NCBI GenBank assembly: GCA_018398765.1
Contig: JAHBMJ010000068.1
Location: 65,963 to 129,962 of the forward strand
Direction of reading: 5' to 3'
DNA: 64,000 nucleotides
DNA from: Chromera velia
Lineage: Eukaryota; Sar; Chromeraceae
The notes below the pieces were generated by a model. It did no database searches. It was not told the origin of the DNA and saw only the letters and a list, made by a program, of their open reading frames with translations. The position numbers and the translations under genes were made by a program. Shown in pieces: positions 1 through 64,000 of this stretch. Position 1 is the stretch's first letter. Every line of letters starts with the position of its first letter.

Positions 1-504
1 CTCTCTCCCCTCTCTATGCGTGCGTGTGCTCTCACCATAGGTATGTATATATAAGCGTATGTGCTTGTGGCTGAGTGAGATTTGATGCAGAGGAAAGCCC
101 ACGCCTCTCTGATCTTCCGATTGAGAGAAGAGAACGCAAAGGCGCGCCGAGTGGCCAGACGAAGATGGGAAGTCTCCTTTGACGAGTGGAAGGCTCACAG
201 GCACAGGTGGGTTCAGCCAGGAGGAAAAAGGGGAGAGAGCAGGCACAGGGGCCAGTCGCTTGAAGGCTGAGAAGACGCAGAGAGAGATGAGTCGAGAAGG
301 TCAAGGCGGGGATATTCAGGTAGACTCACATCACGAGAAGCAGGCAGAGAAGCGTGAATGGAAGGGGAGGGAAGGGAAGACATACGAGTCCCGCGGCGTT
401 GCGTGAGGCTTCTTCGTACACGCAAACACTTTTCGGATGACCTTTTGTTCTTCCCCATTTTTCACATTGATGTGTCTCACAATGGACAGTTGTTGCTGAG
501 CACA

Positions 505-540
<36 letters not shown>

Positions 541-3500
541 ACACACACACACACAGAGCATACACAGAGATAGGTATCCCAAGAGGCGAGGCAGCGAAAC
601 AGAAAGACACTTCAGATGCAGATAGACAGACAGACCGTCTGGCCACCAACTCTTTTCACATGTCCGTTGGCTATTCCTTTCTGTCTGTCTATGCGTCTTA
701 CCGTCTAATATTGTCTCTGTCTGTGTCTGTCTGCAGGTTTACCCTGGAGGTGTTCCTGGATCGTGTGACGAATGGGCCCGAGTTTCGTCAGCCTCCGAAG
801 ATTTTGGAACTCTTCGACCGAGTGAGAGACGCCCAGAGGCTGACTTGGGAAGGACGTTTAAAGATTTTGGAGGAATTGTTTGACGCCCCCACGCTCACTT
901 GGACAGGACCTTCTTCGGATCCGGCGACGATGGACAGGAAGACGGGAGACACGATCGCTCTTGCAATGGCATCCGCAAGGGCAGAGAAGGAAAGCAAGAG
1001 CAAGAGCAAAAAAGACACCGGAGATGCACAGCAGGGACCGACCGCGACGGGAGATGGAGAGGGGGCAGAGGAGCAAAAAAAGAAAATCGATTTTGAGTTG
1101 AAGCCACAGCAGGACTCTGTCTTTTCTCTTCCCTTTGCCCAGCGTCTGAAGGCCTCTGTTGAACGTCTGACGGGTTTCCATGATCAAACTCAGGATTCTT
1201 TCGACCTTCTTCTCGCTGTGGAGCTCCGGGATGTCAGAGAAGAGGTCGGTCAGCCTGGCTCTCTTTATCCATGCGCTGTGTAAGTCGTCTGTTGAAAACA
1301 TCCTGCAAATCAAAGTCTGGTATTCTGTGCTCTCTGGCGAATGATCGACTGATTTTGAGAGACATTGGAAAAGATCTCATGAAGGCAGGTTGTTGTAGAC
1401 CGATTTCTCTTTGTTGGCGAGCGACTTTCGTGCGGAGTTTGAATGGCCATATGAAGAAAGGGGAACTAGCCCATGAAACACTCTGGGGACCACCAGCCCA
1501 TGAAACACTCTGGGGACCACCAGAGCAAGACTGTTCGAGGGCGTGTATATTTTGTGGACGGCAGCCAGCATTTTGTACGCATCGATCCTCTGTATGTTCC
1601 AGCATTGATTGTCTGATTCGTTGTCGGTTGGTTTGTTGGTTGACTGACTGATTGAATAATGGGTTGCTTGATTCGTTGATTGCGGCTGCAGGTCGGCGTG
1701 CTGGGTGACGCTCTGATCAAAGAGCTTGCAGAGAATCTGCAGGCAGTGGGGGCAACGGGGGAGTGGAAAGATCACCCTGATGCAGCATCGCTTGTGGAGG
1801 CAGACGTTCGGCCTGTCGTCTCGAAGCTTCTGGGGAAGGTCGACGCTGCAATCCTCAGAGCGGGATCTCTCCTCCAGGTAGGGGGCGGGGGGGGGGCGCG
1901 CTGGATTCGTCTGAATGTATGTGGATGGGTCGATAAATGATTGAAATGATTGAATGAGATGGTGGAAGGATGAGTGACTGGCGAAGAATGAAAATGACAT
2001 TCTCTCTAGCCAGCACTTCACGTGTGCATGTGCGCCGTTCTGCCCCCAGCATGCTATTCTTGCATGTGCTCTCAACGTCCCTTTCGCATACAAACATTCA
2101 AAAACACAAACGCACTGCAGACGCAAGAGGACAACCAGCAGAGAGCAGCGGAGGCGTGCGTCAAGTGGATGCAAACAGTTGAGGCTGCTGTCAGAGCGGC
2201 CCAAACGGAAACCCGGCGTATCCAAGAGAACCAGGCAATGGAGACTGACGACGAAGAGTGGAGACACGGACAGGAGGTGGAGGCACATGAAGCGGGATTA
2301 CAAAAACTGAGAGAGTCAGTTGGAGATAGATGCGTGAATGCGCAGAGACCAAAAGAAAAGAAAAGACCACAGGATTGTGTGGGCAGGCGCGAGGAGGTTA
2401 ATTGACTTTCTCAGATGATTGAATGAAACGGTGGATCAACCGTTAGAAGGCAGAGGGGCGTTCATTTATTTCTGGAGGGCGGGAGACTTTTCGACACCTC
2501 CTTTCTTGCAATTCACCTCACGTGACTGGACTGAAGCTCCACGATTGGCATTGTGTGGGAACGGGCTGACAAGTCTCATGCAGTGTACATGAAAACGATC
2601 GATAATTGTGCAGCCGTTTGGTGTGAAATCTCTCCGAGGCTCACAAATCCTTCACTGCATATAATCAACATGCCTACCTGTTTGCTGCTCTCTCCGCTCC
2701 CCCCGCCCTCTTCCTCCTCCTACTGCCGCTGCCTTACTGAATCTATCTATGCATGCATGCAGGGAAATTTCAGAGGCCTTGGACGACGAGCAGGTCGATG
2801 CGCTCCTTGAGAAGACCCTCGGAGCCCTGAAGCCCCTCGAGCAGTGCTACGCGGCCTTCGCAACGAACTTCGAGGCCCAACACGCGCAATTCCCCAACAC
2901 TCTCAGAGACCACTTCGACCGCCATGCAGATGCCCTTGCAGCACCTTTCGGCATGCGTCACACGAAGGTTTTGGAACTCGAGGAACTCCGAAAGAAGGAA
3001 GAGGCGGAGAAAGCCGAGGCAGAGGCGCAGGCAGAGGCCGCGGCTGCCGGAGGGAAGGCGGGAGGAGGGGCAAAAGGGGGGAAGCCTTCAACGCCTCCCA
3101 AGGGCAAGGACAAAAAAGGAGCAGCAGAGCCCCCCCCTGAGGAGGTCCCTCCTGAGCCTGAAAAACGAAAGTGAGTCAGTCAGTCAGTCAGTGAAGAGAG
3201 CATATGACTGGATGGATGGATAACTGATTCCTTTGTGACTGTCTGACTGACAGATCGATTGGTTGGGTCTTGCATTTCAGGCAGGAAGCCGCAAAGCAAT
3301 GGAAAAATGAGTCAGCCTGTAGTGATTCCATTATCATGCAGCCATCCGAAGAGGTGCAGTAGACAAGGAATAACGATTGGTTCGCTCTGTCTGTCTCTCT
3401 CTCGGATGTGTCTAGCTCTTCTTGACTGTGCATGCCTGCACTTGGTCTCCGTCCTTTGAATTCTGCTCACTCCATGTGACAGGGCCGTCCTTTCCGCTTT

Positions 3501-4313
3501 GGTCGTTTCGTCGCAGAATGATCGCCTTGTGAATGTAGACAACTGGGCTCTCTCTTTGAGAGTAAATCCTGCAGAGCAGCGGTCATATGAATATTCTTGT
3601 TTTGTAGCTTTTGGCTTTGATCTTTTCAATTGTCATCAGGGTGCGGCAAATGTATACTGGGGGAGCACTGCGCTAACCGACGAGCATGCAAGTATCCATT
3701 TGCATCGGTGGGAACAAACTGGGCACCTCTATGCATTGTATGAATTGATGGTGTGTGTCCTGTATCCTAAAGCACATCCTTCTCTCTCAATATGCACCGA
3801 CGTCGCTGCAGAGTGACGGACGAAGACGGGTCGGAATTTGTCGTCCAGCGGGAGATGGAAGAAGTAGTAGCGGACTTCCTCGCACCCCCAAGGCCTCCAG
3901 AGACAGCGGAAGCAGAAGGGGAGGAGAAACCTCCAACACCCCCTCCTGCCCCCGCAGGAAAAAAAGGTGCGCCCCCCCCTCCCCCTCCAGCCGAGGCAGA
4001 GGCACCCCCGGAGGAAACGGAGCCGCCGGAGCCTGAGACAGCGGAACTCGACGGTATCCCTCTTGTGGAGGAGAGAAACATCACAGCAGACTGGCTACTC
4101 TCCAGTGTCGCCTCCTTATACGACAAGCTGTCTGCGTTTGTTCGTCGCATTCGTTGTGCGAACGTCGAACAGGCTGAGGCGATCCATAAGAGAGAGGCAG
4201 AAGCGCTCTCTGTCCAGCTGGATGAGAGGCTCAGACGGTCAGGAAGCCTGCCTGTCTGTCTGTCAGTCTCTCTGTCAGTCTGTCTGTCTGTCTGTCAGTC
4301 TGTCAGTCTGTCA

Positions 4314-4348
<35 letters not shown>

Positions 4349-4399
4349 CGAAAGAAAGGAAGCGATTCGGAAAAAGTGAAGTGAAGAAAAGACAATATA

Positions 4400-4434
<35 letters not shown>

Positions 4435-7400
4435 AGTCTGTCTGTCAGTCAGTCTGTCTGTCTGTCAGTCTGTCTGTCAGTCTGTCTGTCAGTCTGTCTG
4501 TCTGTCAGTCTGTCTGTCTGTCAGTCTGTCAGTCTGTCTGTCTGTCAGTCTGTCTGTCTGTCTGTCAGTCAGTCTGTCTGTCTGTCTGTCTGTCAGTCTG
4601 TCTGTCTGTCTGTCTGTCAGTCAGTCTGTCTGCCTGTCTGTCTGTCTGTCAGTCTGTCTGTCTGTCTGTCAGTCTGTCTGTCAGTCTGTCTGTCTGTCTG
4701 TCAGTCTGTCATCCCCCACCGAGCTTCCACGCATGACCAAGAGCATTAAAACCCGTCCCCTTCAGAACAGGAATCCTGAGAGAGAGAAGAGGTTCTGGAG
4801 AAGGTTTTCGGCCCCACCAGCACCGTCGCTCTTTCGGTATGGGACTTTGAGAGTTTCGTTACCGCCGAAAGCGTCCTCCCGCAAGATACGAAGACACAGC
4901 ATCAGAAGAATCCCCCTCCGCAGGAGCGCCCCCCCACCGCCCCACCCCTGTCTAAAGACCATGACGGTGCCGGTCCCCGCATGCAGTTCTGTTTCTTTTT
5001 TTCTTGTTTTGTTTTTTGTTTTTTGAATTTTTTTGTCTTGTCTTCTTTTCTTCTCTTTCTTGTCTTGAGTGGAAGCAGCAGAGGAGTAGCGTGTGAAACC
5101 AGTGATCACGTGAAAGTCTATCGGGAGGTGGAGAGGCAAGGGGCGCTTAACTCTCACCTTTCGGGCCCCCTGCCCACGCTGTTTGATTGTTGGTGCTGTT
5201 CTTTTGTCTTTGTTCTTTCTTCCTTTTGTCTGTGGTGTTCATGAAGAAAAAGAGGGAGAAGAAGAGGAAACATAGTCTGTCTGTCTGTCTGTCAACTCCA
5301 TCAAATGACGACAAAATCGATAGAGGCAACCTGTTGGAACAAATCGCGTGATAAAGAAATGAAGACTCCAATGGTCTTTTGGACATTTCGTGTTCTGTCC
5401 GGATGAATGCAACATCGGTGGCAAGTGCCTTACCGCCGCACCTTTGTTCCAATGCAGTTGTCCCGTGCGATCTTCTTTGACTCTGTCTTTCTTTCTTTCA
5501 ATGCAAACGCTTTGAAGGCCGTCCGTCGATGGCGGCGCGCATGAAGGCCGTCCATGTATGCGTGGAAGCACCACATGCGTGCTGATTGTTTCTGTCTGTC
5601 TCCTTGACTGCATGACTGTACTCGATGAATGCAGACACGTGAATCGGCCGGGCACGATCCAGCAAGAGTGGGTGAAGCCGCGAAGGAGAGAGATTGCAGA
5701 ACACAGAAAAAGGTTGGCACCTACTTGGACGGGGACCATTTGGAATATTCTAGCTCCGCAGTGCATCTCTCTTACTCCATCTTTCCTTTTCTTTGTTCAC
5801 CTTCCGTGCAACGGTGCTGGACGCTGATACTGTTTTTTCCCTTAATTTGCATCTCCCAGAAACGAGTTCTTTGATCACGAAAAGGCAGGGGCTTTTTTTT
5901 TCTTCATTTTCCTTTGAAGGGTCCTTGCGTCCGACTCCTCTCTCTTTTTGGATGTCCTGCTGAGTTGGGAGGCGATCATCACCTTCTCTTTCTTTCCCTT
6001 GTATGTCAAAAATGCATACACAATTCGTCGTCTGTGAAATGCGAGCAGACGCAGAGTCATACAGATACATAAACATACATAAACATACACACACATATAC
6101 GCACATACATACGTATGCATCATGAATGGTGCTGATCAGGTACGAGCGTCACCTCCTGTCTCTTCTGGAGAGAAACAAACAGAAGAGAGACAGAGCCGCA
6201 GAGGCTGTCGAGGAGATCAAAAAACTCGAGGAGAAGATGCGGGCATCTCTGGAGTCTCTCACAGAGTCTCTGCCTGCTTGTGCGGCCCTTGCCCCTCTCA
6301 ACGCACGCATGACAGAGGCCAAAGAGGCTAAGCGCATCTTCCACGCCTCCGTCCGTCCCCTGCTGCAGCTGCTCGAGGACGCGGCAGGCCCCGCCATTGA
6401 GCAGCTGAAAGCAGCAAACACAGAATTCCTCGCGGCCGCACGAAGACAGCCCGACGTGTCACCCTGTGAAGTTGACTTCTTTTCCGAGGAACTGTCAGGG
6501 TTCGACTCCTCTCTTGACGAGACGGCAGTCGAAAGAGCGGCTGTGTTGGAGGAAATGAGGGCACTCGTGGCTTCTGTCGACGCTGCGGATGGAGAGGGGG
6601 GAGCGGGAGCGGAGCCGTCTCCGTTCAGGGCGTTTGAGAAGTCTCATGCCGAGGCTGTGGAAAGTCTGTGCGCCCGTGAGGGACTTGGACAGAAGCACGG
6701 TGCCCCCAGACGGCAGGTGCAAGAAAAGATTCGCACTTTGATGTCCAAGTTCGTCGGGGCACTCAGAGGCCTCCGGGGGTTTGTGAGAAGGTACTCGCAA
6801 CTGGGGGAAACCGACTCTGAGGATGCCATCAGGTCAGTCAGTTGATCATCAGTGCCAAACAAGAGGTTGAACGAAGATCTTATGAACACAAACAGATGCA
6901 TTATGTATGTGTGCACGTGCTCATAAGTATGCGATGAAGCGCCCGACAGATGCTCAACTCTCAAGAATTCTGTTCGATCATTTCGGTGACCTTTTCTGTC
7001 TGACCACCTTCCTTCTTGCATACGCTACATGATTGGAGAGCATGCAGGTATGTGATGACGGGGAGGAAGCACGACTTTGCGGCTGAAGAGACGATGGAAG
7101 AGGCCCTAGCACTAGGTTGGGCAACCCCAGAGACGCTGTCCCTTTCCAGACCGCTTGGAGGCTCAGGGCCCGGAACGTCGACACGGAAAAGCGCCCTCCG
7201 AGTTGACGAAGACAGGGGACTTCTAGAGACGCGTTCCGGGTCTCAACTACGTGAGCGTGGGGCGCTGCCCCTGGCTGCCGAGCTACGCGGTATGACATTT
7301 TTCCTTGCAGAGTTCGTTCGAGTCATTTGCCGTCAGCTGCAGAGTTTGAAGGCAGATGCGATCAAGGACCGATTTGGGGTGAAAGATGGGCAGCCCGGAT

Positions 7401-9365
7401 TGATGTCGTGTGTCACGTTAGTGAGTGAGGACTTGATGTTGTTGAGTGAGGAGAAGAAAGAGGGGGAGGGGGTGGACGAAGAAAGGAGAGAGGTCTTGCG
7501 ACTTCAGGCCGATCTATTTGAGGGCGTCCGGTTCCGTCTCCTCGGGGGCATCCAGGCCGATCTCTCACCAGACCTTCCGACAGCCGTTGAAGAAATTGAC
7601 CAGGAGGCAAAAAAACAATTCAACGGAAAAGAACTTCCCGATTTCCTTTCCTCCTTCTTGGCCCAAGTCAGTGATTTTGTGAGATTCTATTCTCAGATGC
7701 TTGTGTCCTGTTTTTCGAGGGTCTGTCTGTTCCAACATCTGTCAGTCCATCGGCTTATCTGTCTGCCTCTGTCATATTTTTTTTACTGTTCTCAAGCTTC
7801 TTTCTGTGGGGTCTTTTCACTCTCCCTCTCTACGCCCATGCACTCCGCACAAAGGCCAATTCCCCTGTCGAGAAGGATAGATTCAAGAGCCGAAGCACGA
7901 ATGCGCTCTTCACGAATGTAGACATGATTGACTTCATAAACCTGTGCATAGGTAAAGGAATGTATGGTCAGACGAGTGCGCGAGTGAATGAGTGAGCGAG
8001 TAAATGAATGGATGGATGAATGAGAAGGCACCCGAATAGAAGACGAATGAATAAATGAGAGGCGAAATGCATGTGTGTACAGGTCCGCGTCTCTGCCGAG
8101 TCCGAGAGAAAGAAGATGGCTCGGGATATTTTCGTTCTCTCCCGTCTCCTCAGACTTCCTGATGGCCCATTGACGAGGGCTTCAGCCTCTCTCTTTAAAG
8201 AATTGCAGCAGAGGAGGCAGGCGCAGATGATCTCAAACATAGCCGGACTTCGAGCTGAGATCGATGCCCTCTTCGAACAGACGATGACCGAAAGAAGTGC
8301 CAATGAGAGACAAATGACACCAGCACTCGCAAATCCCAACAAAGCTGCAAAACTCGAGGCCTTGTGTGCACAGGTGAGTGTGAGCTCAAGTACAGCTGAA
8401 CTTTCGTTGACGTCTCTCTGAGATAATTCTATTAGAGATCCTCAGTGCACAAGAATTTTTGTGGATGAGTATGGGACAGTAGAACCGATGGACGGAATGT
8501 TTTTCGACCTTTACTCCTGCCCCGGGCATTTGATCGAGATTCTTTTGTTCTCTCCTTGCAGGAGCGGGAACGAGCTGAGAAGTCGACTGAGCGTCTGAGA
8601 GACTCCTTCTTCCGAACACGGCAAGCTCTCAGAGCGGCCGCACGGCAGATTCACGTCGAGTGCACGTCCCACTTCGTCGCTCTCCTCCAGGCGATTGACG
8701 CCATACCTCTGCCCACCCACTTTGACCCCATCAGCGTGGGAGAGGATCCGGAGGTGATGGCTGCGGTGCCGCAGGAGTTACCCGACAAGTCCTGGGCCCC
8801 CCTATCTCTGGCAGACCTTGCTTTGCCCTCAGGTTGGACTTCCTGGCAACCACAGCAGAATGACCAGGAGAAGGAGGAAAAGGGGGGGGTAGAAGAGCAA
8901 AAGAAGCAGGCACAGGCACCACAGCAGAAGGAGAAAGCTGCCGAAGGGAGCGGGGAGGGAGAGACCGGGATTTCTGAGGAGGAGGCACAAGAGATTCGGG
9001 ACCGTGAGCTTGAGGAGACGGCCTTGAAGGAAGCAGCAGAGCGTGCAACAACGATAACATCGAAGCAGTCTGTTTTGCACAAGGCAGTTTTTAAAAGCCG
9101 CAATGAGGCTTTTCTCCAGTTCAAATCCCGACTTCTCCAAGAAGCTGCAGCTGCGCTCTCCCGTCTCTCTCAGATGAGATCTGCAGAGTTGGCGCTTGCA
9201 GGCAGCTGGGCGAAGATGCACTCCCAGCTTCTGGAGGCAGCAGCAGCAGAGGAGGACAGCGATGGCGAGGGCACATCGAAAAAGAAAGAGCCTCCACCGA
9301 TTGAAGAGACGGAAAAACAACCCGAACCCCCCGCAACCGCAGGCAAAGGGGCAAAAAAAAAGTAA
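1..9365 (+). CDS. Long coiled-coil protein, possibly CCDC180-like (5' end outside window)
   Basis: Exons I can phase: 91-206, 737-1244, 1692-1877, 2121-2314, 2763-3170, 3812-4237, about 4785 to 4950, 6140-6832, 7048-7702, 8083-8373 and 8562-9365 with a TAA stop. Bases 1-90 end in an acceptor, so the gene starts upstream. All junctions agree in phase except the exit from the exon near 4785, where I could not fix the donor; another exon may lie between 4950 and 6140. A GTAAGT at 1280 is an alternative donor for the second exon but breaks phase with the next. The product, at least 1,480 residues in the window, is mostly alpha-helical coiled coil with Pro/Ala/Glu-rich linkers (3000-3170, 3870-4030, 8860-8980). 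There are no membrane segments. An early WKAHRHR segment followed by a long helical rod, and the length, recall CCDC180 (DUF4455/DUF4456), a protein of motile cilia. That name is from memory and weak; that this is a real gene is strong. Confidence 0.7.
499..555. repeat. (CA)n microsatellite
   Basis: Nearly perfect CA dinucleotide tract lying in the first intron visible in the window (207-736). Confidence 0.9.
1468..1521. repeat. 27-bp perfect tandem duplication
   Basis: Two identical head-to-tail 27-bp copies (1468-1494 and 1495-1521) inside the intron between 1244 and 1692. Identity suggests a recent duplication. Confidence 0.85.
4250..4712. repeat. (CTGT)n/(CAGT)n microsatellite in an intron
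   Basis: About 460 bases of mixed CTGT and CAGT tetranucleotides, interrupted once near 4348-4400. It begins a dozen bases after the proposed donor at 4238 (GTCAGG) and fills most of that intron. Its long open frame is translation of the repeat, not coding. Confidence 0.95.
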
Positions 9366-11857
9366 TGAGACCATTGAAGGACAAATGGAAAGCTGAGTGA
9401 TCGACATAATATATAAGCAACATATAGAATTTTATCAAACATTAACACGTGACACCAATTATAATCAAGCAAAAAAAACTTAGAACCTTTAGCAATTCAG
9501 GCTGATATTAGAAAGGTGTGTTTCAAAGGTCCTTTTTATAATGGTATACAATGGTGCGACAAAATTTTAATAAAACTTTCTTTTACTGCACGTTATTCAC
9601 TTTTACTGCACGTTGTTTATAATTTTACTTACAGTTTTGATATTGATATATATAATTATTGAAAGATGTACATAACACGGTGTACAAAAATCTAAATAAT
9701 ACTAATAATATTTTAATAATTGTACGTATCGAATGGTACTTATTCTACTGCTCGTTCTGAAATAAAAGGCGTGAACGAGTATTATTTACTAAAATTCAAG
9801 AGCTTGAAAAATTAATTTTTCTCTGACAATTACTATAGTAAAAAAAAATAAATTGATTGATTGATACAAATGCTGATATACTATATATAGATACATGTAT
9901 CCGTTACGTAACTCCAATTAAGTGGAGGTCGATCAAGTTACTAAAAAACATCTTGTTCACTTTAATTTACAATATCTAAAGAATTAAGCATATGTCTGGT
10001 TTCATCTTATTATGTTCAAAAGCAAAATGAACCACTAGTTTGGCACTAGATGAACCAAGCGAATGCTGGTCACTAAACATATTATATAAGGCAGTGTCGT
10101 AAAAAAAATTTAAAATTTAAATTTTAAAATGTCGAATTTTTGTGAACAGACTCAACACTGAAGCAAGAAAGCGCCACAGTGCGTGCCCTGCCATTGCCAT
10201 CATGTAATCGGACTGCTCTGTCAGTGTTCTTTATCAGTATTCAAGTTAATAACCTAGTTAATAACAGTTTCTTTCTCCTCCCTCTGTACTTGATCTGGCT
10301 GGTGAGAGTAACCATACTCTTTCCTTCATCGTGTTCACTTCCTGACATCAAGTGCGACTACCTGCCTCTTTGGCGATCTTTATAGAGTTGCCATGTGCAG
10401 CAATCCACCATTCCGAATTTGTTTTTCCAAGGAGAAGAAGAAGGGAAGAGGTGACAGACCTTGTGACAGACAGAAGAGAAAACAAGACGGAAGCAGCAAT
10501 CAGTCACTTGGCCAGGCGCTGGCCCGCTACAAACGAGAAGGAAGGAAAAGTCTTACCCGGAGCGCAAACATGCAAGATGCTGCTGGAAGGATACAATTAA
10601 TTTGTAAGCGTACAGATGGAGAAGCAGACAAAAAGAATCCGTAGACACAAAAGAATCGTTGACGGACGGAATTACTGTCTAGAAACAAAGGACGAAAGTA
10701 GACAGTAAGTTCTTTGAACTTTGTCCCCTTTTTTTTTCTCTCTCTTCCTCTCTCTTCCTCTCTCTGTCTTTGTCTCTCTTTCTTTCCATTTCTTTCTTTC
10801 TTTCTTTCTTTTTTTCTTTTTTCTTTTTTTCTTTCTTTCTTTCTTTCGTTCTTTCTTTCTTTCTGTCCTTTCTTTCTTGAGTCCGAGGGCCTCTATTTGC
10901 CAATCTTTTTTCTGTGTTCTCATCTGCATTCAATTGGAAGGATGTCAACATGCGCAGCAATTTCTCATTGATAAAGAAGGACACCCCTTTGAATTTTCAA
11001 TCCCTTCACGTACTTTTGTTTGCCAGTTCTTTGTCGGAATACCATTGAGAGAGACGGAATGGGGATACAGACAATCGGGCTTTTGTGCATCATTCCGTGC
11101 GTTCATGTGTGAGAGGGGGTGAATGGATCATGCATGGGTTTGCTTGGGGCTACCGAACACCAAAAGAAAAGAGACAGACTGACTGGCTGACTTAGAAACT
11201 TATGTGGATGACAAGCCAGTCAAGTGCTGCTCCTGACCTCTTTTGGTTCTGCTCCTTGAAAATTTGGGAAGATCCACTTTCACGTAGCGAGAAGCATAGA
11301 GGTCCCAGAGAAAGCACACAAGTGCCTCCCTTCACTGCGAAGGTTCTTAAATGCGATCAGCAAAGAGAGGAGAGAGAAAGGAAGAGAAGAGAAGAACAGA
11401 CGGGCTGCACATTGTCTGGTTTCTTTCCTGTCGGTCGAGAGACAGAGAGAGAGAGAAAGAGAGAGACTGCTTTGACTGATTGTCCAGCGGAGACGATCGC
11501 TCAAGTTATTTTTTTGAGCTTTGATTTTGCTGCTCGACTCCAACATGCACGTGTCCGCCTACGTACAGCAAGACTCGACAGTTAGGGGAACGAAGGATGC
11601 CTGAATGTATGCTCTTTTTTCTCGCCCTCTCTGGCACAGGAAGGAAACGAGAGAGAGATGATAAGAGACAAAAAGGCAAACATCATTTGCACTGACTCAG
11701 TGTGTGGAACTAGAACGAGGAGTGAAGCAAATCGACGGAACAAACGTACGCTCCCCTCAAAGTTTCCGACCACATATGCACGCGCGTACACACAAATATA
11801 CATACATACACATCCCTCGGTCGACAGAGTCACTCATTCCGTCAGTCAATCATTCAG
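9366..11857. other. Intergenic, AT-rich then low complexity, no gene seen
   Basis: From about 9400 to 10150 the base composition drops sharply in GC, with poly-A/T runs and no codon bias. From 10200 to 11850 composition is mixed, with short open frames lacking coding character and a pyrimidine tract at 10730-10880. It separates the 3' ends of two convergent genes. Confidence 0.7.
10730..10880. repeat. Polypyrimidine (CTTT)n tract
   Basis: About 150 bases of C/T only on the plus strand, mostly CTTT and CTCT units, in the intergenic region. Confidence 0.9.
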
Positions 11858-14800
11858 TCATATAGTCGGACTATGTTCACGAGAAAGATGCGGTGCCGGT
11901 TCGTCGTCTGGCACGTCTTCCTGACTGCATTTCCATTCCCGCTCCTCTCCCTCTCCCTCCCCTTGCCGTTCGCTTTCCTGAAGTTGACTGCTGTCGAGAC
12001 CCTCTGTGTCCGGGGGCATCGGTGCGGCCTCGTCGTGCCGCAACGAATCCACTGGCTGACTGAGGGCACTGGCTCTTCTGTCCGTACTGCTTGCTCTTCT
12101 GTCTGTACTGCTGCGAGGGCTTGCAGAAAAATCAGAAGGAATGCGTGGACGGCCTGGAAGTGATCGCTTTGCTTTCTCGGGGCTGGTCTCACGGGAGACA
12201 GGAATCTCTCTGAGACCCGAGGGAAAGTCTGATTGTTGTCGCCGAGAAGGAGAAGGAGAGTGACTCGGGTCCTCTCCTTCAACGATCCCGTTGGGGCTTA
12301 GGCTGCCCTTAAATGAAACAGCACTTGAGGTTGCAGCATTAGGAGAAACAGGCAGGGTGAAAAACCTCGCACGGGACTCCCTCTTTTCTAACCGTGGAGG
12401 CGCCCCAGGCAGTCGGGAGCTCGAACGCCTTAGTGCCCCCTCCCCTCTCGGCCTCAGGGGATGTTCTCCCACCGGCATGTCCGCGTACGGAGAGAAGACT
12501 TCGACAGCCAATACCTCGCCCTGCTCGTTCTCGTCTCCCATCAAAATTCGGGAAGGGTCTGGAGGCCCTTGGTGATCGGGGCTCTGACTGTTATGAGACG
12601 AGCTCTGAAGCGAATCTTCCTCCCTGAATGAGGACCTTCTTTTATTCTGCAATTAGAGAGATCAATCGATCAACGAAGGAAGAAGGAAGACAATGATAGT
12701 CAGAGAAAATGGACCAAGAGATACAGATACGTGCGCCCACAGGGCAAAACAAAGCACATCTTTGTGAGGTTTTTAAATTCGGATATCACCATGCACTACA
12801 GCTAGGAGGAATTGAATGATGATGCACTGCATGGCTGGGTGGCAGCACTTTTGCTGCAAGCTCCCTTTGTCCATGGCTGATGCGCGATTTCGCATCAAAC
12901 AATAGCAAGTGGTTGCATGAAGAAAATAGGAAAGGCAACAAATCGACGCGAATGCATGGAGACAAAGGCACGGCCCAGAAAGCTGACGGCACCCACTCAC
13001 AAAGTCACGCATATATGTATATATGTGAATATTATATGGAGAGGGAGAGAGGAAAAAAAAAGAGAAGAGAAAAGAATGCAGGGGAGCTTGAGACGACGCA
13101 CAGATCGAGAAAGAAGAACGTCGAACGGAGAAGAGACGTGCACGGACTTAAAAGCACTCACAGAAAAACAAAAAGGCACAGACACGCAGACAGAAGATCG
13201 CCAGAGTGTCTGTGCTTCCTCGCTTGCCTAAATGCCTTCCTGGCTGACTGACTGACATCTGCCTTTCCCTTTCTGCTTCTTGGTGTGAAGAGGTCGTCTT
13301 CTTCGTCCTCTCCGTCCGCCCCTATAACCTCAATGCCCCCACACGATGAGCACAGACAGCACCAAGGTCTGCTGATTTTTCTTCTCAAAAGCTGGGGATA
13401 AAACTTTCTCAGCATTTTCACAAGTCGATTTTCCTCTTTCATCTCCATGTCGAAAAGAATTCGTTCGTATTTCAGGATGAACCTGCAAACAAAACGTCCC
13501 CGAAAGGAACCCTCTTTCTTTGACATGAACGACAAAACCGTTATCCTGTTTCTTCACTCACGTTGTCATGTTTGTCATTCATATCGAACTCAAGGAGATG
13601 GATCGTTCAATTGATTTGGAAAGGCAATGATTGAAGAGGCAAACGCGTGCATTTGCAAAAAGAATTGCAGAGAGTGAGGTCATCAAAACGACATGAAGAA
13701 ACAAAAAACAGCTACAAAAAGGGAAGAAAAGCAGCGAGAAAGCTAGGAGAGGGACATACCAGCAGAAGGCCACAGGATCTCGAGTCAGAGGGTAGGGCTC
13801 AATCTGCAGACCGATCGCTTCGACTCTTTTGGCCCGTTTCAGCACTGTCTCGTCCGATAGACCCGCCAGCATTGCCCGAATACCCAACAGAGCGTGCTGC
13901 AAGGGTCCAGCCACGCGGCGCCAGACAAAAAATCCCCCCGCAATTTTAATTGTGAGGGCCAGAAACAGAATCACCGTCATCGACGTGATTCGAAGGGCCC
14001 TGCAATCATCAACAGAAGTCAAGCAACAACCGCAAAATAAAGGCATGCATTTATGTGAAGCCATCTATTTATGTATCCATCGGTCCATTTTTCTCTCCCT
14101 CAATGTCCCTCCCCCATCTCTCTAGCTGCAGTTTCGTCGATTCAAATTTAAAGAAGAGACAGACAGAAGTATGGTGGAATGACGAGAAAGATGTTCGGCC
14201 CAACTGAGGTTTGAAGAACCCGACAAGCGTGCAGACACAGGAGTGAGGAGAAAAGGATGCAATCCGCGTCAGACAGCTTGATGACCACAGCCTTCCAATG
14301 CGTGCGTCAGTATTTGGCCTCTCACCTCGTGGGGTTGTCCTCGCCTGTCCAGACCCCCCGGACGAGAAAGACGGCATCGTAGCGCTCCGAGGTCGGGACA
14401 AAGTTGATCAAGTCGGGGGGTGCCTGCGCGAGCGTGAAAATTCACACAGAATTGATTGATTTCTACTCACATGTGCGCAAAATGTGTGAAAAATGGAACA
14501 GGGAAACAATGTGTCGACTTAGATCGTGCGAACAGAGTGAAGGAAAAGACCTTCTGTGAGACAGGCTCCAGGATTGTATGAAAGCAGTTTCCTCTTCTTG
14601 AAACAAACTGCCACGCGAGATCTGATCTCTGTTTCCTGAAATAAAGAAAACAGCCTCTGAGACGAAATGCCCTTCGAACAGAATGAGGTTTCAACCGGTG
14701 CGCCGTTGTCGAGTGTGATGTGCATCGGAGACTCTCTGAGTGAACTGAGAAGCCGAATGCAAGGTGACAGGGGAGTTCGAGTAGGGAAGCCTTTGGGCAT

Positions 14801-16157
14801 TCTGTCGATGCAAGAAGGCAAATGAGTCGATCCGCAGCCATGCACACCCACGAAACATGAACCTCTCTCAAGAGTAGTTACAGATCTACACCTCAGTCCA
14901 CGCTCTACCACCTTCCTGATTGACTCCTCAAAGACATACCCCCCTTCGAAAAGACAGAGCAATTTAGGAACAAAAGTACGTGCCAGGAAACACAGGAAGG
15001 ACGGCAGATCCACTCACCTGGACTGCCGAGACAAAATACTGTCTGTCCCTCAGGTCCATCATAATCGATCGTTGCGTCCCCGTCTCGGCGTCTCGCAGCA
15101 GGTCCTTCAGTGCCGTCTCTTGGCCTTCTGCAATGTCCACATCCACACGCAGCTCGCTGGCGTCGTATGCTTCCTGTGCTCTCTCCAACTCCCTCTCTGG
15201 TTCGACCAGCTGTCGCAAACCGGCCAAAATCTCTCCGCCCATTGTGAGAGATGGAGGCTCCGAAAGAAGAGATCCCAGAAGAACCGGTTCTCGGATACCG
15301 TCTCCGTTCGTGTCTGCGAGGATGTAGATGGCTACATACCCCCTCTGAAAGGCCGTCATGGACCATTCGTTGATCGCCGTTTTGCCATTCAGCATATCGG
15401 CAGAGATCAGGACAGCTTCCACTGCACCCGACTTTGTGGTGTCGCTGGACGCGTACACCGGGGTTGCAGTAAATCTGCATCATGCGCATATTCGTGCACG
15501 TGTTTCTTTTGTCGCCTGACTTCTATCTGTGTCTTTATAATGATAAGCCTCGATCACTCTCTGTACTTGGTCAACCGGCAGTTTGGCATAAAGCATTGAG
15601 GCTCTTCAGTATGCTTCAAATAATTCTCTCACGAGACTGCCTTCTGGTTATGGATTTCTCTACCCACTCTCGATGCAAGGATGATTCACAGCAAATCTTC
15701 CTTCAGTCTGGTGGTGTGCATCCATCCAGGTTCACTTCGGTGTGAATACTCGATACCAGCTACGCAGATCGGAAAGGTGCGCCCAAAGCGATCATAGCAG
15801 ACACCCAGGTCGTTTCTCTTATTTCTTTCTTTCGAGGAGAGACCGACCTGCCGACAATAGGCGCTGTGTCCTCCTGGCAGATGTCAGCTGCCGACAGTTT
15901 GGAGACTGAAAACTCCGCGTCAGTGTCCGAGAGACCGGTGTACCCTAGAAGAGCCAGCTTGTCATCCCACTCGGGGGATCCGAGGGGTTTGACGTCGGCA
16001 AATGTGATCGCGTCGGTTGCAATGATCTGCTTTTTGGTGTTCACAACGCGCTGTGGTAGGTCGTTGTACGTGTACTTGGATCCCTCAAAGCTCTGGTCGA
16101 GAGAGGTCGCAACAGCCATGACCCACAAATCTGGCACCTGAGGGAAGGAATACACAG

Positions 16158-16192
<35 letters not shown>

Positions 16193-19100
16193 AGCAGGTG
16201 AGATGTAGAGGTGGTATGTATAATGAAGCTCCGACCAAAGATTCGCATCCACAAAGAGCAGTATGCGCATACGCAAAGGGAGATGTACAGCGACATCAGT
16301 CTTTGTTTCACTTGAGTGGGTTTGATTTGACTCTGCTGTCCGGACGCTTTCCCGTTTTCCGGTACCCTCCTTTCCCTCTGACTGTTTCTTTGACCGAGCT
16401 GCTCTCTCTTTCTAGCCCCAAAGCAGGTCGAGACTTTTCATTTAATTTCTCTTACATTATTCTTTCAGAAATGGATGTATAGTACTTCGGTCAGTCATCG
16501 CAAGTTGGAGGCCTTCTCTGAAGAGGTCGCTAGACCCCGTGGAGAATTGAAACTCGAATGCCACTACGCGCACAACATATTTGCACGGATGGAAGTTTTT
16601 TTGTATCTTCTTTGTGCCCTTTTTCTCCATTGAAAATTCTCCAGAGACTGTTTCTACACTTTTTGATCTCCATCTCACGAGGCTTCGAATGAAATTTAGT
16701 CACCAGATACTCACCAATCTGGAGCACACCCTGAGGCCTGTGCTCGACTTTCCTTTCCAACGGAAAGACTCACCTTGACCATCATGGCGACCTCAATTTT
16801 CCTCACGTTGACTTCTCCATTCAGTGCGCTCCTGACCGAGCTAAGACTCGACGAAGAGGCGACCTCTGAGGGAGAGGTCAGAGAGGAGACTGTCCGCACC
16901 GCCGCGTTGTTGGAGACGCCACGAAATCCAAAAGCCATCTGGTTCACCTGCACTCACCCACCCATTCAACCACTATTTCACTCACTCACTCACTCACTCA
17001 CTCACTCATTCATTCATTCATTCATTCATTCATTCATTCCCAAATGATAGAAAGTTGATGGTGGGTTCATCGAGCCATGCACTTTCCCAGAGAAATACTC
17101 ACCAATGCATTCATTTACCAGCTCGCTCCTTCATTCTCTCGGAAGATCATCTGTCAACTGATAAGCAATGCCTCACTCACCAGCTTAGGCAATTCACAGG
17201 AGAAAGGGAAGAAGGCCAAAACCACAGTCAACCAGAGCAACTCCATCTCTTTCACTCCCTATCTTCGCTTACCGTGTTTGGGGGAAGGCAAATTGGATAA
17301 TAATCAAGCTAAATGTTTTTCTGTCGAGCTATCCAGCGGTCTGTCTGTTTCTCTGTCTGTCGGGCTGTTTTTGAGTGCGTCTGTCTGTCTGTCTGTCTGA
17401 TGTACATAAAGGAAACAAGGCAGAAGAAGAAACATGTAGTCCGTCTGATTGACTGACCTTGATCATGTATGCGATGGAGAGCATATTGGCCTCGTCGACC
17501 GCCTGACTCTCGAGGTTTGCTGTCATCAGATTCAGACTGAGGTACAAAGTCATGACCATCAGCGAGAGGCCGACGACAGAGACGAGGGAGTCCAAAAGAA
17601 GTGTGCGGAGAGACGGGAGACGCCAGTGGCACACAGCCTTCAAAAATTGATGTCTGTCAGAGATTACTGACCGTCGCAAATCCTTCACTCGCAGCTCGAT
17701 CTCCTCATCATTGAAAAAGTCAGACAAATGGTCAGAGCCTACTGAAGTCTGACGATTGTATTTTGCCGCCGCTTGATTGTTCATCGGCTGGGGGCGTTTT
17801 TGTGCTGCCAATTTCTTTTTTCTCATTTTCTCTTCCAACTGCTTTTGTTTCGCCAGTTTTTCTGCCTCGACCCTCTTGCTCTGGTACAATGGTTGATTTT
17901 GGTTGGCGAGTCTGTACAACTCCTCCCTGTTGGTCAGATACGCTCTGGCGGGCTTTGCAGCTCTCCACACGGGCAAGAGCGCCCCTGTGAAGACGAAGAT
18001 CACACCAATAATGTCTGCAGCGCGACTGAGGGCCTCAAGGACTCTGATGATGGTGAAGGACTGACGGGTGTCCTCTCTTTCAACAAAGAGACCACGAACG
18101 ATAAAAGCAGACCCAGTCTTACGGAGCACTGCGTTTTCATCGGGTGCTTCGGTATTCTCAAACAAGCGTGGGTTGATCCTCTTTCCCAGCAGAATGATCT
18201 CCTGATCGTCGACTCTGCCAGTCCCCCATACTGTTCTCCTATGGTCAGAAACTGCTTGGAGACGATTCACTAGCTGCACATGCAGTTGTCAAGCCATATG
18301 CATTCATATGCGTCAAGGTTATGGTCACATGAGAGAGAATTGGTCTATGAATCGATCGACGAAAGACATTCATGCATCGACAGTGCAGCGCTGGGAGCAA
18401 ACAGATGGACTGTAGCACAGGAGCAACGAGACAACGGATACGCACAACGAGAAAGGGCAAGCCTTTGTGCAGACAAACGGACAAAGTAAGACACAAATAG
18501 CTAAACAGACATCCAGACAAATGGACAAACAAACCGGCAGGCCGGCACACAGACAGACCGGGAAAAAATCAAAAAGTCAGACTGCGGGACTTTCTTTTTT
18601 TTCCCTTCTTTTTTGAAAACAACAGAGAAGGCAGGCGAACAGGCAGACATACCGACAAGCGAACAGATGGACGGACAGAAGACAGACAAGCAAGCTGGCA
18701 GATTCATAGAGACAGACAGGCAGACAGACGTTTTGCGCGTCATCACCCAGTTCAATTTGCGACGCTCTAGGAAACCCGTTACTTTTGTAGAACTCTGTCA
18801 CGAGCCGGGGCCCGTCAACCCCCGGGAAGGAGAGGTACACTGCTGCATATCCACTTCCCAGAGCGTTCACAACTCGTTCAGGAACTGCACGCAGGCACCA
18901 CAGACAAGTGAGTACTTGTAGATGGACAGATTCTCCGACTTCCTCACGAACACACGCACACACACATGCGGACAGCTTCAGGAATACCTTCTGGTTCTCG
19001 TCGGTGCAATCTTACCGCGGTTTTTGATCTCACTTCCTGTGCATTCCGCATATTGACTGACGCATGCAAACAGACAGAGACATTCATGCACACGCAGAGT

Positions 19101-19240
19101 AAATATGTGATCCATACTGTTTTCTTTTTTCTCTGCCTTCATTCAACCTCTATTCCTTTTTTCTGTTCATTGTTGTATTCCAATTGATTTAATTTTGTCC
19201 CAGTGGTTGATCGATCGATCGATCGATCAGTCGATGGATC

Positions 19241-19277
<37 letters not shown>

Positions 19278-19278
19278 C

Positions 19279-19311
<33 letters not shown>

Positions 19312-19546
19312 GGAGTCGGCTGCACGCATGATCGACTGACTGACTGAATGACTGACGGACTGACTGACTGACTGGACTGACTGACTGAAGGACGGACTGA
19401 CGGACGGACGGGCTCACGGACTGACTGACTGACTGACTGGACTGACTGACTGACGGAAGGACTGACGGACTGACGGACTGGACTGACTGGACTGACTGAC
19501 TGACTGACTGGACTGACTGACTGACTGACTGGCTGACTGGCTGACT

Positions 19547-19578
<32 letters not shown>

Positions 19579-21347
19579 TGCAGCCTTCCCATCCACGATG
19601 TCCCCTGCCACCAGAATTCCCAGGAGACTCCCACTGGAGACAATGGGTGTGAGCATCCATCTGACCAGAGGGTCCGTCCCGGTGTCCCATGGATGGAGGG
19701 GGGGGGAGGGGTCTGCCTCCTGATCCCTCTCTCTGTGGATCGGCGGGTTCTGCAGGCACACACACCCGAGACACCCATTCATTTCGTTCGTTCGTTCGCT
19801 TAATCATTCCCTTATTCATTCGTTCATGCGCTCATTTGCGCATCCATCCATGCATTCATTCATTCATTCAAGCGTGCACATTGGCTGAGAGACCGGCTGA
19901 TCAAGACACCAGAGGTTTATGGACAAAGAGACATGCGGACATTGACACAAGATCAGGCATTGACAACGAGACCCACTGCAAAGAAATGGAAACGCAAAAG
20001 GACACAGATATGGAGGTCCAGTGCAAAAGAGGCAACCAAAAAAGGTGCGGACAAGCAAAGACTTCTTTCTCCCAAATGAGGCCACTGAGCTGTTTGTCTA
20101 GAAAAGATCATGTCACGGACCTCTCTTCTGACATCTGTGAAGGCCAAAATTTCCGTTGTCTTGATCTGGCCCAGGCTCCAGTGATTCCTCATGATCGTCA
20201 CCAGCCCCGCCGGATCCCAGAGCTCTCCAGTTCTGTTCGAATTGGCGTTCACAACAATCATTCCGTTGGCATCCAGCAAAGTCGCATACTCGATTTTTCG
20301 ATTTGTAATCTCAGCCGCCAATGCAGACCGAGAGGTGGCCTCATACGTCGCGATGTCAGCCCAGTTGGCCGAAGATCCCAGTGCCCTCTCGGCCAGCAGG
20401 GCTCGGTGGTTGGGGTTGCGGGACTGTCCTTTGAACCCGAATCCAATCTGGTCCATTTTCAGGCCTGCACGAAGGATTCAGCCAGACGGGCGGACCAATC
20501 ACGAAATTAACTTATGCTGTAAAGTGTGACTTATGGATGTGAAACTGATTTAAGGTTTGCTTGTTCGCCTACCGCTGCAAGACACGATGTATGGCTCGCT
20601 CCGGAGGATAGGATGGACGGTAAGAATACTCTCACTGTTGTGTGCTGAGCCTTTGACTTAGACCTCCTACCCATCTGCGGCTACATGCATTCTTTTGTGC
20701 TCACGCGTCCCGGTACAGCCCCATACACCCACCAATGAGAGACAAGAACGACTTTAAATTTCATTTCCAGCCGGCGGTCACACGGAAGGAGCTGGAATCA
20801 ATTGCAAAAGAGGAGCACTTCGGACAAGCAAAGTTATATTTCAGGGCAAGAATGATGCAGGAAAGGCGTCCCAAATATAAAGAAAGTGCACGATGCAGAA
20901 CGAGCAGCGACATTGAAAGGAAAGCTCTTGTTGGCAAACCCACACAATCAGAGAGAGACAGAAATTGGGCACGCTTACAGGCAAGCCGCCCATGGACATA
21001 GACTTACCGTAAGTCACTTCCAATAGATGGAGCTGCGGCCGCGCCTTCTCCATTCTCGTGTAGTTGAACGCTGCTGTGAACACTGCAGATTCTGCGTACG
21101 TCATTGCGATAATGAGCATCTCCAAGAATCCAATTGCCAGCAGGACTTTGAAGACCAAACTCAAGCGATGCCAAGCATCTGACAGTCTTCTGAAGACTGT
21201 CACGCGCTTGTGGAAGAAATCTTTTAAGCCCCTGTACGCTCTTTTACCGGCCTGGCTTTGATCGGTGCAGTCCGACCTATTTGTCCCGAAGCCTGACGTC
21301 CCTTGTGTCTTACTGTCTGACCTTGACGGTTGGTCATTGTCCGACAT
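11858..21347 (-). CDS. Multi-pass receptor with two tandem cyanobacterial-type sensory modules
   Basis: Twelve exons: 21347-21008, 20464-20133, 19749-19578, 18884-18730, 18273-17458, 16947-16774, 16137-15848, 15474-15018, 14423-14326, 13999-13760, 13482-13257, 12646-11858. They total 4,089 bases (1,362 residues plus stop) and every junction keeps phase. An in-frame stop lies just upstream of the ATG. Membrane segments lie near residues 63-87, 418-437, 558-580 and 947-970. Between the first pair is module 1, with DQIGFGFKGQSRN near 117, a RKIEYATLLDANG stretch, LVAGDIVDGK and GSGYAAVYL. Between the second pair is module 2, with NQMAFGFRG near 606, RKIEVAMMVK, LISADMLNGK and a RGYVAIYI stretch. 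The same ordered motifs occur, as I recall, in the periplasmic region of cyanobacterial methyl-accepting chemotaxis proteins. A basic linker of about 120 residues joins the modules and a Ser/Arg/acidic tail of about 390 residues follows. I see no kinase, cyclase, HAMP or MCP signalling domain. The donor of exon 2 could instead be at 20121, also in frame. Confidence 0.8.
16159..16190. repeat. (GA)n microsatellite beside an acceptor
   Basis: GA repeat on the plus strand (CT on the coding strand) a few bases upstream of the acceptor at 16138, where it acts as part of the polypyrimidine tract of the receptor gene. Confidence 0.85.
16979..17040. repeat. (CACT)n/(CATT)n microsatellite in an intron of the receptor gene
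   Basis: Two adjoining tetranucleotide tracts just upstream, in transcript sense, of the acceptor at 16948. Confidence 0.9.
19207..19577. repeat. Compound microsatellite (GATC)n, (GT)n, (GACT)n
   Basis: Consecutive GATC, GT and then about 250 bases of GACT/GACG units on the plus strand. In transcript sense the GACT block reads (GTCA)n and begins exactly at the donor of the receptor's third exon (19577). Long open frames over it are repeat translation. Confidence 0.95.
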
Positions 21348-21906
21348 TTTGCTGTTCCCGACTCACTCCAACTGTTTCCTTCGTGACTGCTGCAAATGGA
21401 AGGATTGACCGCCTTGTGTGCAGACAGAGAAGAGGCTTCCTCCAGAAGCCGGTCTCTCTCCTTACTCGCCGATACAGACGCTGCTGTCTGCTCAGATGTG
21501 ACGGAACAACTTCTGTTCAACTGTTTGAAAATCCAAGCATGCACATTTGTGCGTAAGCCGGATACATGCCCTCACGCATTCGATCGAGTCAGCATTGTGA
21601 TTCGTGATGTATATGAAAATGCCCCCGCCTGTATACTTAGCTTTGTGTCTTCACCACCGTGATGACGAGAAGAGACTGCGTTGGAAAGATGTTGCAAAGA
21701 ACGCGGTCAGACAGTGGCCGGTGCATGCATGCATGCAGAAAAAAGAAAGAATTAATGCATGCATCATTGCTGGTACGTCCGTCCATCCATCCGTCGACCT
21801 CATGCATTGCATATCTCGACCTGAGATCGCCTGCGTGACTCGATCGATTCGACGGCACTCATGCACTCATTCACCTCTCAGCTGAAGTCGGAACAACAAA
21901 AGTGAT

Positions 21907-22573
21907 TCACCCCATCATCATACACAGACAACTCGCAAGAAAGAGACTTCCGCTACTTCTGAAAACTGCAGAAGAACATGATTTAATCGCTGAGTGATCT
22001 CGGCTCGGTTGGAACGTGATAAATCCAGGAGCGGGGGTCTGAACGAAGACATCGCTGTACGGCAAGTAAAGGGCGCTCATCGACTTGTCCGTTGTCATTG
22101 CGTTGGTTGACCACTTGCCTTGAGCCTGCTCGGATCGCGGGTGCCAGTGCCAATTGAATTCTGGGCACGGCAACACGAGCTGGGCAAACAAGGACGAATT
22201 AGAGACAAATCCGCAAACCAAAGCACAACATCTTTTGGAAAAGGACCCGTAGGCGTGGACGATGACAGACCGTCGGTCTTCTGACCTGCGCGTGGCTCGT
22301 CTGGGCGCCGGTCGCATGAGTGTGATGGCTTTCCACAAGCCTGTGGCCTCCGGCGCAGGGACAGCGCAGAGAGATGGGGGGCTTCCACGGCGCATTGAGG
22401 CAAGGCAAGAGCCCCGCGTGCCTCCTCCAGCTGCGTCCGTCAGTGAGTGGCGGGATTTCATCGACAAGGTCCACGGAGGACCGGGGAGGGGGCTGCAGGG
22501 GGGAAGGAGGGGCTTCGAGAGTAAAGAAACTGCTGGCAAACGACGGCAAGTTCCGGTCAGTACTCAAGTACAT
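21907..22573 (-). CDS. Possible small two-exon gene, product unknown
   Basis: Proposed exons 22573-22286 (96 codons from an ATG) and 22179-21907 (90 codons plus TGA) join in phase with a CAG/GTCAGA donor and a TTTGCCCAG acceptor. The 186-residue product is Pro/Ser-rich in its first half. The second half carries aromatic residues (FNWHWHP, LPYSDVF) and ends in a hydrophobic tail (SLFLASCLCMMMG) that could be a membrane anchor. No family is recognised. An open frame on the plus strand (22262-22632) overlaps the first exon and might instead be a 5' exon of the next gene, though its phase does not fit that gene. Only one of the two is likely to be real. Confidence 0.3.
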
Positions 22574-23018
22574 GCAGGCAGCGAGTCGAAGGAGGTGATT
22601 CGCCGAGCCAAAAAAAAAATCAATCAAGTTAGGTAGAGATTGACGGGAGCCGAATAAAGAAAAAGACAGCAAGAATGAGTGAGTGGAACCGCAAAGAGCT
22701 TCAGCTCCACGTGCAGGAATATGCACACATGAGAAGAAGTGTATATAGAGGAACAGACTCATACATGTAGGAAGCGTCAAGAAACAGAAAGCGGGTCTTG
22801 GAGGGTTGAAGAACGACAGCAACTGCAAAGAGGACCCCTCTTTGGTTGCTTTTTGTTTTCTTTATACGACCTTTTCTTCGTGTCCTGTTGGTTGTTTCCG
22901 TCTCGGATCCCCCATCTTTTCTCATCTTGTGCTCCTCACAATTTGAAGTGCTCTCTTCCATTGCACCACCCAGCTTTCACCAGCGCCTTTCTCGTCTCGT
23001 CTTTTTTGCTGTGCCCGT

Positions 23019-26000
23019 ATGCAGGAGGCGCGAGAAGGCCGGGAGACCACGCCACCGCATTTGCAATCCCTCCAGCAAGGCAAGGTCCCTCCTTTGGAGG
23101 CGATCAAGGAGACGCCATACGAAGAAGGAAAGGCCGAATTAGATCGGAAGGGTCAGAAGAAAAGAGTTGAAGAACCGGATCCTGTGGAAGCCTTTCATGA
23201 TTGTCTGCCTGTGGAGGAAACCGACAACGAAAAAAAAAACCCTCCGCAGATTCCGCTGAATTCACAGGCTGTACCTGCTTCTGCTTCTGCCTCCGTATCT
23301 GCATCTCCGTCTCTCACGGTGGCTCCAGCGCCGACACAACCGATTACTTCGATGGAGGAGACGGGGAACGGAATGTTGGTTAAAGAGACGTTGAGTCAAG
23401 AGGAGGACCAGCCTGTTGTTACGGGGAGGGAGGAGAAGAGAAAGACTTCGATCACGCCAGAGGAGGGTTTGGAACAGAACATGCTACCCATGTCAGAGAG
23501 CAGTTTGGATGATAGTCGTCAACCTGTCAGTGAAAAGGAAAAGCCTCTAGCTGCAGAAGTCCCTTCCGTGGCTGTCTCCTCCGTTTCTCCTTCTTTCCTC
23601 CCTTCTGCAGAAGACCAAGAACAGAGTCCGCTAGACCGCCAGTACCAGCAGCAACAGGAGGATCAGCAAAAAGAGAGAACTCTCCCGACTCGGACGGAGC
23701 AGAAAAAGCAATCACAGACGCCCGCTGAAATTCCCTCCGGACCCCACAAAGCGGGTCAGACGGAGTTTGGAGAGAAGGAGGAGGACGGTCACGTGGGATC
23801 AAATCTGGCTGAGAGTGCAGAGAAACAGCCCGAGGGGCAGATACAAGAGGGCGAGAATGATCAGAAAGGAGAACTTGATGTGAATGATCGTGCCATGATT
23901 CCGCAGTCGACCTTTCTTGGAGAGACAGCTGAGGAAGGGGTTTTGCGTGAGATTCTCAAAGAAAACGACAAAGAAGAGCAAGGGGAAGAGCCTAACCAAG
24001 TAACTAATCCCCTAGATGTGCCCCGACCTCTTCTGAAAGGGGAGGAGAGTCAAGAAGCAAACCATCAACAGGTACACCCTCTTCAACTTCCGGATGCAAA
24101 ACTTGAAAGATCAGGAAAACAAACCGGGTTTCTTTCGATAAAAACTCCAGGTGCGATGACCCCCGATACCTCTCCTATGATCACCCCGGATGTATACTCC
24201 TCCGGGGCCCCCTTTCGAGTTCCCACACCCATCGACGCTTTTCTTGCCCAAACTCTAGCCCCCCCCTCCCATGGGCCCTTCGGCACTCTCAGTGCTGTAT
24301 CAACATCAAAAGGGATCACCCCTGATATCCCAACATCAAACGATGTTACTCCAGGTGTGGAGACTTCAAAGCCAGTTCAGGTCGGGAGGGAGGATGGGAC
24401 ACCCGACCCCATTGAAACCACAAGACAGAGGGAGCAGCAAGAAGTTGAAGGGAAGCAAGGAAGTCAAAGTCAAATCCCAGAGCAAGACAGCACAGTAGAG
24501 AATCTGCGACCTCCACGCGAAGGGACACAGATTCATGAGCCTGGTGTTGCCATGCCGTCGTCCTCCTCTTCCTCTTCCTCTTCATCGTCCTCTTCGTCTG
24601 CCGTTGCTGCCGTGGAACCTCAGGTGCCTTCCGGTCGTTTGCCTCTGCGTGCCCCCCCCCTACCATCTGAGATGATGATCATCCAAGACCACCCCCCCAT
24701 ATCGCCGGAAGCATATAGTTCCGGTGGCCCATTTCGTGTACCCGGGCCGCTGGGAAGTTTTTTGGCTTCGATTCTCGCTCCTTCGTCTTCCGGTTGTTTT
24801 GGGAACCTGCCCCCAACCCCTGCAGTCCAAGCACATGAACAGAAAGGGGCAGAGAAAAAGGTCACACAGAGTATGACGCAAAAAGAAGAGACCGACCGAA
24901 TAGCACTCGAAAACAGCACCAGACTGACTTCCCCATTCCACCCGCGTGCGCCTGAAGACATCACCCCTGTTGACAAAATTCCATGGCCTCGCACCCCTGC
25001 CGTCCTCCCTCCCTCGAGGCCTTTGGAGCCCGTCCCAGAAAAGAAGCCGGAACGATCTCAACCGGTGGACGCACACAGAGACAGACACACAGAGAGCAGA
25101 AAGCAGCCTCCGACGCTCCCCGAAGACCCCCCAGCCGAGTGCTTCACGACGGCACTTCAGACATTAGGAGGACAGCAGCCGATGGTGCAGGAGGCCAAGA
25201 GGGAATCGGCAACGCCCTGCAGGGACGAACCGGAAGGCCAACTTCCAACTCGCAGTGTGAGGGAAGCGGGGGATGAGCATGTCACTGACGTAGTGAGGTT
25301 GGGGCAGCGGCAGATGTCTGTAGAATCCTTCCATTCCTGTGTTGGCGAGGACTCTAATGTTCCTGTCAGTACCTCCATGACTCCACAGCCACTCACCGTC
25401 AATCCCCCACGATCTCCCCTTATGAACGCTCCTCCTCCTGGCCCCAGCCAGAGCCCATTGACTCATCCTCTCCACACACACCCTCTCTCGAACATTCAGA
25501 CGACAGAAATGCAGCCTGACGGAAGTGGTCAAATCGAAGTCAACGTTACCGTTTCTCTTCCGGAGGAGGAAGAACCCCCAGCGTCTTCCCTCATGGCTCT
25601 GACATCCCTTCATGCACCGGGATTGGCCTCTCGCACAGACGGTCTCCCGGCAGCAGGGGTCGGCGCTCCCGTTCTCTCCGGCACTTCCTCTCAAATATGT
25701 CAGCTCAGTGCACCCCCTCATACCGGTCCACACTTTTCCAGACCAATCCAGGGAAAGGACGGCCAGTCTCCCGACCACACTCAATCGACCTTACGGAAAA
25801 GTCCTTTCGGCCTTGAGAAGATCCAACCGCAAGCGCCCCTCAGCACACCGACAGCGCGGGTACAGTCACTCACAACAGCATCTGGAGGGTTATCTCCGAG
25901 TCACACCCAAGCCGCCTACCCACTGCCCCCCCTTTCTGCAACACCAATTCCCCTCACATGCGTTCCCGTGTTGGCCCTCCACCCTACTCCGGCTGCTGCT

Positions 26001-26735
26001 CACTGCTCTCTCACGACCTCCGTCCCGCCACTCAATGCTGCAAAAGGGCTGAGGATGCATGAACGTCCGACTGCACCTCCAACCTTCAGACCAGCCATGG
26101 AAACGCAAATGCCCGCCACTGTACCTCCCAGCCATCAGAGAGAACAGCCGAGCCAGTCCCATCTCATCTACTGCCCTGCTATTCCGGTCATCATACCTAG
26201 GCATCCCCGCAGCCCTAGACCGCACTCGTTTGTGGACGCTTCTCTTTCGCAAGTCACCTCTCGCCCGATCCCCCTTCCCCACCCCCAGCCCGTCACCTCT
26301 TCTCTTCCCCCTGCACGCCCTGCTCTGATTACAGACTCATGGAGATGGGGCTCGATCAACGATCGTCTGCCTGATTCGACCCCAGTCTTTGCCAGTAACC
26401 AGCTTCCCCACGCACATCCTGCGATGTGCCCACTCATTGGACCACATCCACAGTGTCATCAGGGGGCCATGCGGTCCTGTCAGCAGTCTCTTTCTCCATC
26501 CCGTCCAAACACGAGGCTGTCTTCGGGTTTTCCGTGTCAACAGTCCATCCAACAAGTGGCTCAGAGCAACTCAAACGGTCTGACAAGCATTTTGGACTTC
26601 ATATCGGAACCTCCACCAACTGAACCACGCGCCCGTGAGCTGCTTTTTGAAGCAGTCAAGAGGGTACAGGGGGGTGGAACTCTTCCCAATGACGTCCGAT
26701 TTCTTGTTGAGATGCGAGCACGCCTGAATCGCTAG
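23019..26735 (+). CDS. Large Pro/Ser/Gln/Glu-rich disordered protein, unknown function
   Basis: A single uninterrupted frame of 1,238 codons ending in TAG. The N-terminal third is acidic and Gln/Glu-rich, a poly-Ser run of about 14 lies near residue 515, and the C-terminal half is Pro/His/Ser-rich. The last 50 residues look like a short folded helical segment (LDFISEPPP to VEMRARLNR). Two imperfect copies of a motif of about 40 residues occur near residues 387 and 560, sharing Y-SSG-PFRVP-P, then FLA--LAP-S-G-FG. No known domain is seen. The ATG sits in ATGCAG followed by GAGG, which is also a perfect acceptor, so the first exon may lie upstream and the true protein may be longer or start differently. 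The reverse strand of the same DNA has only short frames. Confidence 0.7.
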   Translation: MQEAREGRETTPPHLQSLQQGKVPPLEAIKETPYEEGKAELDRKGQKKRVEEPDPVEAFHDCLPVEETDNEKKNPPQIPLNSQAVPASASASVSASPSLTVAPAPTQPITSMEETGNGMLVKETLSQEEDQPVVTGREEKRKTSITPEEGLEQNMLPMSESSLDDSRQPVSEKEKPLAAEVPSVAVSSVSPSFLPSAEDQEQSPLDRQYQQQQEDQQKERTLPTRTEQKKQSQTPAEIPSGPHKAGQTEFGEKEEDGHVGSNLAESAEKQPEGQIQEGENDQKGELDVNDRAMIPQSTFLGETAEEGVLREILKENDKEEQGEEPNQVTNPLDVPRPLLKGEESQEANHQQVHPLQLPDAKLERSGKQTGFLSIKTPGAMTPDTSPMITPDVYSSGAPFRVPTPIDAFLAQTLAPPSHGPFGTLSAVSTSKGITPDIPTSNDVTPGVETSKPVQVGREDGTPDPIETTRQREQQEVEGKQGSQSQIPEQDSTVENLRPPREGTQIHEPGVAMPSSSSSSSSSSSSSSAVAAVEPQVPSGRLPLRAPPLPSEMMIIQDHPPISPEAYSSGGPFRVPGPLGSFLASILAPSSSGCFGNLPPTPAVQAHEQKGAEKKVTQSMTQKEETDRIALENSTRLTSPFHPRAPEDITPVDKIPWPRTPAVLPPSRPLEPVPEKKPERSQPVDAHRDRHTESRKQPPTLPEDPPAECFTTALQTLGGQQPMVQEAKRESATPCRDEPEGQLPTRSVREAGDEHVTDVVRLGQRQMSVESFHSCVGEDSNVPVSTSMTPQPLTVNPPRSPLMNAPPPGPSQSPLTHPLHTHPLSNIQTTEMQPDGSGQIEVNVTVSLPEEEEPPASSLMALTSLHAPGLASRTDGLPAAGVGAPVLSGTSSQICQLSAPPHTGPHFSRPIQGKDGQSPDHTQSTLRKSPFGLEKIQPQAPLSTPTARVQSLTTASGGLSPSHTQAAYPLPPLSATPIPLTCVPVLALHPTPAAAHCSLTTSVPPLNAAKGLRMHERPTAPPTFRPAMETQMPATVPPSHQREQPSQSHLIYCPAIPVIIPRHPRSPRPHSFVDASLSQVTSRPIPLPHPQPVTSSLPPARPALITDSWRWGSINDRLPDSTPVFASNQLPHAHPAMCPLIGPHPQCHQGAMRSCQQSLSPSRPNTRLSSGFPCQQSIQQVAQSNSNGLTSILDFISEPPPTEPRARELLFEAVKRVQGGGTLPNDVRFLVEMRARLNR
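24172..24830 (+). repeat. Two-copy internal protein repeat
   Basis: Within the disordered protein, copy 1 (about 24172-24290) and copy 2 (about 24694-24810) encode the shared pattern P(D/E)-x-YSSG-x-PFRVP followed by FLA-x2-LAP and GxFG. This is the only part of the long disordered region with position-specific conservation, so it is a candidate binding motif. Confidence 0.6.
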
Positions 26736-27276
26736 ACAGCATGCATCCACTTGGGGACCCTAGTGGGGATCACTATTGGAACAGAGGCACTTAACAGCGC
26801 ATCTAATCGCATGTGCATCTCATGATATTTGGCCCACTATCGTGCACTGACTTGTGGATTCTAGATAGAATAATTAATAAAACTGACAGATGTTACAATG
26901 TAAGCACTGTTCTAGGCATTGTTCTGACCTATTACTATTCAATGACAAGTCTAATGTGACCCACTCTCTATTACCACCCTATGCGCTTTAATAGTAGTTT
27001 TAGTTTTTCTACCCTTGCTTTTAAAATAAAGACACTTCTGGAAATGACTTTTCATGTTTTTCCTGCTATCTACTCTCCCCTACTTTTTATTTGGTTCTAC
27101 TTGGTTCTTCTGTTCAATTTCCTTTTCTTTGTCAGTACTAAACGACGACGTTCAACTTCACTGAAGGTACAGCACCTATGCAATGCTTTGGTTAATCTCG
27201 GTAGCCAGTGCTAGCTCCTAGGCAAGCTCACTAAAATTTGTTGGATTTAATTATGTTGTTTTCTTTAATTCTTAAA
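26736..27276. other. Intergenic, AT-rich, no gene seen
   Basis: The 3' flank of the disordered-protein gene. An AATAAA occurs at about 26876, 140 bases past the stop, in AT-rich sequence where it could arise by chance. No coding character was found. Confidence 0.6.
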
Positions 27277-27522
27277 CTAGGCGTATCACAGCAAAAAAAA
27301 AAAAATAAAAGCCAATTCTCGCTTATTTTTTTTTTCTTTTCGGCGATGTTCGGTGACAAACAACTGTTGTTCAAGTGTTGCATATAACTGTTATTTGGGT
27401 GTTGCATAACTGTTGCTTAGGTGTTACACAAAAAAAAAGAAAAAAAAAAAATTAAAGCTAATTCTGGTTTACTTCTAGGTTTACTTTTTTTTTCTTTTTT
27501 TTTTGCTGTGATACGCCTAGTG
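27277..27522. repeat. Hairpin-forming element with 24-bp inverted ends
   Basis: CTAGGCGTATCACAGC followed by an A tract near 27278 is mirrored by a T tract and GCTGTGATACGCCTAG ending near 27522. Between them are A/T tracts and three tandem copies of a GTGTTGCATA-like unit of about 23 bp (27375-27427). The size and ends suggest a foldback MITE. Confidence 0.6.
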
Positions 27523-27660
27523 TGGTGTCCTAACTCCCGGCGTTCCACCGCCGCCGTTCAGTCCGTCTTGCATATGTGCCATCTTTGCTTCGATCGCCCG
27601 CCGCCGGGTTCTGTGTGTCTGGCCCCGGAAAGCTTGTCTTTGCATTTGCGTGGGGACCAG
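27519..27660. mobile_element. Partial copy of the 27843 MITE family
   Basis: Starts GTGTGGTGTCCTAACTCC and matches the left arm of the element at 27843-28073 through the CTTTGCTTCGATCGCC and GGGTTCTGT stretches. It lacks the right inverted arm, so it is a truncated copy. Confidence 0.6.
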
Positions 27661-27842
27661 TCAGATTTAATTCACCCCCAGCCGTCTTGCTGAAATCGTT
27701 TATTCCGTTTGTCCGGTCATGAGTCTGTCTAGCAGTCTGTCCTCTGATCCGACTCCTCTCTTGAATGAATGCATCGCTAGCTCGCAGAACTTAAGTCAAA
27801 CCTCTCGACTCTAAAAAAAAAAAAAACTTTTTTTCTTTTTTT

Positions 27843-28073
27843 ATGTGTGGTGTCCTACCTCCCGGCGGCGGACGCCGTTCGGTCCGTCTTGCATGCATGC
27901 ACACCGCCTTTGCTTCGATCGCCCACCGTCGGGTTCTGTCTCTCTGGCCCTGGAAAGCTCTGTCTGTCTGTTTGTCTGTCTGGAGAGGCGATCGAAGCAA
28001 AAGCGGCGCGCATGCGAGACAGACCGAACGGCGGTGACGGAACGGCGCCGGGAGGTAGAACACCACACTAGTT
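27843..28073. mobile_element. Foldback MITE-like element, long terminal inverted repeats
   Basis: About 230 bases whose two halves are inverted copies. The left end GTGTGGTGTCCTACCTCC is mirrored by GGAGGTAGAACACCACAC at the right, and the inverted match runs about 100 bases, through TTTGCTTCGATCGCC to a CTCTGTCTGT centre. There is no coding capacity. The autonomous partner is not in the window. Confidence 0.7.
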
Positions 28074-30103
28074 CTTAAAAAATGACTGCGGAGGGTCAGC
28101 TTTAGGTTCAGCTGTCTTACAATTTCATACAAACACAGGAACTTACATTTAGAGGTCAGTTTTGACACATGTACGGTCTCAACTTATTCATCATTTTTTA
28201 TTTAAATTGAAGAACAATAAAAAGTACACTATATATGGCAGGGCTTGAATTAGAGCTTGAAAAAAAAAGAAACAGTTAAATAAACTAATAAAAAAACTTT
28301 TAAAAAGCTAGAAAATAAGATAAATGATATCTCTAGTGGACACGGGGATTACACGGGATCAAAGTTTGGTTTATGCAATTCAAGAAGTCAAACACCTCAA
28401 TGAGTATAATGCAAAAATCAATATAGACACTGCCACTACCGGCAGGCAGTAGGCAAAATTTATGGTGAAATCCTCACTTGTCTACATTTTTTGAATTCAG
28501 CTAAATCCGGCCACCTTCTCAGACTAAACACATTCTCTTTTTATAGTTTAGTCTAATAGTTAATGATGAAAACTAACTATTGATCTAGTTATATTGCATG
28601 ATCACATACAAGTGTTATAGTGTATGTATGTCTAGATGTATGTGTCATCTAGTGTGTAACATATATAAAACTCAAGTAACATTAGAAAACATTAATCTAG
28701 ACATATATTTAAACCTTAATTAGTACATGAATCGTAACAATTTTTTTTTTGTATTCATACGTGCATGCACTAGTGCATGCACATGTATAACGAATTCGAA
28801 CGGAGCCGGCTGGGAACGCCTTCATGCAAGCCTACTAGTGTGTCTAGATATATGTGCAGATCAAAAGCAAGACAAACAGTTCATGAAGCTGAATTTCTTT
28901 CTGTTATTTGATCCTAACGGCAGCACAATGTCACAGTGTCAGAACTCACATGACCGTTTGAACAGCGACCTTCAAGTTTTAAGATTGGGGGGCGCAGAAT
29001 GTACTTTGATGAGACCCGACTTGTTCCTGCTTAAGCATACGTACGCACCACACCGAGCTAGAACAAACCAGAAACCGTTGCACAAACAAAGCTAGCCCTC
29101 GAGCCACTCACTGCCAAAGAATGAGGTGAAAACCGGCAGAGTTTGCAGAATGAGAGCAGAGAGTAACTCCGCGACTGAGATACACTCAATCGTCCCCCCA
29201 ACATTCAACGTGTCTCTTCCTTCACACGCACCCCCCCTCTTTTCCATTTCGTGAATGTCTCCATGCATGCAAAGATCTCCAGGCTGACAGTAGCCTCGCG
29301 TGTTTCTCAAATCGAAAAGAAGACCTCTAGATCTCTCTCTTGCATGCAAGATGCCCAGAAGGCTTAGTAGACCCGTATAGAAGCGGCAACTGACAAGAAG
29401 AGAAGACTGGTTGAACAAGACCATGCAATTTTCCTTTCCGAACAACCCCCATCATCTTCATCGTCACCACGCACCCCGCTTCGCTCGAGTGGGGCCGCTT
29501 TTCCCTTTTTTCTTCAGTGCCTTGGTCCCTTTAAACACCTCTCCCATGAAACAGTTCATTTCCTTTCCTTTCCCGGCCGTTGCTGTCCCCCCGAAGCAGC
29601 CTTTCCTTTCGCTTCGCAGAAAGATGACCTCAAAAAGGCAAAACTCAGGTGATCGATCGATTGAGAAAGAGGGTGGGTGTCCCATTAGCGCCGACATATC
29701 CACACCCGATTTCAAGACCAGTGCCTCCCACATGCAGAGGCCGGTTTTGATTGATAAATAAGAAAAATTGGAACTGATGAAAGGAGAGTTCAGGTCGGGA
29801 AACACGAAAGAAGGAGAGAGCTGACGTGCAACACGACACACGAAAGAAGTAAGGAGTGAATGAAGGAATAAGGGGAAGGAAGGAAGGGAGGGAGGGAGAG
29901 ATACTGAGTGTGGAAGAGAGGATGATAAAAAATCGCAGAGGCATCCACCCTCAAACCAGCCCGACTTCAAGATCTTCTCACGATACTTCGATCAGCATCA
30001 GCCAAGTGGCACCTTGAAGAAGTGGCATTTTGAGGCATTTCCGTCAGGTGGACAAGGAAGGAAGGAAGGAAGGAAGGAAAGAAGGGGGGCGTGCTTGGGT
30101 GGC
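28074..30103. other. Intergenic, AT-rich then mixed, no gene seen
   Basis: 28080-28740 is AT-rich with no coding frames. 28750-30100 has mixed composition, TGCATGCA octamers (near 28760, 29265, 29340) and a GGAA-rich stretch at 29870-29905. Open frames here lack codon bias and splice support. Confidence 0.55.
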
Positions 30104-33059
30104 CTAGAAGAAGTACCCGCTGACTGTGTTGTCGAGAGCGCTTGCTGTGAAAGCTCTCGACACACTCCTGTTCAGGCTTCCCGCCTCCCGTTCTGAAATC
30201 GGGACGTATTTCTTCTCTGCAGGCCCTGTGTAGACCTGCAAGCAAGCAGGCAGGCAGGCAGACAGGCAGGCAGGCAGGCAGGCAGGCACGTGAATTAGAA
30301 CAAGAGAATGCGTGCGGCTAGTTGATTGCCTGGTCGATTTCATGTTATCTCTGCCCCGAGAGCGCTCCGGTGCATTCAATTGGAAAGCGAAGAAGGCAAA
30401 AATGAAGGAAAGGTCAAGGCATACTGACTTTTCGATCGGGTAACAAAGAATAAGTGGTGACAGAGCAGGCAAAGAGGGGAAGGGGGAGAAGAGAAGTTTA
30501 GCGAGCCGACAACAGCGTTTTGTTCTCCCGCTTTTCGTTCGTTCGCCTCGGAGACCTTGACTCTTTTCTCGCTATATCCTTTAGGAAAACAAGATATGTT
30601 CTGTCAGGCAATTTCACTCTTCCTTCCTCCCCCGAAGACTCCTGCCCCTCTGCTTCTTCCTTCCCTCATTGGTCTGAAACCTTTCAGTCAGGCTGGCTTG
30701 CTGGCTCTGCACCGAATCTTTGTCAGGGACTGACTGACTGACCTGTCTCGGTCTGGCGATTTTCCTCTCGGCCGTTTTGTCCTCTATCGACTCCCTCCAC
30801 TGGGTAATCCACCCCACACATCTTCCGAGAGCAAAAATGACAGTGAACATAGAGGTGGGTATGCGCATGGCAGTCAGGGCAATTCCGGAGTAGAAATCCA
30901 CGTTGGGAAACAAACGCCGCGAGACGAAGTAATCATCCGCCATGGCCTGCTTCTCCAACTCTGCATTGAAGAATATCAATATAATTAATGCGTCGTGCGT
31001 TCAATCTGTGTCAATCCACATCGACGGATTCTGTTTGCACGTAGTTCGTGCGACTTAGAAGGAAGACCAAGTGGCCCCCTGCAGGTCCCACAAAGCCTTT
31101 CAGTCCATCTCTTCTGTTAACAGGCAGAAAGGTACACTGACCAACAGACTGACATCGGGATTATTGGCCAACCGACAGTCCAATTTGCCATGCCAAACAA
31201 GGATGCCAAACACTCTTTCTTTCGTCCGTGTGTCTTTGTTTCCACGTCACACTGAGTCAGCTGGGAAAGGAAGAAAAAACCCCCCATGGACCTCCATGGA
31301 GTGCACTCAGGAGACCCCCAACTCCTTCCTGACCCTGTCCCCGTGGGAATTGGAAGCATGCCGGAAGCAAATTCATTCATTGATTCATTCATTCATTCAC
31401 TTGTACACCCTTTCATGTCGACTCTGGGCCTTTCTGTCTGTCTGTCTGTCTCTCTCTCTCACACGCGCGCGCGCGCAGAGAGAAAGAAAGAGAAGCACAA
31501 CGTAATGTGTGCGTGAATGTGTTTGGCACGCATGAATGAATGATTTATATTAAATTTCCTGTTTGATGACCAGAGAGAATGAATGCCCCAGGGCCACAGG
31601 ACCCACGCACCTGTTGCCAAATGCAGAAGCCGAACGATCTCGTCTGCCTCCTTCCTGTCCGCCTCCTTGACAGACTTTGTCGCCGCCCTCCTCGTCTCGT
31701 CGATACATGCGTCCACCAGCTTTCTCATCTCCTTCGCCCTCGGGTCGTAGTTCTTGTACACTCTGTGGCCGAATCCCATCAGTCGAAACGGGTCAGACTT
31801 GTCCTTCGCTCTCGCGAGGAATTTGGGAATATTCTCCTCTGTGCCGATTTGACGCAACATCGCAATCACAGCCTCATTCGCCCCTCCATGGGCAGGACCC
31901 CACAGGGAAGCGATTCCGGCGGCGATGCACGCCATCGGGTTGGCATCCGAGGACCCTGCTACTCGCACCGTACTCGTGGATGCGTTCTGTTCGTGGTCTG
32001 CGTGCAGAATCAAGAGCGTGTCCATAGTCTTGATAAATGCCTCCGGGATCTCAAAGTCCTCCATCGGCGTGCTGTACAGCATGTGGAGGAAGTTCGCAGT
32101 GAAACCGAGGGAGGCCTTCGGATAAACGAAGGGCTGGCCTTTCGAGTGTTTGTAGGACATTGCGGCGATAGTCGGAAGTTTGGCAACTACCCTGATTGCT
32201 GCTGTGGCGTGATCTGATTCCGACTGTTGGGTGGGAGGGGCACTCTGGTTGTGGTAGAACGCGGAGAGGGCTCCCACGACTCCCACCATGACAGCCATTG
32301 GGTGGGCATTGTCGGGAAATCCAAGGACGAAGGACCGAAGTCTCTCGTGCACCAGCATCTTGTGCACCACCTCTCTTTCAAAACTCGTGTACTCAGTCTC
32401 AGTGGGCAGCTCACCGTTCAGAAGGAGGTACACAACTTCGAGGTAAGTACCGTGCTTCGCAAGGTCCTCTATGCGGTACCCTCTGTGCATCAAGATGCCT
32501 GCAGGAATGTGTGAAAACACCTTTTGTTCTCCATACAGTGCCTTGTGTACTGTTGTGCTGCATTTGCAGGCATTGCATGGAGCTGGTGGATAGAAGAAAG
32601 GAAGACTGTGCGACTTCCCTCTAACACCCCTATATCGACCTGCTCCACCCCACTATTTTTTGGCAGTGTGCCTGCTTGTATCTCGTTGGCGAAAGAGGCT
32701 AGGAGAGAAACGCTCGAAGAAAAGGAGGGGGTAGAGAAGGAGACGGGAAAGAAAATCACATGAGCGTCCCGTCTCCAGCGAAGAAAGTCCGAAGTTGTAC
32801 ATACACATGCACTAGCCATGCAGCTAAAAATACCTGCAGGTCCATCAATGAAGGTGATGTCTGAGGAGCAGCTGCTGGTGGAAGTGAAGCCAGGGTCGTG
32901 GGTGAACATCCCGGTCTGGGTGTACAGAGACTTGATGTCGATGGCCGGAGGCCCGCACGTAGGGTAGAGGACAGGAAGGTCGATCTCGACCGTCTTCCCA
33001 TCCTTGCCTGTGGCACTGATCTTGACAGTCTCCGGACAGAGGTCAGCGAGTTTGGTCAT
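30104..33059 (-). CDS. Citrate synthase, bacterial/peroxisomal type
   Basis: Four exons (33059-32834, 32498-31611, 30960-30743, 30235-30104) join in phase to 487 residues. Citrate synthase condenses acetyl-CoA with oxaloacetate. The N-terminal [19 protein letters not shown] and [13 protein letters not shown] segments are diagnostic. Catalytic His occurs in [10 protein letters not shown] and in [15 protein letters not shown], and the catalytic Asp in NVDFYSG. The pattern matches GltA-type enzymes, also used by plant peroxisomes, rather than the classical mitochondrial enzyme. The proposed ATG gives no targeting presequence; an upstream exon adding one is possible, and the frame stays open to 33191 without another ATG. 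The C-terminus runs about 30 residues past the usual YVPI end (SEREAG to SGYFF). The (CTGC)n tract at 30238-30285 abuts the last acceptor, and the donor at 30742 opens a (GTCA)n run. Confidence 0.92.
30240..30286. repeat. (CAGG)n microsatellite abutting an acceptor
   Basis: Plus-strand GCAGGCAGG units. On the citrate synthase coding strand this is (CCTG)n leading directly into the TTGCAG acceptor of the last exon. Confidence 0.9.
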
Positions 33060-33437
33060 TTTCTGTCGAACGTGCTGGGGTAAAGAAGAAACGTAGAAGG
33101 AGACGGCTACGTGAAGACTATAACTTCCCTCGGTTTTGCTTCCGAGATCAAAGCACTCAGGTTCCAAAAGGTCCTCTGCAATTTGGGCCACAAACTCGAA
33201 TTCTCAAAGTCAGCTGTCGTCATTGGTTCCTCCCCAACGGAGAATTCGAGGGCACGCAAGAATTCGATCAACAGTACGACGCACGCTTCTGATATCTTCC
33301 ACGTGCATGCATGCGTCATCGGAAGGATCTGACGCAAGCAAGCTTGCGAACGGCCCCGGAAAGCAAGAAAAATGAGAACTTCACGATTGACGCACGCCGG
33401 CCAGCCGATCGGGCAGTCGCGCCGACCCCCCCCCCCC
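33060..33437. other. Upstream flank of citrate synthase
   Basis: No further exon can be proven. The citrate synthase frame is open back to 33191 without an ATG. A TGCATGCA octamer is at about 33304-33312. The sequence ends in a C tract at the assembly gap, so an upstream first exon could be hidden. Confidence 0.5.
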
Positions 33438-34000
33438 NNNNNNNNNNNNNNNNNNNNNNNNNNNNNNNNNNNNNNNNNNNNNNNNNNNNNNNNNNNNNNN
33501 NNNNNNNNNNNNNNNNNNNNNNNNNNNNNNNNNNNNNNNNNNNNNNNNNNNNNNNNNNNNNNNNNNNNNNNNNNNNNNNNNNNNNNNNNNNNNNNNNNNN
33601 NNNNNNNNNNNNNNNNNNNNNNNNNNNNNNNNNNNNNNNNNNNNNNNNNNNNNNNNNNNNNNNNNNNNNNNNNNNNNNNNNNNNNNNNNNNNNNNNNNNN
33701 NNNNNNNNNNNNNNNNNNNNNNNNNNNNNNNNNNNNNNNNNNNNNNNNNNNNNNNNNNNNNNNNNNNNNNNNNNNNNNNNNNNNNNNNNNNNNNNNNNNN
33801 NNNNNNNNNNNNNNNNNNNNNNNNNNNNNNNNNNNNNNNNNNNNNNNNNNNNNNNNNNNNNNNNNNNNNNNNNNNNNNNNNNNNNNNNNNNNNNNNNNNN
33901 NNNNNNNNNNNNNNNNNNNNNNNNNNNNNNNNNNNNNNNNNNNNNNNNNNNNNNNNNNNNNNNNNNNNNNNNNNNNNNNNNNNNNNNNNNNNNNNNNNNN
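33438..34000. other. Assembly gap (563 N)
   Basis: A run of N flanked by about 12 C on each side, suggesting a C-rich or structured stretch that failed to assemble. Reading frames across it are meaningless. Confidence 1.
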
Positions 34001-35190
34001 CCCCCCCCCCCCGCGGGAAAAGCTGCGGAACCCCCCTTTCCCCGGGAAAAAAGCCCGGGGGTATGCTCTGACACACGCATGCATGACGCAAATTCAGCCT
34101 TTCCGCAGTCGCTTTCCGGGGTCACCCATCTGATGCACGCATGCATGGCGACGGGTTCATATTTTTTTGGACCATCTGAGCGGGATCTTTCCGGGGCCTT
34201 TTTTTGGTGAAAGACATTACATGCATAGGCTGGGGTATTTTTGTTTTGTAAGTGCCCCCCGCTTCGTTTTCCGGGGCCATCTCCAAAATTGCTAAAACAC
34301 AAAGTTTGTGTCGCCTCGGGGGTAGCTCAGCTCTGCTGAGATCAGCCGAGAGGCCCTGAGATCGCACGCACTTGCATAATGCATTTCTTTCATTTTTTGG
34401 GGGGGGGGTTTGGTGTCTGTCTGTTTGTCTATCACGGTATTGCCCTGATTCCAAAATATCCCCCTCAAGCAACTCGCACAGAGCCGTAATCATATTTAAA
34501 CTCAATCCGCGCTCGTACTTCATGATGTATGCCCCTCAAATGACTCGCAGGGAGTTGCATGTATTATATCCACACGTATGTGGTCCCGAAAAGCACATTT
34601 TATGCGCGTTGCCGTGGCCCCCGCCAGCCACTTGCCCATGCAGGCAAGTCATGCCCAAGCCCCTGATGGTTTGCAACAATCAAATTATGGCCGACCCCCT
34701 AAATGGCCCCCCGAGGCACTCACCTAACTAGTTAGGTGTATTTCATACACCTCTATACTCCGTTCATCCGTTTATAGTTTATAGTTTGGTCGGGGTACAT
34801 GTATGGAAGGCGTAGTGGTATGTGTAGAGCCTTTAGCCGAGCGTTTGAGCGTCGTCGCCACATGTCGCCGCCACTCAACGTTTCTAAACAATATTTCAGC
34901 AAGAAAGATACATTCTAACAGAAGCAACAGCAAGAGCAGTGAGAGAAGAGAATCTGAAAGACCATCTGTGAAACAGTCGGTGAAAGTGAACGAACACCCC
35001 CTCATGTGGAAGAGTCCGCTTCCTTTGATCTGGCTCCATGAGCACTTAGCAACCAGCCTCCTTCATTTTAGGATAGATTGGTTTGACTGCGGTTCATATT
35101 CATATCTTTTATCACACCATGCATTTTGTGCCCTTGACTCAAGTGTGAGATCTATTTGTCGCCTACAAGTGACTGAGTCTTAGTTCACAC
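34001..35190. other. No gene seen; short repeats and a putative inverted-repeat end
   Basis: TGCATGCA-type octamers lie at 34076-34085 and 34137-34146, and a perfect palindrome CCTAACTAGTTAGG at about 34723. A sequence TATAGTTTATAGTTTGGTC at about 34773 is mirrored near 51830. Open frames show no codon bias. Confidence 0.5.
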
Positions 35191-35399
35191 GCACTCATAC
35201 TCTTGAGCTGAGTGGTGAACTCTCTTCTTGTTCATGCGTTAAGTCGAGCGTAAACTCTGTCATATGCCTCTATGCACAAAGATTCTTCGTGACAGCCTTG
35301 AGTCAAGTATGAAATCTCCTTTTTGCCCCTGCCCATTCTTCGTGCGTTAGGTCGAGTGGGAGCTCTGTTTCAATCGGTACCCCGTGAACACATATTCTT

Positions 35400-35940
35400 C
35401 ATACCCCTACCGCATTCTGTCTGACTCATGCCCCACACACATGATGACACCGGATCATTGCCCGGTCACACACATTCGCATCTCTGACTCATGCCCCTGC
35501 GCACATTCTCTCTGACTCGTGCCCCTGCATGCATTCTCTCTGACTGGTGCCTCTGCATACATTCTGTCTGACTCGTGCCCCGCATATATGATAACACCGG
35601 ATCATCGCCCGGTCACATAAATTCGCACCCATTCCTTGTGCCCCTGACTATATTCTCTCTGACTCATGCCCGTGCACACATCCTCTCTAACTGGTGCCCA
35701 TATACACGTTCTGTCTGACTCGTGCCTCTGCGCACATTCTCTCTAACTCATACCCGTGCGCACATTCTCTCTGACTAGTGCTCATGCACATGTTCTGTCT
35801 GACTCGTGCCTCTGCATACATTCTCTCTAACTCGTGCACGTGCGTACATTCTCTCTGACTTGTGCTCCTGCGTACATTGTCTTTGCTTCTTGCCCATGCG
35901 AACATGTCATTGATCACACCGGATCATCACCGAGTCACAC
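35400..35940. repeat. Minisatellite A, unit about 30 bp
   Basis: Diverged tandem units around TCTCTCTGACTCGTGCCCC with a variable GCACACATT-like spacer. A longer superunit with ACACCGGATCATCGCCCGG recurs about every 130-300 bp. Related units reappear at 39690-39830. Confidence 0.85.
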
Positions 35941-36389
35941 ACTCATTCCTCAGTCCCCTGACTACACGCATTCTGCTTGCTCCTGAGCATATTCTCGTCT
36001 CCTGTCACCGTATACCACATTCTTCTTGCCCCCGTGAATGAGCAAACTCTGTTTATATGCCATTATGCATACGATTATTACCAAGCCAGACAGTCTGAGT
36101 GAGAACCTTCATGCCTCGGAGCGTCTTTGGTCTTCGTATTTCTAAGACTTTTCACATGTTCACACTGTGATATTGATGCTGCTTCACCTGATTGAGAACG
36201 CATTCTGTTCTCGGGTTCCTCCACACATATTTTTCCTTCTATTGCACATACCCTGTTTTATCCCTCAACATCCAAGCCGTCCTCGTAAACGCATTTTATA
36301 GTCTTTGGCCACACGAGTCGTCGAAGAATTTTTGGGATCAAAGCGAAGAACTCAGGCCGATGCACCCATGGTAAGAACCCTCGCGCTTC

Positions 36390-37870
36390 ATCCCTCTGCA
36401 TTCCTTTCTTCTTACACATGATAACGGGTAAAAATCCTTATCTGCATCCCTTCTTGCTTGTACCCAGACGAGGGCAAAGATCCCTCTCTGCAATCATTCC
36501 TTCTTATACAGATAAGGAGCACACCAATCCCTCTCTGACCATTCGTTCCTTTTGTAGACGCAGCGAAGGGCAAAGATCCTTCTCTCTGTATCCATTCCTC
36601 CTTGCAGACACAGATCCATCCGCATTCCTTTCTTTCTGTACACAGTGAAGGGCAAGATCCCTCTTTGCATTCCTGCTTGCTTGTAGCCAGCTTGAGGCAA
36701 GGGCAAAGGTCTCTATCTGCATTCATTCTTTCTTTCAGACAAGGGGAATCCAGATCTCTCTCTCAGTATTCATTCCTTTCTTGCAGAAAACGAAGGGCAC
36801 AGATGCGTCTCTCTGCATTCACTCCTTCTTGCAGACAGTGAAAGGCAAGAATCAATCCCTCTGCATCTACTCCTTTTTGCGGACAGGGATAATTTTGAAG
36901 GCCATGAACCATCCTCTGCATGCATTCTGGCTTGCAGACAGGCAAAGGTGCAGATCTCTCTCTCTCTCTCTTTGCACACATTCTTTAATTCCTGCAGACA
37001 GTGGAGCGCACAATTCCCTCTCTCTACATTCATTCCTTCTTATAGATGGCCAAGGATAGAGATCCCTCTCTGCAGTCATTCCCGGTTCATTCCACCTCGC
37101 AGAAAGAAAAGCTCATAGATCCCTCTCTCTGCATTCATTCCGTTTTGCTGATAGGATAGGACAGAGATCCCTTTCTGTATCAATTCTCAGATTTATTCCG
37201 CCTCTCAGAGAGAAGCTCATAGATCCCTCTCTCTACATTCATTCCATCTTGTAGATAGGATAGGACAGAGATCCCTCTCTATATCCATTCTCAGATTCAT
37301 TTTGCCTCCCAGAGAGAAGCGTACAGATCCCTCTTTCTGCAGTCATTCCTTCTTATAGATAGGACAGGACAGAGATCCCTCTCTGCATCCATTCTCAGAT
37401 TTATTCCACCTCCCAGAGAGAAGCGCACAGATCCCTCTCTCTGCATTCTTTGCTTCTTGTAGATTGGATAGTGTAGAGATCGCTCTCTATATTCATTCTC
37501 AGATTTATCCCGCCTTCCAGAGAGAAGTGCACAGATCCCTCTCTCTGCATTGAAATTTCTTTACTTCTTGTGAATAGATAGCGTAGAGATTGTTCTCTGC
37601 ATTGATTTTCAGATTTATCCCGCCTTGCAGACAGCCAAAGCAAAGCTCCCTCTATGCATTCCTTCCTTCTTGCAGACAATGAAGGACACAGATCCTTCTC
37701 TCTGTATTCATTCCTTCTTGCAAATAGGATAGGGCAGAGATCCCCCTCTACACTCATTCTCACATTCATTCTGCTTTGCAAATAGAGAAACGTACAGATC
37801 CTTCTCTCTCCGTTCATTCCTTCTTGTAGATAGGAGAGGGCAGAAATCCCTCACTGCATTCATTTTCAGA
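36390..37870. repeat. Minisatellite B, unit about 50-60 bp
   Basis: More than 20 diverged units built on AGATCCCTCTCTGCATTCAT then TCCTTCTTGCAGA, with spacers GAAGGGCA or TAGGATAGGACAG. Minus-strand open frames over this block are repeat translation. Confidence 0.85.
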
Positions 37871-39660
37871 CCCGGTGGCAGCAGCAAGGTAAAGATAAGT
37901 CCTGTCTCTACGTGTTTATTTGATCGTTGATTATCTTAGTAAAGAGACGAAGGATGGTTCAGTCGTGGCTGAGTCTCCTTGTATGTCTGTTCAGTCGTTG
38001 CAAGCAGAAAATGGCACAGGTTCCCCTCTCTGCACACTCGTTCAGTCATTGTATGCAAATCCAAAGGAATGCAAAGAATTCTCTCTTCATGTTCATTCGA
38101 TTTCGTTCGGTTGTTGCAGTAACAAGACAGAGATTCCGCTGAGTCTGCTAGCGTGTTCGTTCAGTCATTGTAAGCGGAAGATGACAGAGCTTCCTCTCTC
38201 TGCACACTCGTTTGGTCGTTATAAAAAGAATGCAAAGAATTCTCTCTTCATGTTCATTTGATTTCGCTCGGTCGTTGCAGTAGCAAGGCAGAGATTCCGC
38301 TGAGTCTCCTAGCTTGTTTGTTCAGTCGTTGCAAGCGGAGGATGACAGTCTGAGAGCTTCCTCTCTCTGCACACTCGTTCGGTCATTATAAAAAGAATGC
38401 AAAGAACTCTTTCTTCATGTTCATTTAATTTCGCTCGGTTGTTGCAGTAGCAAGGCAGAGATTCCGCTGAGTCTCCTAGCTTGTTCATTCAGTCGTTGCG
38501 AACGGAGGATGACAAAGATTCCTTTCTCTGCATACTCGTTCGGTCGTTGCAAAAGGAATACAAAGAATTCTCTCTTCATGTTCGTCCGCGGCAAGGCAGA
38601 GATTCCGCTGAGTCTCTTTGCGTGTTCGTTCAATCGCTGCAAGCAGAGGACGACAGAGATTCCTCTCTCTGCGCATTTGTTTGGTCGTTACAAAAAGAAT
38701 GCAAAGATTTCTCTCTTCATGTTCATTCGGTCGTTGCAAGTAAAGGATGACAGAGATTCCTCTTTCTGTGTTTGTTCGGTCGTGCAGCAGCTTATTACAG
38801 CAACAAGGCATAGATTCCGCTGATATCCCTACGTGCTCGTTCAATCGTTGCAAGCAGAAGATAACAGAAATTCCTCTCTCTACATACTCCTTCGATCGTT
38901 GTAAAAGGAATGCAAAGGTTCTCTCTGAATGTTTGTTCGATCGTTGCAGCAGTAAGGCAGACATTCTGCTAAATTTCCCCGCGTGTCCGTTTAAGCAGGA
39001 TAAGAGAGATTCCTCTCAGAGTCTCTGCACACTCGTTTGGTTGTTACAAAAGGAATGCAAAGAATTCTTTCTCCGTGTTTGTTTGGTCATCGTAGCAGTA
39101 AGGCAGAGATTTTGCTGAGTGTTCCTGCACGTTCGTTCAGTCGTTACAAGCAGAACACAACCAAGAGCAGGACAGAGATTCTTCTCTCTACACACTCATT
39201 CGGTCATCACAAAAGGAATGCAGAGAATTTTATCTACGTGTTTGTCTATTCGTTGCAAGCCGGTGCATGGTAGCAGAGATCGATTCCTCTTCTCTGCACA
39301 TTCGTTTGATCGTTGCAAAAGGAATACAAAGAGTTCTCTCTGCTATTGATTCGGTCGTTGCAGCAGCAAGACAGAGATTCTGTTGTATCTCCTTATGTGT
39401 TCGTTCAGTCATTGCCTAGAGTTGTTGCAAGCGGAGGATGACAGAGACTCTTCTCTCTGCATACTCGTTTGGTCATTGCAAAAGGAATGTACAGAATTCT
39501 CTCTTCGTGTTCGTTCAGTCATTGCAGTAGCAAAGCAGAGATTCCGCTGAGTCTCCTTACGTTTTTGTTCAGTTGTTATAAGCAGAGGATGGCAGAGATT
39601 CCTCTTTCTGCGTACTCGTTTGGTCATTGCAAAGGAATGTAAAGAATTCTCTCTAGGCAA
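37870..39660. repeat. Minisatellite C, unit about 140-170 bp
   Basis: About eleven units, each containing TTCGTTCAGTCGTTGCAAGC, then GACAGAGATTCCTCTCTCTG, then CAAAGAATTCTCTCTTCATG, then GGCAGAGATTCCGCTGAG. The second block resembles the core of minisatellite B, so C probably grew from B as a higher-order repeat. Confidence 0.85.
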
Positions 39661-40598
39661 GCAGCCGCTGGATAAGCAAACTTCTCCCCTTATATATTCG
39701 CTCTGACTCGTGCCTCTGCGCATATTCTCTCTGACTTATGCTCTTGTGCACATCCTCTTTGACTCGTGCCCATACATATATTCACTCTGACTTGTGCCCC
39801 TATGCACTGTTCTTTCTGCAGACTATTCGGTCATCAGTGCACTGCTTTTTATATTTTATTATTCATTTCCCTACCAGATACTCTGGTCACCAAGCAGCCG
39901 CCTTTCTAATACATACATATTTTCAGGCAGCTTGCTTGCTTCCCTATCAGATTGTGCCCGCTTTTCAGACAGGGAGCTGTCTAGGATCCCTTTTGGATGA
40001 TGACGCTTAAGAAAGAGCTAAAGCACAGCTTAGCCTTTCCTGCGTGCATCGGTCATCCTACGGCTTGTCGGGGCCAACCCTTTGGCAAGACGTGATCCTA
40101 TACCTTTATACATCTAGTAGGCCCTCCTCTAAAAGGACTCATATATGAAGGATATAAGGCGACGATAATTTACAAAGCTTAAATGGAAGGCGTGGCGGAA
40201 CATTAACAAATAATTTCTTTTTAGTGAATAATTTAGCGTTATTCATGCGTAAATATACTATGCTGTACCTCAGGTCAAAGGCCTTAAAAGCATATACCTA
40301 GGCACATACTCTTGTGTCACAATTCATGTGTCTAGTCATATGTTAAATAATTATTAGAAATAACTAGAAATATATGTGAACTGCTATTGTAAATTGTAAT
40401 TACCAAACTGTTTCCTAGACTGCCTCATACGTTGCTGCCAAACGCTGCAGATGCTTGAAAATAAGCTAGAATATTTGGCAAATGCCAGTGGCGATAGAGT
40501 ATGATAATCATGAATCAGTATTAATGAAAATGAAGTCATATAATAGTGCCAAACAGTAATAAACATTAGTATAGCTTGTATAAGAAATTGTCCTCAGA
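39660..40598. other. Minisatellite A tail, then AT-rich DNA, no gene seen
   Basis: 39690-39830 repeats minisatellite A units. 40100-40590 is AT-rich and ends at the stop of the long minus-strand coiled-coil gene. Confidence 0.55.
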
Positions 40599-41335
40599 TT
40601 ATTGTTGTGGACATTGTGGAGGTTCTGCTTTAGGCAACTCAAACTCCATGTCCCCAATCACCAGCTTCGGGGGCCCCTCGTCTTTTTTTTCTCTGGGACT
40701 CTTTTCTTGTCGACCGCGTCTTCCTCCTTTTCCCCGACTTCCGTCCAAAGTCTGGAGAAAGTCTTGCGTCAGCTTGGCCCCCTCCTCCTTTGAGGTGGCG
40801 GCGCCTCCGGCAGAGGAGCCAGCCCCGCCTCCCCCACGACCCGCAAGTCCCGCCGCCGCCACGTCGTTTCGATTCGGAGTCGCACAGGGGATTAAAAAAA
40901 CGTCGAGGAGCTGGGCTGCAGACGACAAAATTCCACAATTGAACCATTTGAAGATGCAGAAAGAACCAAAATGAAAGGAATGAACAGGTGGTGGCGATGA
41001 GATAGAAGGGGGGAGGAAGAGAGAGGTGTGTTTTTTCTTGTGTGCACCGAATTAGAAGGAATAAAAGGCACGGTGGAAGAATGTGCGTCCCATGAAAGTA
41101 GAGCCAGGGGGGGGAAGAGAAAGCGACCACGTGGATGAAGTCTGTGTGCGCACACAAGACAGGGATGAGTGTATTAGAGAAATTCTTGGCGCAAATCTTC
41201 AGATCAGGACAAGGAAGAACCTTTCTTTTCTTCCTCTTTTCGGTGGAGCGCTTTTCCCTTTTTTTCTTTTGCGAAAACATTTTCCCCTCCCTCTGCTCTT
41301 TAGAGAAAGTGAACTTTCTTTCTCTCGCCCTCTTG

Positions 41336-41376
<41 letters not shown>

Positions 41377-44300
41377 GAGACACAGAGAGAGACGAAGGCA
41401 GAGATAAAGGAAGAAAGAGAGACATCAACGGACATACGCTAACACATTTTCGAGAGACAGACGTGCAGACTGCATGGCTGGTTGACTGACTGACGTGTTC
41501 TCTGCACTTGAGGCTTTTCCCCTTCTCGTTGAGCCCTTCTCATTAGAGACCCAGAAGAAGCGGAGGACGAACCGGCAGGAGAAGAGCTGCGGCGTCCCCC
41601 TGTACCCCCCCTCCCGCCTCCGCCCTCTCTCGGCGGCAATTCGCCTCTCCTGTGCTTCCCTGCAGATGAGATGAAAGAAGGTTTACTTAATTTTTTTAAA
41701 AAAAAACCTCTGCTTCTCTGCAGATGAGATGAAAGAAGGTTTACTTAATTTAAAAAAAAAAAACAACCTCTGCTTCCCTGCAGATGAGATGAAAGAAGGA
41801 GAAGGAGGGGGCAGTTGAGAGAGGCGCAAAAGAATCGGGAGAAGTATCAAAAAAGTCTGTTGGAGTCGAAGGGTTTCCTTCCAGTGAGAATGAATGCTGA
41901 TCGGACATCACACATCGATAAACAAGCAACTGAGCCAAAATCACGCACGAGGGAATCGAACGAAGATAGAGGGGTGCCCTCCGCACCTATACCAACGCCC
42001 CCACATATCTGGTGGAATATTCACGTTCCCGGAAACTCATACATGCATGAGAATTGAAGTCAGTGACTCCACAACGCACACAATATGGCGCAAAAGCGTC
42101 TCTCACATTTTGGCATCATATACTTCAGAATGTAAGAAAACATACTGCGAGACTTGCACAGGATAACAGAAAATACATAAAGGTAGACCAGAAAGACAAA
42201 CGAGATCCAAACATAAGCACAAATCTTCCCAGAGCTTTGCAACTGGCCTGCTGCCTCATCATCCGAAGAGGAAAGAATGGTCCGCCTCCCCCCCCCTTCT
42301 CCAATTCTCTCTCCCGACCCCTTTCGTTTTTCCCTTCCCCCTCCGTGCAGACGGGGTGCCAGCGTTCGTCTTGCAGTCCCCTGCCCGTCTCCCGTTGACC
42401 GAGCGCTCGACAGGGGACCTCTCACGGGCGCGCTTCCGGAGTCAGCAGACCCCCTGACTGCCGTCGAAGAGTTCAGAAAAGATTCTTGTGTTTGAGTGCC
42501 CACCTGCCGGGTTCTCTTGGGCGTACAGGCGTGAGAGAGAGAACCCCTCGACCCTGCCGAGGTGCCTGCACGCACTCAAAAAGACGGCACGAATACAAAA
42601 GTCAGCATCTTGAAGAAATAGGGAGACAGAGCTGGAAACTCCATACAGACCATTGAACACCCACCACACAAGAAGTGTCCGGAAGAAGTACACTCATCAG
42701 TACAGTCTCGACTCAGCGCCACGCACGAAGGGGCAGAGTGAAGTAAAATCTCATTCACACATTCAATTTAGTCTTTTTCCTTACTGACTCGCAGAAATTG
42801 CTCCAGCACAATGTGCATGGGTTTGAGCAAGAGCCCGGAGTGCTTTTGCCTCTTCACGTAGTCTTTCTGTCTCGTCAGAAGCTGCCCTCATCTCTCTCTC
42901 TGCACGCTCCGCCGCTTCCACCCGCTCCCGGAGAATTTCTAATTGACTCTCCAGTTTCTGTACATTCCTGCTGCCCTCTCCTCCAGTATCAATCTCTCCC
43001 TTTTGCTTGCCCTCGCCTTGCCGAGAGACAGAAAGGCTGTCCAGCTCCTCCCTCAACTTGCTTGCGCTGCTCTCCGCCTGAGCCCGCGCTGCCCTCTCTG
43101 TCTGGAGCTCTGACTGCAGCACCATGACCTGGTGGGCCTGTGCCTCTTCGTCTGCATGTGTGTGAATGTGTATGTGTGTTGGGTCAGACATTTCAAAGCG
43201 ATGTACCCATCCCTGCATGCAGCTGTGTGTGTTTTTTTCCCCTTCCATCGTCTCTTCTTTGTCGTGTCCCCTTTTCATCCTCGCCCTCTCTCTCTCTCGC
43301 GCGCGCGCGCGCGCATGTGTGTGTGTGTGTGTGTGTTCATGTGCATATTTTTCCATGCAGTTCTCCCCTGCGTTCGCTTCCTCTCTCGCGTCTCTGAAAG
43401 AACAGCGACACAGACAAAAGAAACAATATTCCAATACATACTGTGTCGGACCAGGTGACGACATGGAGACATATGTGCATGCATGCATCGCTAGCGCATG
43501 TACACACGCATCCTTGCTTACCGCCTGGCTAAGAGACAGAGATAAACGGAGAAAGTTTCATTGAACACACAGTGAAAACGAAGTAAAGATACTAAGCCAA
43601 GACTTTTTGTGACACACGAAAGACCCTTCCGTGTAAGAAAGTCGCAGCAGTAACTCTTTTGGCCGTCTCTTTCTCTCTTTCCTGGTACCTCCGTACCTTG
43701 GAGCAGCTGGCTGTGCAGTGAAGAGAGCCCCCTCCCCCCCACGGTCGTTCGCTCTCTCTTGAAAGATGATGCTGTGCTCTCCCTCCCTCTGCTCTGCCGC
43801 ACTCCGTGGAGCTCTTCTGCATCGCTCTCTGTTCCTGAGAGGACTCCTCGATTTCTCCTGCAAGATGAAGGAAGGCGCAAAGTGGAAATCAAAGCACGAT
43901 TTGCTGACTGATTCCATTCACGACAGTTTCTCCCCCCTTTCCGTTTCTGGTTCTGGACACAGGAAGAACAAAAGTACTGATTGTACAGGAGGACAGCGAT
44001 GCATCAAGTTCTGGATAACCGTCACGTTGGGTTTCATTGATAGAAGAGCATGGTTTAGACCATCGATACAACTATTCCGGCAAGAGCCGAAGAATAGACA
44101 AGGGTTGACTTTTGGTCGTTCCGTGTGCGCATTCAGGAGAGAGGGAACTCTTTGCAATTCTATCTACCCATGTCTCTGTCTGACAACCTCTCTGCATCGT
44201 TGATTTTCATTCAAACCTGCATGCAATCCTGCTGCTGTGGTCTCCTATACCCTTTTCGTGCGGATGGATGCGTTCGGAGTGCCAGCTTTCCTTGAAGCTT

Positions 44301-46291
44301 CCCGCAGTTGTTTCTCTTCATCCACTTACATGGAGTCAAGCAGCGCTTCCAACTCCGCCACGTGTTGCCGGAGGCTCTCGAGGGCCAGGGTCATGTGGGT
44401 CACTTGGCGTTTTTCTGCATGCAGCAGGCAGGATGGAAGCATGTGCAACCTTTGATATCATGACAGAGCACGCACACTCTATCTATCTTTTTCCATTGAG
44501 AAAGGCAGGCGCGTCTGCAGGGACTACTTGATTACTTGAGGATGATGATGCAGCTTCATATCATAATGTTTTGACCGCCCAGAATATAGCGAAGAAAGAC
44601 TTAGAATCTGAAGACAACATCGGAGAGAGAACTTGTATCGGTTTCTCTGCCTGACAAGCTTTTTCCCGCTTTAAAACGAAGATCTTTACGCCTCATGATC
44701 TGAGCTGTAATCTGACCGCAGAGAACCTGTCTGGAGTGAAGAATGAATGCACAAGCAAGCGCTAAAATTGGGAGTGACGACAGAGAAACAGATCTCGCGT
44801 CCACTCTTCTTTTTCTCCACGCACGCATATTTTCTTCTTCTTACATGCATTTCATTCACACAAGAAAAATTACTGCAAAGAAGATGAGGAAATAAATACC
44901 CACGTCTGAAGTGACTCGGAATATTGCACTCCCCCTCCTCCTCCTCTGTCAATAGAGGGTGACCTGCGCCTCCTCCTCCCCTACCACTGATTCTGCTTCT
45001 CCGACTCTGCCCCAAGTGACTACTCTTCCCCAGAACAGAACTTCGAGCTTCATCCCCTCCCTCTAAACTCTCCTCCTCTACACGATCCTCGTCGTCCTCT
45101 TCCTCTTCCTCTGAATCGCCCCCAATGTTCTCAAGAAGACGGTCTCGTGCTGCCCGCAGAGAGGGCACCAGAGCTTCAGCCCGCTCTCTGTGGTGCTTCT
45201 CCTGGTCTAGCTCCTCCCTCAACCTCGCAGCCTCACGCTCAGCTGCGGTTCGAAGGAGCGTCTCTTCCTCAGCTCGGCCTTTCTCTTTGGCCAACTCCAA
45301 TGCCACACCCTCACGCTCTTTTAGCTCGGCAGCTTGCCGAGACACTGAAACCTTTAAATCAGCAATTTCAGTCTGCAATTCTTCTTCCCGTAGACCCCTC
45401 TCTCTCTCTAGGCGCAGACTCTTCCTTGTGAGGTTCCAACGGTCTGTTGCAGACCCAGAAGCTGCTGTGGGCGACGGGAGGGGGACCGAGAAGTCGAGTC
45501 CCCTGCTCTCTCTGTGTTGCTGTGCCTGTTTGAGAGATGCGTTCTCCTTCAGAAGAGTTGTGACTGCTGTCTCCGACTCCTCTGAAAGGCCTAAGAGGGA
45601 AACGGCACACGAAGAGAGCGCTGGAAGGTCCGCAATTTTCCTTTCGAGGTCGGCTACAGTTCTCTTCAGCCGCGACGCTTCTGCTGTGTGGGTCGCCGAA
45701 GAAGCCTCCAGCCTGCTCAGACTCAGACAGACCATTGCAGGGCGAAAAATGTACCCAGTTGCAGAAGACGACGAACGCCTTGATAGGATGAAACAACACA
45801 AATATGTTATGCGAAGAGAAAAACATACGGACGGACTCTGTGACTGCCATTCCTTGATATGCTCCGAAGCGCGTCTTGTCTTTGCCAATGAAGACAGTAG
45901 AAGTTTATTGCGCAGAAAGAAGAACATGAAAAGGGACAACGGCAGAAGAGAAACGGAAAGTAGGCAGCTCCTTGATTCTTTTATTTTTCTTCTTTCAAAT
46001 TCCTTCTCATTGTCCTGAAACAGATATGGACACTCCCTTTCCGCTTTTTCTGCTTTACGGCCTGCTCCTTCGCTGCCCTCTATCCAGATGATTCATTTCT
46101 TACTGAGACTGTGTTGTGCTCCCTTTGAGTCATTCTATCCGCATGTCATGCGCCGAGCGTGTGTCACATCGTGTCATTTGTGGTGGCTCGATTCGTCGCC
46201 TGCCCACCGTCCTACCCGCCTGCATACCTCGGCATGGCCCGCAAGAGCCACGAAGATGCCCTTTCGGGGAAGACGTCCATGAATAGGGTCA

Positions 46292-46323
<32 letters not shown>

Positions 46324-49300
46324 CAAGCAAGGCATACGAATTTCTTTCTTTTCATGAAGCGAGATTGAGGACCGGCCGACTGACCTCAACTCGATTTGCT
46401 CTTGATTTCTTTCTGCCTTTTTCCTCCGCTCAGTTTCTTCTTGAAGTCTCCTTTTAAAATCTGCACACGCGAGAGAAGACAAACCAGAGAGGGACTCAGG
46501 TGCATGGGGAGGGGAAATGAAAGGAATTTTCCATGCCGCCCACCTTTCAAGGCACAAGAGGAAAAACCCATGAAGCAGTCTGACATGACGAGGTACGATT
46601 CAGTGGTGTGCTGTATGTTTACTAGAAGCTCAGCAGACAGCGAGTGATGCTGCCAAAAGCAGAGAAAACCGATGCAGGGAGGAAAAGAGGTATTCGCATG
46701 CATCCATGTTGGACTTTTCTTCCACGATTTGAAAACCTTTGATAAGGCTCCTCTCCAATGGTATCAAAATCTGGCATCTGCGTACGAAGATTTTTTTTGT
46801 CCATCGCCAACCAATTTGGCTCTCTCTTTGCCTATCTGTCCGGCTGACTGACTGCCTGACTGACCTTCACAGTCCCTCTCTGCCGCCTCCCTCCTGAGAC
46901 TGCTCTCTTTAACGGTGGCCTCCGCCCTTTGCAGCTTATTCTCCAGCGATGAAACTTCTGCAACTGCAGCGTCTGCCTCCCGAGTGCTCACGGCAGCCTT
47001 GCGTTGGGCCTGCAAGCGAACGAAAAGTGAGAAAAAAGAGAAGAAAAAGAAAACCTTGAGAAAAAAACCAACAGATTCAAAGCATTGAGTTGAGTAGGGG
47101 GGCAGGGCCTGGAGACATCGATAAAGAGAGAGGACTAGGGTGGACGTCTAGACAGAAAGAAAAAGGGCCCTGATATTACACGTTCATTCTTTTTCGATCT
47201 TGCTCTCTTCCACGGATGGTGCACCTCCCTCTACCGCATTTGCCTCTTAAAATCGTATTGCTCACCTCCTCAATCTGTCCCTGCATTTGTGTTTTTGCCA
47301 TCTGCAAATAGCTCGAGGGACGGGCCCGCTTCACACATGTCGTACAACTCATTCATACATTTTAAATGTATCAGTATCTGGAGACAAAGAGGGCGATGAA
47401 GAAAAAGATGATGGGGAGAAATTTTGTGGCATGCAGTCAACAAACAGCTAGCTTCCAGAAGGAAAGAGATGCCCCCGAGATAAGTGCAACAAGGGACTTC
47501 AAGGATGCAGTAAAGAGAGGGGATGTGCGACCCTCAGAGCCGAATAGCCGATCCAAACAGCGAAAGCAAATTCGAGAAAGCACATCAAAACTGCATTTCA
47601 GAAACACGAGCACAGAAGAAGAAATCGATGATGGGGGGGAGGCTTGAAACAAAAAGGACCCACAGATGCAGAGGCGAGTTTGGACTTTAGCTCCACGGAT
47701 TCCTGCATATAGGCAGAAAAGGGAACTTCAGCAAACTGCACATGCAGAAGAAGAAGGAGGACGAAACACAGAAGCATCATGAGAATAATCATGACTGGCA
47801 ATACGAATGGGACGTCAATCAACAACCTTCGCAGAGGCTCCGAGACGCATCTTCAGTTTGGCTGTGTGGATAGTGAAAATGATGTAGCTGTCTCTTTGTG
47901 CAGACAACCACAGGCTTACAGGCCCATTTATACAGAACAGAATTCTGCACCTCGATTTGATTGACGCCGACAAGAATGAATGAATTTGCGTCACCCAAAA
48001 GACCAACCTACCGATGCCCAGCTCTGAGCAGCCCTCTCCAAGTCACGGAGAAGGGACGACAACTGAGACGCCTCCCTTGCATTCTGTCCTCCCGCTTCCC
48101 CCCCTTCATTTACTCGTCTCTCCAACAAACGCCGAAGACGATGAATACAAAAGTCCAAATCGACGCGGTCGTGTCTGCCTCCTCCCTGAACTTCATCCAC
48201 CTCATCTTCGTCTTCATATCTTTCGAAGTCATCGCTCAGGATACCTCCACTGCGAACACTGTATGTTGCCAGACCTGCCGCAACACCAACTCCCCCTCCA
48301 GCTCCCATTCCTGAATGAGCAGGCGTTTCCATGCTTCGCGGAGCAGGGGGGCGCAAAGGGCCCCGGCGGTCTTCCTCTGTGTTATCTCCGTCGGACTCCC
48401 CTCCTCCCTCTAATCCCTGCGTTTGAACTCGCAAACCCTCCGTCTGCACTTCGCTTCGCCTCTGTTTGGCGCTTCTCCTCCTTTCTCGTGCAGATGGACT
48501 CTGCAGAGAGGGGGAAAGTAGAAGGAATGGGGAAATCTCGAGAAGGAGGAAAAGAGACGAGGCGATTCTGGACAGCAAGACATGAGGCAAAACAAGAAAA
48601 TGCTTCCTGCCTCATCCAAAAATATCCAAAAGCTCATTGGTCAGTATCGATCGAATGAAGCAGCTGGCGAATCTGGAGGATGCGATTGAGACACTAAACA
48701 TTCGTTCAAGGATGCCAAAAGAAAACAGAGAAATAAATAAACAAACAAAGAAAGAAAGGCGGAAAAGATAGAGAGAAAATGTCGAATGAAAAAAGGCAGA
48801 GAACGAAACGAGGAAGGAAGCCCGGGTGTAGCAGGTGTTATTCTCCGGCCGAGTTTGCTTGTCGCGATTCGTAATGAGTGCAACGATTTTCAGATTGTTT
48901 CTCGGCAGGTTCACAGACTCAATTTGTTCTGCTTTGCCTCTTTTCCTGTCCATTTTTTTGCTACAGTATTTTGGAACAGCAGCCGACGCAGGCAAATAGC
49001 AACGATGAATGTCAGTCCAGTAGTTGATCTGAAAGCAACAGCGAAGATTGACTGGGAGACTGACTGACATTGTTCTCGCTGTCTCCCCCTTCCCCCGCGC
49101 CTTCAGGTTTGAATGACGATGAAGAGGCTGCCGAAGGAGATCTGAAATTGTCTTCCTTCACGTCTTGGTCGCTCTCGTCTATCCGAAGTGGAGACGGGCG
49201 AGACTCCGCACTTCCGACTTTGTCCCTCTCACCATTTCTCGACTCCCCCTTTTCTTCCCTCCCTTCCTTTCCCCTTTCTCTGTCCCTCTCGAGGTCCTCA

Positions 49301-50009
49301 AGGGGAGGGGATACAGAGGAGCGTGATGACGCTGCAAGAAGCAAAACCGACAGTCAGTCAACAATGAGGGAAAAACGAAACATAGAAAGACAAAAAAGAA
49401 AAGCGTGCAGCTGGAAAAGGTGTACAAACGAAAGGAGAGATAGACTGCACGTTTTCATCGGAGATGACGAGAAGACAGTCAGGAAAATTTAGTACAGGAA
49501 TTTTCTCTTCTTCTTTTTCCTAAAATAACGCTTCTTTTCGCCCTCTTCTTCTCTTCATGGACACAGGAGATCGAAAAAGGCAGTCAGAAAGACAAAGAGA
49601 GAAACAGAGGTGCAGATAGATAGATAGATAGATAGATAGATAGGAAGACGACGGACACACGGATTCAGACGAACGGACCAACATTCGCACTCAATTATTT
49701 TGTGACTGAGAAATGGACACAGAGACAGGCTGGAAGAGAGACAGATCCGTGAATGGATGAGCGTACCGTCATCGTCACCTCCCCGGACAAACTCTGAGAC
49801 CCAATTATAGAGGGCTTCGGAGACGTCATCAAAAGTAAGAAAGCCACCCCCCTCGCTTCCATCCGAACCTGCCGGAAGTTGCTGCAACACTTCGTCCCAG
49901 TAGCTTTTGTCTCCCTGACAGAGAGGAGAGGGTCAGGGTGGGGAAGAGGGGAAGAAATGGATGGATCAGTTTCACACACAGCTGAAAGAAAGAAAGAAAG
50001 AAAGAAAGA

Positions 50010-50053
<44 letters not shown>

Positions 50054-50674
50054 CATGCATGCGCGACCGTAGACAGGAGAACCTCTTTTGGATGTCATGA
50101 AAGAAAATGTATGATGTATGATGCTACGCTTACAACGTACCTTGCAAGTCGCTTTCACATTTTCAAGAATTTCGCGGAGCTGATCAACAGACACCTTCGG
50201 CTCCTCCTCTTTTCCCTCAAGCTCCCTCACTGCCTCCTCTCTGAGTTCCAGCAAGGCGTCTCTGAGCTCACGCATTCCCCTGAGGCTCTCTTTGTACTCT
50301 GAACCGACGCCGTCTGCATCGGCTGAAGGCCCCCCCCCGGGAGAGCTGGGGCGTTTCTTTTCTTTCCCCTTCTCCTTCTCACCAAGTAAGTCTGCGAAAA
50401 GGGCCTCCACGGTCTTCCAATAGTCTAAAAAACCTATGCGGGACTCTCCACCCCCCTCAGAAGATGAGGGAAGTCGAGGAAAAAGAACCAAGACCTCGTC
50501 GACATTCGTCTGCTGCAGTGACTGTTTTTGGGTGCCCTCCCCCTGTTGCAACTGTTGTTCCAAGTGTTGTTTGAGAACATCACGAAGTCTGGAGGCTGAG
50601 ATGGAGGCAAAGCTTGACGCAGTCGCTGGAAGGCACTCATCATAGAGTTCCAACATCGCCGTAGCGCCCTCCAT
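40599..50674 (-). CDS. Long multi-exon coiled-coil protein, unknown function
   Basis: ATG at 50674. Exons in phase: 50674-50141, 49914-49767, 49331-49069, 48500-48012, 47702-47664, 47301-47266, 47009-46865, 46460-46385, 45712-44904, 44414-44330, 43857-43697 and 43151-42789. Then comes a less certain part (42565 to about 42244; about 41663 to 41501), and a last exon of about 40920-40599. The product is about 1,300 residues. The N-terminal 230 residues look globular (FLDYWKTVEALFADLL, FLTFDDVSEALYNWV), reminiscent of an EF-hand or armadillo-type capping region but without a clear calcium loop. Acidic/Ser-rich linkers and then Glu/Arg/Leu-rich coiled coil follow (46460-42789). The tail is Gly/Ser-rich and ends near KLVIGDMEFELPKAE. 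If the donor at 42789 is not used, the protein stops at 42781. I recognise no family; a cytoskeletal or centrosomal rod is a guess from composition only. Confidence 0.65.
41339..41375. repeat. (CA)n microsatellite
   Basis: Perfect CA tract in the last intron of the long coiled-coil gene. Confidence 0.9.
41649..41800. repeat. Threefold tandem duplication carrying a splice acceptor
   Basis: Three head-to-tail copies of a unit of about 58 bp containing, on the coding (minus) strand, CTTTCATCTCATCTGCAG and then GGAAGC. Each copy has its own polypyrimidine tract and TGCAG, so three near-identical acceptors precede the same exon. Confidence 0.8.
49985..50060. repeat. (GAAA)n then (CA)n then (TGCA)n compound repeat
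   Basis: Adjoining simple repeats in the intron between the first two exons of the coiled-coil gene. Overlapping open frames are spurious. Confidence 0.9.
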
Positions 50675-50689
50675 ATTGAAGTGGAAGGA

Positions 50690-51860
50690 TAAGCACTACA
50701 ATGAAAACGGAAAGTCAGAATGCTGATTCCACAGCGTTATCCGATCTATTCGTCTATGAGTAGGGACGGGCACTTTCGTCTCTTGCCCCACAAGGCCACA
50801 TCCTTCGCCCGTGACATTAGATCCTCTCTCACTGTCCTTCTTTGGGTTAGGATCAATACGCCGAGGTGCAAACCGAACGGACCCGGGCCCCAACACGCGT
50901 TTTTGATCAGAAAGTAGGCCTTTGGTATTTACATGTATACAGTATACATCAAAATCGTGCCTTCTCTCTCAATGGAAAAACTTTGCACCCCTGCGCTTTC
51001 TGAGGTCCTCAGTGACAAGACCGTATGATGCGTAGGTCTCTACGTCCTGTATTGCAAGTACATTCAGCCACGCACACGAGAATAGCCTTGCAGACGTGCA
51101 CCTAGCTGCTTGCATGATAATATACTTTGATAACATGCATGCATGCATGCACAAGCATGCATGCATGTTCGAATTGCATGCATGATGCGCATGCATGCAT
51201 GCAATATGCGAAAAAAAAAAAGTAAGCCCCCGTTTGCGCGCGTGGTGCGCGCACGAAACACAAAATAATCGGTCACACAAAGTCTTGTCGGACAGCGGTT
51301 ATCATAGCCCCCCCTAGTCTGCCTTCAGTCAAACCTGGCTGCGTGATACTGAGTGACTGTTACCTCTGCGTGGTGTGACCCGTTTTGGGTTACGCGCTGG
51401 CTCTGACCATCAACAGACACCGCACCGTGTATGTATATATCCATTGACACATGAACATCACCGTACGCACACCTCACCACACCCGCGTGGCAGGGGTGGG
51501 TGGGAAAAGAGCATCCGGAGGAGGCTTTTTAGCCGCCGGCTCTTGGGGGTGGGGGTTAATCGAAGCTGGTCAACCACTTTCACTTGGTCTCCTCTATGCA
51601 GGGCGGCGTCTGACAATCGAGATGCAGATTATCAATGCCGCTGGAGCGTTTTGATAGCGTTTAGACCTGTTTTTCCCATAGACGCAAATCGGCATGCTTG
51701 TGCGGGTTTTTTATCCAGGACCTCACTAGATAACGCTACAAAGTAGACCAACACTAACCATGCATACTAGTGGGGGGGCTGGCCATGTTTGGCGTACCCG
51801 GCGTACAGGTGCACCCCGACTAAACTATAAACTATCATACATTATCAGCGGTTTCAAGTA
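50690..51860. other. Intergenic with dense ATGC palindromes, no gene seen
   Basis: 51137-51205 is a cluster of (ATGC)n tracts that can fold on themselves. Near 51812-51836 CCCCGACTAAACTATAAACT is the reverse complement of a sequence at about 34773. No coding character was found. Confidence 0.55.
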
Positions 51861-52735
51861 TCGAGAGATCGGAAGAAATAACATCTATTTAGACGTGGCA
51901 TGCATGACAAAACCTTCAATCATCATTTAGACTGTGTTTTGTATTTTCAAATCAAAATAGTAATTCATACTTTTTACGACGATGGTGACTAAGAGTGAAC
52001 ACTAAATGAGTAAACAGAGAAAAGGCTTGCTCGACAAAGACTATGCATGATCCATGTTAAAAATTATTTTTTTAAAAAAATGCTAAGCCAGAAAAAAGAG
52101 TATCAGAGTATAATCAGGACAGTAGTTTCAACTAGTTTACATTAATTTTTAAATCAAAGGAGAAGATCTTGTTCAGAAGAAGAAAACATATCATAACACC
52201 AATCTACCCAGTCAACACCACTGGCAGTAAAAAATACTAGAAATAATGTTACAAAGCACCAAGAATACCTAAATTGTCCCTGAAAATTGCCCTCTTAAAA
52301 TTAAGCATAATGTAAGACTGTAAGTTGATGCGCCGGGAGTGGATCACGGGGGAACTCGAAACCCAGCTCGAAACATAAAACGATAAATCTTATCCGATCC
52401 TATCTTAAGTAAAACCTAGGACTAGACATGACTAGACCTAGGAACCATGACAGTATCAACTCGAAAAACCCGGAAGAACCTAGCTAGCAAAGAACTATCT
52501 AGAATCAAGGCTACCTAAACAGACTAACCTAGTTTAACGGCTATTTTCTAGCCACTGTAGCCAGCATTCCAAACTTAGTATTCTATTTAATAATTTTCTA
52601 ATATCATCTATACTATTAGATGTAGACTGCATAAAAAAATAATGATGAACGCAGTAAATGCGCATACTAAATGACGAGTCATTGACGACTGAACCACTAG
52701 CTAAACCAGAATTACTGATCAAGTAGAATTAACCT
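51860..52735. other. AT-rich island, no gene seen
   Basis: Low GC, stop-rich on all frames, with recurring CCTAG motifs (52420-52530, 52735-52760). It borders the LINE remnant. Confidence 0.55.
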
Positions 52736-52738
52736 AGA

Positions 52739-53660
52739 GTGCCGAACCTAGCCGAACCTAGAGTTGCAAACAGATTACAGCTTATTTTATTTGAAAAGGC
52801 ATCAGAAAAAAGACCAAGAGAGGGAATAGAAATAGAGAAAGAAAAACTGGGACGGGTGTCCTTTTGTTATGGAAGGGTAGCACCAAGAGGAGAACACAGA
52901 AGGAGAGCAGCCTGCAGAGTAGGAGACAGGACGTTAGTAGGAACAAAGAGAAAAGTGCCAGAAAGAGGAGGGCAGAGAGTGCCGTTGGAGGAGAGACTCT
53001 GCCCTTTTTGCAAAGGATGGATAAAAACAGAGGTGTTGGAGGATGAGATCTATATACTGACTGAGTGTCCGATTTATGATAGAGAAAGAGCGGACATATA
53101 TAGAATATTAGGAGCAGACTGGAACGAGGGAAGAGAAAATAGAGCAAGAGAAGTTTGCAGAGAGAAAAGAGAAGGACAAAGAGTCTGAGGAAGACTACAC
53201 ACCGAGGCTCTGTTCAAATTCTTGATAAACAAAGGGCATAGTGCGGTGGATGAGTTTCTAAGGAGGGCGGCGTTTAGAAGAAGAGTGTTCAAGAAAAGCC
53301 CAGGAAGGTACGCACCTGGAAGCTCGTTAGATAAAACAGTGCTAGCACAGAGATACGGAGTGATCACAAAAAGAAAGGGAGGAACAGAAAGAAGAAAAAA
53401 AGAATACAAGACCATCCTAGAAGCAATAGAAGCAGGAAGACAGCTGACAGAGGGAGAAGGAGAAATCGCTGAGAGAAGAATAGAGAGAGGGCGTGTACAA
53501 AGCCAAAGTGTCCTTTCGTCCTGTATCATTGGATCAATTTTTGGAGCAGTCCCTTCTGAGCAGCCCATAGACCAAAGCATGCAAAGCACAGACAGATTGT
53601 TGTTTGTTAGCGGCCTGGGAAACCAGGAGGGCCACGAGGTGTGGTCTGAGCCTCAGCGAT
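52739..53660 (+). mobile_element. 3' remnant of a non-LTR retrotransposon (LINE) ORF
   Basis: A frame from about 52739 reads to a TGA at 53186-53188 and continues open in the same frame to 53660. It encodes VPLEERLCPFC followed by LEDEIYILTECPIYDRER, the cysteine-rich segment found after the reverse transcriptase domain of many LINEs, usually Cys-x2-Cys then EDE-x-His and CP-x-Y. Here the usual His is Tyr. The next block, FLINKGHSAVDEFLRRAAFRRR, fits the C-terminal end of such proteins. The reverse transcriptase and endonuclease are absent. I read this as a 5'-truncated, decayed LINE; a domesticated host gene is less likely. Confidence 0.55.
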
Positions 53661-54252
53661 GAGGTACACCCCCCTGCCGTTTACGGGGGCGACCTCTATA
53701 AGACAAAACGGCGACACTGCTCTAGGGCACCATGTGCACTAATCTTTTTTCACTTATCACTTAATATAGCCAAGTGTATTGCAATGTTGCATAACTTACG
53801 TAGATATGGAAGGACAAGAGTGAGGTGGACGTGCCTTAGGACGTGTCAGAAACGGATCTCAAATGCTTCCCCCCTAAGTAGATTCTCTCTGGCTTTAACC
53901 GCTTTAATTCAATCTAATTCTTAAAAAATAAATTAAATATTCCATCTTATTATGACTAGTATCATGATTATATATCAATAAATAATTTAAAGCTCTACTC
54001 TGACAGAGTTTTTTTTCTATCATTTTTTAAAACTACTGGCAATATGAAGATCATATTGTACAACTAAAATTAACTTAAGAGATCCTCTAGCAGGGCCTTT
54101 AGTTTGGAAAAACCGTATTTATCTAACAGTCTACACTATAAAAATTTTCCCACGCTGAATCCCAGCGCCTAGGTTCACCCTCCTCCTTTCACAATGATCC
54201 TTTAAGTTGTTCTTACTTCCATACAAAGACAAAAGGTTATTTTCTCTAACTT
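53661..54252. other. AT-rich flank, no gene seen
   Basis: 53900-54200 is AT-rich with no coding frame. It lies just past the stop of the DHHC gene, whose 3' end faces it. Confidence 0.55.
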
Positions 54253-55887
54253 TCAACGTTCAGTAATGCTGGCTGCATGATCGTTTCCTTTCCCTCCCGT
54301 CGTTTCTCCGTTGATCTCCTTCCCACTTTCTTCTGCAGGATTTCTTTTGCGCACATTCCCTCCCCCAAGGTCCCCCTCGTCGTTCACTGGGTCGGCAGAT
54401 TTCTTTTTCCCTTTTGCATTTACCGTACCCCCTGCGCCTTTTTTGAATTCCCATTGGGGCCGTTCTTCCTTGTCCTCCACTCCATTCATTCCGTTTCCCT
54501 GCACTGTCCCCTCCTTTCGAGAAAGAGAAACTGACTCTGGGGGAGGCAGGGGAGCTGCACGGCGCTTGCAGAAAACTTCAACAAAATTTGACAGCGTATC
54601 ACCCCTGTACACATTTCGCACAACTGAGGGATCACCCCCCTCATCGGCAATGTCCATTCTCGCCCACCTGCAGGGAGGCGAGCATGCAGTCAGCGACACA
54701 ATCAGTGAAGGAGTCAATTTGGTCATCAATCGCGCGATCACTCTACCAAAAGAGCCATGAATGGATCAGTCGGCCAGTCGCAGGCACTCCACTTATCAAA
54801 GCAGGACAGAGGACGCGAAGGGTTCGCACGGAAACATGTGTGTGCGCACCAACATTTTTTCCCGAGCCGTGTCCGTGTTTGTGCTTTGTACGCACACCTG
54901 CCGAAGTGAATAGATCAATTCAGTGAAAGAAGGAGCCTGCAGTGTCGTTTCAAGTGTTGCGGTTGCAAGTTCTGTTGCCTGGCGACGGAGGTTCGTGGAC
55001 AAGTGCTGCCGTGCGATGATGCTCAAAATGTTTAAATGAGACACAACTAGAAAAAAAAACTGGGACGCGCTGAGTTCATCTCATTGGACGCCCGCTTGGA
55101 CCTCCTTCTCGACTGAAAGAAACAAGGAAGAAAGAAAAGAACAAAAAAAGGAAGGCTGACTTGAACTTGTAGGACTCGTTTGTGGTCACATTCATGGAGG
55201 CCAGATAGAGGTGCCAGCCCGTGAAGGCCACCAGAGCGACAGCCATCACAGAACAAAGAATGAAGAGGAACATCACAGCGCCATAGTTGACCATCAAGTA
55301 TGAAAACACAATACCCCTGCAGGCAGGCAGGCAGTCACACAAGACAACAGAAGGACAGGCAGGATCGATATGAACAGTCCAATAGCGTCTGCTTCCACCT
55401 TTCTCTCAGACTCTGTGTGTGTGTGTGTGTGTGTGTTCGTGCGTGCTTGTGCATGCCTGTCGGAAGACCAAGGAAACACGCCCTCTATGATTGCATGCAT
55501 GGAAAAGGGGAATCCGATGCTGACCAAGAGGCCTTGTATTCAATTCCCGTGGATGCATCCTGGAAGGTGGCCTCGAAAAGCCTTTCCTCGACCAGGATCG
55601 CACGGAGAGTCTGGAGGAGCACGAAAGTCCCGTACACGCAGAGAAAAGTATGCAGGAGGAGGAAGGTGAGAAACAGGTGATGGTTGCCCTCTCCCACACA
55701 GTTGGCAATCCAGATGCAGTGGTGATCGAATCTGCAGCATCCATTTATCCATCCATCCCTCGATCTCTCCTTCCATCCATCCACCTATCATCCATGCATC
55801 CTTCTGTGTTCCCATCCCTCCCTCCCTCCCTCCCTCCATCAAACACACTTTCCTTCCATCTGTCATTCATCCACTCCAGAAAGAGAG

Positions 55888-55929
<42 letters not shown>

Positions 55930-55930
55930 T

Positions 55931-55970
<40 letters not shown>

Positions 55971-56084
55971 CAGAAGAAAGAGATGCAAAGAGACAGTCCG
56001 CACGTTCCTTCGACTGACAGTCACCGATATCAAGCATTGCATGAAACCAAAAAAGTCAGCAGGAAAGAAAAAACGAAGGCAGGA

Positions 56085-56136
<52 letters not shown>

Positions 56137-56286
56137 AAGAAAGAGAAAGAAAGAGAAAGAAAAAAAGATCGAAGGAAGGAAGGAAAAATGAATGAATGAA
56201 TGAACGAACGAACGAACGAACGAAAGAAAGAAAGAAAGAAAGATCGAAGGAAGGAAGGAAGGAAGGAGGGAAGGAAGAAGGAAGAA

Positions 56287-56329
<43 letters not shown>

Positions 56330-56358
56330 GACGCAAGAGCGAAAGAGCGAAAGACCGA

Positions 56359-56391
<33 letters not shown>

Positions 56392-56438
56392 CGAAGGAAG
56401 GAAGAAGGAAGAAAAGAAAGAAAGAAAGAAAGAAAGAA

Positions 56439-56510
<72 letters not shown>

Positions 56511-57348
56511 AAAAAAGAAAGATGGTGAACGAGAACGCAACCACGGGAAGGCAGGAACAGAGACAGAGAAAAAAAAAAAAAAAACAGGCGAGGCAGGCAG
56601 ATGCAGTCTTAGAGAGAGGGCGCGAAGTCAAACAGAAATTGTGACGAAAGCTCCTCCTAGCGCTTGGCACCCATCAGTCAATCAATTAACAAGAATAAAA
56701 ATAATAATGTAGGCGAGAGAGAGTTGCTGTAGAAATCAGAGACAAAAAAAAGAAAAAGGATGGACCGGACGTCATTCTAAAAGTACGCGTCACTGACCTG
56801 CTCACGCAGACTTCACAGAGGCTGCAATGTTTTGACCGCGCTGGCTTGGCGGTTTTACACGTTTTGCACCAGCTGCCCTCCTGAAACACGACTCCGTCGT
56901 ACGAATACGCCCGCACCTTCTCCTCCACATTGAGTGGGGTGACGATTCCCGGATCGCTTGCCGAGGCCATGAGGAACACGGTCAGGCAGGCAGTCACGAT
57001 AACAAAGCCTGCGTATGCGTGGACACTTGAGAGGAACACGTTCGGCAACAGCGGCTGCGCATAGAGGACAAAAGACAGATACCCGCCCAAAACGACTCCC
57101 ATGTAGAATATCTGCACAAGCGGGTTGTTGGTCTTGAAAAGGTAGTGGTATGTACTGTCCACATACTCAGGGCCTCTCGCCCCGCAGCAAAGGACAGTGG
57201 AGTTTCTGAAGGTCCGCGGGAAGACCACAAAGAGCCACTTGGAAAGGAAGTCCAGAAATGTCTCCCCTCTATCGGAGTCACCAAAGAAGAGCGCAAGCAA
57301 CGCTGTAATCAAAAAAGGAATTCCCACAAGAACCAGCCCCAAAAGCAT
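54253..57348 (-). CDS. DHHC-type protein S-palmitoyltransferase (ZDHHC4-like)
   Basis: Four exons (57348-56798, 55731-55525, 55316-55161, 54667-54253) join in phase to 442 residues. DHHC enzymes transfer palmitate from CoA to cysteines of membrane-associated proteins. The cysteine-rich domain begins [21 protein letters not shown] and runs into [16 protein letters not shown], with the catalytic Cys in DHHC at about residue 188. Hydrophobic segments lie at the N-terminus, two more before the cysteine-rich domain, and two after it. The TTxE motif is TTNE, and the conserved aromatic/Asn motif near the C-terminus is [15 protein letters not shown]. The two membrane spans before the domain plus the extra N-terminal one recall ZDHHC4. 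The C-terminal 110 residues are polar, Lys/Gly/Glu-rich and probably disordered. The first intron holds a very long purine microsatellite. Confidence 0.92.
55880..56530. repeat. Long (GA)n/(GAAA)n/(GAAG)n purine tract
   Basis: About 600 bases almost purely of A and G on the plus strand, in blocks of GA, GAAA, GGAA and GAAC units, inside the first intron of the palmitoyltransferase gene. Two copies of a block of about 100 bp containing GATCGAAGGAAGGA recur (56240-56290 and 56390-56420). Confidence 0.95.
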
Positions 57349-57836
57349 TTTTTTGTTTTCTGAAAATCCGCACTTCCTCCAAAGAACAGCACAACAATGC
57401 TGTGTCCGGCCCGAGCTCTGGCTGTGATTGATGCTCTTCGAAAGCGTTCGAAGAGACGTGAAAAGGATCGAAAAAAAGGAGCCGCTTCTTGTATCGCGAC
57501 GATGTGGAAATCTGGAGATGCGTATCAGCTCGTGTTCATCTCAGCCTAGAATCCCAGGGTACAGGTGATTGCAGTGCGAAATAGGCGAAGTAGATCATGT
57601 TGATCTGACGCATATACACATTCTGTCATCTATGTTCCGTCAATTTCTGTCATCATTCTGAGGAGACGGGATCGACTAGCTCCTGCAATCTCCACATGCA
57701 GTCCATCGTCCATGATCGTCCATGCAGGTCCAGCAGGTCCAGCGGGCCGCGGTGCATTCTTATCGCCTAGCTCTCCGGGCGTGGGGCATGCCTGCATGGC
57801 CCCGGAAAGCCATGGAAAGCCTGAATGCATGCATGC

Positions 57837-58048
57837 ATTCCAGCTCCCACCCTACGAGCTTTGCTTTTACTAGGCTGGCTCGTGGGGCCGCGAGACATTC
57901 TTTACGCGTCTTGGCGAAGGTTTTACCCTCGACAAGCCGCAAAGACCACGACACTAAGCACTGACGCTGTCCGACTATCGCGCGAGATGCTCTGCTTTGT
58001 CAGTCATGTCTGCTTAGTAGCCGTAGTCCAGTCTCCTCCAGCTCCCTC
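57837..58048. repeat. Dispersed repeat family R1, 3' half copy
   Basis: About 210 bases, starting TTCCAGCTCCCACCCTACGA and ending near CAGCTCCC, roughly 95 percent identical to 58352-58560. It is preceded by (ATGC)n. Confidence 0.85.
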
Positions 58049-58154
58049 TTAATTATTGTCCTCTTCTTGTAACAAACCGGTACAGCCTGGTTCATCACCT
58101 TTCGGTTTCACTGGCTGAGCAGCTTGTAATAACTCAAGAAGTGATTCAATAAAA

Positions 58155-58562
58155 AGAGTGGGAGGGAGGGTAGTTCAAATCAGCGAGCGATTACGCTGTC
58201 AGGTAGAGTTGCTCTCTTTCTTTGATCTTTTCATCCGTTTCGTCTTTAGTTGTTCAAGCTTGACTTCGTCTGCATGCTATTTTGTGCACGCGCTCTCCGG
58301 GGTCCGCCGGAACGCGGCGCCGACTCCGCTTCGCTACGCTTTACCTTCCATTCCAGCTCCCACCCTACGAGCTTTGCTTTTACTAGGCTGGCTGGTGGGG
58401 CCGCGAGATATTCTTTACGCGTCTTGGCGAGGGTTTTACCCTCGACAAGCCGTAAGGACCACGACACTAAGCACTGACGCTGTCCGACTATCGCGTGAGA
58501 TACTCTGCTTTGTCGGTCACGTCTGCTTAGTAGCCGTAGTCCAGTCTCCTCCGGCTCCCGTG
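58155..58562. repeat. Dispersed repeat family R1, full-length copy
   Basis: About 405 bases made of the 5' half (shared with 62187-62375) and the 3' half (shared with 57837-58048). No coding capacity; no terminal inverted repeats or target-site duplications were found by eye. The start, with AGTTCAAATC or AGTTCGAATC, resembles a tRNA-type B box, so a SINE origin is possible but unproven. Confidence 0.75.
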
Positions 58563-59851
58563 CTGAAATGCGGGCCCCCAGACTGATAAGAGCTAATTAA
58601 GAAACGTTCAGAAATTTAACGTAATTTGATGTAAGTAAATTTACGTTAACCGGACTTGATTAATTTGCGATAGATATGGCTTTTTAGTTTTTTTCATAAT
58701 TTGACGGAGATCCACGTAATTTTTCTCAACCTGTGATAGTAGCGGGAAGGCCTTAAGGTAGAACATATCAATCAATCAATCAATAATAATATGATTTCAG
58801 TCATATTTTCAGTCGTAATTTTTTCATTAGATGGACTTATAAAATAATTTTACAGTGTCTATGAGTACTTATCCTTTTAATACAATGTTTCTTTACTAAT
58901 TTAAATTTTTTTACGAACCAGTTTTATTTTTAGAACCCCCAAAATTTTTATACACTCAAGGGAGCTTTTTTCTTGTTGCGGACGCATCATTTAAGTCGGT
59001 GAACACATAAAATAAGGAGAGGTACCTCTATGACAGACTGCTCTCACTTCCTCTTGAGCTGCCTTTGCTGAACGGCTTGCAGTCGTAAGACGAGATGAGA
59101 TGAATTCGGAAAAAAGAAGCAAAAAACTAAGTGAGCCAGACCAGAACTGGACAGGACGCAGCTTTCAGCTTAAGTTTGCATTGCTCAAACAGAAAACAAC
59201 AAGGCACTCAGAATAAGATGGTTCTTGAACTTTTGCATGACTGTCACAATGTTATGGAAAAAAATTGAAAATTGCTGATGCCTTGGATGCGGCGCATGCA
59301 TAAGGAAGAATGGGGATTTTGAGAAGGGATACAACGGCTTTCCTTCAAATGTGTTTAATGAGTAAGCCCTTTAAAGGTATTGCAATTCATGGATACATGA
59401 ACTCAGAGAACACGCGTTCAAATGCATGAAGTCCTGTCAATCATAACTCCATCTGACAAGGTTTCGATCTATCAGGAACGGACGATCAAGAAGAGTCGAA
59501 AGAAAGGAACAGTGCATGGAGAGAATAAGATGAAAAGATGTCTGACAACAAACAGAAACGGACTGAGCGGGACCGAGCCTGGCACACAGCTCAGCTGACT
59601 CGTGTGCCGAACTATGAATTCCAGAAAAAGGGAAAGTATCAAAAACGAAACGCGTGAGAAAACATTGTCAGTCCAGTTCCCTCAATCGAATCAATTCAAA
59701 GGACAAGAGGACAAGAAAGTTAACTCTCCTGCTCTCCATCGATCTCGACGCAAGACCAGTCATGATGCTGCAGTGCCCATCGTACTGCCATCACTATGTC
59801 CCCTCTCAGTGCCACCCTCTGCTCTTTGCCACTCTCTGCTCTTTCTTCTAA
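58563..59851. other. AT-rich DNA, no gene seen
   Basis: 58570-59000 is AT-rich; 59000-59850 is mixed, with short frames of no coding character. It lies just past the 3' end of the minus-strand Cys-rich protein gene. Confidence 0.5.
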
Positions 59852-61994
59852 CTAAGCAGAGGGTCTGCCCTGACCGACAGACTGGCCTTCTCCCTTAAGT
59901 GTGGGGCCTTGCGGCCCGGGTGTAGGGTTGGGATGGGGGAAACCTCCAGGAGTGGGTCCTGAGAATCCTTGCTGAAAGCTCTGCCCCCCCTGTTTCTGCT
60001 GCCCCACTGCTGAATACCCGCGGAGATGGGCTTCCAGTCTGTGTGCCTGTCTGCAGGCGGTTCCGTTCATCTTGTGCCATAGGGAGAGAGACTTGCACAA
60101 ATCCTTTCGGCAAGGCACTGGCATATCGTCTTTTGGGCAATCTCTCGTAAGGTGCGGGACTTCGAGTGCCCGGGGCTGCGGAGGGTTCATCTTGCCTGCT
60201 GCGTTGTCGCAAAAAGCGCAATGCAAGGCCGTGTTCGCTCCAGATAACGAAGACGAGTGAGTCACTGTCTGGGGGTTCGTGGTTGTTGTGCCGCCAGGAG
60301 CTGCACTGGCAATGCCAGGCATGAATGCTGCTGTCGTGGAGCCGTTCATGGGGGGGCTATCACCGGGGTTGACTCCTGCTCTCAGGTTTGTGGCAGCATA
60401 CAGGGCAAAAGGCAGCATCTCTGGGGAAAAGAGAATGGCGTTTGCTCCGAAAGCACCTTGGATGAGGCACCGCAAACGGAGGAACAGGGTTTCTCTGATG
60501 TGCAGAACCTGACGACGCTCTCCCGTCGCCCGCTCCTCTGCCTGCTGCTAGCAGTTGAGGCGGCGGTTGATGAGAACGGCCGCACGAAGGTTTTCTGCTG
60601 CAATGCGAGCTCCCATCTGGGCTGCCTCTATCACCTTCTCTGATTTTGTAAAATCATGTCGCTGCCCGAGGGTGCGGACATGAGCCTTCAGGTTGGAAGA
60701 TTCCTCATCCGCCACTCTACGGAGGTACTCCTTCCAAAAGGAGACGGGAGGCGTACGGTCGGGTTTGGCCATGCGTCGCTTCAGTGCGAGCTCTGCCGGA
60801 TCATCAGAAGGGATGATTCGTGCTGCAACCTCTCTGGTAGTGCCTGGCTCTACCGGGTCATGGACCGCATTGGCAGAAAGACTGAAGAGGTCTTCATGCA
60901 GGTCTTCTACTTTTGCGGGGGGCGAGCACAACGTCTGTGCTGCTGTTGGGCAAGCCGACAGTAGAGTCGGAAGAAACATCGCGACGTCTCTGTGACTGGT
61001 TTGCAGGGGTTCAGAAAGCACGGCAGGGTAAGGCGGGCAGTCTCGGATGTTGGGTGACGAAACAAGCTGACAGTCATCACTCTGCCCCACCTCTACACCC
61101 TGCTGTCTGCCCAGTGCCTGCACAAGGCTGTATGAAGCTTCCGGGGTAATCCTTTTCGGAATCACCACCTGATTTTCTTCTCCCTCTCCCAACTGCAGCG
61201 CAAAGTGTGTCTTCTTTGCAACAGGTGGGTGCATGCCGGCTGCTGTTGCACCGCGTGCGTGGGTCTTTACCGGCTCTGGGCCTCCCTCTCCTAGAAGAGG
61301 GAGAGCACTGTGACCTGCAGGGACCGCAGCTGCGCCCTGTAAGGGTTGCTGTTGGGCGTTCCCGTCTGCAGCCATCAGCGGGACGACGGGCTCTTCGGCG
61401 ACGCCTTGACCAAGAGCCTGCACATCTTGTTTTGCCTTCTCCGCACGCGCCTGTGCTTTTTCGAGCCTTGCTTGCAGGTCTTGGATGTCTTTCGTGGCCC
61501 GGTCTTGCCGATTCTCGGCATTCTTGAGTGCTTTCTGCTCTTGCTCCTTTGCAGCCTTTTCTGCTGCCTCCTTGGCAGCTGCAGCTCCACAGACAAGATG
61601 ATGCATCAATGGCTGACATTGAAAAGACCCTGTGTGCACGCGTTCTGCATAGCTGACTGGCCTGTCTGGGCTTCTGGGCCAATGGAGAGATATGAAAGAG
61701 TCTGTCACAAGGAGGAGACATATGAATGATGATCCTTCGATGCGGTTGTACGGCAGTGTCCTGTTGAGTCGCCTGCCTCGTGAGTAGACGCAACTTCCTT
61801 GGGAATTCGTGTATGGTGACATGTATATGAGTTGTGGCCCATCTGCATGTCCACATGAAGGGCAGAGCAGCTGAAAAACCGATGGAGACTGGAGGAGACG
61901 ACACGTAAGGAGACGCGGTTTTGGGACAATGGGACAAGCTTGTGAACTGACCGGCTTTCTTCTTTGCCGTCGCGCTCTTAGGCTTCGGGGACAT
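59852..61994 (-). CDS. Coiled-coil protein with C-terminal Cys/His cluster, unknown
   Basis: A short first exon (61994-61952, MSPKPKSATAKKKA) splices in phase at 61584 to a long frame reaching about 60551. A second open stretch in the same frame ends at 59852. There is one interruption between them, which may be spliced out or be decay. The protein begins with an Ala/Lys/Glu coiled coil of about 60 residues. A Pro/Gly linker and a helical middle part (FWKEYLRRV, EAAQMGARIAAENLRAAVLINRR) follow. Then comes a cluster with CAFC, HLTRDC and further Cys/His that resembles a zinc knuckle, and a Gly/Gln/Pro tail. Coiled coil plus knuckle is also seen in Gag-like proteins, so an old retroelement origin cannot be excluded, but no reverse transcriptase, integrase or long terminal repeat was seen nearby. 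Host gene and fossil element both remain open. Confidence 0.45.
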
Positions 61995-62186
61995 GGTGTG
62001 GGAGGCGTGAAGCTTGCAGTGGAGCTTGCGCTTGTATGGATTGGACGTGCGATGAGATGTAAGTGAGTGAAAGCCGTGGAACTTCGGCGATTTCGATTCG
62101 TTTCGATTTGAGTAGAAGCCAGCTTCGACCTATACCAACTGACCTGCAGTGGGTCCTGGCAGTGTAGTGAACGGCCGATCGACAGC

Positions 62187-62375
62187 CAAACAGTAGTTCG
62201 AATCGGCGAGCGATTACGCTGTCAGGTAGAGTCGCTCTCTTTCTTTGATCTTTTCATCCGTTTCGTCTTTAGTTGTTCAAGCTTGACTTCGTCTGCGTGC
62301 TATTTTGTGCGCGCGCTCTCCGGGGTCCGCCGGAACGCGGCGCCGACTCCGCTTCGCTACGCTTTACCTTCCATG
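62187..62375. repeat. Dispersed repeat family R1, 5' half copy
   Basis: About 190 bases, roughly 96 percent identical to 58158-58350 and in the same orientation. It then diverges at an (ATGC)n tract, the same junction at which the 57837 copy begins. Confidence 0.85.
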
Positions 62376-62844
62376 CATGCATGCATTGCATGGCGAGCCG
62401 CGCCGCGCGGCTGCACACGCATGCACAGGCCGAATCATGGCCGAATCAGACTGAGGATGACTGCATAAGGTCTGATGCCGTTTCTACAAGATCGATCGCC
62501 ATGCAGAGGGCATTCATTGTATAGACGGCCGAAGGACTGATGACAGCTAGAGGGAGGCACGAAGTCAGCCACCCATCGCCTGCGCAAAGTTGTGTGCCGA
62601 GATCGATCTCAGCACTCGTCTGATCTTCATGCAGGCGCCTACCCGCTTTTCACAGATTTCTGGTACTGATACTGATCTGTTTGCCAGTCCTCCACACTAC
62701 CTTTTAGTATTCCATTTGGTACTCCTGAGTCTTTTTTATTCTTATATCAAGCCTCTTTGTTGCGTGCATTTTTCTTTGCTTTGCCTTAGTGGACACTCTC
62801 GGTTTTTCTGAAACAAGCGGCTTGTCAAAAAGGAGCACAGAAGA
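62376..62844. other. Flank between repeat R1 and the last gene
   Basis: No coding frame with support. It probably contains the promoter of the plus-strand gene starting at 62845, but I can name no element. Confidence 0.4.
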
Positions 62845-64000
62845 ATGTTTCTCTGTAATACAAGGAACGAGGCGCTGTACGCGCAGCTGAGATGCGAAGA
62901 ACTCGGCATGGGGCGGCAGTTCGTTCTTCCACGAAAACCGTTCAAAGAAGAAAAAGACGACGGTCCAGAATACAGCGGTCAGTGATCTTCTAGCTGTCTG
63001 TCTCCTTTCATCAAGGAGACGCCGACCTGACATGGACTGCTGGGTGTACTACCTGGAAGTACACGTTTCCCTTCACCATTCTTTTTTTCTGCTACACCCT
63101 TTCTTGCTCTTTCTCGAAGAGCAGAACGATAGTTTTCTTGCATCTCTCATCTCTTGGGCCTCCTCATGTCCAGCTTTCTTTCTCAAACCGCCCTATTCCC
63201 CCCACTTGTTTCTTGTCTCTCCGTCTGTCAGTCTATCGCCCTCGCCATTTAGAGAGCGCAAAAAAGGTCGCCTCAAGAATGGACGGGCAGAGGGAGGAGA
63301 CGGCCTGAGGAAACATGGCATGCAGACCGGGAGGGGGAAAAGAGAAAGGAAGGATGGATGACGGAATCGAAGAGAGACGGAAGGTAGGGAAGGAAGAAAC
63401 ACACAACAGGTCTATGACCTTTGCGTTTCGCAATCCCTCCCTGTTTCCTTGAGAGAGCCGCTGTTGCATTACAGAGCAAAGATGCACGCAACTGGCCGGG
63501 GGTGGGTACAGAAAGGAGGTTGAGCAATCAGAGCGGCATGCACGACGCAACTTGGATGACTTTCTCGTTTGACGATCTCTCCTTTTTCTTCCTGCAATAC
63601 CATGCTATGCCCTTCCATTTCCTGCTTACTCAGGATTGTTGCTGCTGAATGTACCGGGGGGAACCCGTGAGGTGGTTACTGCCTTCCAGGAGTTCGGCAT
63701 CCCCATCTGCCTTCTCTGGCCGTCCCACGCGTACCACTCCACAGGCTTTCAGACGCTCCTTAAACACTGTCAACACACTTTCGACATCAACATTGTGCCG
63801 CTTGTGAGGACACACCCGACCCAAAAGGCCTGCCCTGATGACCACCGCCTCTGGGAATTCTTCGGCAAAGCGATGGATTGTCACTCTCTTGAGTATATTG
63901 GGGCCCCCGCACAGGTACGGAACGCCGTCTTCTCGCACTTGCAGTCAGCCTTCATGTACATGAGCGCTGTTGTCCAGTGGTGCCTCGATAGCCTGGTGCA
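62845..64000 (+). CDS. 5' part of an unrecognised gene, continues past the window
   Basis: Exon 62845-62977 starts with ATG and encodes MFLCNTRNEALYAQLRCEEL and a Lys/Glu-rich stretch, ending at a CAGCG/GTCAGT donor. A short exon, 63016-63058, may follow in phase (DADLTWTAGCTTW). After an unresolved stretch, a strongly coding exon opens at 63634 behind a CTTACTCAG acceptor and stays open to the window end. It encodes, among others, NVPGGTREVVTAFQEFGIPI, then WPSHAYHSTGFQTLLKHC and DDHRLWEFFGKAMDCHSLEY. The codon use fits the neighbouring genes. The reverse-strand frame over 63630-63938 is its shadow. I recognise no family; the product looks like a globular cytoplasmic domain. Confidence 0.55.

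Follow-up and report, generated by a model that had tools for sequence, protein, structure and literature searches.

A putative four-pass receptor with two tandem cyanobacterial-type sensor modules in an algal genome

Analysis of the window, the whole stretch of 64,000 nucleotides studied here, revealed one minus-strand gene (21347..11858, 12 exons) coding for a 1,366-residue protein in which four membrane spans frame two extracytoplasmic modules. From their sequence relationships, the modules are the dCache_3-like sensor of cyanobacteria, present twice, with a double Cache fold predicted from the profiles. The protein is probably a nuclear-encoded four-pass receptor, whose two linked sensors, lying outside, would pass a ligand-driven shift to a cytoplasmic region of its own.

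A single spliced frame of 1,362 residues had been predicted originally, and the computed gene model agrees with it except for its length of 1,366 residues; all 11 introns have GT-AG borders and hydropathy gives four membrane spans. All exons lie on the minus strand. Exon 1 (21008..21347, residues 1-114) codes for a basic cytosolic N-terminus, span 1 (residues 64-82) and the start of module 1, and the intron that follows it (residue 113, phase 1) is also present in five copies of the gene. Module 1 continues through exon 2 (20121..20464, residues 114-228), which contains GFGFKGQSRN and RKIEYATL, exon 3 (19578..19749, residues 229-286) with RWMLTP and AGDIVDGK, and exon 4 (18730..18884, residues 286-337) with GSGYAAVYL. 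Exon 5 (17458..18273, residues 338-609) is one uninterrupted open frame connecting the modules: module 1 closes there with FIVRG, span 2 (about 415-439), a charged cytoplasmic linker of ~120 residues (about 440-560) and span 3 (562-580) follow, and module 2 begins. The second module then extends through exon 6 (16774..16947, residues 610-667; VNQMAFGFRG and RKIEVAM), exon 7 (15848..16137, residues 668-764) and exon 8 (15018..15474, residues 764-916; RFTATP, SADMLNGK and GYVAIY) to its end in exon 9 (14326..14423, residues 917-949; FLVRG). Span 4 (956-974) and the start of a conserved cytoplasmic region (VWRRVAGP...) are encoded by exon 10 (13760..13999, residues 949-1029), the continuation of this region, which matched no family, by exon 11 (13257..13482, residues 1029-1104; WFILKYE...RPWCC), and a poorly conserved, low-complexity tail rich in Ser, Arg and Glu by exon 12 (11858..12646, residues 1105-1366 and the stop codon). 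Every motif named in the original prediction was recovered, in order, in both extracytoplasmic regions.

The gene belongs to a family with at least nine loci in the genome (177.8 Mb, 4040 contigs), namely the window (C68), C3238, C825, C264, C397, C659, C3623, C75 and C2037; nine is a lower bound, as only the best candidates were scored. A Nostoc sensor used as query gave 16 matches in the genome at E up to 1, of which 13 fell below 0.01; none lay outside these loci. Two modules in the same order are found in the window and in five of the eight other loci (C825, C264, C397, C659 and C75), which together with exon 5 upholds the claim of two modules within one eukaryotic protein. The remaining three loci are cut short: in C3238 the contig ends just past exon 5, C3623 shows span 2, the linker and module 2 downstream of 2,501 bases of N, and C2037 is a fragment consisting of a single module-1 exon at the contig start, with no further exon in the following readable 7 kb, up to a run of N. 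Spliced alignment produced near-full copies at C825, C264, C397 (which has in-frame stops) and C659, all of whose models include a long exon across the exon-5 stretch, while C75 is the most divergent copy and contains both modules. At the hydropathy cut-off used for the window protein, the C264 and C659 copies show a weaker fifth stretch within module 2.

The residue and phase of the window's first ten introns are kept for 10 introns in C825 and for 9 each in C264, C397 and C659, where the missed introns are 2, 1 and 29 residues off, and three of the four introns of C3238 are at window positions; because the window protein guided the fitting of the copy models, their intron positions are biased towards those of the window, and the models also contain extra predicted introns. 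The eleventh window intron has an exact match in none of the copies. Comparison of C825 with the window gave pN of 0.134 and pS of 0.752 for module 1, and 0.195 and 0.764 for module 2. Over five copies, pS in module 1 ranges from 0.71 to 0.77, which is near saturation, and pN from 0.11 to 0.30; because pN lies far below pS, these values speak for purifying selection on module 1.

With regard to the host, the genome contains 58 light-harvesting and 11 alveolin-type matches, in line with a photosynthetic alveolate, for example Chromera velia. Three points weigh against this assignment: the RuBisCO large subunit, which is nuclear in Chromera, was not found in the genome search, the alveolin family also matches in Caulobacter, and one paper reports alveolin-type domains outside alveolates (PMC6212826).

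The relationship of the modules to bacterial sensors was assessed with a profile of 63 cyanobacterial sensors, drawn from the proteins of the first 80 pattern loci (see below), 17 of which were dropped as too short. This profile matched the window protein with 261.9 bits (E=4.6e-77) and listed eight of the nine algal family rows, the ninth being a faulty first model of C3623, but none of 500 shuffles and no reversed protein. From span to span, each of the modules can be aligned with the periplasmic sensor of cyanobacterial MCPs, whose near-invariant residues they carry in order; in C659, the alignment of module 2 covers model positions 33 to 363 of 412 and takes in the last span. Module 1 retains 36 and module 2 retains 29 of the 46 near-invariant cyanobacterial columns, compared to 35 and 26 of the 205 variable columns. 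HHalign against the cyanobacterial profile gave 8.8e-51 for module 1 and 3.5e-35 for module 2, thereby returning the bacterial relatives that the original prediction anticipated, compared to 3.3e-19 for one module against the other, i.e. each module is nearer to cyanobacteria than to its neighbor. The Pfam family dCache_3 (PF14827, gathering score 25.7 bits) matched module 1 below its gathering score, with 13.6 and 15.3 bits, and gave no match for module 2; among 41 cyanobacterial sensors it matched 27 at E of 0.1 or lower, with 2.5e-10 as the best value, and was seen in 7 of 46 closed cyanobacterial frames at 1e-4. A PDB sequence search returned no convincing relative of the sensor. Taken as a sequence relationship, the cyanobacterial link of the modules is strong.

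A pattern for GFGFRGQSDN, applied to one genome per species for 84,980 prokaryote species, retrieved 109 stretches, in all of which the motif lies in an open frame that also matches the sensor profile. By record name, 107 of them are from Cyanobacteriota, one from 'Tatlockia' and one from 'Parcubacteria'. The 'Tatlockia' genome groups with the cyanobacterial phylum in both draws and was taken as misnamed, and the 'Parcubacteria' 3.6-kb contig (L135), which codes for a cyanobacterial-type protein, is probably misbinned. The motif order, given in the original prediction as a mark of cyanobacterial MCP sensors, is thus borne out by a motif almost confined to cyanobacteria and by the span-to-span alignment. 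The pattern is blind to relatives with an altered motif; the profile found four cyanobacterial histidine kinases (L155-L158, 228.8-253.6 bits) with a diverged sensor. Within the cyanobacterial phylum, to which the profile searches were applied, the sensor-only profile found matches in 43 of 386 genomes, which in two cases were only partial; a first search had given 91 of 292 genomes, a count inflated because its alignment included HAMP. In some cyanobacteria, the genome codes for two or three such sensors. The closed cyanobacterial frames (46 among the first 80 loci, some short) contain HAMP in 43 cases, the MCP domain in 32, GAF in 24 and a kinase ATPase domain in 10. No frame with two sensors was found among the 109 prokaryotic frames, of which 67 have a stop at either end inside the retrieved DNA. 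A prokaryote scan with a paralogue alignment gave 31 pattern matches and no relative, the two patterns used being poor; tblastn of plasmids with a paralogue module and a Nostoc module as queries gave no match, and viral contigs yielded no relative.

According to the original prediction, the module was acquired from a cyanobacterium and then duplicated inside one eukaryotic protein. The homology with cyanobacterial sensors is in keeping with the first part of this claim. As to the second, an unrooted tree without an outgroup (38 cyanobacterial, 4 kinase and 12 eukaryotic rows) resolved three supported groups, i.e. module 1, module 2 and cyanobacteria, each module being set apart by a 100/100 branch and the eukaryotic rows as a whole by a 99/97 branch (100/98 once C75 was added). 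When either module was left out, the other was still not nested in a cyanobacterial subgroup. Such a tree fits one acquisition followed by duplication and also fits two acquisitions. The tree program warns of long branches meeting. Each C75 module joins its counterparts from the other copies, module 1 at 97/88 and module 2 at 100/99, suggesting a tandem that predates the deepest split of the family, although the two rows of C75, long and incomplete as they are, have a less sure placement.

Acquisition of the two modules separately, either as two cyanobacterial paralogues or through fusion of two acquired genes, is a reading that we take seriously while giving it somewhat less than even weight. 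Consistent with it are the closer relationship of each module to cyanobacteria than to the other module and the presence of two or three such sensors in some cyanobacteria. Moreover, where module 1, module 2 and cyanobacteria all have a consensus residue (181 columns), the modules agree with each other against cyanobacteria in 14 columns, compared to 37 in which module 1 alone and 34 in which module 2 alone agrees with cyanobacteria. The introns point the same way, as none of the five in module 2 (columns 65, 132, 239, 508 and 547) coincides with any of the four in module 1 (columns 62, 187, 279 and 455), the nearest pair being three columns apart and in a different phase; hence the introns postdate the tandem, or the modules arrived separately. 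However, neither module nests in a cyanobacterial subgroup, the eukaryotic rows remain together on one side of their branch, and slow cyanobacterial combined with fast eukaryotic change after a duplication would give an identical picture, the join itself being unsure owing to long branches.

Pfam found no domain after span 4, its only matches in the window protein being the weak dCache_3 and a chance-level DUF899; neither HAMP nor HisKA / HATPase_c matched the algal protein up to E=1. The MCP domain (PF00015) was found neither in the protein nor, in a search of the genome, elsewhere in it (0 matches), compared to matches in 7 of 14 control genomes. NCBIfam gave far sub-threshold matches only and PHROGs no informative match. 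When module 2 was extended by 110 residues, its HHalign alignment stopped at cyanobacterial column 371 of 438. Beyond the sensor, six copies share a conserved cytoplasmic region of ~115 residues (about 972-1086), in which 25 columns are invariant. A PDB profile search with this region gave weak ribosomal S6 matches (best E=0.036), a relation that we took as chance. In the tail, pN reaches 0.50-0.56 against four copies, for which the alignments are unsure.

The word 'chemosensory' in the original prediction hence applies to the descent of the sensor and finds no counterpart in a HAMP or MCP domain; since no output domain was recognised, signalling is proposed by analogy and we infer its mechanism. 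The sensors could instead be structural or adhesive elements at the surface that are not controlled by a ligand, the loss of HAMP and MCP being the loss of the switch itself. The lack of a recognised output domain and the poor conservation of the tail would suit such a role, but the retention of near-invariant sensor residues and of the cytoplasmic region across six copies, with its 25 invariant columns, makes it unlikely.

Far more improbable is an artefact of assembly or prediction (contamination, or two adjacent genes fused in reading), for although simple repeats occur within and around the gene, eleven GT-AG introns, one exon across both modules, four more fitted copies with mostly common intron positions and the lack of a tandem sensor in 109 prokaryotic frames (67 of them complete between two stops) stand against it. 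The introns and the gene family rule out bacterial contamination, and two genes read as one are ruled out by exon 5 and the copies, the single open frame of exon 5 implying that the halves are not from different genes unless exon 5 is wrong.

In the four-pass receptor that we favor, both modules would be outside at the surface and both termini inside. Binding of a ligand in one or both modules would shift the paired spans, and this shift would be relayed to the conserved cytoplasmic region and the tail, which would occupy the place of HAMP and the MCP hairpin and would interact with a eukaryotic partner. By analogy, the protein looks like a borrowed sensor wired to a eukaryotic output. In both modules the FGF(K/R)G stretch comes soon after the first span, with an equal in-out-in order, and we take this stretch to sit where protomers pair in Cache receptors; the two modules may pack like two protomers of the bacterial receptor dimer. 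More tentatively, the cyanobacterial protomer may have been doubled in one chain to form a single-chain pseudo-dimer, in which four spans and two parallel Cache modules would make an asymmetric 'dimer', with the bacterial output replaced by the new cytoplasmic region before the family expanded in the alga.

A eukaryotic family that retains a recognisable cyanobacterial sensor, but in which neither HAMP nor the MCP domain is seen, would illustrate how bacterial input modules can be re-wired, and with its tandem form one could ask directly whether receptor dimers tolerate fusion into an asymmetric unit. Were the host a chromerid, the family might also give clues to the stimuli perceived by free-living relatives of apicomplexans. 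According to one paper, Cache domains form the largest extracellular sensor superfamily of prokaryotes and are much rarer in eukaryotes, where they are ascribed to horizontal transfer (PMC4822843). In the titles and abstract beginnings of the open literature, among the matches listed, no description of this receptor appeared.

The periplasmic sensor of cyanobacterial MCPs, which lacks a Pfam model of its own and has dCache_3 (PF14827) as its best match, resembles the algal modules in motif order, span-to-span alignment and near-invariant residues. However, the cyanobacterial MCPs have one sensor per frame, mostly followed by HAMP or the MCP domain, whereas the algal protein has two sensors and neither domain was found in it. 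The histidine kinases L155-L158 share the sensor layout of the algal modules but lack the GFGFRGQ motif and continue, by eye, into kinase sequence, whereas the algal modules keep the motif without a kinase match. Known eukaryotic extracellular Cache proteins likewise expose a Cache sensor outside in a eukaryotic host, but with other Cache types and architectures. Within the known kind of Cache-type transmembrane receptor, the algal protein thereby combines a tandem form of the sensor with a eukaryotic host and no recognisable bacterial output.

Relatives of the receptor gene were found at other loci of the Chromera velia genome. On C397 (L040), spliced alignment revealed a near-full copy of the receptor that carries several in-frame stops, and this copy may be a decayed gene. 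A single family exon of the module-1 type stands alone at positions 1-500 of C2037 (L044), with no further exons seen within the next 7 kb.

On the strand opposite to the receptor gene and past its 5′ end, open-frame reading of the window revealed a low-complexity frame of 1,262 codons (22947-26735, + strand), in which a stretch surrounding GPFRVP or APFRVP is present twice and for which a Pfam search returned no matches. Two other open frames lie on the minus strand, namely a long citrate synthase-like frame (31459-32652; PF00285, E = 1e-93) and a frame with a partial match to the DHHC palmitoyltransferase domain (56686-57540; PF01529) that, at 28.2 bits, falls slightly below the cut-off of 28.7 bits. 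The run of N at 33438-34000 is an assembly gap or a masked stretch. The RuBisCO large subunit was not found in the host genome, despite its 58 light-harvesting matches.

Among the prokaryotic sequences, the contig labelled Parcubacteria (L135) contains a receptor frame of cyanobacterial type of 927 codons and is probably misbinned. Reading by eye indicated that a large inner part is apparently missing from the sensors L159 and L160, and that the sensor of the cyanobacterial histidine kinases L155-L158 has diverged and lacks the GFGFRGQ motif.
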